Source: Tateyamaria omphalii
GTDB lineage: Bacteria > Pseudomonadota > Alphaproteobacteria > Rhodobacterales > Rhodobacteraceae
Direction of reading: 5' to 3'
Length of the DNA stretch: 64,000 nt
Assembly: GCF_014651375.1 (NCBI RefSeq)
Contig: NZ_BMWT01000001.1
Coordinates: 372,001 to 436,000 of the forward strand
A model generated the notes under the pieces. That model worked only from the letters and a program-made list of their open reading frames with translations. It made no database searches and was not told the origin of the DNA. Numbering within the stretch: the stretch's first letter is position 1; every line of letters starts with the position of its first letter. This document shows, piece after piece, positions 1 to 64,000 of this stretch. The position numbers were made by a program, and so were the translations under genes.

Positions 1-855
1 GATGTTCGTCCGTTCGTAAAAATCACAAACTACCTGAGAAGCGTTGGTCTTTCAGCGCCGCGCATCTATGGTAACGACGCCACGCACGGTTTCCTGCTTA
101 TCGAAGACCTGGGTGATGACTTGTTTGCCCGGCTGATCGCTGCGGACAAGGCCCGCGAAACGTCATTGTATGAAGCTGCGATTGACGTGCTGCTGCATTT
201 GCACAGCGCACAACCGCCAGATCTGGCACGTTATGATGCGCGGTTTATGACCGATGTCGCCTGTTTGAGTTTTGACTGGTACCAGCGCGGCGCCATTGGA
301 TCAATCGATGCAGACGCACGCGCCGCGTTCGATACAGCGATGTGCGCGGCCCTCGAACCTTTGGAATCTGAAGAACCCGTGCTGGTGCAACGGGACTACC
401 ACGCCGAAAACATGATCTGGCTGCCCGACCGTGAAGGCGTGAAACATATTGGCCTTCTGGATTATCAGGACGCGATGCTGGGCCATCCTGCCTATGATCT
501 GGTTTCGGTACTGCAAGACGCGCGCCGCGACGTGTCACCGGAAGTACAAAGCAGGATGTTGGACAGATATGTTACAGCGGCATCCGTCGACCCGACAGCT
601 TTCCATGATGCTTACGCCTTGCTGGGATTGCAACGTAACTTGCGTATTCTGGGCGTCTTTGCACGGCTTTCACTTGCCCGTGGCAAACCACACTATATTG
701 ATCTGATCCCACGGGTCTGGGGCCATATCGAAACCGGCCTGTCACACCCGATCGCGGGTGACTTGGCACCTATCATTCGGAAGGCATTGCCAGCGCCAAC
801 CCCCAACATCCTGCAAAGCCTCAAAGACCAATGTCAGACGATTCCCCAGCCGTGA
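1..855 (+). CDS. amgK: N-acetylmuramate/N-acetylglucosamine kinase AmgK (5'-truncated)
   Basis: This is an aminoglycoside-phosphotransferase-fold sugar kinase. The reading frame is open from the first base, so the start lies outside the window; 284 residues are visible. The text FLLIEDLGDDLF is the N-lobe hinge, and RDYHAENMIW followed by LLDYQDAMLGHPAYDL are the catalytic loop and the metal-binding aspartate. The family phosphorylates the anomeric position of MurNAc or GlcNAc in peptidoglycan recycling. The next gene, overlapping by 25 bases, encodes the matching uridylyltransferase MurU, which is what identifies AmgK rather than another APH-type kinase. The function is inferred from family and context. 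Confidence 0.88.
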   Translation, partial: DVRPFVKITNYLRSVGLSAPRIYGNDATHGFLLIEDLGDDLFARLIAADKARETSLYEAAIDVLLHLHSAQPPDLARYDARFMTDVACLSFDWYQRGAIGSIDADARAAFDTAMCAALEPLESEEPVLVQRDYHAENMIWLPDREGVKHIGLLDYQDAMLGHPAYDLVSVLQDARRDVSPEVQSRMLDRYVTAASVDPTAFHDAYALLGLQRNLRILGVFARLSLARGKPHYIDLIPRVWGHIETGLSHPIAGDLAPIIRKALPAPTPNILQSLKDQCQTIPQP

Positions 856-1523
856 TGATTTTTGCGGCCGGGTTTGGGACGCGAATGAAGCATCTGACCC
901 GGTCACAGCCCAAACCGATGATCTCCGTTGCGGGCAAGCCGTTGATTGATCATGCGCTCGATCTTGCGAACGCTGTCCAACCGCAACGGGTGGTCATCAA
1001 CCTTCACTATTTGCCGGCCGTATTGGAGGCGCATCTCGATGATCGACCCGTTACCACGTTGCGTGAACATCCCGACATACTTGAAACGGGTGGGGGATTG
1101 CGCAACGCCTTACCCCTCCTGAAGAGTAATCCTGTTCTGACGTTAAATCCCGACGCTGTATGGGCCGGGCCAAACCCATTGCGCTTGTTGCTGGACACCT
1201 GGGACCCGATAAGGATGGACGCACTTTTGACATGTGTGCCGCTCTCAAGGGTCCACGGCCGGGACAGCCGAGGAGATTTTCACCTGGACAAAGATGGCCG
1301 CCTACATCGCGGCGGTGACATGGTCTATGGTGGTGCGCAACTTATGAAGACAGAATTGCTGAACAATGTTGAGGACAATGCGTTTTCACTCAACGTTCCA
1401 TGGAGCATGATGGCAGAACGGGGACGCCTTTTTGGTTTGCCCTATCCAGGTCACTGGTGTGATGTGGGCCACCCCGCAGGGATAGTGATCGCTGAAAATA
1501 TGCTGCGGAACCACAATGTTTGA
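831..1523 (+). CDS. murU: N-acetylmuramate alpha-1-phosphate uridylyltransferase MurU
   Basis: This is a 230-residue sugar-1-phosphate nucleotidyltransferase. The N-terminus carries the family signature FAAGFGTRM followed by QPKPMISVAGKPL (about residues 10-37), which binds the nucleotide. MurU makes UDP-MurNAc from MurNAc-1-phosphate, bypassing MurA in cell-wall recycling; in other bacteria this route lowers fosfomycin sensitivity. The ATG start lies inside the end of amgK (25-base overlap), and the stop overlaps addB by 8 bases, so the three genes are probably translated from one message. GlmU-like or RfbA-like roles are less likely because of the AmgK partner and the short length. Confidence 0.9.
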   Translation: MSDDSPAVMIFAAGFGTRMKHLTRSQPKPMISVAGKPLIDHALDLANAVQPQRVVINLHYLPAVLEAHLDDRPVTTLREHPDILETGGGLRNALPLLKSNPVLTLNPDAVWAGPNPLRLLLDTWDPIRMDALLTCVPLSRVHGRDSRGDFHLDKDGRLHRGGDMVYGGAQLMKTELLNNVEDNAFSLNVPWSMMAERGRLFGLPYPGHWCDVGHPAGIVIAENMLRNHNV

Positions 1524-4467
1524 TCCGGTGGAGCCGTACCGACTGTTCGGATGCGCCCCCGGCGTCGACTTTCCCCGTGCCGTCATGCGTGGGCTCGAAG
1601 AGCGGTTGAATGATGCGCCGCCCGAAGCGTGGGCGCGCGTGACGTTGCTGGTCAACACAACACGGATGGCAAGACGTCTGCGCACGTTGTTTGATGAGGG
1701 GCCTGCGCGATTGCTGCCACGCATTCGCATGATCACCCAACTGGACGAGTTGTTGCCCGATACACCTTTGCCTGCCGCCGCTCCGCCTTTGCGACGCCGG
1801 CTTGAACTGGCGACGCTGATACAGAATCTGATCGAACACCAACCTGACCTTGCGCCCGACGCCGGACCCTTTGATCTTGCCGACAGTCTGGCCACCCTCA
1901 TGGACGAGATGCAGGGCGAAGGCGTAAGTGCCGCTGATATCGCGCGTCTGGATGTGTCGGATCAGTCTGGGCATTGGGCCCGGGCGCAACAGTTCATCGC
2001 CATTGCGCAGGACTACATCGACGCCAGCAGCAGCGCGCCAGACCCCGAAGCCCGACAGCGCAAAACGGTTCTCCGGTTGGCAGATCACTGGCGAAACGCA
2101 CCGCACGCCGATCCCATGATTGTTGTCGGTTCGACCGGTTCTCGTGGCACGACCCTGTTGCTCATGAAGGCCGTGGCCGCGCTTCCACAGGGCGCAGTTC
2201 TGTTGCCTGGTTTTGATGACCAAATGCCTGACGATGTCTGGAAGGCACTGGATCAAGACCAAACTGCCGAAGATCATCCGCAATTCCGCTTCCTGAAACT
2301 CTGCCGCGCGCTCGATCTGCATCCGTCGGACGTCAAGCCTTGGACGTTGTTGCCTCCTCCCTCGGCGTCTCGCAACGCGCTCGTGTCTTTGGCGCTGCGC
2401 CCAGCGCCGGTGACCGACGCATGGCGGGAGGAAGGGCCAAAACTGACCGAGCTTGGCCGCGCCACGGACGCTATCACGCTTGTCGAGGCGGACACCCCAC
2501 GCGCCGAAGCCATCGCCATCGCAATGCGCTTGCGTCAGGCGGCCGAAACTGGAGAAAAAGCGGCCCTCATAACACCAGATCGCATGCTGACGCGACAAGT
2601 TACCGCGGCACTGGACCGCTGGGACATTTTGCCAGATGACAGTGCCGGCACACCGCTACACCTGTCCCCGCCGGGACGGTTCTTGCGTCATGTCGCGGGT
2701 CTGTTCCAATCTCCATTGGACGCCGAAGCATTGCTGACCCTTCTTAAGCATCCGCTGTCGCATTCAGGCGCCGATCGAAACCTGCACCAGTTGAACACGC
2801 AAAGACTGGAACTGCGGATTCGAAAGGATGGGCTGCCCTATCCGAACGCAGACAGCTTGGTGCGCTGCGCTCTGAAAGCCGCCAAGCAAGTAGAAGAAAT
2901 CGAGCCTTGGGCGGCATGGATCAGCAACCTTCTATGCGCGCGAGACTCTAGCGGAACACAGACACTTGAGGCATGGGTTTCGCTGCATCGTACGCTTGCT
3001 GAAACGCTGGCACAGGGTCCAAACGGTGCAGATGCCGGCGAGCTTTGGCAAAAGAAAGCTGGTCAGGCAGCACGAAGCGTGATGGATGGTTTGGTCGAAC
3101 ACGCCAGCTTCGGCGGTGAAATGTCTGCCCGTGACTACGCCGGTTTGGTCGACACAGCCTTACGCCAAGGCGAGGATGTAAGGGATCGCGACATGCCTCA
3201 CCCGAACATCATGATTTGGGGCACGCTCGAAGCGCGCGTCCAAGGGGCTGACTTTGTCATTCTGGCGGGTTTGAACGATGGTACATGGCCCGAACCGCCG
3301 ACACCTGATCCGTGGCTGAACCGAAAGCTGCGTTTTGATGCGGGTCTGTTGCTGCCCGAACGGCGCATTGGCCTATCCGCACACGATTTTCAACAAGCGA
3401 TCGCAGCCCCAAGTGTTTGGCTGACCCGGTCCATCCGAACAGACGATGCGGAAACCGTCCCATCGCGCTGGGTGAACAGACTACGCAATCTTCTGCAAGG
3501 ATTGGCAGGACAAGGACAACCCGATCACTGGGACGCGATGAAATCCCGGGGCGCGCACTGGCTGGCCCTGTCTCGAGAGCTCGAAAAGACCGAAGAAACG
3601 CCAAAGGCACAGCGCCCCTCACCTTGCCCACCGGTGTCTGCCCGTCCTCGCCGATTCACCGTGACGGAAATCCAGACACTGATCCGCGATCCGTACGCCA
3701 TATACGCAAAGCATGTGCTGCGCCTGCGGGTGCTGCGGCCCTTGGTACAAACACCGGATGCGCTGTTGCGTGGCATTCTTTCCCATGACGTGATGGAACG
3801 CTTCGTGCGCGAGACTCTGACTGACAAAACGGCTTTGACCGTTGATGCGCTCATGGCACATGCCCGCGAAGTATTGAATCGGGACGTCCCTTGGCCTGCC
3901 GCCCGTGCGCTTTGGCTGGCACGGTTTGGGCGGGCAGCCGAATGGCTTGTTGAGACCGAGAGGGTGCGGCAGTCCATCGCAACGCCTACATTGTTCGAGA
4001 ATGAGGCGATTGGAAAACTCACCCTGCAAGCAATCAGGACCGAGTTGGAAGGGCGCGCGGATCGGATTGATATGGATGATACGGGGTCGGTCCTTTTGTA
4101 TGACTACAAAACCGGTGCGCCTCCGACAAAGGACCAGCAAAAGCATTTCGACAAGCAGTTGTTAATCGAAGCGGCAATGGTCGAGGAAGGCGGCTTCCAA
4201 TCGCTTGGCCCATGCCCCGTGAGGGCAGCGCAATTCATCGGGATGGGCAACAATCCCAAAACCGAAGACGCGCCACTGGATGTTGAGACACCACGCCAAA
4301 TCCTTGCCGAACTCGTCGGGCTATTGGGTGCGTATCTTGAGGGTGACAAAGGCTACACCTCGCGTCGCGCGCTCTACGAGGATCGCGAGGTACGCGACTA
4401 TGACCAACTCGCGCGCTTTGGTGAGTGGGATGTGACGCAAGAACCGGCACCAGAGGTGCTTACATGA
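1516..4467 (+). CDS. addB: Double-strand break repair protein AddB
   Basis: This 983-residue protein is the B subunit of the AddAB helicase-nuclease that resects DNA ends for RecA. The C-terminal PD-(D/E)XK nuclease is visible as ELEGRADRIDMDD and LLYDYKTGAPP (about residues 845-872). The N-terminus has FGCAPGVDFPRAVMRGL where Bacillus AddB has a Walker A motif, so this subunit appears to lack ATP binding; I also do not see the cysteine cluster that holds the iron-sulfur centre in the Bacillus enzyme. Both features fit my recollection of the alphaproteobacterial AddB type. The stop overlaps the addA start in ATGA, indicating coupled translation. Confidence 0.95.
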   Translation: MFDPVEPYRLFGCAPGVDFPRAVMRGLEERLNDAPPEAWARVTLLVNTTRMARRLRTLFDEGPARLLPRIRMITQLDELLPDTPLPAAAPPLRRRLELATLIQNLIEHQPDLAPDAGPFDLADSLATLMDEMQGEGVSAADIARLDVSDQSGHWARAQQFIAIAQDYIDASSSAPDPEARQRKTVLRLADHWRNAPHADPMIVVGSTGSRGTTLLLMKAVAALPQGAVLLPGFDDQMPDDVWKALDQDQTAEDHPQFRFLKLCRALDLHPSDVKPWTLLPPPSASRNALVSLALRPAPVTDAWREEGPKLTELGRATDAITLVEADTPRAEAIAIAMRLRQAAETGEKAALITPDRMLTRQVTAALDRWDILPDDSAGTPLHLSPPGRFLRHVAGLFQSPLDAEALLTLLKHPLSHSGADRNLHQLNTQRLELRIRKDGLPYPNADSLVRCALKAAKQVEEIEPWAAWISNLLCARDSSGTQTLEAWVSLHRTLAETLAQGPNGADAGELWQKKAGQAARSVMDGLVEHASFGGEMSARDYAGLVDTALRQGEDVRDRDMPHPNIMIWGTLEARVQGADFVILAGLNDGTWPEPPTPDPWLNRKLRFDAGLLLPERRIGLSAHDFQQAIAAPSVWLTRSIRTDDAETVPSRWVNRLRNLLQGLAGQGQPDHWDAMKSRGAHWLALSRELEKTEETPKAQRPSPCPPVSARPRRFTVTEIQTLIRDPYAIYAKHVLRLRVLRPLVQTPDALLRGILSHDVMERFVRETLTDKTALTVDALMAHAREVLNRDVPWPAARALWLARFGRAAEWLVETERVRQSIATPTLFENEAIGKLTLQAIRTELEGRADRIDMDDTGSVLLYDYKTGAPPTKDQQKHFDKQLLIEAAMVEEGGFQSLGPCPVRAAQFIGMGNNPKTEDAPLDVETPRQILAELVGLLGAYLEGDKGYTSRRALYEDREVRDYDQLARFGEWDVTQEPAPEVLT

Positions 4468-7400
4468 CGGCAATGGCAAACGAAGCCACCCGCCGTCAGC
4501 AGGAAGCGGCACAGCCCATGCAATCCACATGGCTGTCGGCCAATGCGGGATCGGGCAAGACGCGCGTTTTGACCGACCGCGTCGCGCGCTTGTTGCTGGA
4601 AGACGTGAAGCCGCAGAACATCTTGTGTTTGACGTACACCAAGGCGGCCGCATCCGAGATGCAGAACCGGTTGTTTCAGCGTTTGGGTGCGTGGGCCATG
4701 CTGGACGACAAGGCGTTACGATCGGAGTTGGCAGAGTTGGGTTTGGCGCACATCCCCAATGCGCAAGAGTTGAGCCACGCACGTACCCTTTTCGCAATGG
4801 CAATCGAAACACCCGGTGGGTTGAAAATTCAGACGATTCACTCGTTCTGTGCGTCTCTACTAAGGCGCTTTCCGCTCGAAGCAGGGGTGAGCCCGCAATT
4901 CACAGAGATTGAAGATCGCGCCGCTGACCTTTTACGAGCGGAGCTTGTGGATCAGATGGCCGATGGTGAAGACGCTGACCTGCTTGTCCGGCTGGCCGCA
5001 CAGTACAAGGGTGAAGATTTTCTTTCGCTCACCAAGGAAATCGCAGGCAAGGCGGCGAAGTTCGACGATCTTACGACTGGGGAAACGCTTTCTTTGCTTG
5101 GACAACCCGGTGATCTGACACGCGACAGTATTGTCGATGCCACATTTGCCCCCGGCGATTGGGAGATGTTGCAGGACCTGTTGCCGATTCTGGCAACGCA
5201 AGGTGTGACTGACCAAGCTGTTGGTGAAACGTTGAAGGAAATTGTTGCCCTCGACACCGAAAGCCTTTCGATTGCGGAGGCTGCGTTTCTGACCCAAGCC
5301 GGAACCCGAAAGAAACGCTTTCCCACGAAGTCGACACAACAACGGGCCGCACATCTTCTGCCGCAGCTTGAGGCCCTGATTGAACGGGTCGAAGCGGCCC
5401 GCGAGGCGCGCCTGGCCCTTGATGCGACTGAACACACCGTCGCCCTGCACCAGTTCGCTCGGCGATTTTCCCAACGCTACAGCGATGCAAAACAGCGCCG
5501 CGGCTGGTTGGATTTCGATGATCTGATCCAGAAAGCGCAGCAACTGCTGAGCGACGACAGGGTGGCAGCGTGGGTTCTGTATCGGCTCGACGGCGGTATC
5601 GATCACATCCTCGTGGACGAGGCACAGGATACCAGTCCGACGCAATGGGACGTGATCCGGCGACTTGCGGAAGAGTTTTCGAGCGGCGAGGGTGCGCGGG
5701 CAGATGTGACCCGCACGATCTTTGTTGTGGGGGACAAGAAGCAATCAATCTATTCCTTCCAAGGCGCTGACCCGCGCGAGTTTGACCGGATGCAATCAGA
5801 ATTCGGCTCCAAACTGGCGGAATCGGATCAGAAACTGTGGGGTAGAAGCCTCGATTTTTCGTTCCGGTCATCGCCTGCGATCCTGGATTTGGTTGACAAG
5901 GTCTTTGAAACCGAAAAGGGTGCCGGTTTCGGCGATGGTCAGCATATTGCTTTCAGCGCTGATCTGCCTGGGCGCGTCGACTTGTGGCCCTTGGTACCAA
6001 AACCGGAAAAGACATCAGAACGGGAATGGTATGATCCCGTGGACCGGCGCAGCCCCGAACACCAGTTTCGAACGCTGGCGATGGCAGTCGCTGGGCAAAT
6101 CAAGCAAATGCTGAATGAAGGCACGTTGATTCCGGACAAAGGCGGGCCAAGGCCAGTGCAGCCACGGGATTTTCTGATCCTTGTTCAACGACGTGGCGGC
6201 ATCTTTCCCGATATCATCCGCGCGTGCAAAGAACTTGAGCTCCCCATCGCCGGAGCGGATCGCCTCAAGGTAGGGGCGGAAACCGCTGTGCGTGACCTTG
6301 GCGCACTTCTGTCGTTTCTTGCTACACCAGAGGACAGCTTGTCTCTGGCGACTGCACTCCGATCCCCTCTATTCGGGTGGTCCGAGCAAGATCTGTACAC
6401 CCTCGCGCATCACCGAACCGAGGATGAATTATGGCGCAGTTTGCGCACAAAAACTGACGCCTACCCCGAAACGGTTTCGGTTCTGAGGGACTTGCGCGAC
6501 AATGTCGACTTTTTGCGTCCGTATGATCTGATCGAACGGATGCTGACCCGGCATCGTGGGCGTCAGCGGATGCTAGCACGGCTTGGTACTGAAGCTGAGG
6601 ATGGGATAAATGCGCTTCTGTCTCAGGCGCTATCCTACGAACGCAGCGAAGTGCCCAGCCTGACCGGCTTCCTGACCTGGATGGAAACAGACGACCTTGA
6701 GGTCAAACGTCAGATCGACAGCGCATCGAACCAGATCAGAGTGATGACGGTGCACGGATCAAAGGGCCTTGAAGCCCCTATCGTGATCCTTCCCGAATGC
6801 GGAAAACGCGACTTTCAAGTCCGCAACACTGTCATCGACATCGATGGCACGCCGGTTTGGAAGATGCCATCGGCCATGCTGCCGGCACGGATGATAACCC
6901 GACTGGACGATATGAAGGCCGCTCAACGGAAAGAATCGCTGAGATTGCTTTATGTAGCTCTAACACGAGCAGAAAAGTGGTTGATCGTGGGCGCATCCGG
7001 TGAGCTCGAAAGAAACGGTGATGATTGGCATCAACGTGTTCAGGCTGGCATGGAGGCAAACAAAGCAGCGCCGCTGGACACACCGGTGGGTTCGGGTTTG
7101 CGTTTGCAACATGGTGATTGGGCGTTTTCGGCCAAGGGCACGGACGGGACAGAAACCGAAGTCGCTACGCCCCTTCCGGGCATTTTCAAGTCCATAGCGC
7201 CGAGTCCAACCACTCTGCAGGAAACGTTGTCGCCCTCAGACTTGGGTGGTGCCAAAGCATTGCCGGGAGACGGGGTTGACGAAAACACTGCGAAAGCCTT
7301 CGGAACACTGGTCCACGCGCTTCTTGAGTCAACGGAGACAGGTGCGCGCGCATTGCACGAAGCTGACCTGCAAGATGACCTAAAGGCACAAGCAGTTGCG

Positions 7401-7784
7401 CAAGCACGCCGCATTCAAGCTGATCCTGCACTTTCATGGATTTTCGCTGAGAACATACTGGCCGAGGTACCGATAACGGCGCAGCTTGGTACACGCCGAA
7501 TGCACGGAACGATCGACCGACTGCACTTAAATGCCAAGACGGTGCACATAGTGGATTTTAAGACAAATCGAGTCGTGCCGGAAAAGCCGGAACAAACGCC
7601 GGAAGGTGTTTTGCGCCAGATGGGTGCCTATGCCCATGCAATGGCTCAGATTTATCCGGATCGCGAAGTGGAATTAAGCATTCTATGGACACATACAGGG
7701 GTGCTGATGGCCATTCCGCACGATATCGTGACGTCCGCGCTGGAAAGCACGCCATATCTTGACGATGTTGTGGGGGGTACCTAG
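4464..7784 (+). CDS. addA: Double-strand break repair helicase AddA
   Basis: This is the 1106-residue UvrD-type helicase and nuclease subunit of AddAB. Walker A (ANAGSGKT) is at residues 26-33, Walker B is [12 protein letters not shown], and a later helicase motif is [12 protein letters not shown]. The C-terminal nuclease shows GTIDRL followed by VDFKTNR. The start was set at the ATG inside the addB stop (ATGA overlap) rather than an upstream in-frame codon, because the leader residues before it are encoded inside addB. The complex unwinds and degrades broken DNA ends until a recombination signal is met. Thioredoxin follows 38 bases downstream. Confidence 0.96.
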
Positions 7785-7822
7785 GTTGCCAGCCTACGCT
7801 TGAGCCTGGCAGGAGAACTCAC

Positions 7823-8143
7823 ATGGCAACCGTGGCAGTCACCGACGCGACTTTCGACGCCGAAGTTAAAAATTCCGATGTCCCCGTAGTGGTGGACTTT
7901 TGGGCCGAATGGTGCGGTCCATGCAAACAGATTGGCCCGGCTCTTGAGGAGCTTTCGGCCGAAATGGCAGGCAAAATCAAGATTGCCAAAGTGAACGTGG
8001 ACGAAAACCCGAATTCCCCCGCTCAGATGGGTGTGCGCGGTATTCCGGCCTTGTTCATCTTCAAAAACGGCGAAGTGATCTCGAACCGCGCAGGCGCTGC
8101 TCCGAAAGCCGCTCTGCAAAGCTGGATCGAAGAAAGCATCTGA
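7823..8143 (+). CDS. trxA: Thioredoxin 1
   Basis: This is a 106-residue classical cytoplasmic thioredoxin. The redox motif WCGPCK has its cysteines at residues 31 and 34, and the cis-proline segment is [13 protein letters not shown]. It reduces disulfides in enzymes such as ribonucleotide reductase and, in the same window, could serve a methionine sulfoxide reductase family, although the MsrA here is periplasmic. A good ribosome-binding site (GGAG) precedes the ATG. It is the last gene of the amgK-murU-addBA-trxA run and is closed by a hairpin terminator. Confidence 0.97.
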
Positions 8144-8167
8144 GCCAAACGACATTTTGACGTTGCA

Positions 8168-8194
8168 AACGGTCCCGCATGCGGGGCCGTTTTT
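8168..8194 (+). terminator. Intrinsic terminator after trxA
   Basis: AACGGTCCCGC and GCGGGGCCGTT pair as an 11-base stem with one G-U pair around a very short AT-centred loop, followed by a run of five T. It lies 24 bases after the trxA stop. Its T run touches the stop codon of the convergent kinase gene. Confidence 0.85.
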
Positions 8195-9164
8195 ATGTTG
8201 TACCACACGCCGATCTGGCCAGCGCAGTGATGTTTTCCAATCGGATACTTTGCCGCCAACTGCGATTGTCTGGATCCACTGGGATCGCCCGCCAGTCATT
8301 CAAAAGCTGCACGTAGGGCAAAAACCGCACTGCGGGATCGTCGCGACCGAGGACAGTGTAACCATCAAAAAAAGCGTCGAGCGTATCCTGCGATAACAGG
8401 TTTCCGTTCGGAAGTGGCTGAAACAGTTCTGCGTAGTCCATGAGAAACCGCACAATATCAAATCCCACCGGCGCCGAGCTGTGTGGCTTGAAATCCAGTC
8501 CTGTTTCGCCATTTGGACCAAGAAGGATGTTCCGAATGTTGAAATCACCATGCTTTGTCGCGGACAGGGTTTGCTGCCCCTCGGCCGCTTTCGCAAGCCT
8601 TGGTATTTCCTCGCAACACGCGATGAAGAGCTCAGGTTCTGCAACATGTGCAGGAACGTCCCTTATCTTTTGTAAAACGCGTTCGACATGCTCAACCATG
8701 AACCGAGGTTGATATGTCCGTACTTCGAGCGAGCCGCTGGAATGAAAGGCCGACAGCCATGCACCGGCGCGCTTCAGCATGGGACCATGTGCCCGGCCTT
8801 TGTTCAGGTGATCTTCAAATGTCCGTCCGGTTGCTTCGGTCATCACAATGAAATCACCGCTTTCGCTAGAAAAAAGAACCTCTGGCGCATGTGCTTTGTC
8901 ATGATCGCGTAGACGCAGATGTGCGTCGCGCAGCGCATCCACCGTTTCTGTAAGTGACTTACCCGATGACGCCAGGGTGACCTGCTTGATGATCAAGACC
9001 GGTGTACCCTTCATCCGCAAGACAATATGGCTGCGGCTGGGTTCGTCCTTTTGCCAAATCAACTTGTGGCGATACGCATCCGGATCCAATCCAAGTGTCG
9101 GCGCAACCAGGCGCCAACGCTCCAATGCCTGCTTCACTCTTGGATCTGCCTGACCGAAAACCAT
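8193..9164 (-). CDS. APH-family phosphotransferase of unknown substrate
   Basis: This protein of about 323 residues has the aminoglycoside phosphotransferase/choline kinase fold. The catalytic loop is KHGDFNIRNILL and the metal-binding aspartate is in GLDFKP. The N-lobe has a lysine-like site in PVLIIKQ. No substrate can be named from sequence; the fold also covers thiamine, choline and homoserine kinases. I chose the ATG beginning MVFGQADPRV; a GTG nine codons upstream (ending at 9191) is also possible, and neither has a clear ribosome-binding site. The gene is divergent from hslV and converges on trxA, so it is probably a single-gene unit. Confidence 0.75.
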   Translation of the reverse strand: MVFGQADPRVKQALERWRLVAPTLGLDPDAYRHKLIWQKDEPSRSHIVLRMKGTPVLIIKQVTLASSGKSLTETVDALRDAHLRLRDHDKAHAPEVLFSSESGDFIVMTEATGRTFEDHLNKGRAHGPMLKRAGAWLSAFHSSGSLEVRTYQPRFMVEHVERVLQKIRDVPAHVAEPELFIACCEEIPRLAKAAEGQQTLSATKHGDFNIRNILLGPNGETGLDFKPHSSAPVGFDIVRFLMDYAELFQPLPNGNLLSQDTLDAFFDGYTVLGRDDPAVRFLPYVQLLNDWRAIPVDPDNRSWRQSIRLENITALARSACGTT

Positions 9165-9248
9165 GATCCGACAAGACCACAACGTGTGCACGGATTGAAG
9201 CCACCCGATGAACGTCGCATATAAGGCGCAACATCAAGGAGATGTCAT

Positions 9249-9806
9249 ATGGCCAATTCTGAATTTCCCGGATGGCACGGGACTACGATCATCGGTGTGA
9301 AGAAGGGCGGCGAAGTCGTCATTGCCGGGGATGGTCAGGTGTCTCTTGGGCAGACGGTCATCAAGGGGACCGCACGCAAGGTGCGGCGACTAAGCCCCGG
9401 TGGCTATGAGGTCGTCGCCGGTTTCGCTGGATCGACAGCAGACGCTTTTACTCTGCTCGAGCGGCTGGAAAGCAAACTGGAAGCCACGCCCGGCCAACTG
9501 GCTCGCGCAAGCGTTGAGCTGGCCAAGGATTGGCGCACTGACAAGTATCTTCAAAAGCTTGAGGCGATGCTTATCGTGTCGGATGGGGTGGATATGTTCG
9601 TGATCACCGGCGCAGGTGATGTGCTTGAACCCGAGCACGATGTAACGGCGATCGGATCTGGCGGAAACTACGCCCTTGCTGCAGCAAGGGGCATGATGGA
9701 CAGCGACCGGACGGCCGAAACCGTGGCACGCGATGCGATGCAAATCGCGGCTGATATCTGCGTTTACACCAACGGCAACCTGACAGTGGAGACGATCAGC
9801 AAATGA
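9249..9806 (+). CDS. hslV: ATP-dependent protease peptidase subunit HslV
   Basis: This is a 185-residue threonine peptidase of the bacterial proteasome-like HslVU (ClpQY) complex. The sequence WHGTTIIGV places the catalytic threonine at residue 12 after an 11-residue propeptide, a longer leader than in Escherichia coli. The motif [11 protein letters not shown] and the glycine-rich region [10 protein letters not shown] are family-typical. An AAGGAG ribosome-binding site lies 8 bases before the ATG. The partner hslU is not adjacent but 1.65 kb downstream, beyond an aldo/keto reductase and a DM13 gene. Confidence 0.97.
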
Positions 9807-10840
9807 CCGAGATGACATATACGCGTCTGGGCAACAGTGGTTTGATTGTGAGCCGCATGTGCTTTGGTACCATGACCTTCAACCACGGGTCGGACTGGAT
9901 TCCCGGTGTTGCCAAGGTCGGTCAGGATGCCGCGAATAAAATGGTGAGCCGCGCCCTGGATGCCGGCGTGAACTTCTTTGACACAGCCGATGGATATTCG
10001 AGTGGTGAATCGGAAGACATCCTTGGGAAAGCGCTAGGAAATCGCCGGAACGAGGCAGTGATTTGCACGAAACTTGGCTTTCGTCAGACAGATCAGGTGG
10101 GCGATGCCGGTCTGAACCGCAGCCATGTTCTTAAACAGATCAACGGCAGCCTAGACCGTATGGGGATTGATCACATCGATCTTTTGGTGCTGCACAAAAC
10201 CGACTTCACAACGCCGATGGAAGAAACGCTGGCCGCACTCCAAACCGCAATTGAAGCAGGCAAGGTGCGCTATGTCGGCGTGTCGAACTGGCCCGCATGG
10301 CACATGGCCCGTGCCGTGCAGTACCAGCGCGACCACAGGATGACGCCCTTCGTCGCCGGACAATATCTGTACAATCTTGTAGCACGGGATATCGAACTCG
10401 ATGTCTTGCCCATGATGGCGGAGATGGGCGGCGGGCTTATGGCCTGGTCACCTCTGGCCGGAGGTTTGTTGTCCGGCAAGTATGACCCGGAGAAACTTGA
10501 GGAGGGCGACGGACGGTTGAGTGAAGGCGGCGATTTCCTTGGCATCGACACCAGAACCGCCCGCACAATGATTGAAACGCTTGCCGGTATTGCAAAGACT
10601 CACAATGTGCATCCAGCGACTGTAGCCTTGGCTTGGTTGTTGGCCCAAGACCGCAGCCACAGCGTGATCTTTGGTGCATCGAAGATGAGACATTTGGATG
10701 CAGCCCTCGCCGCACCAAAATTGAAGCTAGCTGATGAAGAGCTGGCCAAGTTGGCCGACATTGCGCCCCCAGCGAAACGCTATCCGCACTGGTTCGATAC
10801 GATGATGACAGATGAGCTGAACACTAGAATTCTGTCATGA
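9803..10840 (+). CDS. Aldo/keto reductase
   Basis: This is a 345-residue NADPH-dependent oxidoreductase of the aldo/keto reductase superfamily. Visible features are the beta-barrel start [21 protein letters not shown], the catalytic aspartate/tyrosine segment [15 protein letters not shown], the lysine in VICTKLGF, the histidine in LLVLHKTD, and the C-terminal cofactor loop SVIFGASK. It is close to the YajO/voltage-channel beta-subunit-like branch, but no specific substrate can be given. The start overlaps the hslV stop by 4 bases, so the two are co-translated. A strong hairpin follows the stop. Confidence 0.9.
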
Positions 10841-10846
10841 ATGAAA

Positions 10847-10872
10847 AAGGCCGCTGTTTTCGCAGCGGCCTT
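10847..10872. terminator. Bidirectional terminator between the aldo/keto reductase and DM13 genes
   Basis: AAGGCCGCTG and CAGCGGCCTT form a perfect 10-base stem around a 6-base loop. On the minus strand it is followed by five T, serving the DM13 gene. On the plus strand the T-rich tail is weaker, so plus-strand termination is likely but less certain. Confidence 0.8.
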
Positions 10873-10892
10873 CCTCTTGAAAATCAGCCAGA

Positions 10893-11285
10893 TCAGTTCA
10901 GTTTGGCAACGCCTAGCGGCACGTTGAACTTCTCACACCAGACCCAGACTTCGTTGTAGGTGGCTGCATCGACGCCAGCAGGAACATCGAACGTTTGCTT
11001 ACCTGCATTGGCTTTCAGCGGGCCCATTAGCGTGTCGCTGTCATAACCGTCTCGGCCCAGCGCAACCTTGGGATCGGGGGCACCGTCGAACCAGAAATCA
11101 TCCAGAAGGATCACCTGGCTTTTGCCATTCTTGGTCACCACTTCGGCACGGCCTTTGGTGACGTGATTGCTTTTGCCGGTGAATTCACCGATGCGGCCAT
11201 GGCCACCGGCCAGCGCAAAAGTTGGCAATGCAGTGGACGCCATCAAGGCGGCAGACCCAATTAGGAATGAGCGGCGGTTGGTCAT
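10893..11285 (-). CDS. DM13-domain protein with Tat-type signal
   Basis: This 130-residue exported protein starts with NRRSFLIGSAAL, a twin-arginine signal, with likely cleavage after the alanine stretch ending FALA. The rest is one DM13 domain: FTGKSNHVTKGRAEV, VILLDDFWFDGAPDPKVAL and a C-terminal VWCEKFNVPLGVAKL. DM13 domains are proposed to bind a redox cofactor or metal through a conserved cysteine (here in VWCEKF), but the biochemical role is not established. The gene lies between hslV and hslU on the opposite strand, so it must have its own promoter in 11286-11456. Confidence 0.85.
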   Translation of the reverse strand: MTNRRSFLIGSAALMASTALPTFALAGGHGRIGEFTGKSNHVTKGRAEVVTKNGKSQVILLDDFWFDGAPDPKVALGRDGYDSDTLMGPLKANAGKQTFDVPAGVDAATYNEVWVWCEKFNVPLGVAKLN

Positions 11286-11456
11286 GGGACAGTCTCCGAG
11301 GATTCAATTCGATGGCGCCAAGGTACGCCTAAGCCGCGACAAAATAACCCAACCTCTCGCGCAAGTGATGCTGTGTTGATGAAATGCCCGTCAATCGTTG
11401 CGTTTCGCCAGTTTTCGCATAGGTAAGGCGGGAAACTTGTAACAAACGGGCCGCTT

Positions 11457-12764
11457 GTGACTGACCTGACCCCCCGCGAAATTGTCTCTGAACTTGATCG
11501 ATTCATCATTGGCCAGAAAGATGCCAAGCGCGCCGTTGCGGTTGCGCTGCGGAATCGCTGGCGCAGAAAGCAGCTGGATGATGATCTGCGAGACGAGGTT
11601 TATCCCAAGAACATCCTGATGATCGGCCCTACCGGCGTGGGCAAGACAGAGATCAGTCGCCGTCTGGCCAAGCTGGCGCGCGCACCATTCCTGAAGGTCG
11701 AAGCAACCAAATTCACCGAGGTTGGGTATGTCGGCCGCGATGTAGAGCAGATCATTCGTGATCTCGTGGATGCTGCCATCGTGGAAACACGGGAATACAT
11801 GCGGGAAGACGTGAAGGCCAACGCACACCAAGCGGCCGAGGACCGGGTCATCGAGGCCATCGCTGGCACAGATGCCCGCGACGCAACGCGCGAGATGTTC
11901 CGCAAAAAGCTGAAGTCAGGCGAACTGGACGATACCCTGATCGAACTGGACGTCGCCGACACCAGCAACCCGTTCCCGACCATGGACATTCCCGGCCAAC
12001 CCGGCGGCGGCATGGGGATGATGAACCTGGGCGACATCTTTGGCAAAGCGATGGGCGGACGTACCGTCCGCAAGAAGCTGACGGTCGCGCAAAGCTATGA
12101 CGTTCTGATCGGCGAAGAAGCGGACAAGTTGCTCGATGACGAAACGGTGACCAAAACGGCTTTGGAAGCCGTGCAAGAGAATGGCATCGTTTTTCTGGAT
12201 GAGATTGACAAGGTGTGCGCGCGCACAGATGCACGTGGCGGGGATGTCAGCCGCGAAGGTGTGCAGCGTGACCTACTGCCCTTGATCGAAGGAACAACCG
12301 TCAGCACCAAACACGGACCAGTGAAAACCGACCACATCCTGTTTATCGCGTCAGGCGCCTTCCATATTGCAAAGCCGTCCGACCTGTTGCCAGAGCTGCA
12401 AGGTAGACTGCCCATCCGCGTCGAACTGCGCGATCTGACCGAAGATGATTTCGTGCGGATTCTGGAAGAAACGGACAATGCGCTGACGTTGCAATACACC
12501 GCTCTAATGCAGACCGAAAAGGTGACGGTGACCTTTGAACCCGAGGGGATTCGCGCATTGGCCCGTATCGCTGCAGACGTGAACAAGAGTGTCGAGAACA
12601 TCGGTGCCCGCCGCCTCTACACCGTGATGGAACGGGTTTTTGAAGAGCTTTCGTTCAACGCTCCCGACCGGGCCGGAGATGAAATCACGGTTGATGCGGA
12701 CTTTGTCGAAACACATCTCGGCGAACTTGCGCGATCCACAGACGTTAGCCGTTACGTGCTCTAG
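11457..12764 (+). CDS. hslU: ATP-dependent protease ATPase subunit HslU
   Basis: This is the 435-residue AAA+ unfoldase that feeds substrates to HslV. The Walker A motif GPTGVGKTE is near residue 60, the pore motif GYVGRD near residue 90, Walker B is VFLDEIDK, and the C-terminal sensor segment is [14 protein letters not shown]. The start is GTG beginning [10 protein letters not shown]; this matches the usual N-terminus of the family, but no strong ribosome-binding site precedes it. The gene is separated from hslV by two other genes, one antisense, so it cannot depend on the hslV transcript. Confidence 0.96.
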
Positions 12765-12818
12765 CTGTTTGCTTCCTGCTCCGGTACATCCCGTGGGATG
12801 ATCGGGCAGGGGTATTTG

Positions 12819-13919
12819 ATGCGCGCGATTCTATTTGTTCTGGTTTTTATCCTTGCTGCATGCAGCGATAGGACAGCTGCGCCCATTTTGCCCGAAGCCA
12901 AGCTTGTCGGGAAAAACCGCGATGTATTTATCGGCACCACGCGCAGTATGAACGCGGCTGGTGAGTTTGGGATTGGCCGATCTGCTTCGCTGAATTTGGT
13001 GCAAGCCACGGTATCGCTGCCGCCCGGTCGCGCATTGGGCAGCGTATCAGACGGGCAAGATCGCCCCAAACCGGACCGCGATTTTGCTCTCGCCGCATTG
13101 AACATCTACGAGTCAAACGATGTGTTTCGCCGCGCCCTGATGGCCGATTTGGCATCACATCCAGAGTCCGAGCGCGAAGTGACACTGTTCGTGCACGGTT
13201 TCAACAACAGCTTTACCAACTCTGCCTTCCGGATCGCACAAATGGCAGAGGACCTTGAGGTCCCAGGTACGCACGTCAGCTACTCTTGGCCCAGTCGCGG
13301 CAATCCTCTGGGGTATGAATATGATCAGGATAGCGCGCTATTTGCCCGAGACGGCCTTGCCGATCTGATGCGCTTGATCCGATCTGCGGGCCAGCCAGAT
13401 ATCGTCCTTGTCGCCCATTCGATGGGCAGTGCGTTGGTGATGGAAACCCTGCGGCAGCTCGACATCGCAGAGCCTGGGTGGGTCGGAAGGAACATCAGCG
13501 GTGTGATCCTTTTGTCCCCCGACATCAACGTCGATGTGTTTCGCAGTCAGTTTTCCCGGATCCAAACGGCACCGGATCCTTTCGTTGTGATGGTGTCGCG
13601 CAAGGATGCAATCCTGCGCCTGTCATCACGCCTGCGCGGTGAAAGAACCCAGTTGGGCAACATTCAAAATACGGACGCTGTTGCGGACCTGCCTGTTACC
13701 ATCGTCGATGTGACCGCATTCAGTGATCGGAAGTCAGGCAATCACTTTGTTGCAGCCGGATCGCCCGCCTTGATCCAACTCCTTCGCCGCTCATCCGAAC
13801 TGGACAGTGAATTCCTGCGTGGTCGGGCCGGGTCGGTACTGACCATTCTGGGCGCGCGGCGCATCCAGTCTCCGCCACGTCGGACATCCACAAGTGCAAT
13901 CCGCAGTGAGGCCCGCTAG
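12819..13919 (+). CDS. Lipoprotein with DUF900 alpha/beta-hydrolase domain
   Basis: This is a 366-residue putative outer-envelope hydrolase. The N-terminus MRAILFVLVFILAACS is a lipoprotein signal with the lipobox LAAC, which is why I start at 12819 rather than the in-frame ATG seven codons earlier; GCAGGGG precedes it. The hydrolase core shows the oxyanion region LFVHGFNN and the nucleophile motif VAHSMGSAL, with a late histidine in GNHFVAAGS. DUF900 members are serine-hydrolase-like proteins without a known substrate. The stop overlaps the GTG of the MFS gene by one base. Confidence 0.87.
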   Translation: MRAILFVLVFILAACSDRTAAPILPEAKLVGKNRDVFIGTTRSMNAAGEFGIGRSASLNLVQATVSLPPGRALGSVSDGQDRPKPDRDFALAALNIYESNDVFRRALMADLASHPESEREVTLFVHGFNNSFTNSAFRIAQMAEDLEVPGTHVSYSWPSRGNPLGYEYDQDSALFARDGLADLMRLIRSAGQPDIVLVAHSMGSALVMETLRQLDIAEPGWVGRNISGVILLSPDINVDVFRSQFSRIQTAPDPFVVMVSRKDAILRLSSRLRGERTQLGNIQNTDAVADLPVTIVDVTAFSDRKSGNHFVAAGSPALIQLLRRSSELDSEFLRGRAGSVLTILGARRIQSPPRRTSTSAIRSEAR

Positions 13920-15163
13920 TGGCGATGCTGTCCGGGTCGGAGCCCCTGGGTCACTTTCTGAAGAGCAATCAGCAGTGGCTGGCCGCAGGTGCACTGCTCA
14001 CCCTGCTATCGTCCTTTGGACAGACATTTTTCATCTCGATCTTTGCGGCCCAAATCCAAGGTGACTATTCCCTTTCCCACGGCGATTGGGGCGCAATATA
14101 TGGTCTTGGAACTGCTGCGTCTGCGGTTGTTATGATATGGGCAGGCGGCCTGACGGATCGTTTCCGTGCGCGGAGCTTGGGCGTGGTCGTGCTTGTGTTG
14201 CTTGCTGGGTCGTGCCTGTTGATGGCCATAAATCCATACGCTGCGCTTCTTCCCATTGTGATCTTCGCACTGCGTCTAACGGGGCAGGGAATGACAAGCC
14301 ACATCGCGATTGTCGCGATGGCGCGATGGTTCGTGGCGTCTCGGGGCCGGGCTCTTGCCGTTGCCACTTTGGGCTTTTCCTTGGGGGAGGCCGTTCTACC
14401 CCTGCTCTTTGTTGCGTTGATGGCGTTTCTGGATTGGCGTGTTCTGTGGCTTTTGGCGGCTGCCATCGCGCTATTGGGCGTACCCATCCTGTGGCGTTTG
14501 CTAGGAGAGGAGCGCACGCCGCAATCCATGGCTGGCGAAAACCAGAGCTTCGGTATGAAAGCTCGCCATTGGACACGCACAGATACGTTGGGCCATCCAC
14601 TGTTCTGGTTCATGGTGCCTGCCTTGGTTGGCCCCGCCGCGTTTAACACTGCATTCTTTTTCCAGCAGGTCTATTTCGCTGAAATCAAGGGATGGTCACA
14701 CCTGTCCCTTGTGGCTTTGTTTCCCATTTACACCGTCGTAGGGATCGCAGCGATGATCCTATCCGGCATCGCATTGGATCGGTACGGCACGGCACGGTTG
14801 ATCCCCTTTTTCCAGCTGCCAATGGTTGTGGCCTTCGTCACCTTTTCAGTGGCTCAATCGCTGGCTGCAGCAGCCATCGGTTTCGTGTTTCTGGCCCTGA
14901 CAACCGGTGCAAATTCAACATTGCCCAACGCGTTCTGGGCGGAATTCTATGGCACCCGTCACATTGGGGCGATCAAGGCGATGGCCGCCGCGGTCATGGT
15001 GTTGGGGTCAGCCATCGGACCAGGCCTTACCGGCGGGCTGATCGATTTCGGTGTCGATCTGAACGTACAATACATGGGTGTCGCGGCTTATTTTCTGCTA
15101 GCAACTGCATGCATGTGGATTGGCATTCAACGAGCGCGCGGAGACCTAACGCAGACGACGTAG
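13919..15163 (+). CDS. MFS transporter
   Basis: This is a 414-residue major facilitator with about twelve membrane segments. The loop after the second segment reads GGLTDRFRARSL, the family A-like motif. The first start is a GTG that overlaps the previous stop; an ATG two codons later would be equally good. The substrate cannot be read from sequence. It resembles drug/metabolite or monocarboxylate-type carriers of roseobacters only in general pattern. The last 18 bases overlap the convergent Smr gene, with no terminator between them. Confidence 0.9.
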   Translation: MAMLSGSEPLGHFLKSNQQWLAAGALLTLLSSFGQTFFISIFAAQIQGDYSLSHGDWGAIYGLGTAASAVVMIWAGGLTDRFRARSLGVVVLVLLAGSCLLMAINPYAALLPIVIFALRLTGQGMTSHIAIVAMARWFVASRGRALAVATLGFSLGEAVLPLLFVALMAFLDWRVLWLLAAAIALLGVPILWRLLGEERTPQSMAGENQSFGMKARHWTRTDTLGHPLFWFMVPALVGPAAFNTAFFFQQVYFAEIKGWSHLSLVALFPIYTVVGIAAMILSGIALDRYGTARLIPFFQLPMVVAFVTFSVAQSLAAAAIGFVFLALTTGANSTLPNAFWAEFYGTRHIGAIKAMAAAVMVLGSAIGPGLTGGLIDFGVDLNVQYMGVAAYFLLATACMWIGIQRARGDLTQTT

Positions 15164-15736
15164 ATACACGTAATATGCACCGCCGCCGCCATGGCGGACA
15201 TTGGCCTGACTGACCTGCAACACGACCGACGACAGCGGCGGCATGGACAACCATTGCGGCACCTGATGGCGCAAGACACCGAAACGCACGGGTATGGGGC
15301 CATCATCGTCGCGGTTCTTGCCTTTGCCCGTGACAACCAAAACCAATCGCTTTCCTTGAGACTGCGCAGACAGGATGAACCGCGTAAGTGCCGGATGCGC
15401 ACGATCAAGCGTCATGCCATGTAGGTCCAGCTTGCCCTCTGGCTTGAGCTTACCGCGTTTCATCTGGGTGAACGCCTTACGATCCATCTGAACCGGCTGG
15501 GTCGCGACCTGATCCACAATCGACGGCGTCAGGTTCACGGAAGTGGATGGCTTGGATGAAGACTGTCTGCCTGTAACCGGAGCAATTTTGAATGCTGGTT
15601 TCGCGCGGGGTTTTGGAGGCGGTGTTGTGACAAAATCATCTGGATGAAACGGTTTGTTCGGATGCAACCGCTCCGTCTTGTCCGCCACTTTTCGCCACAG
15701 CTCTTCTTCGTCCGGGCGCAACTTGCGGCGTGTCAT
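15146..15736 (-). CDS. Smr-domain protein (MutS2-type C-terminal domain)
   Basis: This is a 196-residue protein with a basic, proline-rich N-terminal half and a C-terminal Smr domain. The Smr motifs LDLHGMTLDRA (near residue 105) and VVTGKGK are both present. Stand-alone Smr proteins have been linked to nucleic-acid nicking, and in translation quality control to mRNA cleavage at collided ribosomes; which applies here is unknown. The start overlaps the mltA stop by 4 bases (ATGA), so it is the second gene of an mltA-smr pair. Confidence 0.9.
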   Translation of the reverse strand: MTRRKLRPDEEELWRKVADKTERLHPNKPFHPDDFVTTPPPKPRAKPAFKIAPVTGRQSSSKPSTSVNLTPSIVDQVATQPVQMDRKAFTQMKRGKLKPEGKLDLHGMTLDRAHPALTRFILSAQSQGKRLVLVVTGKGKNRDDDGPIPVRFGVLRHQVPQWLSMPPLSSVVLQVSQANVRHGGGGAYYVYLRRLR

Positions 15737-16830
15737 ATCGCGCTCTCAGGCAGCAGGGCATAGGCGCGTTGGATTGGCATCAACACCATCATCCGGCCCG
15801 GGTCTTTCAAACGCCCGGCCTCACGGCCCGCCTTGTCGCCAGTACCAAAGAACACGTCGGCGCGCTGCGCACCCTTGATCGCTGATCCGGTATCTTGCGC
15901 GATCATCAATCGCCGCAAGGGTCCATTCCCGTCTTTTTCGATCCATACTGGTGCGCCCAGAGGAACAAAGGCCGGATCGACAGCTATGGACCGCATCGTT
16001 GTGATAGACCGGTTCATTGCACCCAACGGTCCACGATCAGCTGGAACTTCGCTGACTTCACGGAAGAACACGTAGGATGGGTTATGATACAGCAGCTCTT
16101 CGCCAACCACCGGATTATTGCGAACGTAGTTTCGGATAACCTGTGCACTGACCTGATGAGCAGCGTAAGTGCCACGGCGCACCAGCTCAGCCCCGATGGA
16201 TCGATACTTGTGCCCATTGGCACCGCCAAACCCAACACGCATCATCTGACCATTGGGCAGACGGATACGACCGGACCCCTGGATTTGAAGAAAGAATAAC
16301 TCAACTGGATCATCCACCCAGGCAATCTCAAGGCCCCTCCCTTGCATCACCGGCCCTTCAAGGATTTGGCGACGGGTCAACCAGGGGCGTATGTGCCGCG
16401 CTTCCGGGGGCATAGCATAGACCGGGAAACGATAGCGCGCACTGCGACGGCGTGATCCGTCCAACTCCGGTTCAAAATACCCGGTGAACAGCGCTGGCGC
16501 GCCGTCTTCGATCAGGACAGGACGAAAGAAAAGTTCAAAAAAAGCACGCGCATCCGGCACATCACCAGCCAAGGCGCATAGAGATCTCCAATCGGGGTCA
16601 TCCATATCCCGACATGTATTGCGAAACGTGGTCAGTGCTGCGGCGTGATCATCCTGCGCCCAACCATCCAACGCATCAAAGCCCAGCACCGTGTACTTCA
16701 GATCAGAGGCAGCGGCGGTCATGGTCCAGAAAATCGCGCAGAATGATAAGGCGCAAAAGCGTACTACGCGTCTGTAGACACCAGTAGCCAATTCGGGTCG
16801 TCCGCCCCCATGGTTCTTGCAAAGGCCCAT
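15733..16830 (-). CDS. mltA: Membrane-bound lytic murein transglycosylase A
   Basis: This lytic transglycosylase cleaves glycan strands of peptidoglycan. The MltA domain includes LFTGYFEPELDGS and FFLQIQGSGRI, and the C-terminal 3D domain has LMIAQDTGSAIKG with the catalytic aspartate and ADVFFGTGDKAG. The start is uncertain. The hydrophobic signal RFCALSFCAIFW precedes MTAAASD, so the start must lie upstream of that methionine. Candidates are the ATG at 16830 used here and a TTG at 16791, both overlapping the end of the Tim44-like gene. No cysteine lipobox is clear, so this may be a soluble periplasmic form. Confidence 0.88.
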   Translation of the reverse strand: MGLCKNHGGGRPELATGVYRRVVRFCALSFCAIFWTMTAAASDLKYTVLGFDALDGWAQDDHAAALTTFRNTCRDMDDPDWRSLCALAGDVPDARAFFELFFRPVLIEDGAPALFTGYFEPELDGSRRRSARYRFPVYAMPPEARHIRPWLTRRQILEGPVMQGRGLEIAWVDDPVELFFLQIQGSGRIRLPNGQMMRVGFGGANGHKYRSIGAELVRRGTYAAHQVSAQVIRNYVRNNPVVGEELLYHNPSYVFFREVSEVPADRGPLGAMNRSITTMRSIAVDPAFVPLGAPVWIEKDGNGPLRRLMIAQDTGSAIKGAQRADVFFGTGDKAGREAGRLKDPGRMMVLMPIQRAYALLPESAI

Positions 16831-17423
16831 GTGTCTTTCTGCCGCTTCACCTCAGTCAAGCTACCTTCTACGATATCTCCGCCCTGATCGCGAACAGCAG
16901 ATTTCAGTTCTGCAACATAACGGATGGTCAACTCACCTTCGCCCGTCTCGGGATCATAGGTGGCGTCCATCAGTTTCAGCTCCCGGACACCGATAAATTC
17001 GGCCTCGATGGTCAGACCTTGATCCTCGCGAGCGGCAACTCCGTCCACGAACGACTCATAAATCTCTTCCGACAGGAAAGGTTGGATGTCGGCCAGATCG
17101 CCCTGTTCATATCCCATTACAATCATCTCGTATGCGCCACGGGCACCTTGCAGGAAGTCAGACACCTGGAATGACGGCTCCACCCGTTTCATTTCTGCCA
17201 ATGCCTTGGCGGCGTCGCTATCTTCATCGACATGATCGGTGATATCCAAATCAGGGCCACCTTCAATCACTTCGAAGTCATGTCGTCCCGAACGTTCGGA
17301 AACTTGTTTGGGCACGGGAGGCTGTTCGAATCCTTCGCGTGTTCCCAGCACGTTTTTCAGGCGCAGGATCAGGAAGACAGCGATGCCAGCAAGGACTAGT
17401 AACTGGATAAGCGGAGAATTCAT
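16764..17423 (-). CDS. Tim44-like domain protein
   Basis: This 219-residue protein has one N-terminal membrane anchor (MNSPLIQLLVLAGIAVFLIL), a variable acidic linker, and a Tim44-like domain from about residue 75, with DFLQGARGAYEMIVMGYEQGD and the family-like end TWAFARTMGADDPNW. Bacterial Tim44-like proteins are related to the mitochondrial import motor part Tim44 but their function is unsettled. It is divergent from fxsA-secB and upstream of mltA, an arrangement that puts it beside export genes. The role is inferred only from the domain. Confidence 0.85.
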   Translation of the reverse strand: MNSPLIQLLVLAGIAVFLILRLKNVLGTREGFEQPPVPKQVSERSGRHDFEVIEGGPDLDITDHVDEDSDAAKALAEMKRVEPSFQVSDFLQGARGAYEMIVMGYEQGDLADIQPFLSEEIYESFVDGVAAREDQGLTIEAEFIGVRELKLMDATYDPETGEGELTIRYVAELKSAVRDQGGDIVEGSLTEVKRQKDTWAFARTMGADDPNWLLVSTDA

Positions 17424-17537
17424 TCATGCCTCGTCATTCGGGGTCGGGTGGCAACAGCCTTGTCGGACCCTTATGTAGGTGCACGGGGGGCGCAAGTCCA
17501 CTGTACGGCCCCTTGTGGAAACGAAAGGATAACGCGG

Positions 17538-18005
17538 ATGTGGCTGTTTCTGGCCTTTCTTCTGGTCCCATTGATCGAGATTGCCCTGTTCATACAAGTT
17601 GGCGGTGCCATCGGTTTGGGCTGGACCCTGCTGATTGTTGTCATCACGGCTGTTTTGGGCACCATGCTGGTACGTGCTCAGGGCATTCAGGCGTTGGGGC
17701 AGGTCAAATCCTCCTTCAACCAGATGCGCGATCCAAGCGAAGCATTGGCGCATGGCGCCATGATCCTGTTTTCCGGCGCCCTGCTGCTGACCCCGGGTTT
17801 CTTCACGGATGCGGTCGGGTTTGCACTGCTTGTACCGGGTGTTCGGCTTGCTGTTTTCCGTTGGGCGCGAAGCCGCATCAACGTCACCACATTTTCGACC
17901 CACGGGCAAAGACCCCAGCGCCCGGATATTGTTGACGGTGAATACACCGAAGTTGACCCCGACCGGCGTGAAGTTCGGGGGCCATCAGGCTGGACCAAGC
18001 ATTGA
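17538..18005 (+). CDS. fxsA: FxsA family membrane protein
   Basis: This 155-residue inner-membrane protein starts MWLFLAFLLVPLIEIALF, the typical FxsA N-terminus, with further segments up to residue 110 and a polar tail. The start was chosen at 17538 because AAAGGA lies 8 bases upstream and the family begins with this hydrophobic helix; a longer frame from 17448 would add 30 non-hydrophobic residues. FxsA overproduction relieves phage T7 exclusion by the F plasmid in Escherichia coli; its normal job is unknown. secB follows after 61 bases in the same direction. Confidence 0.92.
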   Translation: MWLFLAFLLVPLIEIALFIQVGGAIGLGWTLLIVVITAVLGTMLVRAQGIQALGQVKSSFNQMRDPSEALAHGAMILFSGALLLTPGFFTDAVGFALLVPGVRLAVFRWARSRINVTTFSTHGQRPQRPDIVDGEYTEVDPDRREVRGPSGWTKH

Positions 18006-18066
18006 GGCCAGTGGCCCAAGCTGATACGAAGCGCGGGATTTATAGTTTCCCTCGGAGAAAGAGCTG

Positions 18067-18555
18067 ATGGCCGAAGAACAAGCCACACCACCCGCCGCAC
18101 CGCAAATGCGCGTGCTGGGCCAATACATTCGCGACATGTCATTTGAGAATATCGTGTCGCAAAAGGGCGCAGCGCCGGACGTGCAGCCCGATGTACAGGT
18201 GCAAGTCAATCTGGACGCTAAGAAACGCGGTCAGGAGAACCAGTACGAAAGCGCGATCAAGCTGAACGTGACTTCAAAGGCAAAGGAAGGCGACACTGTC
18301 CTTTTTGTTCTTGAAATCGACTATGTCGGGATGTTCCACATTGAAAATGTGCCGGAAGATCAGCTTCATCCGTTCCTTCTAATTGAATGCCCCCGGATGA
18401 TATTTCCGTTCCTGCGTCGGGTCGTCAGTGACATCACACGCGACGGTGGCTTCCCACCCCTCAACCTGGAAAACATCGATTTCGTATCGCTGTATCGGAA
18501 CGAAATCGCGCGCCGCCAGAAAGAAGCAGCGCCGGCTGAGCAGCCAATCAACTGA
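18067..18555 (+). CDS. secB: Protein-export chaperone SecB
   Basis: This is a 162-residue cytosolic tetrameric chaperone that keeps preproteins unfolded and hands them to SecA. The family core is clear: QYIRDMSFENIVS, VQVQVNLDAKKRG, VLFVLEIDYVGMFHI, and LLIECPRMIFPFLRRVV. The C-terminal tail is short and lacks the zinc-site partner usually seen only on SecA. A GGAGAAAGAG stretch precedes the ATG. The gene is closed by a strong hairpin shared with the convergent dnaQ. Confidence 0.97.
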   Translation: MAEEQATPPAAPQMRVLGQYIRDMSFENIVSQKGAAPDVQPDVQVQVNLDAKKRGQENQYESAIKLNVTSKAKEGDTVLFVLEIDYVGMFHIENVPEDQLHPFLLIECPRMIFPFLRRVVSDITRDGGFPPLNLENIDFVSLYRNEIARRQKEAAPAEQPIN

Positions 18556-18573
18556 TATCTTTGAAACTATGGC

Positions 18574-18601
18574 AAGGCCCGGTCTTCGTACCGGGCCTTT
18601 T
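18574..18601 (+). terminator. Intrinsic terminator after secB
   Basis: AAGGCCCGGT and ACCGGGCCTT form a perfect 10-base stem with loop CTTCGT, followed by TTTTCATTTT. The tail runs into the stop codon of dnaQ on the other strand. Seen from the minus strand there is no T run, so it mainly serves secB. Confidence 0.88.
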
Positions 18602-19287
18602 CATTTTGGCCACAGGGCGTCATCGCCCAGCTTGGCCACAAACCCCGCATGTGCCTCTTGCTCTTTGGCAGTAATGCGACTTGGCAAAGCTCGCGGGCGA
18701 GGTGGCAGTGTCCAGCTTTCAATCTCAACCGCGCTTGGGCCAGCTGAATTGTTTGTTGAAAGTGCAAAGTCGGGCTGACGTCCACCAATCAGTTCAAGAT
18801 AGACTTCCGCCAGAATTTCGCTGTCGAGCAAGGCGCCGTGCAAGGTTCGAGCTGAATTGTCGATCCCGAAGCGGCGGCACAGTGCATCCAGTGAAGCCGG
18901 TGAACCGGGAAAACGGCGCCGCGCAATGTCGAGGGTGTCGATCGCACGATCAAAGGGGATCTGAGGTAAACCCATCCACTTCAGCTCGGCATTCAGAAAC
19001 TTCATGTCGAAGGCAGCGTTGTGGATCACCAACTTGGCATCGCCAACAAAGTCCAGAAACTTTTGGCCTAGCTCAGCAAACTTTGGCTTTCCACGCAGAA
19101 AATCATCGCCCAGCCCGTGCACTTCAAATGCTTCCTGAGGCATCGAGCGTTCTGGATCGATGTACTCGTGGAACACGCTATCGGTTGGAACGTGACCGAG
19201 CAATTCAATCGCCCCAATTTCGACAATTCGGTCTCCGCTTTCCGGGTCGAACCCAGTCGTTTCCGTGTCGAGAACGATTTCACGCAT
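18601..19287 (-). CDS. dnaQ: DNA polymerase III epsilon subunit (3'-5' exonuclease)
   Basis: This 228-residue protein is the proofreading exonuclease of the replicase. The ExoI motif LDTETTGFDP is at residues 6-15, ExoII is VIHNAAFDMKFLN, and ExoIII is RTLHGALLDSEILAEVY, giving the DEDDh active site. A short C-terminal tail would contact the polymerase alpha subunit. The start overlaps the coaE stop by 8 bases, so it is the last gene of the maf-aroE-coaE-dnaQ run moving away from the candidate origin. Confidence 0.97.
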   Translation of the reverse strand: MREIVLDTETTGFDPESGDRIVEIGAIELLGHVPTDSVFHEYIDPERSMPQEAFEVHGLGDDFLRGKPKFAELGQKFLDFVGDAKLVIHNAAFDMKFLNAELKWMGLPQIPFDRAIDTLDIARRRFPGSPASLDALCRRFGIDNSARTLHGALLDSEILAEVYLELIGGRQPDFALSTNNSAGPSAVEIESWTLPPRPRALPSRITAKEQEAHAGFVAKLGDDALWPK

Positions 19288-19873
19288 GTGACAATCCGCT
19301 TTTGATCTGCTGAACTACAGAATGAACCTGAGTACGGGCATGTTCAACCGTGTCAGTTTCGATCACGAAGTCGGCCCGGTCACATTTTTCAGCACTTGGC
19401 ATCTGCTTTGCCAGGATTGTTTGAAATTGGGCCTCGGTCATCGTTCCACGTGCAAGGACACGTGCCCTTTGCGTTTCCGCATCGACATGAACAACCGCAA
19501 CGGCATCCATCGCCGCTTCGCCGCCTGTTTCAAAAAGAAGCGGGATGTCAAAGACAACGATATCTGGGTCTGTCGCCGCTACAAAACGCGCTCGATCATC
19601 CGCGACCAGTGGGTGCACAATGGCTTCAATTCGGGCCAGAGCGTCTGCGTTCTTCGAGATGATGTCACGCAATGCATCGCGAGAGAGGGCTCCGCCCACG
19701 ACAGCGCTTGGGAATATTTTTCCAATCGGGCCGACCGCTGCGCCACTTTGGCCGTATAGACGATGCACAGCTGCATCCGCGTCCCAAACTGCGCACCCTT
19801 CGTCCTTGAACATCTGGGCTGTTGTGGATTTGCCCATACCAATGGAGCCGGTCAGCCCAAGTTTAAACGTCAT
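19280..19873 (-). CDS. coaE: Dephospho-CoA kinase
   Basis: This 197-residue P-loop kinase performs the last step of coenzyme A synthesis, phosphorylating the ribose of dephospho-CoA. The Walker A segment GLTGSIGMGKSTT is at residues 6-18, the DADAAVHRLY segment binds substrate, and VFDIPLLFETGGE is the family motif. The start at 19873 overlaps the aroE stop by 4 bases; an in-frame upstream ATG would add residues encoded inside aroE and is not needed. Confidence 0.96.
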   Translation of the reverse strand: MTFKLGLTGSIGMGKSTTAQMFKDEGCAVWDADAAVHRLYGQSGAAVGPIGKIFPSAVVGGALSRDALRDIISKNADALARIEAIVHPLVADDRARFVAATDPDIVVFDIPLLFETGGEAAMDAVAVVHVDAETQRARVLARGTMTEAQFQTILAKQMPSAEKCDRADFVIETDTVEHARTQVHSVVQQIKSGLSHA

Positions 19874-20700
19874 CTCAATGCCGCCGCGCGGGTTGCGCTG
19901 TCCACGACAGGCCGATGCCCAAACCATCGCTCGAAAGCGGGTACTGCCTGATGCAGCAGCATACCTAGCCCGTCAACGGTCACACAGCCTGCTGCCTCGG
20001 CGGCGGCAAGTAGGTCAGTCTTTAGAGGTGTGTAGACAAGATCAGTGACGAGGGTGCCGCGCCGCAAACCGTCCAAGGGGATGCGCATTGCCGGTTTACC
20101 GATCATGCCAAGTGACGTTGTGTTGGTCACAAGGGCAGAGTCTTCGAGAATATTCCCGGCTTGAACCCAATCAACAACCGACACCTTCTTTCCGAAATCG
20201 TCAGCCAACTTTTCCGCCCGAACGCGGGTACGGTTGGTCAGTAGAATTTCTGGAACGCCAGCATCGAGAAGCGATGCAATGACAGCACGCGCTGCACCTC
20301 CAGCGCCCAGCACCGTTGCCGGACCTGCATGAGGATGCCAGTTCGGCGCGCCCGCTTTCAGGTTCTCGATGAAACCATACCCATCCGTGTTGTCCGCATG
20401 AATCTGGCCATCCTTGCGAAAGATCAGAGTGTTTGCGGCCCCAATCAGCGTTGCGCGATCCGTGACAAGATCGGCAATTTCCAATGCGGCCTCTTTGTGG
20501 GGAATGGTAATGTTCACCCCGACAAAACCGGCTTTGGGCAAGGTCCGCAAAACTGTCTCCAGATCCTGTGCCGACACATCCATGGGGATGTAGTCACCGC
20601 GCAACCCAAGCGTCTTGAGCCAGTGCCGATGCAATTGCGGTGACTTGGAATGTGAAATGGGGGATCCGATGACCCCCGCCAAAGGAATTTTATCGCTCAT
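19870..20700 (-). CDS. aroE: Shikimate dehydrogenase
   Basis: This 276-residue NADPH-dependent enzyme converts 3-dehydroshikimate to shikimate in aromatic amino acid synthesis. The substrate site SPISHSKSPQLH, the catalytic lysine in NITIPHKEAA, the aspartate in NTDGYGF and the cofactor loop LGAGGAARAV are all present. It is the second gene of the maf-aroE-coaE-dnaQ unit, 15 bases after maf. The same order lies beside the Caulobacter origin. Confidence 0.97.
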   Translation of the reverse strand: MSDKIPLAGVIGSPISHSKSPQLHRHWLKTLGLRGDYIPMDVSAQDLETVLRTLPKAGFVGVNITIPHKEAALEIADLVTDRATLIGAANTLIFRKDGQIHADNTDGYGFIENLKAGAPNWHPHAGPATVLGAGGAARAVIASLLDAGVPEILLTNRTRVRAEKLADDFGKKVSVVDWVQAGNILEDSALVTNTTSLGMIGKPAMRIPLDGLRRGTLVTDLVYTPLKTDLLAAAEAAGCVTVDGLGMLLHQAVPAFERWFGHRPVVDSATRAAALR

Positions 20701-20715
20701 CCCGCATGCCTTTGA

Positions 20716-21315
20716 TTATCCGTCGATCACGCCGCGCAGCGTCAGGAATGCCAGAAGCTCCAGCAATGGCATCCCAAGGACATTGAAATAATCCCCTTCG
20801 ATGCTGTGGAACAGGCGCACTCCCTCTGCCTCTAGTTGGTATGCGCCAACTGAGTGACGAATGTCATCCCAATTCCGGTCAATGTATCCATCAAGATACG
20901 CATCCGACACATTTCGCATCCGCAGACGGACCTGTCCCACGTGGCGCCAGATGGGTTTACCTTCATGATAAATGATGGCGGCTGATAGCAGCATGTGGCG
21001 CTGCCCACGCATGGCACGCAGTTGTTCGGCAGCGTCCATTGGGTCAATCGGCTTCGACAGAAGATCGTTGTCGAAAGAAAGAACCTGATCGCATCCAATG
21101 ATCATAGCGCCCGGCACCTTGTCAGCCACCTTGCGCGCCTTCATTTCGGCCAGCGCATCGGCAATGTCACGCGGTGAGGCTTCTTCGGCGATCAAGGCTT
21201 CTTTAACCGCTTCTTCATCAATTCGAGGCACCATGACTTCGAATTCTATCCCTGCGTTTTGCAGCAGCTGGGCCCGAATGCTGGAACCCGAAGCAAGAAC
21301 GATGGGGGTGTTCAT
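20716..21315 (-). CDS. maf: Maf-like nucleotide pyrophosphatase
   Basis: This is a 199-residue Maf/HAM1-superfamily protein. Members hydrolyse dTTP, UTP or modified pyrimidine triphosphates and may remove damaged nucleotides. The N-terminal motif ASGSSIRAQLL, DEEAVKEAL, the loop GCDQVLSF and the late GDYFNVLGMPL are typical. The start at 21315 has AAGGA 8 bases upstream; a start seven codons earlier is possible but weaker. The start codon region coincides with a DnaA-box-like sequence at the edge of the candidate origin. Confidence 0.95.
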   Translation of the reverse strand: MNTPIVLASGSSIRAQLLQNAGIEFEVMVPRIDEEAVKEALIAEEASPRDIADALAEMKARKVADKVPGAMIIGCDQVLSFDNDLLSKPIDPMDAAEQLRAMRGQRHMLLSAAIIYHEGKPIWRHVGQVRLRMRNVSDAYLDGYIDRNWDDIRHSVGAYQLEAEGVRLFHSIEGDYFNVLGMPLLELLAFLTLRGVIDG

Positions 21316-21724
21316 GTGGATATCCTTGTGTGTCACGCCTTGTGAACTGAGGGATCAAACACGTGAAAGCAAGCCGGATGTCCGGTTCATGTGATGCACC
21401 TCGCGTCACGAGCCGGTTTCACCGTGATCCTTCCCAAGTGCGAAAGAACAAATACTGTGTTGAGTGCAACAAATGTTGTTCGGTGTTACCCACAGATTAG
21501 TCCACTCCTTAAATTGGTTTATTGAAATCTAAATATTTGTTTTAAAACGATTTTTATAATAGGTTGGCAGCTTTACATATCTGGGGAAAAACCTGTCACG
21601 CTGTGCACAACCCTTTGGGAAAAACAGTAATCCACAGAAATCGGTCACCCTACAAAATCATCATCCTTTTTCTTTCTTATATTTATTTATAAGGGTGGAT
21701 CGGAACAGTAAGGGCCCAACTATC
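21316..21724. other. Candidate chromosomal replication origin (oriC)
   Basis: This 409-base stretch has no gene and is the only gap over 300 bases. It holds an AT-rich block at 21508-21563 and another at 21651-21694. DnaA-box-like nonamers are TGTGGATAT (21315-21323), TTACCCACA (21486-21494), TAATCCACA (21628-21636), each one base off TTATCCACA or its complement, and a weaker TGTGCACAA (21602-21610). A half-like CtrA site, TTAA with TATT seven bases on, is at 21509-21523. Flanking genes match the Caulobacter origin region on the left and the rho-mnmE-mnmG-parAB side on the right; hemE is missing. The call rests on sequence and synteny, not on a skew computation. Confidence 0.72.
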
Positions 21725-22171
21725 ATGGATATCTTGATAACCTTCTATCCGTGGATCAAGGCATTCCATATCATGTCGGTGATCGCTTGGATGGCAGCCT
21801 TGTTCTATCTACCCCGTCTGTATGTCTACCATTCAGAAAGTGTCGGGCTGCAGGGCGATACACATGCCCTCTTCCAAACCATGGAATACAAGCTGCTTAA
21901 GGTGATCATGAACCCTGCCATGATCGCAACATGGGTGTTCGGTCTTCTCCTTGCCTTGATCCCTGGTGTGGTCGATTGGAGTGCAGTGTGGCCCTGGACC
22001 AAACTGTTTGGGATTCTGGCCATGTCTGGTTTCCACGGTTGGCTGGCTGCGCAACGCAAGGCATTTGTTGCGGGTGGCCCAATCAAAAGCGGACGACAGT
22101 ACCGAATGATGAATGAAGTGCCGACGCTTCTCATGGTTCTGATTGTTCTGTCGGTGGTTGTGAAATTCTGA
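21725..22171 (+). CDS. hemJ: Protoporphyrinogen oxidase HemJ
   Basis: This 148-residue membrane protein is of the HemJ type that oxidises protoporphyrinogen IX to protoporphyrin IX. The first helix carries KAFHIMSVIAWMAALFYLPRL with the conserved histidine at residue 15, and MEYKLLKVIMNPAMI follows; four membrane segments are expected. The start at 21725 is preceded by AAGGG; a GTG ten codons earlier is less likely. The gene faces right out of the candidate origin. Ferrochelatase and HemW are encoded elsewhere in the window. Confidence 0.92.
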   Translation: MDILITFYPWIKAFHIMSVIAWMAALFYLPRLYVYHSESVGLQGDTHALFQTMEYKLLKVIMNPAMIATWVFGLLLALIPGVVDWSAVWPWTKLFGILAMSGFHGWLAAQRKAFVAGGPIKSGRQYRMMNEVPTLLMVLIVLSVVVKF

Positions 22172-22176
22172 AACCG

Positions 22177-22205
22177 TTGACTTAGGGCGCAACAGCCCCT
22201 ATCTG
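22177..22205 (+). promoter_or_regulatory. Possible promoter of rho
   Basis: TTGACT (22177-22182) and TATCTG (22200-22205) are separated by 17 bases, just after the hemJ stop. The -10 match is poor. The following leader, up to the rho ATG at 22295, contains small inverted repeats such as CCCCG-TC-CGGGG near 22216 and CCGCTT-AAGCGG near 22263. Rho genes are often autoregulated through their leaders, but this is inference. Confidence 0.35.
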
Positions 22206-22294
22206 CGATGTCGCACCCCGTCCGGGGACCGCATACAGCTTTTACAATTGACTGGACGCGCACCGCTTGAACCAAGCGGGCCAAGAGTATTCCC

Positions 22295-23566
22295 ATGACC
22301 GCAGAACGCCTCGCCCTTGCTGAACTCAAGGCGAAAAGCCCCAAAGACCTCCTTGCCATGGCAGAGGAGCTGGAAATCGAAAACGCCTCGACTATGCGGA
22401 AGGGCGAGATGATGTTCCAGATCTTGCGCGAACGCGCGGATGAGGGATGGGAGATTTCCGGCGATGGTGTGCTGGAGGTCCTGCAAGACGGTTTTGGTTT
22501 CCTGCGCTCGCCTGAGGCGAACTATCTGCCGGGTCCTGATGACATCTATGTGTCGCCAGAAATGATCCGCCAGTATTCGTTGAGGACTGGTGATACGATC
22601 GAGGGCGTGATCAAGGCTCCGGACGATACGGAACGTTACTTTGCGCTGACAAACGCGACGAGGATCAACTTTGAAGAACCGGAGAAGGCCAAGCACAAGA
22701 TTGCCTTTGACAACCTGACGCCGCTCTATCCGGACGAGCGCCTCAAGATGGAGCTTGATGATCCGACCACCAAAGATCGCTCGGCTCGTATCATTGATCT
22801 GGTCGTACCGATCGGGAAGGGGCAACGTTCGCTGATTACCGCGCCTCCACGGACGGGTAAGACCGTACTGTTGCAGAACATCGCGGCGAGCATCGAAAAG
22901 AACCACCCAGAATGCTACCTGATTGTGTTGCTGATCGATGAACGTCCCGAAGAGGTGACGGACATGCAGCGTTCCGTGAAAGGCGAAGTTATTTCGTCCA
23001 CATTTGATGAACCTGCGACACGCCACGTAGCCGTGTCGGAAATGGTCATCGAAAAAGCAAAGCGATTGGTCGAGCACAAACGAGATGTTGTTATTCTGCT
23101 CGATTCAATCACAAGACTTGGTAGGGCGTTCAACACAGTTGTTCCTTCGTCGGGTAAAGTTCTGACCGGTGGTGTAGATGCTAACGCATTGCAAAGGCCC
23201 AAGCGGTTCTTTGGTGCGGCGCGGAATATCGAAGAGGGCGGATCGTTGACGATCATCGCAACGGCCCTGATTGATACAGGTAGCCGGATGGACGAAGTCA
23301 TCTTTGAAGAGTTCAAGGGTACTGGTAACTCTGAAATTATTCTGGATCGCAAGATTGCGGATAAACGCGTGTTCCCAGCGATTGACATCCTCAAGTCCGG
23401 TACGCGGAAAGAAGACCTGTTGGTCGACAAAGTGGATTTGGCAAAAACCTTTGTTCTGCGCCGTATCCTGAACCCGATGGGAACAACGGATGCGATCGAA
23501 TTCCTGATCTCGAAACTCAAGCAGACCAAGACGAATAGCGAATTCTTCGATTCCATGAACACCTGA
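22295..23566 (+). CDS. rho: Transcription termination factor Rho
   Basis: This 423-residue hexameric RNA helicase ends transcription at unstructured C-rich RNA. The N-terminal helical Rho-N part is followed by the RNA-binding domain with [15 protein letters not shown]. The ATPase has Walker [12 protein letters not shown], Walker [12 protein letters not shown], the [13 protein letters not shown] segment, the Q-loop region [11 protein letters not shown] and the R-loop region [13 protein letters not shown]. The N-terminus starts [17 protein letters not shown] lack of hairpins between many convergent gene pairs in this window would make Rho important locally. Confidence 0.98.
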
Positions 23567-23588
23567 TCTGCCAGGCGGAGGTAAGGGG

Positions 23589-24872
23589 ATGGATACAGTC
23601 TTTGCCCTTGCCACGGCGCAGGGTCGTGCGGGCGTTGCCGTCGTCCGTATTTCAGGGTGCGAAGCCAAGTCTTGCGCGGAAAAACTGTGCGGATCACTTC
23701 CAGAAGCCCGTAGGGCTGCCACGCGAATTCTACGCGATGACGCGGGCGGAATGCTCGATCACGCATTGATCCTCGTTTTTGATGGCCCGGAAAGCTTTAC
23801 GGGTGAGGATGTGGTCGAGTTTCATCTACACGGAAGCATTGCCGTGATCTCGGCTGTTTTGCGTGAACTAGCCAAAAGTAACGCTCGAATGGCTGAACCA
23901 GGCGAATTCACGCGTCGGGCGCTCGAAAACAACAAGATGGATCTTGCGCAAGTCGAGGGTCTTGGTGATCTGATCGAGGCGGAAACTGAAGCACAACGAC
24001 AACAAGCCTTGCGCACCGTATCGGGTGAGTTGGGTCAACGGATTGAAAGTTGGCGCAGCAAGTTGATCCGGGCCGCGGCGTTGATCGAGGTAACAATAGA
24101 CTTTGCCGATGGAGAAGTTCCGGTAGACGTTACACCGGAGGTTCAAAGCCTTTTGTCGGACGTGATGCAGGACGTTTCGGATCAGTTGAGTGGGTTTAAC
24201 TCGGCGGAAAGAATTCGGACTGGTTTTGAAGTTGCGATCGTTGGTGCGCCAAATGCAGGAAAGTCTACTCTGCTAAATGCCCTTGCTCGTCGTGATGCTG
24301 CTATCACTTCCGAAGTTGCAGGTACGACAAGAGATATCATTGAAGTCCGCATGGACCTTGGTGGACTGCCTGTCACTTTGCTGGATACAGCAGGGCTGCG
24401 GGAGTCTGATGATCAGATTGAGGCAGAAGGGGTCTCCAGAGCGATTTCGCGCGCGAATTCTGCGCAGTTGCGTATCTTTCTTGTGGAACCGGGAGAGCGT
24501 TTAAGTGTTCCGGTTGTGGAAGGTGACGTCGTTCTTGCCCCGAAGGCAGATGAAAGAAACGACAACGTGCCTGCAATTTCAGGCCTTACTGGACAGGGCG
24601 TTGACCAACTTGTTTCGGATATAACCGCCGCTTTGTATGAGCGAACACAAGATGCCGGACTGCTCACGCACGAACGGCACAGAGCGTCAATGTCGAACGC
24701 TTCATCGACTTTATCGTCTGCGTCAAACATGGTTGGTGCGGGGCCAGAGCACTATGATATTGCGGCAGAGGAAATCAGGGCTGCGATTCGATCTCTGGAG
24801 GCAGTTGTCGGCCGGGTAGATGTAGAAAACCTGCTAGACGAAATATTCTCCAGTTTTTGCCTGGGTAAGTAA
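23589..24872 (+). CDS. mnmE: tRNA modification GTPase MnmE
   Basis: This 427-residue GTPase works with MnmG to add aminomethyl or carboxymethylaminomethyl groups at wobble uridine 34. The N-terminal formyl-folate-binding domain is intact ([18 protein letters not shown]), and the C-terminus ends FCLGK with the conserved cysteine. In the G domain G1 is GAPNAGKS (219-226), G2 TTRD (246-249) and G3 DTAG (266-269). The expected G4 motif NKxD reads PKAD (318-321), an asparagine-to-proline change. The protein is a little shorter than the usual 450 residues. GGAGG precedes the ATG. Confidence 0.96.
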
Positions 24873-24876
24873 TGGA

Positions 24877-26745
24877 GTGTTTCACGTGAAACATTTTGAT
24901 GTGGTTGTTATCGGCGGTGGACATGCGGGGACAGAGGCTGCCCATGCCTCTGCAAGAATGGGCGCTTCGACTGCGTTGATCACCATGAAAGTCTCGGGAA
25001 TTGGTGTGATGTCATGCAACCCAGCGATTGGCGGCCTGGGGAAAGGTCACCTTGTTCGTGAAATTGATGCAATGGATGGCGTTATGGGGCGTGTTGCTGA
25101 CGCCTCAGGGATTCAGTTTCGTTTATTGAATCGTCGTAAAGGTCCGGCAGTGCAAGGCCCACGCACACAGTCTGATCGCGCTGTGTATCAGGACACCATG
25201 CTTCGTTTGATGCAGACAACCCAAAACCTTACAATCATAGAAGGTGAGGTTGTTGATCTGAAAATGAAGGGGGATGTTGTTGAAGGGGTTTGTTTGGCCG
25301 ACGGATCGGAAGTTTCAGCAACTACCGTGATCCTGACAACAGGAACATTCCTGCGCGGTACGATCCACATTGGTGACACTTCGTACGACGGCGGTCGAAT
25401 GGGTGATGATGCCTCCGTTCCGCTAGCTGACCGGATTGATGGCTTTGATCTGCCGACCGGTCGATTGAAAACGGGTACGCCGCCACGACTGGATTCGCGA
25501 ACGATCAACTGGGAAGGGCTGGATCAACAAGGCGCGGATGATGATCCTTCGCTCTTTTCTTTCATGTCAGAGCGAGCGCCACTGCGCCAGATTTCCTGTG
25601 GTATAACACACACCAACACCAAAACGCATGATATCATACAGAAGAACCTCCACAGATCTGCCATGTACGGTGGCCATATCGACGGCGTCGGCCCAAGGTA
25701 CTGTCCGTCCATCGAAGACAAGGTAGTGCGTTTTGCCGACAAGGACTCACACCAGGTGTTTCTTGAGCCTGAGGGGCTAAACGACCATACAATTTACCCA
25801 AACGGAATCTCTACGTCTTTGCCGTCTGAGATACAGGCTGAGTATGTTCATTCGATGACTGGGCTTGAGAATGCAAAAATTCTTCAGCCAGGATATGCGA
25901 TTGAATATGACTATGTTGATCCCAGGGCGTTGAATGCGGATTTGTCGGTCCGTGATGTGCCGGGCTTGTTTTTGGCCGGGCAAATCAACGGAACCACCGG
26001 ATATGAGGAGGCAGCCGCTCAGGGCTTGGTTGCTGGCCTTAATGCAGTGAGACGAGTGAGGGGCGAAGCGCCTGTATATTTCCGCCGCGACCAAAGTTAC
26101 ATCGGTGTGATGATTGACGACCTTACGACGCGCGGCGTTGCCGAACCATATAGAATGTTCACGTCTCGGGCTGAGTTTCGACTTTCTCTTCGCGCTGACA
26201 ATGCCGACCAACGCTTGACTGAGTTTGGTCGGGATCTGGGATGCGTTTCGGATGAGCGCATGTCAGTGTTCGCCCGCAAGAATGAGAGGCTTTCTGCTGC
26301 CAAGGAATGTTTATGCGCGTCGGAATTCACGCCAAAGGAAATCGCCGCACAAGGCATTCGCATCAATCAGGATGGTACCAAGCGCACGCCGTTCCAAGTG
26401 TTGGCATTTCCGGATGTGACATTCGAACAGGTTGGGGGCCTTGTTCCTGAAGCGCTGCAGTTTTCTAAAGAAATCCAGGAACAAATCGCTCGTGATGCGC
26501 TCTATGCAAACTACATCGCTCGTCAGCGGAAAGATGTTGAGAAACTGCGTAAGGATGAATTGTTGCAAATCCCGGCAGATTTCAAATACTCGGAGATTTC
26601 GGGTCTGTCCTCTGAGTTGCAAAGCAAGCTCAATCGTGTTCGACCCTCAGACTTGGCGCAAGCGGCGCGTATTGATGGTATGACACCCGCCGCGCTCGCG
26701 CTTGTTCTTGGCCGTATCAGGTATCTGGAAAAGAAGCTTGCATGA
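24877..26745 (+). CDS. mnmG: tRNA uridine-5-carboxymethylaminomethyl modification enzyme MnmG (GidA)
   Basis: This 622-residue FAD enzyme is the partner of MnmE in wobble uridine modification. The FAD-binding loop [14 protein letters not shown] is near residues 11-24; [23 protein letters not shown] and [10 protein letters not shown] are the GidA signatures, and the C-terminal helical domain carries [12 protein letters not shown]. The start is a GTG at 24877, four bases after the mnmE stop, giving [10 protein letters not shown]; a second GTG at 24886 is an alternative. The first codons are formed by a parS palindrome. The stop overlaps rsmG by 4 bases. Confidence 0.96.
24878..24893. other. parS centromere site 1
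   Basis: TGTTTCACGTGAAACA is a perfect 16-base palindrome and matches the consensus ParB-binding site parS. It begins one base into the GTG start of mnmG and encodes the N-terminal residues FHVKH. parA and parB lie 2.5 to 4.2 kb downstream. Confidence 0.95.
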
Positions 26746-27353
26746 TGGACCTTCCGGATTGGTGGGAAACGAGTGTTTCACGTGAAACATTCGACAAACT
26801 TGAAACCTATGCCGATCTGATCCGAAAGTGGACGCCAAGAATCAATTTGGTATCGAAGTCGACACTTTCCGATTTGGAGACCCGTCATATCTGGGACTCC
26901 GCTCAGGTGTACATTCCACGATCCGGACTTTGGGCGGATCTGGGAAGCGGTGGGGGGCTTCCCGGGGTTGTTGTTGCAATTCTTGCACAGGGAAATGGAC
27001 TAAGCACATCCTTCACGCTGGTCGAAAGCGATCAAAGAAAGTCGACTTTCTTGCGCACTTGCGCACGTGAACTTGAATTGCCCATAAAAATTATGGCGTG
27101 CCGCATTGAGGCGGTTGAGGCGCTGAATGCTCAAACCATTTCCGCACGAGCGCTGGCGCCTTTGGATTCGCTTTTGTCTTTGGCCTTACCACACCTCACT
27201 CAGGACGGAATTTGCCTCTTCCAGAAGGGTGCGCAATGGCAGGATGAAGTTGTTGCTGCAAAGCAAAACTGGCGGTTTTCTTATGAAGCGATGCCAAGTA
27301 AAACAAATGCCGAAGCAGTTGTCCTCAAAATCAAGGATATTTCGCGTGTCTGA
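26742..27353 (+). CDS. rsmG: 16S rRNA (guanine-527-N7) methyltransferase RsmG (GidB)
   Basis: This 203-residue enzyme methylates G527 of 16S rRNA using S-adenosylmethionine; loss gives low-level streptomycin resistance. The cofactor loop is [14 protein letters not shown], followed by [14 protein letters not shown] and the late [13 protein letters not shown]. The start overlaps the mnmG stop (ATGA). The N-terminus contains SVSRETF, which is the translation of a parS site. The end overlaps the parA GTG by 8 bases. Confidence 0.97.
26774..26789. other. parS centromere site 2
   Basis: This is a second perfect copy of TGTTTCACGTGAAACA, 1896 bases from the first and inside codons 11-16 of rsmG, where it encodes part of SVSRET. 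The same sequence in the same place is a familiar feature of alphaproteobacterial rsmG genes. parA begins 557 bases downstream. Confidence 0.95.
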
Positions 27354-28155
27354 TCCGACGCGCCCGTCCGGGCCCAAGATTATTTCCGTCGCCAATCAAA
27401 AAGGGGGGGTGGGCAAAACAACCACCGCCATAAACTTGGCCGCGGCACTTGTTGAGATTGGGAATCGTGTGCTTGTCGTTGATCTCGACCCGCAAGGCAA
27501 CGCATCTACCGGTCTTGGGATCGAAATGGAGGATCGTGAGCATACGACATACGATCTTCTATTGGATGACATCCCACTAAAAGACGTCATTCTTGCCACG
27601 GACATCGATGATCTTGCCATTGTTCCAGCCACGGTCGACCTGAGCTCAGCAGATATTGAGTTGATTTCGAACGAGAAGCGCAGCTTTCTCTTGCATGATG
27701 CGTTACGGCAGACGGCCATGGACGCGTATGGGTTTGACTTCATCCTGATTGATTGCCCGCCGTCTCTGAATCTTTTGACTGTCAATGCAATGATTGCGTC
27801 GGATTCTGTCCTTGTTCCGCTTCAGAGTGAATTCTTTGCTTTGGAGGGCTTATCGCAACTGATGCTAACGGTTCGAGAAGTGCGGCAAACGGGCAATCCG
27901 AATCTACGGATCGAAGGCGTCGTGCTGACAATGCATGATGCGCGGAACAACCTTTCGCAGCAGGTGGAACAAGATGCTCGGGACAATCTGGGCGATATCG
28001 TTTTCAAGACGCGTATCCCGCGCAATGTCCGTGTGAGTGAGGCACCGTCCTTTGCGATGCCGGTTTTGTCTTATGACGCCACCTCAAAAGGGGCGGTAGC
28101 CTACCGTGACCTGGCTAAAGAGCTGGTCGCCAATAACGCAGCAGTGGGAGCCTGA
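27346..28155 (+). CDS. parA: Chromosome-partitioning ATPase ParA
   Basis: This 269-residue Walker-type ATPase moves ParB-bound origins. The deviant Walker A KGGVGKTT is at residues 19-26 with the signature lysine, Walker A' is VLVVDLDPQGNAS, and Walker B is FILIDCPPSLNLL. The start is a GTG at 27346, eight bases inside rsmG, with AAGGA upstream; a longer frame from 27127 is only the overlap with rsmG. It is a chromosomal (Ib-like short) ParA without an N-terminal DNA-binding extension. Confidence 0.96.
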   Translation: MSDPTRPSGPKIISVANQKGGVGKTTTAINLAAALVEIGNRVLVVDLDPQGNASTGLGIEMEDREHTTYDLLLDDIPLKDVILATDIDDLAIVPATVDLSSADIELISNEKRSFLLHDALRQTAMDAYGFDFILIDCPPSLNLLTVNAMIASDSVLVPLQSEFFALEGLSQLMLTVREVRQTGNPNLRIEGVVLTMHDARNNLSQQVEQDARDNLGDIVFKTRIPRNVRVSEAPSFAMPVLSYDATSKGAVAYRDLAKELVANNAAVGA

Positions 28156-28156
28156 C

Positions 28157-29050
28157 ATGGCAAGCAACGACAAGAAACGTGGTTTGGGGCGCGGGCTTTC
28201 TGCATTGATGGCAGATGTTGCGGAACCTGCTTCAACAAGCACCACATCCGGTGTCGCAGGCGAGCAACGCATCCCGATTGAAAAGATCAGGCCAAACCCT
28301 GACCAGCCACGGCGTCAATTTGATGTCGGGCCATTGGAGGATCTTGTAGCGTCGATCAAGGAAAAGGGTGTCCTCCAGCCCTTGATTGTCCGGCCAGCCG
28401 GGGACGAGTACGAAATCGTCGCTGGTGAGAGGCGCTGGCGAGCGGCGCAACAAGCACAGCTTCATGACCTTCCTGTTCTGGTGCGTGATTTCTCGGATAC
28501 AGAAGTCCTGGAAGTGGCGATCATCGAAAACATCCAGCGTGCGGACTTAAACCCGATCGAAGAAGCAGCTGGGTACAAGCAACTGATGGACCGTTTCGGC
28601 CATACACAAGAGAAGATGGCCGAGGCGTTGGGCAAATCGCGCAGCCACATTGCGAACCTTTTGCGTCTGCTGCAGCTTCCCGATGACATTCAAACCTTCG
28701 TCGTTGAGGGGAAGTTAAGTGCTGGACATGCGCGAGCGTTGATCACTGCAGATGATCCCAGTGCGCTTGCGAGAAAAGTGATCGCCGGAGAGCTTTCCGT
28801 TCGGGCAACCGAAGCACTGGTTAAGAAAGCATCGGAAGATGTGGGCGATAACATCTTCAAAGGATCACCCAAACCCAAGGCACCAGCCAAAGATGCTGAC
28901 ACACGCGCGCTTGAAGATGATCTTTCTGCAGCTACAGGTGTCAAAGTGTCTCTGACGCACAAGCCGGATGGTGAATCCGGCACGCTGACACTGCAATACG
29001 AGAGTTTGGACCAGCTTGACGACCTGTGCCGACGACTGAGTTCCAGCTAG
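28157..29050 (+). CDS. parB: Chromosome-partitioning protein ParB
   Basis: This 297-residue CTPase clamp loads and spreads on parS. The N-terminal GLGRGLSAL segment (residues 9-17) contacts ParA or other partners, the CTP-binding motif GERRWRAA is at 90-97, and the helix-turn-helix lies about 150-176 (MAEALGKSRSHIANLLRL). A C-terminal dimerisation domain follows a proline-rich linker. The gene starts two bases after parA. It overlaps the convergent hemW by a shared CTAG. Confidence 0.97.
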   Translation: MASNDKKRGLGRGLSALMADVAEPASTSTTSGVAGEQRIPIEKIRPNPDQPRRQFDVGPLEDLVASIKEKGVLQPLIVRPAGDEYEIVAGERRWRAAQQAQLHDLPVLVRDFSDTEVLEVAIIENIQRADLNPIEEAAGYKQLMDRFGHTQEKMAEALGKSRSHIANLLRLLQLPDDIQTFVVEGKLSAGHARALITADDPSALARKVIAGELSVRATEALVKKASEDVGDNIFKGSPKPKAPAKDADTRALEDDLSAATGVKVSLTHKPDGESGTLTLQYESLDQLDDLCRRLSSS

Positions 29051-30192
29051 TCGTTCAAGAGGCTACGTAATACGGCGTTCAACAGGCTAAACCCTTGATT
29101 TGTAACGAATAAGTTCCGACCTTTTTGCGTAACGAGACCTAGATCGGCAAGCTCTTTTATCTTGGTGTCGTCCACGGATCGATTGGCGAGCCGAGTGTAC
29201 CGATCCAGGTCGACACCTTCCGTCAAACGAAGGCCCATCATCAGGAATTCAACGGCTTGATCCGCGCCTGATAGTGCCTCTTCCTGCGTCCTATCGTTAT
29301 CAAGCAACCAAGCTGTTGGCATTCGCAGTTGTTCTGTCGCGTGCCGCTGACCTTGCAATGTCAGTCGCCCATGTGCTCCGGGCCCAATCCCGGCATAATC
29401 ACCGTACCGCCAATAAATCAGATTGTGCCGAGATTCCGCACCGTCCTTCGCATGGTTCGACACTTCGTATCGCGGCATCCCGAATTCGGCGCACACATCT
29501 TGCGTCAGGGCATACATGTCAGCCGACAAGTCATCGTTTGGCAAACCACTCAGCTTTCCGCGTTTGTAACGATCGCCAAATGCTGTGCCTGGTTCAATCG
29601 TAAGCTGGTACAAAGACACGTGATCCAACCCCAGGGCTAAAGCTGTCCATAACTCTGATTTCCACTGGGTTAGAGACTGATTTTGGCGCCCGTACATCAG
29701 GTCAAGGCTAACTCGATCAAAGGTCGAGCGAGCGATATCAAATGCGGCCAGTCCCTCGGCCGCTGTGTGTAAACGCCCCAATGCAAGCAAATCAGGATCA
29801 TTCAGCGCCTGGATGCCCATGGATACTCGGTTGATACCGGCAGATCGAAACGCAGTGAACTTGTGTGCCTCAACCGATGTCGGATTCGCTTCGAGCGTGA
29901 CCTCAACATCATTCGCCATTGGCCACGTTTTTGCGATGGCATCAATGACGGCTTCGATGGTTTTCGGCGCCATCAGGCTGGGTGTGCCCCCACCAAAAAA
30001 AACTGACCGTAAAACGCGACCTTTGGTCAGGGTGCCGACACGTTCAACCTCGGATACGAGGGCATTGCGCCAGGCATCGTGATCCACGGATTGAGTTACA
30101 TGGCTGTTGAAATCGCAATACGGGCACTTGGCCGCACAAAACGGCCAATGAACGTACAGGCCAAAGCCACCCGCTTCCCAATCCTCAGCCAA
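29047..30192 (-). CDS. hemW: Radical SAM heme chaperone HemW
   Basis: This 381-residue radical SAM protein has the cluster motif CAAKCPYCDF (CxxxCxxC) near residue 18 and the cofactor glycine motif FFGGGTPSL. It lacks the long N-terminus of HemN coproporphyrinogen dehydrogenase and has the HNLIYW segment of HemW, so a heme-insertion chaperone is more likely than the HemN enzyme. It is the last gene of rph-rdgB-hemW and overlaps rdgB by 8 bases. Confidence 0.93.
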   Translation of the reverse strand: MAEDWEAGGFGLYVHWPFCAAKCPYCDFNSHVTQSVDHDAWRNALVSEVERVGTLTKGRVLRSVFFGGGTPSLMAPKTIEAVIDAIAKTWPMANDVEVTLEANPTSVEAHKFTAFRSAGINRVSMGIQALNDPDLLALGRLHTAAEGLAAFDIARSTFDRVSLDLMYGRQNQSLTQWKSELWTALALGLDHVSLYQLTIEPGTAFGDRYKRGKLSGLPNDDLSADMYALTQDVCAEFGMPRYEVSNHAKDGAESRHNLIYWRYGDYAGIGPGAHGRLTLQGQRHATEQLRMPTAWLLDNDRTQEEALSGADQAVEFLMMGLRLTEGVDLDRYTRLANRSVDDTKIKELADLGLVTQKGRNLFVTNQGFSLLNAVLRSLLND

Positions 30193-30796
30193 AGCAGCCT
30201 ACGATCAACTTCTTGAAGCTGTCCGCCCGATGACTGATGGCATTCTTTTCGTCCGAAGGCATCTCGGCAAAGGTGCGATCATATCCGATGGGCTGGAACA
30301 TCGGGTCGTACCCATGGCCAAGTTGACCACGCACCGGCCAAACCAGCGTACCTTCAACCGTCCCGGCAAACACTTCCTCGTGCCCATCCGGCCATGCCAG
30401 AACAAGGGTAGAGCAGAACCGCGCCGTCCACGGTTGTGCGGCCCCGCGCTCCATCAGCTCGGAATGGGTACGTGTCATGGCCATCATAAAATCACGGCCA
30501 TTTGGCGTTTCTGCCCAATCTGCCGTGTAGACGCCTGGCGCGCCATCAAGACCATCAACCTGAATGCCGGAATCATCGGCAAGCGCAGGCAAACCAGTCG
30601 CCTGTACAGCTGCAACCGTCTTGATCCGCGCATTGCCAACGAACGTGGTTTCCGTTTCCTCGGGTTCAGGAAGCTTCATTTCTGCCGCACCAACAACTGT
30701 CACCCCGAAAGGTTGGAACAGCTGTTCCATCTCTTCCAGCTTACCCGCGTTGTGAGTCGCAACCAGAATGCGGTCACCTTCAAACCGTCGAGTCAT
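30185..30796 (-). CDS. rdgB: Non-canonical purine NTP pyrophosphatase RdgB
   Basis: This 203-residue HAM1-family enzyme hydrolyses ITP, dITP and XTP to keep deaminated purines out of DNA and [13 protein letters not shown], the acidic metal site [19 protein letters not shown], and the C-terminal SHRADSF are the family signatures. The start overlaps the rph stop by 4 bases. With Maf, MutS and the Nudix enzymes it forms part of a local set of nucleotide-cleaning functions, probably by chance of housekeeping density. Confidence 0.97.
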
Positions 30797-31506
30797 GCGG
30801 TTGCGCTTTGTTGCATGGCCACCAATTCACTGACGCCTTTGTCGGCAAGATCCATCAGCGCATTCATCTGATCGCGGCTAAAGGTGGCGCCCTCAGCACT
30901 CATTTGGACTTCGATCAGTTGCTTGTCACCGGTCATGATAAAGTTACCGTCGACGCCCGCTTCGCTGTCTTCCGGGTAATCAAGGTCAAGCACAGGTTGA
31001 CCAGCATAGATACCGCAGCTGACGGCTGCGACGGGGGATACCAGTGGATCGGTTACCACATCTCCGGCCTTCATCAACTTGTTCACGGCCAAACGCAGCG
31101 CCACCCAGCCACCTGTAATGGAGGCGCATCGTGTGCCCCCATCAGCTTGCAGCACGTCACAATCCACGGTGATCTGGCGTTCGCCCAATGCCACGCGATC
31201 CACGCCTGCCCGAAGGGATCTGCCGATAAGCCTTTGAATTTCTACGGTTCGGCCACCTTGTTTGCCCGAGGCTGCTTCCCGGCGCATCCGCGTGTTGGTC
31301 GCGCGCGGCAGCATGCCGTACTCCGCAGTAACCCAGCCAAGACCGGATCCCTTGATGAACGGAGGAACGCGATCCTCGATTGTCGCAGTGCACAGTACAT
31401 GCGTGTCGCCCACCTTGATCAGGGCCGACCCTTCGGCGTGTTTTGTAAAGCCAGTTTCGATGGAAACGGACCGCATTTCGCTCAGTTCTCGACCGGAGGG
31501 GCGCAT
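30793..31506 (-). CDS. rph: Ribonuclease PH
   Basis: This 237-residue phosphorolytic exoribonuclease trims the 3' ends of tRNA precursors. [13 protein letters not shown] at the N-terminus, the phosphate-site arginine region [16 protein letters not shown], and the [12 protein letters not shown] segment are conserved. It is the first gene of the leftward rph-rdgB-hemW unit and is divergent from hrcA with a 100-base gap that must contain both promoters. Confidence 0.97.
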
Positions 31507-31570
31507 GTGATTTCCTTATTTCGTGTGTGAAAGGGGGATAGCCTTGGGTCGTGCCCACTGGCAACCCCGA

Positions 31571-31598
31571 TTGACCTTTGAAACCTGCGCCCTTTAAT
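31571..31598 (+). promoter_or_regulatory. Possible promoter close to the hrcA start
   Basis: TTGACC (31571-31576) and TTTAAT (31593-31598) are 16 bases apart. The expected transcription start would be only a few bases before the hrcA ATG at 31607, which has no Shine-Dalgarno sequence, suggesting a leaderless or nearly leaderless message. No CIRCE inverted repeat is seen here. Confidence 0.4.
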
Positions 31599-31606
31599 AC
31601 CAATCG

Positions 31607-32677
31607 ATGACGGATACACAGAAACTTCTGGACGAAATGAACGATCGCTCGCGCGAAGTGTTTCGTCGCGTGGTCGAAGGATACTTGGATTCCGGTGATC
31701 CGGTGGGATCGCGTACTCTTACGCGTGACTTCAGTGAAAAGGTCAGTGCGGCGACCATCCGCAATGTGATGCAAGACCTCGAATTCATGGGTCTGCTAAA
31801 CAGTCCCCACATCAGCGCCGGTCGGATCCCCACACAGCTGGGTTTGCGCATGTTTGTCGATGGGTTGTTGGAGGTTGGAGTCCCCGACGACTCCGACAAG
31901 GAAAAGATTGACGCCACGCTTGGTTCGAACGAGCGTGATGTCAGCGGTTTGCTGGATCGCGTCGGCTCTGCTTTGTCCGGCGTCACCCATGGTGCATCAC
32001 TGGTTCTGACCCCAAAACACGAAGCGGAAATCAAGCATCTGGATTTCGTGCCATTGGGTCCCGAACAGGCGTTGGTTGTGCTTGTGTTCGCGGATGGGCA
32101 CGTTGAGAACCGCTTGTTTCAGCCACCGCCCGGACAAACGCCATCTTCGATGCGCGAGGCGGCCAATTTCCTGAATGCAATGATCGAAGGTCGAACGCTG
32201 AGTGAAGTGAAGACGATCGTTCAAAACGAGATCAAGGATCGCAGGCAAGAAATCGATGCGCTGTCGCGTGCCCTGGTCGAAAGTGGATGGGCAACCTGGG
32301 AGGGGGAGGGTGATACACCGGAACGCTTGATCGTTCGCGGTCGATCTAACCTCCTCGACGAATCGACACAAGCCGAGGACTTGGAGCGTATCCGAACGTT
32401 GTTTGACGACCTTGAACGCAAACGGGACATCGCTGAATTTCTGGACTTGACCCAAGACGGCGACGGTGTGCGCATTTTTATTGGCTCAGAGAACAAACTT
32501 TTCTCACTTTCGGGTTCCTCTTTGGTGGTTTCCCCATATATGAACGCGGATCGAAAGATTATCGGAGCGGTTGGGGTCATCGGACCCACGCGGCTGAATT
32601 ATGGCCGGATCGTTCCGATTGTGGATTACACAGCCCAGCTGGTCGGGCGGATGCTGACCGACCGCAATGAAAGGTGA
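31607..32677 (+). CDS. hrcA: Heat-inducible transcription repressor HrcA
   Basis: This 356-residue repressor normally binds CIRCE elements upstream of groESL or dnaK and is kept active by GroEL. The winged helix-turn-helix is at the N-terminus (GSRTLTRDFSEKVSAATIRNVMQDLEFMGLL and SPHISAGRIPT), followed by the GAF-like and dimerisation regions ending in GPTRLNYGRIVPIVDY. It is followed after 3 bases by grpE. No CIRCE repeat was found in this window, so its targets lie elsewhere. Confidence 0.96.
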   Translation: MTDTQKLLDEMNDRSREVFRRVVEGYLDSGDPVGSRTLTRDFSEKVSAATIRNVMQDLEFMGLLNSPHISAGRIPTQLGLRMFVDGLLEVGVPDDSDKEKIDATLGSNERDVSGLLDRVGSALSGVTHGASLVLTPKHEAEIKHLDFVPLGPEQALVVLVFADGHVENRLFQPPPGQTPSSMREAANFLNAMIEGRTLSEVKTIVQNEIKDRRQEIDALSRALVESGWATWEGEGDTPERLIVRGRSNLLDESTQAEDLERIRTLFDDLERKRDIAEFLDLTQDGDGVRIFIGSENKLFSLSGSSLVVSPYMNADRKIIGAVGVIGPTRLNYGRIVPIVDYTAQLVGRMLTDRNER

Positions 32678-32680
32678 AAC

Positions 32681-33244
32681 ATGGCTGAGCCCAAGAACGA
32701 CGATTTTCTTGACGACATCGATATCGCCGCTGAAGAAGAATATGCCGAAGAGATGGCCGAAATTGATGATGAAGCGCTTGAGCTTGATCAGTTGCGTGCC
32801 GAACGGGATGAACTGAAAGATCGGTTCATGCGTGCGCTGGCAGATGCCGAAAATGCGCGCAAACGCTCGGATAAGGATCGGCGCGAGGCCGAGAACTATG
32901 GCGGATCGAAACTGGCGCGCGACATGCTGCCCGTCTACGACAACATGAAGCGTGCGCTGGAATCGGCAACCGAAGAGCAGCGTGAAGTGTCTGCGGCGCT
33001 GTTGGAAGGCGTAGAGTTGACGATGCGCGAGCTGCTCAATGTGTTCAAGAAGCACGGAATCGAGCGGATTTCGCCCGAGGTTGGCGACACTTTTGATCCT
33101 CAGCATCACCAAGCCATGTTCGAAGCACCCGTGCCCGGCACTAAAGCGGGTGAGATCATCCAGGTTTCGGCCGAAGGGTTCATGCTGCATGACCGTCTAC
33201 TGCGTCCGGCCCAAGTCGGTGTGTCTTCCACGCCCGCAAGCTGA
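32681..33244 (+). CDS. grpE: Nucleotide exchange factor GrpE
   Basis: This 187-residue DnaK co-chaperone drives ADP release. It has an acidic N-terminus, a long coiled coil (about 35-100, with LKDRFMRALADAENARKR), and the beta domain with GVELTMRELLNVFKKHGIERI and HHQAMFEAPVPG. GAAAGGTGAAAC precedes the ATG. The gene is paired with hrcA; dnaK and dnaJ are not in the window. A strong hairpin follows. Confidence 0.97.
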   Translation: MAEPKNDDFLDDIDIAAEEEYAEEMAEIDDEALELDQLRAERDELKDRFMRALADAENARKRSDKDRREAENYGGSKLARDMLPVYDNMKRALESATEEQREVSAALLEGVELTMRELLNVFKKHGIERISPEVGDTFDPQHHQAMFEAPVPGTKAGEIIQVSAEGFMLHDRLLRPAQVGVSSTPAS

Positions 33245-33268
33245 CGTTCTAACTCTCTGATAAATGGA

Positions 33269-33299
33269 AAAGACGCGGTCAGGATTTGGCCGCGTCTTT
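33269..33299. terminator. Bidirectional terminator between grpE and mutS
   Basis: AAAGACGCGG and CCGCGTCTTT form a perfect 10-base stem around an 11-base loop. The loop contains the stop codon of mutS on the minus strand. T-rich ends flank both sides, so it can serve both convergent genes. Confidence 0.82.
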
Positions 33300-35909
33300 C
33301 AATTTGTAGATGATGTCGAGCGCTTCCCGCGGAGTCAGCTCGTCTGGATGAACACCCTCAAGCATGTCTAACGCGGGCGAATTCACCGTTTTCGCAGGCT
33401 GTGGTGCTGGCGTTGCAGAAAACAGAGGTAAATCGTCGATCAGCGTTTTCTGGGTTGCACCACCCTCTCGCTCACCACTTTCCAATGCATCCAGAACGAC
33501 GCGCGCACGGGCAATCACTGCTGCCGGCAATCCGGCGAGTTGGGCGACCTGAACACCGTAGGATCGATCAGCCGCGCCACGCTTCACTTCGTGCAGGAAA
33601 ATGACCTCGCCATCCCATTCCTTGACCGAAACAGTCGCGTTTTCAACGCCGTTGAGTTTCCCGGCGAGTGCCGTCATCTCATGATAGTGCGTGGCAAACA
33701 GCGCCCGCGACTTGTTCACATCGTGCAGGTGTTCAAGTGTCGCCCAAGCAATCGACAAGCCATCATACGTGGCCGTTCCGCGCCCAATCTCGTCGAGAAT
33801 AACAAGTGCACGATCATCCGCTTGGTTCAGAATGGCCGCCGTCTCCACCATCTCGACCATGAAGGTTGACCGCCCTCGCGCCAGATCGTCAGATGCGCCT
33901 ACACGGCTGAAAATCTGACTGACCAGACCGATATGCGCGGATCGAGCAGGGACAAAACTGCCCATCTGGGCAAGGATAGCGATAAGTGCATTCTGCCGGA
34001 GGAATGTCGATTTACCCGACATGTTTGGTCCGGTCAGAAGCCAAACAGCGGCACCATCCTCGGCATTCAATTCGCAGTCGTTGGCGATGAAAGGTGACCC
34101 ACCTTGCTGTGACAGGGCATGTTCGACAACAGGGTGACGTCCTCCATCAATCTCGAATGCCCGCGAGCTATCAAGATTTGGCTTGCACCAGTTTTTTGAT
34201 GTGGCGAGATCGGCAAGCGCCGTTGCCAAATCGATTTCGGCCAAGGCGCGAGCCGTTTGGCTGATTTGCGCCGCCTGATCCAGAACAAGCGATTTCAGAC
34301 CTTCGTAGAGACGTTTTTCGATCTCGAGCGCGCGACCGCCGGCGTTCAGGACGCGGGTTTCCAAGTCAGAAAGCTCCACTGTCGTGAAGCGCACTTGATT
34401 TGCTGTTGTTTGGCGGTGGATGAACGTCTCGTTGAGTGGGGGAGACATCATCTTGTCCGCATGGGTCGCCGTAACCTCGATGAAGTATCCAAGCACATTG
34501 TTGTGCTTGATCTTCAGCGATTGGACGCCGCATTGCGCGGCATAGTCCTGCTGCATTTTTGCGATGACAGACCGTCCTTCATCGCGCAGCTGCCGCGCCT
34601 CGTCCAACTCTTCATCGCAGCCGGTTGCGATGAAACCGCCATCGCGGGGGAGGAGCGGTGGATCAGCTACAAGATCGTTTTCCAAGCGACCAATCAGATC
34701 TTCATGGCCTGCCAAATCCTTGAATGCACTTGCCAGAAGTGGTGGCAAATCATCGGGTTGTGTATCGAACAAGGTTTGTGCCTGTCCCAAGCCGTTTCGT
34801 AGGGCGGCCAGATCACGTGGGCCCCCTCGATCCAAAGACAGCCGCGAGAGCGCGCGATCCATATCCGGTACCCGCTTCAACGAATCCTTGGTTGCTTGGG
34901 TGAAACCGCTGTTTTCAACGCTGAATGCTACCGAATCCAGGCGGTCCGAAATTGTCTCCAACACGCGGGAAGGAGAGGCAAGACGTCTTTCCAGCAAGCG
35001 CGCGCCAGCCGAGGTGACAGTTTGATCAATGACGGACAGCAATGACCCACTGCGCCCACCGGACAAGGCAGACGTCAGTTCAAGATTGCGACGGGTCGCG
35101 GCATCGATCTGCACAGTTCGCGCCTGAACTTCTTGCCGTGGCGGGCGGAGCAGCGGCAACTTACCCTTCTGCGTGATCTCAAGATATTCGACCAACGCGC
35201 CCATTGCGCCGACTTCGGCCCGTGCGAAGGTTCCAAACGCATCCAGTGTCTGTACATTGAACAGTCCACCCAAGCGATCCGCTCCGGCTGAGCTGTCAAA
35301 GGCTGCACCGCCGAGTGTTGTGACGGAAATGCCGAAGTCCTCGACCAAAGGACGCAATTCGGCTTCCTTCGCATCGGTGACAATCAGTTCAGAAGGGGCT
35401 AGACGCGCTAATTCAGGCCCCAACAGGGTTAAATCGAGCGACATGACGGAAAATGCGCCCGTCGAAATATCGACCCAAGCCAGAGCGCCTTGACCTCGCA
35501 CATCCGCGAAGGCCGCCAAGAAGTTGTGTCGTCGTGCCTCAAGCAACGTATCTTCGGTCAGTGTTCCAGGTGTCACCAGCCGCACGACATCACGTTTCAC
35601 AACAGACTTGGACCCGCGCTTTTTGGCTTCAGCGGGACTCTCCATTTGTTCGCAGACGGCAACGCGGAACCCCTTGCGGATCAACGTCAGTAGATACCCT
35701 TCGGCGGAGTGCACCGGCACGCCGCACATCGGGATGTCTGCACCATCATGCTTGCCACGTTTGGTCAGCGCGATGTCCAACGCCTCGGCCGCTGCGACGG
35801 CGTCGTCAAAGAACATCTCGTAAAAATCGCCCATCCGATAAAACAAGAGCGCACCGGGATGCGCTGCCTTGATCTCGAGATATTGCGCCATCATCGGCGT
35901 GACTGACAT
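33279..35909 (-). CDS. mutS: DNA mismatch repair protein MutS
   Basis: This protein of 876 residues recognises mismatches. The mismatch-reading loop is FYRMGDFYEMF near the N-terminus, Walker A is TGPNMSGKSTFL and the Walker B/D-loop region is VILDEIGRGTATYDGL. The start at 35909 gives MSVTPMMAQYLEIK, preceded by AGGGGGATGTC, and fits the usual family start; a start nine codons upstream (35936) and a much longer frame to 36122 are possible but have poorer support. The gene is divergent from maeB. Confidence 0.95.
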   Translation of the reverse strand: MSVTPMMAQYLEIKAAHPGALLFYRMGDFYEMFFDDAVAAAEALDIALTKRGKHDGADIPMCGVPVHSAEGYLLTLIRKGFRVAVCEQMESPAEAKKRGSKSVVKRDVVRLVTPGTLTEDTLLEARRHNFLAAFADVRGQGALAWVDISTGAFSVMSLDLTLLGPELARLAPSELIVTDAKEAELRPLVEDFGISVTTLGGAAFDSSAGADRLGGLFNVQTLDAFGTFARAEVGAMGALVEYLEITQKGKLPLLRPPRQEVQARTVQIDAATRRNLELTSALSGGRSGSLLSVIDQTVTSAGARLLERRLASPSRVLETISDRLDSVAFSVENSGFTQATKDSLKRVPDMDRALSRLSLDRGGPRDLAALRNGLGQAQTLFDTQPDDLPPLLASAFKDLAGHEDLIGRLENDLVADPPLLPRDGGFIATGCDEELDEARQLRDEGRSVIAKMQQDYAAQCGVQSLKIKHNNVLGYFIEVTATHADKMMSPPLNETFIHRQTTANQVRFTTVELSDLETRVLNAGGRALEIEKRLYEGLKSLVLDQAAQISQTARALAEIDLATALADLATSKNWCKPNLDSSRAFEIDGGRHPVVEHALSQQGGSPFIANDCELNAEDGAAVWLLTGPNMSGKSTFLRQNALIAILAQMGSFVPARSAHIGLVSQIFSRVGASDDLARGRSTFMVEMVETAAILNQADDRALVILDEIGRGTATYDGLSIAWATLEHLHDVNKSRALFATHYHEMTALAGKLNGVENATVSVKEWDGEVIFLHEVKRGAADRSYGVQVAQLAGLPAAVIARARVVLDALESGEREGGATQKTLIDDLPLFSATPAPQPAKTVNSPALDMLEGVHPDELTPREALDIIYKLKDAAKS

Positions 35910-36030
35910 GACATCCCCCTGTTCGTCGCGTGACATTACAAACGGTGTGACCCGAGGAAAAGCCAAAGTCGATTGAGGCGCGCCATCCGGCAGGTTAAGA
36001 CGCCATGGTGCCACGGGAGGACAGCCGCAC

Positions 36031-38286
36031 ATGAGCAAGACAAAGGTCACGCCGGAAGACGCATTGGCGTTCCACATGGAACCCACACCCGGCAAATTCG
36101 AGATCCAGGCCACCGTGCCCATGACGACCCAAAGGGATCTGAGCCTTGCTTACAGCCCAGGCGTTGCAGTGCCGTGCGAGGCCATCGCTGAAAATCCGGA
36201 GACAGCTTACGACTATACGAACAAGGGCAACCTTGTTGCGGTGATTTCGAACGGCACCGCCGTGTTGGGCCTGGGCAATCTGGGTGCGCTGGGTTCGAAA
36301 CCGGTGATGGAAGGGAAAGCGGTTCTGTTCAAGCGCTTTGCCGATGTGAATTCCATCGATATCGAACTGGACACAGAAGACCCCGATGCCTTCTGCCAGG
36401 CGGTCAAACTGATGGGCCCAACCTTCGGCGGCATCAACCTCGAAGACATCAAGGCGCCGGAATGCTTCATCATCGAACAGCGCCTGAAGGAAGAGATGGA
36501 TATCCCGGTCTTCCACGATGATCAGCATGGCACAGCGGTGATCTGTGCGGCCGGGTTGATCAATGCACTCCATATCTCGGGTAAGAAGATCGAGGATGTG
36601 AAGATTGTTCTGAACGGGGCAGGTGCTGCCGGGATTGCCTGCATTGAGCTGCTGAAATCCATGGGCGCGCGGCACGAGAACTGCATCGTTTGCGACACCA
36701 AGGGCGTCATCTACCAAGGTCGGACCGAGGGGATGAACCAATGGAAGTCAGCCCACGCAGTTAAAACTGAGTTGCGCACGCTGGAAAGCGCCATGAATGG
36801 CGCAGATGTGTTTCTGGGTGTGTCCGTCAAAGGGGCGGTGACTCCGGCGATGGTTGAAAGCATGGCGGATAATCCGGTCATCTTTGCCATGGCCAATCCC
36901 GATCCCGAGATCACGCCGGAAGAGGCGCACGAAGTGCGCATGGATGCCATTGTCGCCACTGGGCGCAGTGACTATCCGAACCAGGTGAACAACGTGCTTG
37001 GCTTCCCGTACTTGTTCCGCGGTGCCTTGGACATTAACGCCCGTGCCATCAATGACGAGATGAAGATTGCCTGCGCACATGCTCTGGCCGCTTTGGCGCG
37101 GGAGGATGTACCGGACGAAGTTGCGCTTGCGTATGGCAAATCGTTGTCGTTCGGGCGTGACTACATCATCCCGACCCCTTTCGACCCGCGCTTAATCCAC
37201 CGCATTCCACCTGCTGTTGCCAAAGCTGGGATGGATACAGGTGCGGCTCGCCGTCCGATCATCGACATGGAAGCCTATGAGCTCAGTCTTAAGTCGCGGA
37301 TGGATCCGACGGCCAGTATTCTGACGGGTATCAACGCTCGGGCGCGTGCGGCACAAGCACGCATGATCTTTGCCGAAGGCGACGATCCAAGGGTGTTGCG
37401 CGCTGCGGTCATGTATCAGCGCAATGGATTTGGCAAAGCGCTTGTCGTTGGGCGACAGGATGACGTGAAAGAAAAGCTCGAGAAGGCGGGTCTTGGGGAC
37501 GCTGTGCGCGAACTGGAAGTGGTGAACGCGGCCAACATCTCCCATCTCGATGCATACAAGTCCCACCTTTATGACCGCTTGAATCGACGTGGGTTTGATC
37601 GCCAGGATATTCACCGGCTTGCGGCCCGAGATCGTCACGTGTTTGCAGCCCTGATGCTTGCGCACGGGCATGGGGATGGGATCGTGACCGGTGCGACACG
37701 TAAATCTGCGCACGTTCTTGACCGGATCGGTCATGTCTTTGACGTGCACCCAAAGAGCAAAACGGCAGGCATCACGGCGCTCGTCCATAAAGGCCGCATC
37801 GTGTTCATTGCGGATACGCTTGTGCACGAATGGCCGGACGAAGAGGATCTGGCCGACATCGCAGAGCAGGCAGCCGTGGTCGCCCGCAACATGGGGCTGG
37901 AACCACGTGTTGCTTTCGTCAGCTTCTCGACCTTTGGGTACCCGGTGTCGGAGCGCGCCGAAAAGATGCACAAGGCACCGGTAGTGCTTGATCAGCGCGG
38001 TGTGGATTTCGAGTATGAAGGCGAGATGACCGTTGATGTTGCCCTAAATACGCAGGCGCAAGCGGCTTACCCGTTCTCGCGTTTGACCGGACCGGCCAAC
38101 ATTCTTGTCGTTCCGGCGCGCCACTCGGCCAGCATCTCGGTCAAGCTGATGCAGGAAATGGGTGGTGCGACCGTGATTGGCCCGATCCTTGCCGGGGTGG
38201 GTGGATCCATCCAGATCTGTTCGTCGGTATCCACGGCCAATGATATTCTGAACATGGCCGTGCTGGCTGCGTGCAAGGTGGGCTGA
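36031..38286 (+). CDS. maeB: NADP-dependent malic enzyme with phosphotransacetylase-like domain
   Basis: This 751-residue multidomain protein oxidatively decarboxylates malate to pyruvate. The malic domain shows LAYSPGVAVPCEAI and HDDQHGTAVICAAGLINAL, and NAD(P) binding is at LNGAGAAGIACIELL. The region from about residue 430 is a phosphotransacetylase-like domain (VTGATRKSAHVLDRIGHVF), which in MaeB proteins is regulatory and not active in acetyl transfer. The start is ATG after GGGAGGACAG. A one-base overlap (TGATG) links it to the next kinase gene. Confidence 0.96.
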   Translation: MSKTKVTPEDALAFHMEPTPGKFEIQATVPMTTQRDLSLAYSPGVAVPCEAIAENPETAYDYTNKGNLVAVISNGTAVLGLGNLGALGSKPVMEGKAVLFKRFADVNSIDIELDTEDPDAFCQAVKLMGPTFGGINLEDIKAPECFIIEQRLKEEMDIPVFHDDQHGTAVICAAGLINALHISGKKIEDVKIVLNGAGAAGIACIELLKSMGARHENCIVCDTKGVIYQGRTEGMNQWKSAHAVKTELRTLESAMNGADVFLGVSVKGAVTPAMVESMADNPVIFAMANPDPEITPEEAHEVRMDAIVATGRSDYPNQVNNVLGFPYLFRGALDINARAINDEMKIACAHALAALAREDVPDEVALAYGKSLSFGRDYIIPTPFDPRLIHRIPPAVAKAGMDTGAARRPIIDMEAYELSLKSRMDPTASILTGINARARAAQARMIFAEGDDPRVLRAAVMYQRNGFGKALVVGRQDDVKEKLEKAGLGDAVRELEVVNAANISHLDAYKSHLYDRLNRRGFDRQDIHRLAARDRHVFAALMLAHGHGDGIVTGATRKSAHVLDRIGHVFDVHPKSKTAGITALVHKGRIVFIADTLVHEWPDEEDLADIAEQAAVVARNMGLEPRVAFVSFSTFGYPVSERAEKMHKAPVVLDQRGVDFEYEGEMTVDVALNTQAQAAYPFSRLTGPANILVVPARHSASISVKLMQEMGGATVIGPILAGVGGSIQICSSVSTANDILNMAVLAACKVG

Positions 38287-39161
38287 TGGCGGTCTGGAAT
38301 CTTGGCTCGATCAACATCGACAACGTCTATCGCGTGCCGCACCTGCCCGCACCCGGAGAGACATTGGGTGCGAGTGATTACAGTCAAGGCCTAGGTGGCA
38401 AGGGCGCCAACATGTCTGTTGCCATTGCCCGTGCTGCGGCGCGGGTTGCACATATCGGTGCGGTTGGTGTGGATGGGAAATGGGCTGTTGAACGTCTGCT
38501 GGAATACGGCGTCGACACGCGCCGGATCGAGGTGCTGAACGATACTTCAACCGGTCATGCAAATATTGCCGTTGCTGACGATGGTGAAAACCAGATCGTG
38601 CTGTTTGCAGGCTCTAACAAGGCGATGACAGATGAAGTGATCGGCGGTGCGCTGGCCGAAGCTTCACCCGGCGATATGTTCCTGACCCAGAACGAAACCA
38701 ATGGCCAGCGCGTTGGGGCAGAGATGGCAAAGCGGTTGGGGTTGAAGGTCGTGTACGCCGCTGCGCCATTTGATGCGCTGGCCGTGCAACAGGTGCTCTC
38801 CTTTGTTGATCTGCTTGTGTTGAACGAGGTTGAAGCCGAACAGCTTGAGGCGAACCTGGACAAGCCTCTCACTGCGCTGGGCGTGGACGATATCGTTGTT
38901 ACTCTGGGCGCGGATGGGTGCAGATGGCTGAATGCGGAAGGTGAAGAAACGCACGTCCCGGCCATTCCTGTGGACCCGATCGACACCACCGGGGCCGGGG
39001 ACACGTTTACAGGTTACCTGGTGGCTGGTCTGGATCGCGGTATGCCGATCCGGCAAGCACTTGATCTTGCCACGCGGGCGGGCGCCCTCATGGTGACGCG
39101 CCTTGGCACCGCCGATGTCATCCCCGATCTGAAAGAGATCGAGGATGCAAAACTCGGTTAG
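38286..39161 (+). CDS. PfkB-family carbohydrate kinase (ribokinase-like)
   Basis: This 291-residue sugar kinase has both PfkB signatures: GGKGANMSVAIARAAA near residue 38 and the C-terminal DTTGAGDTFTGYL with the catalytic aspartate. Overall it is nearest to ribokinase, but adenosine kinase or fructokinase cannot be excluded; no sugar transporter adjoins it. The start overlaps the maeB stop by one base, so it is coupled to malic enzyme for no obvious metabolic reason. It ends in TTAG shared with convergent msrA. Confidence 0.88.
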   Translation: MAVWNLGSINIDNVYRVPHLPAPGETLGASDYSQGLGGKGANMSVAIARAAARVAHIGAVGVDGKWAVERLLEYGVDTRRIEVLNDTSTGHANIAVADDGENQIVLFAGSNKAMTDEVIGGALAEASPGDMFLTQNETNGQRVGAEMAKRLGLKVVYAAAPFDALAVQQVLSFVDLLVLNEVEAEQLEANLDKPLTALGVDDIVVTLGADGCRWLNAEGEETHVPAIPVDPIDTTGAGDTFTGYLVAGLDRGMPIRQALDLATRAGALMVTRLGTADVIPDLKEIEDAKLG

Positions 39162-39817
39162 CTTCCAGCGAATGGGGCGGCGTCACCCCACAGCTGCTTG
39201 ACCTGTGCATCACGGCCGCATGCTTCGCGATAGGCTTTGTAGGCATTTGCCTTGGACTTTGGCCCAAAGCGCGTGAGGATCAGCCCCGACTGTTTGTAGT
39301 AGTCCTGATGATAGCCATCTGCCGGGTAGAATTCAGCTGAACCCAAGATCGGCGTTACGATTGTTTGGCCTAGCTCGGCCTGTGCTTCGGCTTTGGCGGC
39401 CTCGGCCGCTGCTGTTTGGCCGGGTGTTGCAAAGATGGCGGTCCGATACGTGTCGCCGCGGTCGCAGAACTGCCCACCCGCATCCGTAGGATCAACCGAG
39501 CGGAAGAACAGATCGTATAGTGTCGCCGCGGACACTTTGGCTGGGTCATAGGTGATTTGCACTGCTTCGTAGTGGCCGGTGCCACCTTTGACGACCTGTT
39601 TGTAGGACGGGTTGGCGACAGTACCGCCGGCAAAACCTGATACGGCTTCCGTGACACCGTTGACCTTCTCAAAATCGGCTTCAACGCACCAGAAACAGCC
39701 GCCAGCCACGGTGATCGTTTCCAATTGTTGAGCGTGGCCGCCTTTTGATTGTGCAAGCAACCCGAGCGCAATCATCAGACTAAGAGATACAGTTTTGAAC
39801 GTGCGAAGCGTTGTCAT
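39158..39817 (-). CDS. msrA: Exported peptide-methionine (S)-S-oxide reductase MsrA
   Basis: This 219-residue enzyme reduces methionine-S-sulfoxide. The catalytic motif GGCFWCVEADFEK follows a signal peptide (SLSLMIALGLLAQSKGGHAQ), so it probably works in the periplasm. Other conserved segments are GGTGHYEAVQITYDP and GYHQDYY. The start at 39817 is supported by AGAGGAG; a frame from 39868 would disturb the signal. A resolving partner is not adjacent. Confidence 0.94.
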   Translation of the reverse strand: MTTLRTFKTVSLSLMIALGLLAQSKGGHAQQLETITVAGGCFWCVEADFEKVNGVTEAVSGFAGGTVANPSYKQVVKGGTGHYEAVQITYDPAKVSAATLYDLFFRSVDPTDAGGQFCDRGDTYRTAIFATPGQTAAAEAAKAEAQAELGQTIVTPILGSAEFYPADGYHQDYYKQSGLILTRFGPKSKANAYKAYREACGRDAQVKQLWGDAAPFAGS

Positions 39818-39939
39818 GGCATGTCTCCTCTTTGGGGATAGACTTACCTCACTGCTTAATACTCTCAACTCACAGGACAGAGAGGTCGCGCAAGCGTGAG
39901 GTTGTTTACCAAAAGGTCAAACCGACCTAGCCTTGCGGA

Positions 39940-40644
39940 ATGACGATACGCATTGCCATGTGGTCCGGTCCACGCAACCTGTCGACTGCCATGATGTACA
40001 GCTTCGCCGCACGCGGTGATTGCCGGGTGGTGGATGAACCGTTTTATGCCGCATATCTGGATCAGAACGGAGTTGATCACCCGATGCGTGACGCGGTGCT
40101 TGCATCACAGGACCGCTGTCCCGCTCAGGTTACAAAAAGGCTGATTTCGCCTGTGTTAGAGCCTGTATTTTATCAAAAGCATATGACTCATCACATGATG
40201 TCGGATTGGAATGATGCGTGGATGACAGCCGTTCAACATGTGTTTCTGATCCGCCACCCCGCGCGCGTGGTGGCCAGTTATGCGCGCAAACGCGAGGCAC
40301 CCGTTCTTGATGATCTGGGGTTCGCTCAGCAGAGCCGAATTTTTGATCAGGTCGGCGGCGGAGTAGTTGTGGATTCAAGCGACATTCGCGCCAATCCAAG
40401 CGATATGTTGCCGAAGCTTTGTAACAAGATCGGTGTGCCCTGGACCGAAAACATGCTGTCCTGGCCTGCCGGGGGTCACTCGGCGGACGGCATTTGGGCC
40501 GCGCATTGGTACAATGCCGTGCATGCCTCAACCGGATTTGATGGTCCGGAGGGGCCTTTGCCGGTGTTGGACGGTGCCTATGCTGATTTGGTAAACGCGG
40601 CGATGCCCCATTACGAGGCGCTCGCCGCGCACAAGATCACTTGA
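39940..40644 (+). CDS. Sulfotransferase-like P-loop protein
   Basis: This 234-residue protein starts [22 protein letters not shown], which resembles the 5'-phosphosulfate-binding loop of sulfotransferases, and has [15 protein letters not shown], the 3'-phosphate site. The family is often named sulfotransferase or branched-chain-aminotransferase-like. Acceptors and even true PAPS use are unknown. It overlaps argG by 8 bases convergently. No sulfate-activation genes are nearby. Confidence 0.7.
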
Positions 40645-41854
40645 GCCGACGCTCACGTGCGGCCAACAATTTCAGACGCAAGGCGTTCAGTTGGATGAAG
40701 CCTGCAGCGTCCTTCTGGTCATATGCGCCTGCATCGTCTTCGAAGGTCACGTGCGCCTCTGAATAGAGCGAGTGATCTGACCACCGTCCAACGGTACGCG
40801 CCAGACCTTTATAAAGCTTCAGGCGAACGGTGCCCGTTACATGTTCCTGGCTCTTGTCGATCAGGGCTTGCAGCATTTCACGCTCGGGCGAGAACCAGAA
40901 GCCGTTATAGATCAACTCGGCATAGCGTGGCATCAGCTCATCCTTGAGGTGCGCGGCACCCCGATCCAATGTGATCTGTTCGATCCCGCGATGCGCTTCC
41001 AGCAGGATTGTGCCGCCGGGTGTCTCGTAAATTCCGCGCGACTTCATGCCCACGAAGCGGCCTTCAACCAGGTCCAGACGACCGATGCCGTGCTTGCCAC
41101 CCAACTCGTTTAGTTTGGTCAGCACAGTGGCCGGAGACATCATTTCCCCATTGACAGAGACTGCATCGCCCTTCTCGAAGCCTACTTCGATGTATTCGGG
41201 CGTGTCCGGCGCATCTTCGGGGTTCACGGTGCGCTGATAGACATAGTCGGGCGCATTCTCTGCCGGATCTTCCAGCACTTTGCCTTCGGACGAGGTGTGC
41301 AACAGGTTGGCATCTACGCTGAACGGCGCCTCGCCGCGCTTGTCCTTGGCGATGGGTATCTGGTTCTTTTCGGCGAAGTCGATCAGCTTGGTGCGGCTGG
41401 ACAGATCCCATTCACGCCACGGGGCAATGACCTTGATGTCGGGGTTCAGGGCATAGGCGGCCAGTTCGAAGCGAACCTGATCATTGCCCTTGCCGGTCGC
41501 GCCGTGTGCAACGGCGTCGGCACCTTCGGCAGCAGCAATTTCGACCAGCCGTTTCGAAATCAGCGGACGCGCTATGGATGTGCCCAAAAGGTATAGCCCT
41601 TCGTACAGCGCGTTCGCACGGAACATTGGGAAAACGAAGTCGCGCACGAACTCTTCTCGGACATCTTCGATGTAGATGGCCGAAGCACCCATCATTTCTG
41701 CCTTAGCGCGGGCAGGTTCCAGTTCCTCGCCCTGACCCAGATCGGCGGTGAAGGTCACAACTTCACAGCCGTATTCGGTCTGCAACCATTTCAGGATGAT
41801 CGAAGTATCAAGGCCGCCGGAATAGGCCAGCACAACTTTCTTGGGTGCGCTCAT
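40637..41854 (-). CDS. argG: Argininosuccinate synthase
   Basis: This 405-residue enzyme joins citrulline and aspartate with ATP in arginine synthesis. The PP-loop [12 protein letters not shown] is at residues 9-20, and [15 protein letters not shown] and the ATP-site SRTKLID segment are family-typical. The start at 41854 begins [14 protein letters not shown] with AAGGGAAG upstream; a longer frame to 41932 is not needed. It converges on the sulfotransferase-like gene. Confidence 0.98.
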
Positions 41855-41971
41855 CGTCTGTCTTCCCTTGCAAGAGTTGCGTGCCGATAGCTGTTTTGCG
41901 GCACAGGGGCAAGATTGACCCGTCCTGTCCACGCCGCTACGTCAGTGAGATTGCGGCAAAGGGGTTAAGAC

Positions 41972-43198
41972 ATGAGCTTTCAGGACGATGCACGCGCCAG
42001 TGCCGCCGCGATGCGTGCGGTTTTTCCGGCGACGCCCCTGTTGCGGAACGAAGTGCTGTCTGGACGCTTCGGGGCAGATGTTTGGCTGAAGCGCGAAGAT
42101 CTAAGTCCGGTCCGGTCTTACAAATTGCGTGGCGCATTCAATGCGATGCGAAAGGTGATGCGGGACGACGCCGTCTTTGTCTGTGCAAGCGCCGGCAATC
42201 ACGCGCAGGGTGTCGCCTTCATGTGCAAGCATTTCGGGGTGCGGGGCGTCATCTTCATGCCTGTTACAACACCCCAGCAGAAAATCATGAAAACTCAGAT
42301 GTTTGGCGGTGATCATGTCGAAGTGCGCCTGACCGGTGACTACTTTGATGACACACTTGCCTCGGCTCAGGCGTTTTGCCTCAAGGCAGGCGCGCATTTT
42401 TTGTCACCCTTCGACGATGAGGACGTCATTGAAGGGCAGGCATCCGTAGCGGTTGAGATTGAGGAACAGCTGGGTCGCGTGCCAGATCACATGATATTGC
42501 CCGTAGGAGGCGGCGGATTGTCCGCCGGTACGCGCAGTTTCTTTGAAGATCGCGTTGCTTACACTTTTGTTGAACCTTCTGGTGCGCCATCCTTGGCCAA
42601 GGCGCTCGCCATCGGTCATCCGGTCGATGTCTCACCGATAAACAATTTTGTGGACGGGGCAGCAGTTGCGACCATCGGTGTACGTACTTTCGAACGTTTA
42701 AAATCTGTGGAAGCTGCAGATGTCATTGATATTCCGGAAGATCGAATTTGCACGACGATTATCGACATGCTGAATGTCGAAGGGATCGTTTTGGAACCGG
42801 CCGGAGCTTTGGCTATCGAAGCGCTGGGCGATGTTGCAGACAATATTTCTGGCAAGACCGTGGTTTGCGTGACCTCAGGTGGAAACTTCGACTTTGAGCG
42901 CTTGCCCGAAGTAAAGGAACGTGCGCAGCGATACTCGGGCGTCAAGAAGTACTTCATTCTCCGAATGCCGCAGCGTCCCGGTGCGCTGAAAGACTTCTTG
43001 AACATATTGGGTCCGGATGACGACATTGCCCGGTTTGAGTATCTCAAGAAATCCGCTCGAAACTTCGGGTCCGTACTGATCGGTATAGAAACAAGACGAC
43101 CGGAGAATTTTGATCGCTTCTTGGCCGAGCTTGATGCCGGCGGCTTTACCTATACCGACATTACAAATGACGAAACATTAGCTCAATTTGTGATCTAG
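41972..43198 (+). CDS. ilvA: Threonine ammonia-lyase
   Basis: This 408-residue PLP enzyme deaminates threonine to 2-oxobutanoate for isoleucine synthesis. The PLP lysine is in PVRSYKLRGAF, the phosphate-binding loop is PVGGGGLSAG, and the C-terminus carries a single ACT-like regulatory domain (KKYFILRMPQRPGALKDFL). This short form with one ACT-like domain is common in alphaproteobacteria. It is divergent from argG, and its stop shares CTAG with the Hpt gene. Confidence 0.95.
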   Translation: MSFQDDARASAAAMRAVFPATPLLRNEVLSGRFGADVWLKREDLSPVRSYKLRGAFNAMRKVMRDDAVFVCASAGNHAQGVAFMCKHFGVRGVIFMPVTTPQQKIMKTQMFGGDHVEVRLTGDYFDDTLASAQAFCLKAGAHFLSPFDDEDVIEGQASVAVEIEEQLGRVPDHMILPVGGGGLSAGTRSFFEDRVAYTFVEPSGAPSLAKALAIGHPVDVSPINNFVDGAAVATIGVRTFERLKSVEAADVIDIPEDRICTTIIDMLNVEGIVLEPAGALAIEALGDVADNISGKTVVCVTSGGNFDFERLPEVKERAQRYSGVKKYFILRMPQRPGALKDFLNILGPDDDIARFEYLKKSARNFGSVLIGIETRRPENFDRFLAELDAGGFTYTDITNDETLAQFVI

Positions 43199-43527
43199 GC
43201 GGTTGGGGGTGATGCCAATCCGTCAGTAAAGGCTGTTTTCGACGCGTCGAAGCTGTCCACGATGGCCGAAACATCCACTTCTGCCGCTTTCCCCCTGGCC
43301 GACATTGCCTCACCTTTGTGGCACAAAATCGAAAAGTCAGTGAATCCGAGATTCAATGCGCTGCCTTTGAGCGCGTGCAGGTCATCTTCGAGCCGGGATA
43401 AATCGGGCCCGGCGCGCAGACCGTCGATGATTTCGGTCACTTCTTCAATAAAAAGCGGTACAACTTCTTCGAAATCGTCTTCCCCGATTTCAGCACGTAA
43501 GGTGGTAACACGGTCCCAATCAATCAT
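43195..43527 (-). CDS. Histidine phosphotransfer (Hpt) domain protein
   Basis: This 110-residue single-domain protein has the Hpt motif HALKGSALNLGF with the phosphorylatable histidine at residue 51. Stand-alone Hpt proteins relay phosphate between a receiver and another receiver. The start at 43527 has GGAGG directly upstream (a TTG four codons earlier is less likely). The gene is divergent from a receiver-PP2C phosphatase across a 149-base gap, and no histidine kinase is adjacent. The pairing is therefore inferred from neighbourhood. Confidence 0.9.
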   Translation of the reverse strand: MIDWDRVTTLRAEIGEDDFEEVVPLFIEEVTEIIDGLRAGPDLSRLEDDLHALKGSALNLGFTDFSILCHKGEAMSARGKAAEVDVSAIVDSFDASKTAFTDGLASPPTA

Positions 43528-43676
43528 GGCTGCCTCCAAGATTAGCCCACGCTTTTGATCATGCAGACCCTTAAGGAAAGGTGACCGTTAAAGGTTTAGG
43601 CAATCAGCCGTAGCGCTTCATGGGGTGTTAAGCGGCTCTGATTATCAAGCGGTTATGCAGTTGGAAGAAGCAGCAG

Positions 43677-44960
43677 ATGACCGTTGAGCTGATCCAGCAG
43701 GAGGTGCCTCCTGCACCTGAAGATACCGATGCGCCGCGACGGGTGTTGATCGTTGATGACAGCCGTTTGCAACGCAAGATTCTGTCCAGTTCGGTCAAGC
43801 GTTGGGGATTCGAAGTTCACGAAGCCGGGTCCGCCGAAGAAGCGATTGAGATTTGTAAGCATACACTGCCCGATCTAGTGCTAAGCGACTGGATGATGCC
43901 GGGCATGAATGGGCTGGAATTCTGCGACGCTTTCCGAAGGTTGAGCCAAGACAGATATGGCTACTTCATCCTGTTGACGTCGAAGAGTGAAAAGGCCGAG
44001 ATCGCAATGGGTCTTGAGGCGGGGGCCGATGACTTTGTCACCAAACCGGTCGATGCAAACGAATTGCGCGCACGCATCGCTGCAGGCGAGCGCATTCTGC
44101 ATATGCAGCGCGAACTGACCGAAAAAAACCGTCTAATCACCGATACTTTGGACGAGCTGCAGCGTGTGTACGATTCGCTCGACAGCGATTTGCAGGAAGC
44201 CAAAAAGCTCCAACAGTCTCTTGTGCGCGAGCGGCACAAGTCATTTGAAACGGGCGACTTGAGCCTGATGTTGCGTTCCAGCGGTCACGTTGGAGGTGAT
44301 CTGGTAGGGTTCTTCCCCGCACAGGCGGGGCATCTAGGCCTGTTCTCGATAGATGTATCGGGGCATGGTATCAGTTCGGCTTTGATGACCGCCCGGCTCG
44401 CAGGTTACTTGTCTGCGGCAGCGCCCGACCAGAATGTAGCGTTGCAGCGGTGTGATGATGGAACATATGAATTCCTGCCCCCGGAAAATGTCATTGAAAC
44501 GCTAAACGATCTTGTCCTGGATGAGATGGAGACTGAGCATTATTTCACTCTATTACTGGCGGATGTGGATTTGAGCACCGGGCATGTTCGTATGGCACAG
44601 GCAGGACATCCACATCCTGCGATCCAACGACGAGACGGTTCCATTGAACAAGACGGCCCAGGTGGATTTCCTGTTGGATTGATGTCGGGAATTTCGTTCA
44701 CACAATTTGAAGCCAAATTGTTTCCGGGCGACCGCATCCTTCTGTTGTCCGACGGCGTTACGGAGTGTCCGAACCAAAAAGGTGACATGCTGCAAGAATC
44801 GGGCTTGGAGGATATGTTGCAAGATCTATCGGACGTAACAGGCCCTGCATTCTTTGAAGCATTGCTTTGGCGGCTAACGGATTTTGCTGGCGAGGCAACG
44901 TTCCCGGACGACGTATCCGGAATACTCTTTGAGTATCGTGGCGCAGATCAGCTGAAGTAA
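43677..44960 (+). CDS. Response regulator with PP2C-type (SpoIIE/RsbU) phosphatase
   Basis: This 427-residue protein has a receiver domain (residues 22-130, phosphoaspartate D71 in LVLSDWMMPG, lysine K123 in VTKPVD), a coiled coil at about 140-190, and a PP2C-type serine/threonine phosphatase from about 195. The phosphatase metal motifs are GGDLVGFF (205-213), DVSGHG (226-231) and the late DDVSGIL. Such proteins dephosphorylate anti-anti-sigma or similar partners in stress and motility control. No anti-sigma gene is adjacent. The Hpt gene is divergent and is a plausible phosphodonor relay. Confidence 0.93.
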   Translation: MTVELIQQEVPPAPEDTDAPRRVLIVDDSRLQRKILSSSVKRWGFEVHEAGSAEEAIEICKHTLPDLVLSDWMMPGMNGLEFCDAFRRLSQDRYGYFILLTSKSEKAEIAMGLEAGADDFVTKPVDANELRARIAAGERILHMQRELTEKNRLITDTLDELQRVYDSLDSDLQEAKKLQQSLVRERHKSFETGDLSLMLRSSGHVGGDLVGFFPAQAGHLGLFSIDVSGHGISSALMTARLAGYLSAAAPDQNVALQRCDDGTYEFLPPENVIETLNDLVLDEMETEHYFTLLLADVDLSTGHVRMAQAGHPHPAIQRRDGSIEQDGPGGFPVGLMSGISFTQFEAKLFPGDRILLLSDGVTECPNQKGDMLQESGLEDMLQDLSDVTGPAFFEALLWRLTDFAGEATFPDDVSGILFEYRGADQLK

Positions 44961-45385
44961 CGCTTAAGGAACATGCGATCCCCATCGTTGTATACCGCAT
45001 CGATGGCGGTTTCGGGAGTCATCCAAGCAACCGTGTGATCGGGCTCAACAGGTTCATTTAAGCGTATCACGGGGCGTGCGACGAACACGTGGCAGACTTT
45101 TTCAGCCCACAGATCGTACTCGGGCATGAAGGTGAATCGTCGAAATGCGCCCAGCCTGCGAGGTGACGTAATCCGCCACCCGGTTTCCTCATAAACTTCG
45201 CGATGCAGGGCCTGTATAGCGCTTTCGCCCGGATCGATGCCGCCACCCGGCAACTGGAATTCTCGTTCTGGGGTGTTCTGCAAAGTCAACAAAAGCGATG
45301 CGCCGCGCGGCAGGACGGCATAGGCGCCGGGTCTGATCGTGTACCTGTGCTTCGGGTCGGGCTGCTGGCCAAATCGTCGGATCAT
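44948..45385 (-). CDS. Nudix hydrolase
   Basis: This 145-residue protein has a full Nudix box, GGGIDPGESAIQALHREVYEETGW (given here in full positions 49-72 of the protein; key residues are the glycines and the REVxEE glutamates). Substrates of such small Nudix enzymes include oxidised nucleotides or nucleoside diphosphate derivatives; none can be assigned. It overlaps the PP2C regulator by 13 bases convergently and is divergent from hslO. Confidence 0.9.
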   Translation of the reverse strand: MIRRFGQQPDPKHRYTIRPGAYAVLPRGASLLLTLQNTPEREFQLPGGGIDPGESAIQALHREVYEETGWRITSPRRLGAFRRFTFMPEYDLWAEKVCHVFVARPVIRLNEPVEPDHTVAWMTPETAIDAVYNDGDRMFLKRYFS

Positions 45386-45461
45386 GCGCCCCCCTTTCAG
45401 TTTTTGCTCGCTGCCTTATATAGTCGCGATATGCCAATGACTGGCGCCAAAGGAAACCCCA

Positions 45462-46448
45462 ATGACACTCGGTTCGCAACTCGCGTGGGACGATACCGTC
45501 CTGCCATTCCAACTTGATGCTTCCGACATTCGCGGACGCGTTGCGCGTCTGGACGGAGTGTTGGATGGCATCCTGAAACAACACGATTACCCTGCACAGG
45601 TCGAAGCGCTGGTCGCAGAGATGGCTTTGCTGACCGCATTGATCGGCCAGACGATCAAGCTGCGTTGGAAGCTGTCGCTGCAAGTCCAGTCCAAAGGACC
45701 GGTTCGCATGATCGCGACCGACTATTATGGGCCCGAGAAAGAAGGCGACATTGCCCGAATCCGTGCCTATGCCAGCTTTGATCGTGACCGTCTGACCGAT
45801 GGTGCGCCATTTGATCAGGTGGGTGAGGGATACTTTGCGATCATGATCGATCAAGGGACCGGAATGACGCCCTATCAGGGCATTACGCCTCTGGATGGTG
45901 CTTCGCTTGCCGCCTGTGCCGAAACGTATTTTGCCCAATCCGAACAGTTGCCAACGCGCTTCCAGTTGAGCTTTGGCAAGTCGACGGAACCGGGTGCGCC
46001 TGAACACTGGCGCGCGGGCGGCGTCATGCTGCAGCACATGCCCAAGGCTTCGCCCTTTGCCGCGACGACCGAGGGAAATGGTGATGTACTGCGATCTGAT
46101 GATCTGCTGGAGGGTGACGAGTCTGAGAACTGGAATCGTGTAAATATCCTTTTGGACACGGTCGAAGAGATGGAGTTGATTGGCCCGCAATTGGCGCCGA
46201 ACGATCTTCTTCTGCGCCTATTCCACGAGGAAACGCTACGTGTCTTTGACACGCAGCCTGTCCGGTTTGGATGCACTTGCTCTGAGGATCGCGTGCGCCA
46301 AAGCCTGTCCATCTACTCGGCCCGAGATATCGAGAAGATGACCACCGATGACGGTCGCGTCACTGCAGACTGCCAATTCTGTGGCGCGCACTACGATCTG
46401 GACCCGACCACAGTGGGATTCGAAGCGGAAACCCAGGGCGGTGCCTGA
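45462..46448 (+). CDS. hslO: Redox-regulated chaperone Hsp33
   Basis: This 328-residue chaperone is switched on by oxidation. The four zinc-binding cysteines are in FGCTCSEDR and the later DCQFCGAHYDL, the CxC and CxxC pattern of the C-terminal switch domain. The N-terminal core has MALLTALIGQTIKLRWKLSLQ. Its stop overlaps the GTG start of the next Nudix gene by 8 bases. The gap to the divergent Nudix gene (76 bases) must hold its promoter. Confidence 0.95.
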   Translation: MTLGSQLAWDDTVLPFQLDASDIRGRVARLDGVLDGILKQHDYPAQVEALVAEMALLTALIGQTIKLRWKLSLQVQSKGPVRMIATDYYGPEKEGDIARIRAYASFDRDRLTDGAPFDQVGEGYFAIMIDQGTGMTPYQGITPLDGASLAACAETYFAQSEQLPTRFQLSFGKSTEPGAPEHWRAGGVMLQHMPKASPFAATTEGNGDVLRSDDLLEGDESENWNRVNILLDTVEEMELIGPQLAPNDLLLRLFHEETLRVFDTQPVRFGCTCSEDRVRQSLSIYSARDIEKMTTDDGRVTADCQFCGAHYDLDPTTVGFEAETQGGA

Positions 46449-47040
46449 TCTTCTAGATCAAACACGTGCGGCGCTTGAGCACTCAGGCGCCGCATCTTCG
46501 GATTTCGATCTGAACAAGGGTATCGCATTGCCGCCCGGTCGAAAGTTGCGCCCTGCGGCTGTTCTGGCCCCGATCATTGAAGGGCAAAACGGATACGAGT
46601 TGATCCTGACCAAACGGTCTTCGGCCTTGAAACATCATCCGGGGCAGATCGCCTTTCCGGGGGGCAAACGTGACGAAGGTGATCGGGACCTGATTGAAAC
46701 CGCACTTCGGGAAGCGCGTGAAGAGATTGGGTTGCTGGATCGCAACGTGGATGTGCTTGGAACCTTTGCCCCGCACGAGACGGTGACATCGTTCAACGTG
46801 ACCCCGGTCGTTGCCCTTGTGAAGGACGAATTCGAGGTCAGACCGGAAGCGGGTGAAGTGTCCGAGGTGTTTCGCGTTCCTCTGGCCCATGTGCTTACGC
46901 CTGAAAATTATGTTGTGGAAGCCCGCCATTGGCGCGGTCAAAAGCGCATGTACTACACAGTCCCTTACGGCCCCTATTACATCTGGGGCGCAACCGCGCG
47001 TATATTGCGGGCATGGACGGACCTTCTGCCATACAGCTAG
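46441..47040 (+). CDS. Nudix CoA pyrophosphatase (CoaSE/NudL type)
   Basis: This 199-residue Nudix enzyme of the CoA-pyrophosphatase type shows LILTKRSSALKHHPGQIAFPGGK, the extra NuCoA-like segment that precedes the Nudix box LREAREEIGL. It probably hydrolyses CoA derivatives. I placed the start at the GTG (46441) that overlaps the hslO stop by 8 bases; the upstream extension is encoded within hslO. It overlaps the CCA enzyme by 28 bases. Confidence 0.88.
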   Translation: MPDLLDQTRAALEHSGAASSDFDLNKGIALPPGRKLRPAAVLAPIIEGQNGYELILTKRSSALKHHPGQIAFPGGKRDEGDRDLIETALREAREEIGLLDRNVDVLGTFAPHETVTSFNVTPVVALVKDEFEVRPEAGEVSEVFRVPLAHVLTPENYVVEARHWRGQKRMYYTVPYGPYYIWGATARILRAWTDLLPYS

Positions 47041-48185
47041 ACCCAGAAACGGGGTTCCTGAACGACCCGGCGGCACAAGCGCTTTGTGTTGCATTGGAGA
47101 ACGGTGGCCACCGCGCCTATTTCGTTGGTGGCTGTGTGCGCAATGCGGTGATGGGCGTTCCGATCTCGGACATCGATATCGCAACGGATGCCGTGCCGGA
47201 TCAGGTTATGGGCCTGTCCAAAGGAGCCGGGTTTCGCGCCGTTCCCACGGGCATCGACCATGGCACAATCACGGTCGTGGTCCAGGATCAGCCATTCGAA
47301 GTGACAACTTTTCGACGCGATGTGGAGACAGACGGGCGCCGGGCCGTTATCGCATTCTCGACCGACCTGACAGAAGATGCGCGCCGACGCGATTTTACCA
47401 TGAATGCGCTATACGCAGATCGCCATGGTCAGATTTCTGACCCGGTGTGTGGTTTGCAGGACGCCTATGATGGGCGTGTTCGGTTCATTGAGAATGCAGC
47501 ACAGCGCATTCGCGAAGATTATTTGCGCACGCTTCGCTTTTTTCGCTTCAGCGCGCAATACGCCCCCGCAGATGCTGCCTGGGATGCTGACGCGCTGTCA
47601 GGCATCGCCGATAACCTGGAGGGCCTCGAGAGCTTGTCGGCTGAACGGGTTGGATCCGAGATGCTGAAACTGCTGGGTGCGCCTGATCCTGCTCCGGCCT
47701 TGTCGGTCATGCGGCAAACAGGTGTTCTGGCGCGAATTCTACCGGGGTCTGATCCCACTTTTGTGGGCCCCTTGGTTCATCTGGAGCAGCTGGTGAAAGC
47801 CCCGATTGATCCCATTGCACGCCTCGTGGCTTTGGGTGGTTCAGAAGTGCAAGAGCGCCTGCGTTTATCCCGGCGTAATCAACGTCATCTCGATTCGATC
47901 CGCGCATTGTCCACCATGACAGGCAGCGCAAAAGTGGTGGGCCATATCGGTGGTTTGGACGCGGGTCGGGGCGCGTTTCTGCTTCGGTCCGCCTATGGAA
48001 ACGCCTCTGTTACGCCTGCGCAAATCGATGATATTGCAACTGGCGCGGGTACTGTTTTTCCGATTTCCGCCAGTGATTTACCGCATCTCAGCGGTCCTGC
48101 GCTGGGCGCTGAACTTAAAGCGTTGAAACGGGTCTGGCTCGATTCTGACTTATCAAAATCAAAACATGACCTGTTGCACCCGTGA
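47013..48185 (+). CDS. cca: CCA tRNA nucleotidyltransferase
   Basis: This 390-residue class II enzyme adds or repairs the 3'-CCA of tRNAs. The nucleotidyltransferase motif is FVGGCVRNAVMG with GGxVR at 39-43 and the metal aspartates in DIDIATDA (53 and 55). RRRDFTMNALY and the ADGIREDYLRTLRFFRF-like region EDYLRTLRFFRF follow. The ATG overlaps the previous gene by 28 bases. Proteobacteria of this type may have either a CCA-adding or a divided enzyme; the motif set suits a full CCA adder. Confidence 0.93.
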   Translation: MDGPSAIQLDPETGFLNDPAAQALCVALENGGHRAYFVGGCVRNAVMGVPISDIDIATDAVPDQVMGLSKGAGFRAVPTGIDHGTITVVVQDQPFEVTTFRRDVETDGRRAVIAFSTDLTEDARRRDFTMNALYADRHGQISDPVCGLQDAYDGRVRFIENAAQRIREDYLRTLRFFRFSAQYAPADAAWDADALSGIADNLEGLESLSAERVGSEMLKLLGAPDPAPALSVMRQTGVLARILPGSDPTFVGPLVHLEQLVKAPIDPIARLVALGGSEVQERLRLSRRNQRHLDSIRALSTMTGSAKVVGHIGGLDAGRGAFLLRSAYGNASVTPAQIDDIATGAGTVFPISASDLPHLSGPALGAELKALKRVWLDSDLSKSKHDLLHP

Positions 48186-48347
48186 CAATTCACAGACCGG
48201 ACGCTATGTCATGTAAGAACCTGATGGAGTGCAAGATGGTACTAGGAACCTGGAACGACGCCTGATCGTCGCTGACTGTCCTTCGTGACGCGCCGGGCCA
48301 TCGCCCGTGTCACATGCCTATTGCACTAAAATTCTGCGGAACCCGTC

Positions 48348-50189
48348 ATGTTCAAGTTCTTTGAATCGCTCGTCGATCCTTATCTTCCCTACGCTGAAAA
48401 CGACACGCCGCCGACCAAACTGTGGCCGTTTCTGCGCGAGTATCTGAGGCCATTCCGGGCGGTGATCGCCATCACCTTTGTCTTCAGCACGGTGGTGGCA
48501 TTCGGGGAAATCCTGCTGATCTGGTATGTGGCACGTATCGTGGACCTGCTCGCACAGGGTACGCCAGAGATGATCATTCCGGAATATGGCCTTGAGTTCA
48601 CACTTGTCGCCCTGTGGGTTCTCGTGCTGCGCACTGTCATGGGTTTTGTCGATGTGGCGTTGCTGCACAACACGCTTTTGCCCAACCTTGGCACGCTTAT
48701 CCGTTGGCGGTCACACAGGCACGTGCTGCGCCAGTCGGTCGGCTGGTTTGAGGATGATTTTGCTGGACGCATCGCCAACCGTATCATGCAAACGCCACCT
48801 GCGACGGGCGAGGCGATGTTCCAGGTGCTTGATGCCGGGTCATTCTTTGCGGTGTCGGTCATTGGTGCCGTCATCTTGTTGATGAGCTTCGATCTGTGGC
48901 TGGCACTGCCGTTGATCTTCTGGATTGTGGGGTATCTGCTTTTACTACGCTGGGTCATCCGCCGTGCAGGCCCCGCAGCCAAGGCCAGTTCGGATGCGCG
49001 CAGCGCAATCACCGGTCGGGTTGTCGACAGCTACTCCAACATCCACTCGGTCAAAATGTTCGCCCATCATGATCGCGAGGTCGACTATGCCAAAGACGCT
49101 ATCGAGAACGCGCGCCAAACGTTCATGAAAGAGATGCGCATTGTCGTGAAAATGGATGTGTGTCTGACCGTCCTGAACGCCGCCATGATCGTGTCCATGG
49201 GCGGGCTTGCGATCTGGCTGTGGATTGGTGGATTCACGACCGAGGGGATGGTGGCCGCCGCTCTGACAATTGCGCTGCGGCTCAACAACATGACTTATTG
49301 GATCATGTGGGCCATGACATCGCTGGTACAGAACCTTGGTATCATTTCTGAGGGGATGGAAACGATTGCTCAGCCCGTTACCCTTGTGGACGCGCCAAAC
49401 GCTAAATCGCTGGAGTTGACCCGGGGCGAGATTGCCTTGCACGGTTTGACGCACCACTACGGGCGCGGCAGCGGTGGGTTGCAAGCGGTCTCGACTGTTA
49501 TTCACCCCGGTGAAAAAGTTGGACTGGTTGGACGATCTGGTGCAGGCAAGTCGACTCTCGTCAAGTTGCTTTTGCGTTTCTACGATGCCGAAGATGGGCA
49601 TATCACCATCGACGGGCAGGACATCGCCAAGGTGACCCAGGACAGCCTGCGCCTGAACATCGGTATGGTGCAGCAGGACAGTTCGCTTTTGCACCGCTCG
49701 GTGCGTGACAACATCCTCTACGGCCGCCCCGACGCGACGGAGGAGGAGATGCTGGAAGCCGCCCGTCAGGCTCAGGCGCACGAATTCATTCTTGATCTTG
49801 CCGACCCGGAGGGTCGCACGGGATATGATGCGCAAGTCGGCGAGCGGGGTGTGAAGCTGTCGGGTGGTCAGCGTCAGCGCATCACCTTGGCCCGCATCAT
49901 CCTCAAGAATGCACCGATCCTAGTGTTGGACGAGGCGACAAGTGCGCTTGATAGCGAGGTTGAGGCAGCCATTCAGGACACCCTCTACCAGATGATGGAA
50001 GATAAAACGGTGATCGCGATTGCGCACCGTCTGTCCACCATTGCCGAAATGGATCGCATCCTGGTTCTTGATAATGGTGAAATCGTAGAAGACGGATCAC
50101 ATGACGCGCTTTTGGCTCAGGGTGGCCTATATGCAGATCTCTGGGCACGCCAATCCGGCGGGTTCCTGGCGACCGAGGCAGCAGAGTGA
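48348..50189 (+). CDS. ABC exporter, subunit 1 (TMD-NBD)
   Basis: This 613-residue protein has six N-terminal membrane segments and a nucleotide-binding domain from about residue 350. Walker A is GRSGAGKST, the signature VKLSGGQRQR, Walker B LVLDEATS and the switch histidine AIAHRLST. All catalytic residues are canonical. The 162-base gap upstream holds no other clear gene. Its stop overlaps the second half-transporter by 4 bases, so the two probably form a heterodimeric exporter. Substrate is unknown; MsbA-like lipid or drug export are both possible. Confidence 0.93.
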   Translation: MFKFFESLVDPYLPYAENDTPPTKLWPFLREYLRPFRAVIAITFVFSTVVAFGEILLIWYVARIVDLLAQGTPEMIIPEYGLEFTLVALWVLVLRTVMGFVDVALLHNTLLPNLGTLIRWRSHRHVLRQSVGWFEDDFAGRIANRIMQTPPATGEAMFQVLDAGSFFAVSVIGAVILLMSFDLWLALPLIFWIVGYLLLLRWVIRRAGPAAKASSDARSAITGRVVDSYSNIHSVKMFAHHDREVDYAKDAIENARQTFMKEMRIVVKMDVCLTVLNAAMIVSMGGLAIWLWIGGFTTEGMVAAALTIALRLNNMTYWIMWAMTSLVQNLGIISEGMETIAQPVTLVDAPNAKSLELTRGEIALHGLTHHYGRGSGGLQAVSTVIHPGEKVGLVGRSGAGKSTLVKLLLRFYDAEDGHITIDGQDIAKVTQDSLRLNIGMVQQDSSLLHRSVRDNILYGRPDATEEEMLEAARQAQAHEFILDLADPEGRTGYDAQVGERGVKLSGGQRQRITLARIILKNAPILVLDEATSALDSEVEAAIQDTLYQMMEDKTVIAIAHRLSTIAEMDRILVLDNGEIVEDGSHDALLAQGGLYADLWARQSGGFLATEAAE

Positions 50190-52018
50190 AGATTTCCAAT
50201 TGGATAGACTCTTTTCGAAGAGCAGAAGGACCACCGCCACAGACGTTGTGGCCCTTCCTGCGCTGGTGCATATCTGGCGCTTGGCCAGCGCTTTGGCTCG
50301 CCGCATTCTGTTCAGCAGCCGCAGGCGCGCTGGAGGCGGGCACGGCGTTGATTCTGGGTATGGTGATCGACGCGACGGTTCAGTTAGGCCCTGATGGCTT
50401 CTTTTCTGTCTCCAACATCGGTCTTTTGGCAGGTGCATTGGCATTTTTTCTGGTTGCGCGTCCGATCCTGTTCGGGCTCAGCGCGGCCACGAACGCAATC
50501 ATTGTTCAGCCGAATGTAAACCCGCTCGTTCTGTCGCGTTTGCACCGTTGGACATTGGGTCAGTCCGTCACATTTTTTGATGACGATTTTGCCGGGCGCA
50601 TTGCGCAAAAGCAGATGCAGGCCGCGCGCGCGGTGACGGATATCGTATCTGAATTCATTAACGTGGTGGCCTTTGCGCTCGCGTCACTGCTGGGGTCCAT
50701 CCTTTTGCTGCTTGCCATCGACTGGCGGGTTGCGATTGGCTTCGCCATTTGGCTCGTTGCGTATTTCTCGCTCATCCGATGGTATTTGCCGCGAATTCGA
50801 AAGCGGTCGGCTGCCCGCGCGTCAGCGCGGGCCATGGTGTCCGGTCAGGTCGTGGACACGATTACCAACATAAAAACAGTCAAGCTGTTCGCCCACGATG
50901 ATCACGAGGATCAGGCAGCGCTGGGCGCCATGGGGCGGTTCCGCAAAACCTCTGTCGATTTCGGTATATTGTCTGCAGGGTTTCGCTTTGCCTTGATGAC
51001 TCTCGCGGGTCTGTTGCCCGTCTTCCTGTTGGGCGGCACGATCCTGATGTGGCGACAAGGGATCGCGACACCCGGAGATATCGTTGCATCGGGCGCCATC
51101 GCGATCCGTATTGCGCAGATGACCGGATGGGTCAGTTTCACGCTCATGGCGATCTATTCTAACGTGGGCGAGGTCGAGGATGGGATGCGCACCCTGACGC
51201 CCCGTACCCGCGTGCAAGATGCGCCGGACGCTCAGCCACTTACTGACGTGCGGGGCGAAATCCGCTTTGATCATCTTGGTTTTTCCTACGGACGGAAAAC
51301 GGGCGGGATCACTGATATCAACATGCATATTGCCGCCGGTGAAAAGGTCGGAATTGTAGGTGCATCAGGTGCAGGCAAATCCACACTCGTGTCGCTTCTT
51401 TTGCGTCTCTACGACGGAGAAGAAGGCAAAGTGCTGATCGATGAGAACGACATCAGCGACGTGACCCAGGACAGCCTGAGGCACAATATCGGCATGGTCA
51501 CGCAGGAAACGGCCATGTTCAATCGATCCGCGCGTGACAACATTCTGTATGGTCGCCCTGACGCGTCCGAAGATGACATGATCGCCGCCGCCAAGAAGGC
51601 AGAGGCGCACGACTTCATCCTTGATTTGCAGGACCACAAGGGACGCACTGGGTATGATGCTCATCTTGGTGAGCGTGGTGTGAAGCTCTCGGGCGGTCAG
51701 CGCCAGCGCATCGCCTTGGCTCGGGCCATCCTGAAAGATGCGCCGATCCTGGTGCTGGACGAAGCGACCAGTGCGCTTGACAGCGAGGTTGAGGCGTCGA
51801 TACAGGCGGCCCTGTCCCGTGTGATGGAAGGCAAGACTGTGCTGGCCATTGCCCACCGTCTGTCAACCTTGACCGAGATGGATCGGATTATCGTCATGGA
51901 TCAAGGCCGCATCGTTGAAGAAGGACCGCATGACACGCTGCTTGCGAAAGGTGGGCTATATGCCCGTTATTGGCAGCGTCAGTCGGGCGGTTTTATCAGC
52001 ACGCGTGCTGCGGAATAG
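50186..52018 (+). CDS. ABC exporter, subunit 2 (TMD-NBD)
   Basis: This 610-residue partner of the previous protein starts with GTG (MKISNWIDSF) inside the preceding stop. The membrane domain is followed by Walker A GASGAGKSTL, signature VKLSGGQRQR and Walker B LVLDEATSALDSE with a normal glutamate. Both subunits thus look catalytically complete, unlike heterodimers with one degenerate site. The two proteins share their overall plan and near-identical motif flanks, suggesting an old duplication. Confidence 0.93.
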   Translation: MKISNWIDSFRRAEGPPPQTLWPFLRWCISGAWPALWLAAFCSAAAGALEAGTALILGMVIDATVQLGPDGFFSVSNIGLLAGALAFFLVARPILFGLSAATNAIIVQPNVNPLVLSRLHRWTLGQSVTFFDDDFAGRIAQKQMQAARAVTDIVSEFINVVAFALASLLGSILLLLAIDWRVAIGFAIWLVAYFSLIRWYLPRIRKRSAARASARAMVSGQVVDTITNIKTVKLFAHDDHEDQAALGAMGRFRKTSVDFGILSAGFRFALMTLAGLLPVFLLGGTILMWRQGIATPGDIVASGAIAIRIAQMTGWVSFTLMAIYSNVGEVEDGMRTLTPRTRVQDAPDAQPLTDVRGEIRFDHLGFSYGRKTGGITDINMHIAAGEKVGIVGASGAGKSTLVSLLLRLYDGEEGKVLIDENDISDVTQDSLRHNIGMVTQETAMFNRSARDNILYGRPDASEDDMIAAAKKAEAHDFILDLQDHKGRTGYDAHLGERGVKLSGGQRQRIALARAILKDAPILVLDEATSALDSEVEASIQAALSRVMEGKTVLAIAHRLSTLTEMDRIIVMDQGRIVEEGPHDTLLAKGGLYARYWQRQSGGFISTRAAE

Positions 52019-52057
52019 GGCTTTTGCAAAGCAACGACACGATTTAGGCCACCGCAC

Positions 52058-53287
52058 ATGAAAACGGTAACAATTGAACGACTTGGCCAGCAGGGCGATG
52101 GTATCGCGTCAGGCCCGATCTTTGTCCCCCTCGCTCTGCCGGGTGAGGTGGTGACGGGAACATTGGATGGGGCACAGCTGGCCGAGCCTCGGATCGAGAC
52201 ACCATCGCCGGACCGCGTGTCACCGCCCTGCCCTCATTTCCGATCCTGTGGCGGCTGTCAGATGCAGCATGCAAGTGATGGGCTCGTGGCGGATTGGAAG
52301 CGTGACATCGTTGTTTCTGCATTGAAAAAACACGGATTAGAGACTGATGTTCGACAAACCGTAACATCCGCTGACCGATCGCGACGCCGTGCAGTCTTTG
52401 CGGCGCGTCGGACAAAAAAAGGGGCCATGGCCGGTTTCCATGCTCGTAAATCTGACGCCATCATTCCGGTCCCAAACTGCAGTCTTGTAACGCCCGCGCT
52501 CTTGGCTGGGCTGAAGCTGTCTGAAGATTTGGCCGTCGCTGGAGCCAGTCGAAAAGCGGCGCTGGCCGTGACTGTCACCGACAGTCTGGAAGGTTTGGAC
52601 GCGGCTGTTTCAGGGGGCAAGCCGCTGGATGGCCCACTGCGAAGCGCATTGGCTGCACTTTGTGAACAGTATCGTCTGGCTCGACTGACTTGGGACGACG
52701 AATTGATCGGTATGCGCGTCCCCCCTGCGCAAAGGGTGGGAAAAGCGCAGGTTGTTCCGCCGGCGGGCGCATTCCTTCAGGCCACCGAACACGGACAAAG
52801 AATACTGACGGATTTGGTTAAAGAAATTGTTGGGCCCGCCAAATCAGTTGCAGACCTTTTTGCCGGATGCGGTACCTTCGCATTGCCCCTCGCAGAAAAT
52901 GCCGAGGTGCATGCAGTCGAAGGATCGACTGATATGATTGCAGCCCTTGATGCAGGTTGGCGGCAGGCACGAGGGCTCAAGCGGGTCACAACCGAAGCTC
53001 GCGACCTGTTTCGCCGTCCTCTTTTACCGGATGAGCTTGCCCGCTGCGATGCAGTTGTGATTGACCCGCCTCGGGCTGGGGCCGTCGCGCAGATCGCTGA
53101 GCTGGCGGCCGCGCAAGTGCCCGTGATCGCGCATGTTTCCTGCAACCCTCAGACTTTTGCGCGTGATGCCGAAACTTTGTGCAACGCTGGATATGTGCTG
53201 GATCGGGTGCAACCGGTGGACCAGTTCCGCTGGTCTGCCCATGTGGAACTTGTCGGTGCCTTCCGTTTGGCCCATATCGCCGCGTGA
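52058..53287 (+). CDS. RlmD/TrmA-family class I RNA methyltransferase
   Basis: This 409-residue enzyme methylates uridine C5. Its N-terminal TRAM-like part is short, and the iron-sulfur cysteines are C58, C64, C67 and C141 (CPHFRSCGGC, then PNCSL). The SAM loop is DLFAGCGTFALPLAE, motif IV is VIDPPRAGA, and the nucleophile is in HVSCNPQTFARD. The target could be 23S U1939 (RlmD), or another rRNA/tRNA uridine, since the RumA-like family is not split by sequence alone. It is 11 bases ahead of the sodium-channel gene. Confidence 0.88.
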   Translation: MKTVTIERLGQQGDGIASGPIFVPLALPGEVVTGTLDGAQLAEPRIETPSPDRVSPPCPHFRSCGGCQMQHASDGLVADWKRDIVVSALKKHGLETDVRQTVTSADRSRRRAVFAARRTKKGAMAGFHARKSDAIIPVPNCSLVTPALLAGLKLSEDLAVAGASRKAALAVTVTDSLEGLDAAVSGGKPLDGPLRSALAALCEQYRLARLTWDDELIGMRVPPAQRVGKAQVVPPAGAFLQATEHGQRILTDLVKEIVGPAKSVADLFAGCGTFALPLAENAEVHAVEGSTDMIAALDAGWRQARGLKRVTTEARDLFRRPLLPDELARCDAVVIDPPRAGAVAQIAELAAAQVPVIAHVSCNPQTFARDAETLCNAGYVLDRVQPVDQFRWSAHVELVGAFRLAHIAA

Positions 53288-53298
53288 AGGAGAGCACA

Positions 53299-54066
53299 AT
53301 GGACCGCACCGCCCTCGCTCGTTGGCTGGAAAGCCCGCGTGTTACGAACACCATCATCGCGATCATCATCCTGAACGCCATAACGCTTGGGCTTGAGACA
53401 TCAGAGACAGCGATGTCGGTCGCGGGCGGATTGATTGTGACCATCGACAAGGCATGTCTGAGCATTTTCACAGCTGAAATCATTGCCAAACTGATTGCGT
53501 ATCGCGGCCGCTTTTTCCGCAATGGATGGAACGTATTTGATTTCGTCATTGTTGGGATCGCACTGGTGCCAAATGCAGGCGGCCTGTCTGTTTTGCGGGC
53601 GCTGCGCATCTTGCGGGTGTTGCGTGTGATTTCGGTCGCGCCCAGCCTGCGGCGTGTGGTCGAAGGGTTTGTGACCGCCCTGCCCGGCATGGGCAGCGTG
53701 TTTTTGTTGATGGCGTTGATCTTCTATATCGGCGCAGTCATGGCTACCAAGCTGTTCGCCAGCAGTTTTCCGGATTGGTTTGGTGATCTGGGCCTGAGTG
53801 CCTATTCGCTGTTTCAGATCATGACGCTTGAATCATGGTCGATGGGCATCGTCCGTCCGGTGATGGAGGTTTATCCGTATGCCTGGATGTTCTTTGTGCC
53901 TTTTATCATGGTTACGACCTTTGCCGTGGTGAACCTGTTGGTGGGTCTGATCGTCAATTCGATGCAGGATGCCCATGCCGAGGAAAGCAATGCGGCGACG
54001 GATAGTTATCGGGACGAAGTGCTGAAGCGTCTGGATGCAATTGAAGCCCAGTTGAAAGACAAATGA
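53299..54066 (+). CDS. Voltage-gated sodium channel (NaChBac-type)
   Basis: This 255-residue six-helix channel subunit forms a tetramer. The voltage sensor S4 has arginines at 100, 103, 106 and 109 (VLRALRILRVLRV). The pore filter is MTLESWSM (residues 175-182), matching the TLESW filter of bacterial Nav channels. A C-terminal coiled coil (DEVLKRLDAIEAQL, 239-252) is typical of tetramer assembly. The start has AAGGAG directly upstream. Marine roseobacters are known to carry such channels; the physiological role is unsettled. Confidence 0.94.
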   Translation: MDRTALARWLESPRVTNTIIAIIILNAITLGLETSETAMSVAGGLIVTIDKACLSIFTAEIIAKLIAYRGRFFRNGWNVFDFVIVGIALVPNAGGLSVLRALRILRVLRVISVAPSLRRVVEGFVTALPGMGSVFLLMALIFYIGAVMATKLFASSFPDWFGDLGLSAYSLFQIMTLESWSMGIVRPVMEVYPYAWMFFVPFIMVTTFAVVNLLVGLIVNSMQDAHAEESNAATDSYRDEVLKRLDAIEAQLKDK

Positions 54067-54170
54067 TCACAGTCTGGTGATCTATACGGGCAAAAACCGT
54101 CTAGGCGAGCTGGCGCAAACCGTGGTATTTTCACTGCAAACAAAAAACATTCCATTGGGACAGGACTATC

Positions 54171-54671
54171 ATGAAGCGCAGACATCTAATGATGGGTGGG
54201 GCCGCAGCTATGTCGCTGGGCGCCTGTTCTTCTCCAAGCAAATTTCGAACATATAGCGGCCCGGACGTCACCTATATCGTGGTGAATAAAGAAGCGCGGC
54301 GCATGTACCTTTTGCACGATGACAAAGTCCTGAAGGACTACGTCATAGACCTTGGATTTGCGCCAATCGGCGACAAGTTCTTTGAAGGGGATGGGCGCAC
54401 GCCCGAAGGCACCTACCTTATTGACCGGCGAAACCCGAACAGTCAGTTCCATCTTTCACTGGGTATTTCGTATCCCAACGAGCGCGACCGCGCAGAAGCC
54501 GCGGCACTTGGAAAACCGCCGGGTGGTGACATCTTCATTCACGGCGAATCCAGCCCCTTCAAGCGGCGGCGTAGCGACTGGACATGGGGCTGCATTGCGG
54601 TTCCCAACCGCGAGATGGAAGATGTTTACGCCATGGTCCGCAATGGCACGCCAATCCAGATCAACCCCTAG
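54171..54671 (+). CDS. L,D-transpeptidase (YkuD) lipoprotein-like
   Basis: This 166-residue protein has an export signal ending AMSLGACSS, a possible lipobox cysteine at residue 19, and a single YkuD domain. The catalytic motif is IHGESS followed by WTWGCIAVPNREM, with the cysteine nucleophile. Such enzymes form 3-3 crosslinks in peptidoglycan or attach proteins to it. Two twin-arginine-like residues precede the hydrophobic stretch. It converges on the CAP gene 6 bases later. Confidence 0.9.
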   Translation: MKRRHLMMGGAAAMSLGACSSPSKFRTYSGPDVTYIVVNKEARRMYLLHDDKVLKDYVIDLGFAPIGDKFFEGDGRTPEGTYLIDRRNPNSQFHLSLGISYPNERDRAEAAALGKPPGGDIFIHGESSPFKRRRSDWTWGCIAVPNREMEDVYAMVRNGTPIQINP

Positions 54672-54677
54672 CGGAAC

Positions 54678-55313
54678 TTAGCTCGCAGGTGTTGTGATGA
54701 TCACAGCACCCTCGTCCGTTTCGCCGATGGCAGTCTCTTCAGGATCAGGTGGCACAAGACGCGAAGCAGACGGGTTCGCCGCCGGGATCAGGGGTGTGTT
54801 GGACGGGTTGCCCATCACCATGGTCCACCAGATCTTGCCATTTCTCTCCTGGAACCAGGCGAATCCCATGTCCCGTGCCTGTGGGGACAGGATCGTGCGG
54901 CGCGTATCGGGCTGCTCCATCCATGCGGCCAGGGTCTCAAGCTCGGTCTCATAGGTTTCCGAGATGTTTTCGCCGACAAGGCTTCCAGTGTAGCCGACGC
55001 GCTGCAGGCGATCGATCGGGGATGAACCATCGGACCCGAAGTGCCACGGACGGTTCTGCAAAGACATATCCCGCGAGTGCGTCGCAGCAGCAGCATTCAA
55101 TTGAGGATCAAGCTCAACGGCTGCTGCGCCCTGTGCGCTGCGCAATGCGTTGACTGAGTCCAGCATACGGAACTGGAGTTTCGCCGTATCGCCGCTGCGG
55201 ATACGGTAGAGTTTGGGTGCTGAACGCCCATCATCATCCAGTGTTGGTGCACTTGGCGTTGTACAAGCCGCAAGAGAAAGAAGAGCGACCAGAAGGACCG
55301 AGAGAATTCGCAT
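54678..55313 (-). CDS. CAP (SCP-like) domain lipoprotein
   Basis: This 211-residue lipoprotein has a lipobox in LLSLAACTTPS and a CAP domain: LDSVNALRSAQGAAAV, LNAAAATHSRDMSL, and VGENIS. Bacterial CAP proteins such as YkwD have no agreed function; some bind cell wall or lipids. It lies between two L,D-transpeptidase genes, one convergent and one divergent, which suggests a cell-wall role. The tail is acidic and proline-rich. Confidence 0.9.
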   Translation of the reverse strand: MRILSVLLVALLSLAACTTPSAPTLDDDGRSAPKLYRIRSGDTAKLQFRMLDSVNALRSAQGAAAVELDPQLNAAAATHSRDMSLQNRPWHFGSDGSSPIDRLQRVGYTGSLVGENISETYETELETLAAWMEQPDTRRTILSPQARDMGFAWFQERNGKIWWTMVMGNPSNTPLIPAANPSASRLVPPDPEETAIGETDEGAVIITTPAS

Positions 55314-55484
55314 TGTTCCTGCACATCATCTTTGTTGTTTTTAACTCGATAGCGGCTTGAACGTTGCATTACAAACCCACATCGGCGTGATGCTGCGTGA
55401 TGACATCTGTTTGATTTGCGACTGCGACTTTCAGGCAATATTCTTCCGCCGATTGGCAGGATTACACCACCGGAGAGGCATTCA

Positions 55485-56078
55485 ATGTCCAAGAATTCGT
55501 TTAATACACCAAGTCGGCGCGCTTTTTTGGCTGGCTCGGCCGCACTGATCGGCGCGCCTGCGTTGGCCCAGGATATTCCCGCTGGCCAAGCATCGCGCGA
55601 TCCGAGTCTGTCTGCACGGCGAAACATCTCCAGCTTCCGTTCCCTGGACTGGCGGCCTTACTTCGACAACTTGCGCAATGGTGCGATTCTTGTCGATATC
55701 GATAGCCGCGCAGTGCACTACTGGAACGAAGAGCAGACAGTCTACAAGCTCTACCCTTCCAGCGTACCACTGACCGAAGACCTGACCCGTCGCGGCCGTA
55801 CCCGTGTGATCCTCAAGGATCCCAAGCCGGATTGGCGTCCAACGCCGTCCATGAAAAAACGGAACCCCGAGTGGCCAGACTATATTGGACCGGGTCCTCA
55901 AAATCCGTTGGGCACACGTTCATTGCACCTAAGCTGGACGTACTACAGAATCCACGGCACTCATGATACGCGCAAGATTGGTCGCAAATCGTCGAACGGC
56001 TGTATCGGTTTGTACAACGAACATATCGAAGAGTTGTACGAAATGGCGAATGTCGGAACGCAAGTGTTGCTAATTTGA
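55485..56078 (+). CDS. Exported L,D-transpeptidase (YkuD)
   Basis: This 197-residue protein has a twin-arginine signal (SRRAFLAGSAALIGAPALAQ) and a YkuD domain. The catalytic motif is YYRIHGTHDT followed by SSNGCIGLYNEHIEELYEM, with the nucleophile cysteine. The start at 55485 was chosen because of GGAGAGG just upstream and the signal peptide. It is divergent from the CAP lipoprotein. With the gene at 54171 it makes two cell-wall crosslinking enzymes in 2 kb. Confidence 0.93.
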   Translation: MSKNSFNTPSRRAFLAGSAALIGAPALAQDIPAGQASRDPSLSARRNISSFRSLDWRPYFDNLRNGAILVDIDSRAVHYWNEEQTVYKLYPSSVPLTEDLTRRGRTRVILKDPKPDWRPTPSMKKRNPEWPDYIGPGPQNPLGTRSLHLSWTYYRIHGTHDTRKIGRKSSNGCIGLYNEHIEELYEMANVGTQVLLI

Positions 56079-56216
56079 CGACATTGGAGCGGATCGGCGG
56101 CTAAGTCCCTGAAACATGGTTTGCAATCGCCCTGTATTGCTGTTTACAGAGACTCACGAGGTAAGTCTTGGGTGCGTTCCAACGATAATTGTTGGTGCGC
56201 GTAACTGGAGGTTAAT

Positions 56217-56396
56217 ATGAAAAAACTCGTTCTCGCTGCTGCTTTGACTGCTGCTGCTTCGACCGCATTCGCCGGCGCTCCTGCTGAGCCGATCATCGAA
56301 GCACCCGTAATCGTTGAAGAGACGCAAAGCTCCTCAGGCGGGATCATCCTGCCCCTGCTTCTGCTGATCGTCGTAGCGGCTGCTGTTTCCGACTAA
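56217..56396 (+). CDS. 59-residue exported membrane peptide of unknown function
   Basis: This short gene begins MKKLVLAAALTAAAS, a signal peptide with likely cleavage at AFA, followed by an acidic linker (APAEPIIEAPVIVEE) and a C-terminal membrane segment (GGIILPLLLLIVVAAA). A GGAGG ribosome-binding site lies 5 bases before the ATG, and a strong terminator follows 20 bases after the TAA. These signals make it a real, separately transcribed gene rather than a chance frame. I do not recognise a named family; it lies between an L,D-transpeptidase and convergent hemH. Confidence 0.88.
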   Translation: MKKLVLAAALTAAASTAFAGAPAEPIIEAPVIVEETQSSSGGIILPLLLLIVVAAAVSD

Positions 56397-56415
56397 TTGC
56401 CGGACTAACATCATT

Positions 56416-56448
56416 AAAAAGGCGGCTCGTTCTGAGCCGCCTTTTTTT
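56416..56448. terminator. Bidirectional terminator between the 59-residue peptide gene and hemH
   Basis: AAAAAGGCGGCTC and GAGCCGCCTTTTT form a 13-base stem with loop GTTCT. The plus strand ends in seven T and the minus strand in five, so it serves both convergent genes. It is the strongest hairpin in the window. Confidence 0.93.
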
Positions 56449-56466
56449 GTTTGAAGGGAAGCGGAC

Positions 56467-57537
56467 TTAGTCCAGCCAACCTCGCAAGTTTTCCCGGATA
56501 ACCGTGCTGAGTGCATCAATATGCGCATCATCATCATTTAGACACGGAATATAGGTAAACTCCTCGCCGCCTGCTTCTTCGAAGCTTTCCTTGATCTCTT
56601 CATTGATCTCTTCAAGCGTTTCAATGCAATCGGCCGAGAATGCAGGCGCGCATACTGCTATGTTTTTCTTGCCTGTCTCGGCAAGCCGCGCCACCTCTTC
56701 GACCGTGTACGGCTTCAGCCACTCTTCCGGACCGAATTTAGACTGGAACGTGGTCGTGATCTCAGTGTCTTGCCAACCCAGCCGCTCTTTCAGCAGACGG
56801 GTCGTTTTCTGGCACTGACAGTGATACGGGTCGCCTTCCATCAAATACCGCAGCGGCACCCCATGGTAGCTGCAAACCAGAATGTCCGGGCGCGTATCCA
56901 ACTCGCCATAAACCCGTTCGATGGACTGGGCCAATGCCTCAATATACTTCGGATGCTCGAAATATGGCTCAACCGTTCGCGTCGTCGGTTGCCACTTTTC
57001 CTCCATCAGCGCGCGAAAGAATTGGTCGTTCGCCGTTGCAGACGTTGCACCGGCGTAATGGGGGTACAAAGGGAAGAACAAGATCTTTTGACACCCGGCT
57101 TCAACCATCTCACGTACCTTCGATTTGGTTGATGGGTTGCCGTAGCGCATACAAAAATCAACCATAACCTGGTCGCCATATTGCGCGTGCATGGCATCTT
57201 TGATCTTGGACGTCTGATCCTTGGTGATGGTCATCAGAGGGCTTTCGCCTGCCTCTTCGTTCCAGATCGACTTGTACGCCGCGCCGGATGAAAACGGGCG
57301 TTTGGTCAATATGATCAGCTGCAAAAGCGGCTGCCAAATCCATGGGCTGTAGTCGATGACACGCTTGTCTGACAGGAACTCGCCGAGGTAGCGGCGCATT
57401 GACCAGTAGTCGTAGTTGTCCGGTGTCCCAAGGTTGGCAAGCAGGATACCCACGCGGGCGGGGGGAATGGCCGGATGGTCGTCCGCCGCGTGTGTCGGGC
57501 GGGTCGCGGTCTTGCTGGTGTCGAGCATCTGGGTCAC
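56467..57537 (-). CDS. hemH: Ferrochelatase
   Basis: This 356-residue enzyme inserts iron into protoporphyrin IX. The histidine H225 is in ILVCSYHGVPLRY and the acidic partner is in IETLEEINEE (about E307), both ferrochelatase signatures. A cluster of cysteines (240, 242, 296, 304 and 333 by my count) could hold an iron-sulfur cluster as reported for some bacterial forms, but this is not certain from position alone. HemJ, one step earlier in the pathway, is encoded beside the candidate origin. Confidence 0.96.
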   Translation of the reverse strand: MTQMLDTSKTATRPTHAADDHPAIPPARVGILLANLGTPDNYDYWSMRRYLGEFLSDKRVIDYSPWIWQPLLQLIILTKRPFSSGAAYKSIWNEEAGESPLMTITKDQTSKIKDAMHAQYGDQVMVDFCMRYGNPSTKSKVREMVEAGCQKILFFPLYPHYAGATSATANDQFFRALMEEKWQPTTRTVEPYFEHPKYIEALAQSIERVYGELDTRPDILVCSYHGVPLRYLMEGDPYHCQCQKTTRLLKERLGWQDTEITTTFQSKFGPEEWLKPYTVEEVARLAETGKKNIAVCAPAFSADCIETLEEINEEIKESFEEAGGEEFTYIPCLNDDDAHIDALSTVIRENLRGWLD

Positions 57538-57582
57538 ATCCTAGTCTGCAATGCGCCTCAGATAAACGGTTTTGCCTACAGG

Positions 57583-58401
57583 TCAATCTGGCAGCGACGT
57601 TTCGTCCGTCCGAAGTGCGTCTGCCAGTCGCGCCTGTGCCGATCCAGGACGTAGCGGCTTTTGCTGGCTATCATCGGGCGCCCAGCCAGTCAGAACAATC
57701 AATTCGAAGCTTGCCATGATCCCGCCATCTGCCCCTGGAAAGGCGGTTTCATAAATACCTGCAGCGCGTTTCAGAATACCTGCTCGGGTGGAAGACCGTG
57801 ACCGCGCGGTCAGTGCGTTGGCCTCGCCAATGGCACGCAGGTCATGCATCAAGTGCCACATCGACCGATACTCGGCTCGCAGCGGGACGGTATCTGCAAC
57901 GGGCAAAGCCAATCCCGCGCGCTGCAGCAGTGCGCCAAGGTCCCGCACTTCGGCCATCGGCGCGACCCGCGGCGACAACCCACCAGTTTCTGCGATCTCG
58001 GCCTCGGCAAGACATGTGCGCAACTCATGCAGTGTCTGACCGCCCAAAGCCACGGCCAAAAACAGTCCGTCCGGACGCAGTGCGCGCCGGCACTGAATCA
58101 GTTGTCCCACCGGGTCGTTTGCCCAATGCAGACCAAGGCTATGGATCAACAAATCGTGTTCACCCTGTGAGAAGGGAAGAATATCGGACTCCCCCACAAC
58201 CCGCGCGTTTGCCAGGCGTCCCTGCCACAAATCCGGAAATGCAGCCACGATCCCAGCAGATGAAAAGGATTTGTTAACCATCGCAACTCGATCCTCGACC
58301 TCGTCCCGTGCTGCTTCCTGCAAGAACAAGGCTGAGGTGTCTGCACGGGCGCGGTTGCGGATCAACGCCCGTAAGTCGGTCAATGGGGTCGGTTGCGTCA
58401 T
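57583..58401 (-). CDS. NDUFAF5/BioC-like methyltransferase-fold protein
   Basis: This 272-residue protein aligns in plan with the class I methyltransferases related to BioC and the mitochondrial complex I factor NDUFAF5: HDLLIHSLGLHWANDPVG and LRPDGLFLAVALGG are typical. The glycine-rich SAM loop expected near residue 45 reads NKSFSSAGIVAAFP and lacks the usual GxGxG. It is divergent from comF by 21 bases. Function is inferred from family only; BioC itself is less likely without bio genes nearby. Confidence 0.75.
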   Translation of the reverse strand: MTQPTPLTDLRALIRNRARADTSALFLQEAARDEVEDRVAMVNKSFSSAGIVAAFPDLWQGRLANARVVGESDILPFSQGEHDLLIHSLGLHWANDPVGQLIQCRRALRPDGLFLAVALGGQTLHELRTCLAEAEIAETGGLSPRVAPMAEVRDLGALLQRAGLALPVADTVPLRAEYRSMWHLMHDLRAIGEANALTARSRSSTRAGILKRAAGIYETAFPGADGGIMASFELIVLTGWAPDDSQQKPLRPGSAQARLADALRTDETSLPD

Positions 58402-58422
58402 GGCGGGATAGGTAGGACAGGA

Positions 58423-59148
58423 ATGGGGCTTTTACAAACGACGCTGACGGCAATCTATCCTCCGCGCTGTCTGGGGTGCGGAGACATGGTCGACAGCGAC
58501 TTTGGCCTGTGCGGCGCGTGCTGGGGAAAAACCACATTTGTCGGTGGCACAATGTGCGACTCCTGTAGTGCACCTTTACCCGGTTCGAAGCAGGATGAAG
58601 TGGTGTATTGCGACGATTGCTTGCGAGCGCCAAAGCCTTGGAAACATGGGCGCGCCGCCCTGATCTATACCGGCATGGGCCGTAAGCTCGTCTTGCAACT
58701 CAAGCACGGAGACCGCCAGGAAATTGCCAAATCTGCTGCCGGATGGATGCGTCCGTCCGTGGTTGAAGTGGCCCCCGAAAACGCATTGATCGCTCCGGTG
58801 CCGCTTCATTGGATGCGGTTGGTCAAAAGGCGCTACAATCAGTCTGCCCTCATTGCCGCGCACTTGTCTTCGATGACTGGGCTTGAGCACTGTCCGGATT
58901 TGTTAGAACGCCAGCGCCGCACGCCATCCCTTGATGGCAAGACCAAGGGAGAACGGGCGGACATCCTGAACGGCGCAATCTGGGTCTCTGCCCGTCGCCG
59001 GCATCGCATCCTAAACCGGCCCGTCATTCTGGTTGATGATGTGATGACAACCGGTGCAACATTGGCCTCTTGCACTGAAGCTTGCCGTGCGGCAGGTGCA
59101 ACCGAGGTGTGCGTCGCTGTACTGGCACGAGTTGCAAAAGATGCCTAA
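58423..59148 (+). CDS. comF: ComF-family phosphoribosyltransferase-like protein
   Basis: This 241-residue protein has an N-terminal zinc-ribbon-like segment (PPRCLGCGD, LCGACWGK, CDSCSAPL, CDDC) and a C-terminal PRPP-binding fold with the signature VILVDDVMTTGATLASC. ComF is needed for DNA uptake in naturally competent species; other competence genes are not seen here. The start at 58423 has AGGACAGGA upstream. It is followed by grxC after a 41-base gap. Confidence 0.93.
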   Translation: MGLLQTTLTAIYPPRCLGCGDMVDSDFGLCGACWGKTTFVGGTMCDSCSAPLPGSKQDEVVYCDDCLRAPKPWKHGRAALIYTGMGRKLVLQLKHGDRQEIAKSAAGWMRPSVVEVAPENALIAPVPLHWMRLVKRRYNQSALIAAHLSSMTGLEHCPDLLERQRRTPSLDGKTKGERADILNGAIWVSARRRHRILNRPVILVDDVMTTGATLASCTEACRAAGATEVCVAVLARVAKDA

Positions 59149-59189
59149 ATACGCCGCAACTCGAAATATGGGCCAAAAGGACCTGCGCC

Positions 59190-59447
59190 ATGAAAGCTGT
59201 TGAAATCTATACATCGCCCCTGTGCGGATTCTGCCACGCCGCGAAGCGTCTGCTAAAGGAAAAGGGTGTCGCATTCTCGGAAATCAACGTGCTCGCACAA
59301 CCCAAGCGCAAGACTGAAATGATTCAGCGGGCTAATGGCGGACGGACCGTGCCGCAGATCTTTATCGGCGATACCCATGTCGGTGGCTGTGACGATCTTT
59401 ATGCGCTTGAGCGTGAGGGCAAGCTTGACCCGTTGCTCGCTGCATAA
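59190..59447 (+). CDS. grxC: Glutaredoxin 3
   Basis: This 85-residue glutaredoxin has the active site LCGFCHAAK, the TVPQIFI cis-proline motif and the GGCDDLYALE glutathione-binding end. It reduces mixed disulfides with glutathione. The start at 59190 (MKAVEIYTS) is the family start; longer frames lie inside comF. The next gene begins right after the stop. Confidence 0.96.
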   Translation: MKAVEIYTSPLCGFCHAAKRLLKEKGVAFSEINVLAQPKRKTEMIQRANGGRTVPQIFIGDTHVGGCDDLYALEREGKLDPLLAA

Positions 59448-60278
59448 ATGAAAACGGCGCTGCTGCAGCTGAATGTATCTGACGATCCGGTGGCGAACCT
59501 GCCCCGGACTGTTCAGATGGTGCAGCAGGCTGTTGATATGGGTGCAGAGTTCATCCTGACGCCAGAGGTCACGAACTGCGTCAGCACAAGCCGCACGCAT
59601 CAGCATGATGTTCTGCACCATCAGGATGACGACCCGACCCTTGGTGCCCTACGTGATCTGGCCAAGCAAAACGGTGTACACATTCTAATCGGATCGCTCG
59701 GGCTTAAGAGTGGTACGGAAGACAAACGGTTGTTAAACCGTTCTTTCCTGATTTGTCCCCGCGGGGACATAATCGCGCACTACGACAAAATTCATATGTT
59801 CGATGTCGCGATCAACAACACAGAGACGTTCCAAGAGTCGGCGGGATACCAACCTGGCACCCGCGCTGTATTGGCCAAAGCGGACTTTGGCGCGGTGGGA
59901 ATGGCCATTTGCTACGATATGCGCTTTCCCAGATTGGCGGATGCTCTGGTTACGGCGGGGGCACACATTCTGACCTTTCCGGCGGCTTTCTCACCCGTCA
60001 CTGGTGCGGCCCATTGGCACAGCTTGTTGCGGGCGCGCGCGATCGAAGGCGGGGCTTGGGTGATCGCACCCGCCCAAACAGGCACGCATTCCAGCGCCCT
60101 GAACAAAACACGCGACACCTACGGGCATAGCTTGGTGGTCGATCCATGGGGTGAGGTCATACTTGACGCAGGGACCGCCCCCGGCGTTTATGTCTTCGAT
60201 CTGGACTTGGAAAAGGTGGCCGAGGCCCGCCGCCGTATCCCTTCACGGGAAAACGCGCGTTCGTTCGAGGGCCCCTGA
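59448..60278 (+). CDS. Nitrilase-family amidase (Nit1/Nit2-like)
   Basis: This 276-residue carbon-nitrogen hydrolase has the catalytic set E40 (TPEVTN), K114 (YDKIHMFD) and C155 (AICYDMRFP). The overall form suits the Nit1 group, whose members hydrolyse deaminated glutathione; omega-amidase Nit2 is the alternative. Following a glutaredoxin gene, a deaminated-glutathione repair role is attractive but only inferred. The ATG directly follows the grxC TAA. Confidence 0.88.
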   Translation: MKTALLQLNVSDDPVANLPRTVQMVQQAVDMGAEFILTPEVTNCVSTSRTHQHDVLHHQDDDPTLGALRDLAKQNGVHILIGSLGLKSGTEDKRLLNRSFLICPRGDIIAHYDKIHMFDVAINNTETFQESAGYQPGTRAVLAKADFGAVGMAICYDMRFPRLADALVTAGAHILTFPAAFSPVTGAAHWHSLLRARAIEGGAWVIAPAQTGTHSSALNKTRDTYGHSLVVDPWGEVILDAGTAPGVYVFDLDLEKVAEARRRIPSRENARSFEGP

Positions 60279-60284
60279 TGGCGC

Positions 60285-60737
60285 ATGAGCACGGAAAAAC
60301 AAGCACTGGCCATTTCGCTGTTCAGCGAGGTGTTGGCGGCAGACCAGATGGTCCGCAACCGCCTGAGCCGCGTGTTGCCCAAGGGGATGGAGATTTCCCA
60401 CTTTTCCGTACTGAACCACCTGGCCTGGCACGAGGGTGAACGCAGCCCCGCGCAACTGGCCGAGACGTTCAACGTCACGCGCGGTGCGATGACAAACACG
60501 CTCAGCCGTCTGGAGTGGGCGGGCTATGTTCATATTCGCCCAGATTGGGACGACGCGCGACGCAAGATGATCGCCATCAGCCCTGCGGGGCGGCGTGCCC
60601 GCGATCAGGCGCTGAGCGCAATCGCCCCCATGGTGGGCGACGTGATTGATCAGTTGGGTGAGGACGGCGTGCGCGCCACGCTGCCCATTCTGCGTCAGTT
60701 GCGCGAACAGTTGGCCAAGAAACCTAAGCCGGATTAA
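60285..60737 (+). CDS. MarR-family transcriptional regulator
   Basis: This 150-residue winged-helix protein has the MarR fold with the helix-turn-helix at about residues 50-80 ([28 protein letters not shown]). The wing is [18 protein letters not shown]. Its ligand and targets cannot be read from sequence. It overlaps convergent ubiG by 14 bases. Its position behind grxC and the nitrilase gene suggests the same transcript and perhaps control of it. Confidence 0.9.
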
Positions 60738-61470
60738 GGCTGGCCGTAACGTAGTTCACGCTCAGATCGGTATCCGACAATTTCCATCCCCAGGTCAGCG
60801 GATTGAAGATGAACCCCTTGCGATCCACAGGGTCGAGGCCCGCGTTCCGCATCAGATCAAACAGTTCGTCGGGGGTAATGAACTTGTTCCACTCATGTGT
60901 ACCCTTGGGCAGCCAGCGCATAACATGCTCAGCCCCGATGATTGCCATCAGATAGGATTTTGGATTCCGGTTGATGGTCGAGCAGATATGCAGCCCGCCT
61001 GGCTTCAAAAGCTGGCGGCACGCGGTCAGATAGCTGAGGGGGTCGGCCACGTGCTCGACCACTTCCATATTCAGAACGACGTCGAACTGTTCACCGGCAG
61101 CGGCCATATCCTCGGCTGTGGTGTGGCGATAGTCGATGGTCAAATCCGATTGCTCGGCATGCACCTGTGCCACCGGGATGTTGCGTTCCGCGGCGTCGGC
61201 CCCAACAACTTCCGCGCCCAGCCGCGCCATAGGTTCTGACAGCAAACCACCACCACAACCGATATCAAGGATTCGCAAACCTTCGAACGGCTGTGATGAT
61301 GTCAGATCTCGATCAAACTCTGCTGCGATCTGGGTCGTGATGTAGTCCAACCTGCACGGATTCAGCATGTGCAGCGGCTTGAATTTCCCGTTCGGATCCC
61401 ACCATTCCGCTGCCATCGCCTCGAATTTTGCGATTTCTGACGGGTCAACGGTGGTTTGATGCGTTTGCAT
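60724..61470 (-). CDS. ubiG: Ubiquinone biosynthesis O-methyltransferase UbiG
   Basis: This 248-residue enzyme performs both O-methylations in ubiquinone synthesis. The N-terminal [27 protein letters not shown] is the UbiG signature, and the SAM loop is [30 protein letters not shown] precedes the ATG. The gene is divergent from pip by 49 bases. Confidence 0.97.
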
Positions 61471-61519
61471 TTGCGTCTCCGTATGCTCATGTGGCTCTCA
61501 AGCCCTATGTAGGTCAGTA

Positions 61520-62491
61520 ATGGACAAACACAGCGATCAAAAGCGCGCGGTACAATATCTGTATCCGCCTATGGACCCCTACGACCAACGGATGTTCGAA
61601 GTTGGGCAGGGACACCGGATTTATGTCGAGCAATGCGGCAATCCAGATGGTGTGCCCGTCGTCGTTCTGCATGGCGGCCCCGGTGGCGGGTGCAGCCCGG
61701 CGATGCGGAGATATTTTGACCCCGAGCACTACCGCGTCATTCTGTTCGATCAACGTGGCTGCGGCCGGTCCCGTCCGCATGCCTCTGTCATGAACAACAC
61801 GACATGGCATCTCGTCGATGACATCGAAATGATTCGCAAAACGCTGGATATTGACGCCTGGATTGTCTTTGGCGGCAGTTGGGGTGCGACACTCGCCCTG
61901 ATCTATGCTGAGGCGCACCCGTCACGTGTCCGCAACCTGGTTTTGCGGGGCGTCTTCCTGATGACCCAGGCCGAGCTGGATTGGTTCTATGGAGGCGGGG
62001 CAGGCAAGTTCTGGCCGGAGGTGTGGGCGCGGTTCGAAGGTTTAATCCCTGAAGACGAGCGGGGCGATCTGATCGGCGCTTACAACAGGCGCCTGTTTTC
62101 GGGGGATGTTGCGTTGGAAACGCGTTTTGCCCGTGCATGGTCTGCATGGGAGAATGCGTTGGCGTCGATCCATTCTTCCGGATCTGGGGGTGAAGCGCCG
62201 GGGGACTATGCACGCGCTTTTGCTAGACTTGAGAATCACTATTTCACCAATGCCGGGTTTCTGGACTTTGACGGTCAGATTCTCGCCCATGCGGGGCGGA
62301 TCAAGCATATTCCGGGCACCATCGTGCAAGGCCGATACGACATGATCTGTCCGCCCGACAGTGCGTATGCGTTGGCGCAGGCATGGCCGATGGGCGAGTT
62401 GAAAATGATCCGAAATGCGGGTCATGCCTTGTCTGAACCGGGGATTTCGGCTGAACTGGTGCGCACTATGGACAGGATTGCAGGAAAATGA
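61520..62491 (+). CDS. pip: Proline iminopeptidase
   Basis: This 323-residue alpha/beta hydrolase removes N-terminal proline from peptides. VVLHGGPGGGCSP forms the oxyanion region, the serine is in FGGSWGATLAL, and the proline-iminopeptidase core MRRYFDPEHYRVILFDQRGCGRS is conserved. The late histidine is in NAGHALSEPG. The stop overlaps the next gene by 4 bases. Confidence 0.95.
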   Translation: MDKHSDQKRAVQYLYPPMDPYDQRMFEVGQGHRIYVEQCGNPDGVPVVVLHGGPGGGCSPAMRRYFDPEHYRVILFDQRGCGRSRPHASVMNNTTWHLVDDIEMIRKTLDIDAWIVFGGSWGATLALIYAEAHPSRVRNLVLRGVFLMTQAELDWFYGGGAGKFWPEVWARFEGLIPEDERGDLIGAYNRRLFSGDVALETRFARAWSAWENALASIHSSGSGGEAPGDYARAFARLENHYFTNAGFLDFDGQILAHAGRIKHIPGTIVQGRYDMICPPDSAYALAQAWPMGELKMIRNAGHALSEPGISAELVRTMDRIAGK

Positions 62492-63258
62492 CCCGGATCG
62501 ACCGCCGCGCGCTTTTTGCTTCCGGTGCTGCCGCCGCTTTGCTGACGGCGACCGGCGCGTCGGCGCTGCCGCAACGGGGTGGGCGTTTGCGGGCGGCTTT
62601 GTCGCCTGAATTGTTTGATCAGGCGGTTGCGGCGACGGTCTTTGATAATCTGACAGAGATCGCGGCGGATGGCACATTGCGGGGCGAGTTGGCGACAGAA
62701 TGGTCGTCTGATGCAGAGGCACGCGTGTGGCAGTTCGGTCTGCGGGAGGGTGTAACATTCCACGATGGCAGCGCGTTTGATGCGTCGGCTATATCAGGAT
62801 TGATCTGGGAGTCTGAGGTATTGGACCCGCTGACCCTTCAGATCACTTTGGACACGCCCAACCCCAGCTTGCCCTATCTGTTGGCGCAACCGGGGTTCGA
62901 GGTGCGCGGTGCCACGGGAACCGGAATGTACCAAGTCCAGAAGCTCGATGACAGCCGTCACTTCATTGGCACCCGCGTGCAAAACCACTGGAAGCAGAAC
63001 GCAGGTTGGTTCGACAGCGTGGAGTTCGTTCAATTCAGTGCGGACAGTGTACGAGGTGAGGCGCTGCGTGATGGGTTGGTGGATGTGGCCGACGTCATCT
63101 TCTTGGATGACTATGCCGACCCGCGCGATTTTCAGACGCTGCCCAACGCTCACTCCCCAACGCATATCGCAAGCCGCTCGGTCACCGTGCCCGTAACAGT
63201 CGGAAAATCCTGGCCACTGGACAACCTGCGCATGGCGGAACGATGGTGGATGGCCTGA
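62488..63258 (+). CDS. Half-length SBP_bac_5-type peptide-binding protein
   Basis: This 256-residue exported protein has a twin-arginine-like signal (DRRALFASGAAAALL) and the N-terminal half of a family 5 solute-binding protein: VFDNLTEIAADGTLRGELATEW and FGLREGVTFHDGSAFDA. Full members are about 500 residues, so about half is missing, with no sign of a frameshift. It is coupled to pip by a 4-base overlap. No ABC permease is nearby. A shortened binding protein with another role, or a decaying gene, are both possible. Confidence 0.75.
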   Translation: MTRIDRRALFASGAAAALLTATGASALPQRGGRLRAALSPELFDQAVAATVFDNLTEIAADGTLRGELATEWSSDAEARVWQFGLREGVTFHDGSAFDASAISGLIWESEVLDPLTLQITLDTPNPSLPYLLAQPGFEVRGATGTGMYQVQKLDDSRHFIGTRVQNHWKQNAGWFDSVEFVQFSADSVRGEALRDGLVDVADVIFLDDYADPRDFQTLPNAHSPTHIASRSVTVPVTVGKSWPLDNLRMAERWWMA

Positions 63259-63275
63259 GCTAAACCGCATGGGGC

Positions 63276-63304
63276 TTGCAGACTCACCCCCTCATGCGTA
63301 TATG
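63276..63304 (+). promoter_or_regulatory. Possible promoter of rimP-nusA
   Basis: TTGCAG (63276-63281) and TATATG (63299-63304) are separated by 17 bases, 18 bases after the preceding stop. It is the best -35/-10 match seen in the window, and it would give a leader of about 85 bases before rimP. Confidence 0.6.
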
Positions 63305-63359
63305 CCTTTCAACAGCGGCGCGCTGGGGTCCAAACCCAACGCTCCACCGGGAAACATCG

Positions 63360-63382
63360 ACGGGCCGCGCGCCCGTTTTTTT
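63360..63382 (+). terminator. Terminator-like hairpin in the rimP leader (possible attenuator)
   Basis: ACGGGC and GCCCGT pair around the loop CGCGC, followed by seven T. The hairpin sits 13 bases before the rimP ATG and about 56 bases after the predicted promoter, so it would stop the operon's own transcript unless read through. The rimP-nusA-infB leader in Escherichia coli also holds terminators linked to NusA control, which makes attenuation plausible. Confidence 0.6.
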
Positions 63383-63395
63383 GTGCTTGGACACT

Positions 63396-63989
63396 ATGAC
63401 CAACGACCTGATCGCCAAAGCAGCCATCGATCGCAGATTGGCCGAGATCATCACTCCGGTGATCGAGGATCTGGGCTATGAGCTGGTGCGCATTCGGCTG
63501 ATGAGCGGCAAGGAGACGACGCTGCAGATTATGGCGGACAAGCCCGATGGCGGGATCGAGGTCGACGATTGCGGTGCGATCTCTACCGCAGTCAGCGCGA
63601 CGTTGGATGTCGAGGATCCTATATTGGATGCCTATACACTCGAAGTGTCGTCGCCTGGCATTGACCGTCCGCTGACGCGCCTCAAGGACTTCGACATGTT
63701 CGAGGGCTACGAGGCGAAGCTTGAAACCGATGAACTGATTGACGGCCGCCGCCGCTTCAAGGGCGTGCTGGCAGGTGTCGAGGATGATGAGGTGCTGATC
63801 AACGTTCCCGGCGGTGGGAACGGCGAAGAGATCACCATCGGCCTCAAGTTCGAGTGGTTGAGTGATGCCAAGCTGGTCCTGACCGACGAGCTGATCAAGG
63901 AAATGCTGCGCCAACGCAAAGCCGCGGGCGTGTTGAACGAAGACAATTTTGACGAGATTCAGACCGAAGGGTCAGAGGAGGACCGCTGA
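63396..63989 (+). CDS. rimP: Ribosome maturation factor RimP
   Basis: This 197-residue protein is needed for 30S subunit assembly. [15 protein letters not shown], the [14 protein letters not shown] segment and [18 protein letters not shown] are the family signatures. The start at 63396 ([15 protein letters not shown]) is the normal family start; a frame from 63276 would pass through the predicted terminator and is rejected. The stop overlaps the next ATG by one base, the first codon of nusA. Confidence 0.95.
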
Positions 63990-64000
63990 TGGCCATTACA
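63989..64000 (+). CDS. nusA: Transcription factor NusA (first four codons only)
   Basis: The last 12 bases read ATG GCC ATT ACA, giving MAIT, which matches the usual Rhodobacterales NusA start, and the ATG overlaps the rimP stop (TGATG) as expected for the rimP-nusA operon. The identity rests on position and these four residues only. Confidence 0.7.

Follow-up and report, generated by a model that had tools for sequence, protein, structure and literature searches.

The window analysed here, a 64-kb stretch of a Tateyamaria draft genome (G000:C1:372001-436000; 4.75 Mb in 22 contigs), harbors a candidate oriC in the gap between the divergent genes maf and hemJ. The genes around the gap were assigned by profile as follows.

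18067 to 20700: secB (plus strand), dnaQ, coaE and aroE (each minus strand)
20716 to 21315, minus strand: maf, left neighbour of the gap, divergent from hemJ
21313 to 21724: candidate oriC region, bounded by the start codons of maf and hemJ
21725 to 22171, plus strand: hemJ, right neighbour of the gap (TIGR00701, 138.1 bits, barely over the cut-off of 138.05)
22295 to 27353, plus strand: rho, mnmE, mnmG and rsmG
27352 to 29050, plus strand: a parA-like gene, whose start codon is unsettled and which was scanned from 27352, and parB

The gene order of the original prediction is borne out by profile matches over the cut-off for secB, dnaQ, coaE, aroE, maf, hemJ, rho, mnmE and parB, with mnmG and rsmG confirmed likewise. 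The parAB pair stands in part: parB exceeds its cut-off, but the parA gene falls below its own and is hence termed only parA-like. The maf side and the rho-mnmE-mnmG-rsmG-parAB side, which we take to be the neighbours of the Caulobacter origin, are both present at the Tateyamaria gap. When hemJ is compared with its relatives, 17 Tateyamaria-labelled loci top the list at 78-94% identity, which places the genome with Tateyamaria in the Roseobacter group. A search of positions 20000-24000 against Rfam gave zero matches and no RNA element, and a tRNA search of the window found none.

The gap itself (21316-21724) is real and AT-rich as predicted, with an AT content of 58% compared with 44% across the window. 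Its description as the sole gene-free stretch of more than 300 bases is nearly correct, but a 388-bp stretch at 56079-56466 is also devoid of ORFs of at least 100 aa. This second stretch contains a 59-aa ORF (56217-56396) with a signal-peptide-like start.

Four DnaA-box-like nonamers, three of them one base off the consensus TTATCCACA, had been predicted in the gap. All four are present, together with a fifth nonamer carrying two mismatches. Conservation values are mean column conservation in an 81-sequence alignment of the gap, in which the baseline mean over the 299 other gap positions is 0.48.

21315-21323, minus strand: DnaA box 1, ATATCCACA, one mismatch, touching the maf start codon; conservation 0.82
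21486-21494, plus strand: DnaA box 2, TTACCCACA, one mismatch; conservation 0.66
21582-21590, minus strand: weak site, TTTTCCCCA, two mismatches, containing TCCCCA; conservation 0.40, i.e., not conserved
21602-21610, minus strand: weak DnaA box 3, TTGTGCACA, two mismatches; conservation 0.73
21628-21636, plus strand: DnaA box 4, TAATCCACA, one mismatch, proximal to the unwinding segment; conservation 0.83

The perfect consensus is absent from the gap and occurs 29 times genome-wide, compared with 26 times for a backwards control. Sites with at most one mismatch number nine in the window, with 8.1 expected from shuffling; single boxes are therefore uninformative, and it is their clustering that counts. 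The gap is the only 420-bp stretch with at least three boxes in the 616 kb scanned of its own 4.75-Mb genome (71 boxes in total).

The clustering extends to related genomes. The sample comprised 80 related hemJ loci, all of which were used, and the 420 bp before hemJ was scored in each. Near-consensus boxes are enriched 32-fold in this segment, with a density of 7.26/kb (244 boxes in 33.6 kb) compared with 0.22/kb in the remainder of the same loci (169 boxes in 755.7 kb). At least one box is found in 78 of the 80 loci and at least three in 53, where first-order resampling predicts 0.12 per locus, although the loci are mutually related and the counts are not independent; two loci have no box in the scored segment. 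The boxes are also found next to other right-hand neighbours. When hemE is in this position, the gap holds one to three boxes (L205-L210), and in three loci lacking hemJ (L212, L213, and L215), three or four boxes persist between maf and rho. The box at the start of maf is retained in L213 and L215 and lies ~12 bp away in L212; L214 was left out of the gap comparison because its sequence stops short of the gap. One locus in the sample (L028), on a contig labelled as a Nitrospira sp. MAG, has a hemJ of the Roseobacter kind (71% identity) preceded by the same boxes, and this contig is probably mis-binned.

By nearest-neighbour energy, the two least stable 50-mers of the entire window both fall within the gap, starting at 21512 and 21644, and on this measure an AT-rich, easily melted element lies beside the boxes. 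The second 50-mer belongs to a right-hand module that begins at box 4.

21512 to 21561: AT-rich island, which has the lowest stability of all 50-mers in the window; conservation 0.49, i.e., not conserved
21637 to 21649, plus strand: 13-nt spacer with a GC-rich right end
21650 to 21665, plus strand: CTACAAAATCATCATC, candidate DnaA-trio-like single-strand binding track; conservation 0.82
21666 to 21692: AT-rich run, probable unwinding element, within the second least stable 50-mer; conservation 0.70

The core of the origin is likely to consist of TAATCCACA, 13 nt, CTAC..ATCATC, and the AT-rich run. The exact TAATCCACA is present no farther than 160 bp from hemJ in 51 of the 80 loci (29 are without it), and the CTAC..ATCATC pattern as written is found in 45 (35 are without it). 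In all 39 loci that have both motifs, the spacing between them is 13 nt. The track is off consensus past its first CTA and continues as ATC repeats. Outside the family, CTACTA precedes hemE at a similar distance in five of 20 outgroup stretches (L222, L225, L230, L231, and L233) and is missing from the other 15; in some stretches, a second box-like sequence was seen by eye to precede it. These occurrences suggest that the Tateyamaria track is homologous to the outgroup CTACTA and has drifted to ATC repeats.

Exactly two perfect 16-base parS sites are found in the 4.75-Mb draft, both to the right of the gap.

24878 to 24893: perfect parS located at the 5′ end of mnmG, 3.2 kb right of the gap
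26774 to 26789: perfect parS within the 5′ portion of rsmG, 5.1 kb right of the gap

In a sample of 150 genomes of the family (Rhodobacteraceae, judging from the labels of the relatives), 144 contain a perfect 15-base parS, and its backwards control occurs in none.

GC skew was calculated at fourfold sites in sampled 20-kb bins, averaging the two gene orientations. In the chromosomes of two of three relatives, its sign changes near the hemJ locus and again about opposite. In Roseobacter GAI101 (3.79-Mb contig), successive bins over 2.62-2.68 Mb have values of −0.033, +0.048, and +0.105, with hemJ at 2.663 Mb; the sign switches in the bin immediately to the left of hemJ. The opposite change lies at 0.62-0.80 Mb (the antipode, assuming that the contig is a complete circle, is at 0.765 Mb), and off-sign bins occur at 2.00, 2.76, and 3.3 Mb. 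In the relative G106 (3.49 Mb), the skew passes from −0.097 to +0.013 at hemJ (2.456 Mb) and changes again at 0.62-0.80 Mb (antipode 0.713 Mb), with off-sign bins at 1.2, 1.6, and 2.62 Mb. The third relative, G147 (4.16 Mb), has an irregular skew without a clear change at its hemJ. A further Tateyamaria genome (G002) flips somewhere within 1.09-1.32 Mb, which is compatible with its hemJ at 1.220 Mb but not sharp. On the contig studied here, where the locus lies at 393 kb, the skew is mostly negative below 340 kb, small and of mixed sign between 340 and 476 kb, and mostly positive beyond, with off-sign bins at 120 and 560 kb; this change is broad but compatible with an origin at the locus.

Together, the conserved box array, the two unstable segments, the parS pair, the skew reversal in two relatives, and the conserved position support the originally predicted oriC, and the gap is predicted with high confidence to be the bidirectional, DnaA-dependent origin of the main chromosome. 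In the proposed mechanism, DnaA would bind the boxes at 21315, 21486, 21602, and 21628, the last of which is proximal to the unwinding element. A DnaA filament could then grow from the box at 21628 over the 13-nt spacer and onto the CTAC..ATCATC single strand, with melting of the AT-rich run at 21666-21692 and perhaps also of the island at 21512-21561. Melting would be followed by helicase loading and the departure of two forks in opposite directions, while ParB bound to parS 3-5 kb to the right would segregate the new origins first.

The position of the gap between divergently transcribed genes, with box 1 touching the maf start codon, is also what would be expected of a divergent promoter for maf and hemJ at which DnaA regulates transcription and not replication. 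However, the boxes stay in the gap whether hemE, hemJ, or rho follows on the right, and because they outlive these changes, a role in transcription only is very unlikely. The fixed spacing of the CTAC..ATCATC motif points in the same direction, and low stability, a parS pair, and a skew reversal are not features of a promoter.

The two remaining alternatives concern the replicon as a whole, and both are improbable in the extreme. The single dnaA of the genome lies at C1:346336, ~46 kb left of the gap, and the origin could be placed there, with the gap as a secondary DnaA-binding locus. In the skew of the contig, the strongly negative values end near 340 kb, not far from dnaA, and since the change is broad, this skew alone does not exclude the dnaA region. 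However, no box with at most one mismatch is present in dnaA or in the 1.5 kb preceding it, and the perfect parS sites are near hemJ. In GAI101, moreover, dnaA (2.780 Mb) is 118 kb from hemJ on a mostly positive arm, although the bin preceding it is −0.037. An origin at dnaA was rejected on the basis of the box-free dnaA region and the GAI101 skew. The draft state of the assembly (22 contigs, replicon not closed) would also accommodate a large extrachromosomal replicon with a plasmid-type origin, but the only dnaA match of the genome is on the same contig, and the locus is conserved among relatives, in one of them on a 3.79-Mb contig. The gap is almost certainly where this marine bacterium begins to replicate its chromosome, an origin ordinary for its bacterial class except that the usual neighbour, hemE, has been relocated.

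The original prediction had hemE absent, which is true of the locus but not of the genome, as hemE is found at C1:1001860, 608 kb from the gap. The position that hemJ holds to the right of the gap is occupied by hemE in many outgroup gaps. Of 115 genomes sampled across the class, 95 match both genes. In 15 of these, hemE lies no more than 250 bp upstream of hemJ in the same orientation, and in 69 more it lies within 3 kb (84 of 95, computed from coordinates). Two of the 11 exceptions are the genome studied here and G170, both from this family. Within the family, the hemE-hemJ pair, judged by eye, is kept in six of 150 genomes (G010, G022, G053, G078, G085, and G091). The description of the locus as a modified alphaproteobacterial origin is to be qualified: the lack of hemE at this position is the rule in the family and is not peculiar to this genome. 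In G082, no hemJ was found, and hemE lies between rho and a five-box cluster. G106 has two hemE matches over the family cut-off (G106:C1:1885234 and 2597775), neither of which is beside hemJ.

Turnover also affects other neighbours. Among the 150 family genomes, hemJ is clear in ~123, weak in 17 (e.g., G014 and G016), and without a match in 10 (e.g., G027, G051, and G066); in G092 and G113, hemJ begins right at the edge of its contig, and its upstream neighbour cannot be judged. Some members of the family thus appear to have lost or replaced hemJ at the maf-rho locus. The outgroup stretches, in which maf was found in 18 of 20, point to another such gene: in outgroup L231 and L239, as well as in family member L206, maf is separated from the gap by a gene of the kinase/pyrophosphorylase family PF03618. 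The PF03618 profile has no match in the genome studied here, and this gene is a second outgroup-origin neighbour that is also gone. It is present in eight of 150 family genomes, and in all eight its match is separated by roughly 410-480 bp from that of hemE or hemJ. Both hemE and PF03618 are at the origin in G010, G053, and G091; PF03618 is there without hemE in G007, G020, G056, G071, and G136; hemE is there without PF03618 in G022, G078, and G085; and neither is there in, e.g., the present genome. Since all four combinations occur, at least one of the two genes must have changed repeatedly, barring transfer.

These observations can be joined into a single reading, which is offered tentatively and has somewhat less than an even chance of being correct as a whole. 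Tateyamaria, Roseobacter, Sulfitobacter, and their allies would share a lineage-specific module of TAATCCACA, 13 nt, CTAC..ATCATC, and an AT-rich run. In this module, ATC repeats would stand in for canonical DnaA-trios, and the second unwinding-proximal box would have decayed, while hemE and the PF03618 gene would have been shed from the origin more than once. The novelties are small, namely neighbour turnover and an off-consensus triplet track, in an origin otherwise ordinary in kind. A partial literature search, which was not aimed at the module, did not find the neighbour turnover or the fixed 13-nt module, nor a paper combining hemE, Rhodobacterales, and oriC; a paper on a Tateyamaria origin was not among the best-ranked matches, although a lower-ranked one is possible.

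The prediction pins the origin to a 0.4-kb gap of a draft genome and provides coordinates for a testable unwinding module. It also bears on the use of hemE as a marker for alphaproteobacterial origins, which misses the origin in most of the sampled family genomes. As usable landmarks, many of them offer the DnaA box at the beginning of maf, the two parS sites, and the TAATCCACA-13-CTAC module.

Origins in Rhodobacteraceae have been predicted by Ori-Finder, clearly in 101 strains and not in 8, with nearness to parAB, a local GC minimum, and a GC-disparity minimum as guides to curation (Kopejtka et al. 2019, PMC6699656). The Tateyamaria gap resembles these in being near parAB and in a local GC minimum. 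The portions of that survey available to us name parAB as the only flanking genes and give neither box positions nor an unwinding module, and hemE is not mentioned in its main text. Marker-frequency profiles of Cereibacter sphaeroides and Paracoccus chromosomes have been published (PMC13342612). In alphaproteobacteria, the hemE cluster serves as a recognised marker of the origin, and hemE-linked origins such as that of Sphingopyxis share with the Tateyamaria gap a conserved neighbourhood and a gap containing boxes and an unwinding element (PMC4741004). They differ in that hemE and the PF03618 gene are found at outgroup gaps but not here; because hemE is 608 kb away, the locus is classified as oriC and not as the hemE-linked subtype.

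The gap shares with the Caulobacter crescentus Cori boxes one base off the E. coli consensus and weak TCCCCA sites, the latter being the Caulobacter W-box consensus (PMC4285127). Unlike Cori, it has no adjacent hemE, no TTAA-N7-TTAA CtrA site (only two isolated TTAA are present), and no GANTC (CcrM) site, and Caulobacter-like control is not apparent from its sequence. Control through GANTC was rejected for the relatives as well, which are near background (0.98 per gap compared with 0.79 per 420 bp elsewhere). A CtrA-like TTAA-N6/7-TTAA site is found anywhere in the gap in 20 of 80 relatives, compared with 3.4% expected from first-order resampling. In 13 of the 80, it is located 377-393 bp before hemJ, beside DnaA box 1 (L027, L030, L031, L037, L043, L044, L048, L054, L063, L074, L075, L077, and L084). 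The window has no such site. In some members of the family, CtrA may still act at the origin.

The closest parallel for the right-hand module is the basal unwinding system of B. subtilis and H. pylori, which comprises a box, a GC-rich spacer, a triplet track, and an AT-rich run (PMC8235120, PMC10225481). In this orientation, the DnaA-trio reads 5′-CTA-3′ with a strictly conserved middle T (PMC8235120). Tateyamaria differs in having one CTA followed by ATC repeats and in that box 4 is not clearly followed by a second box ahead of the track. Its elements are arranged in the same order, and the distance from box to track is fixed. By analogy with the latter (PMC8235120), CTACAAAATCATCATC is a candidate track for DnaA on the single strand.
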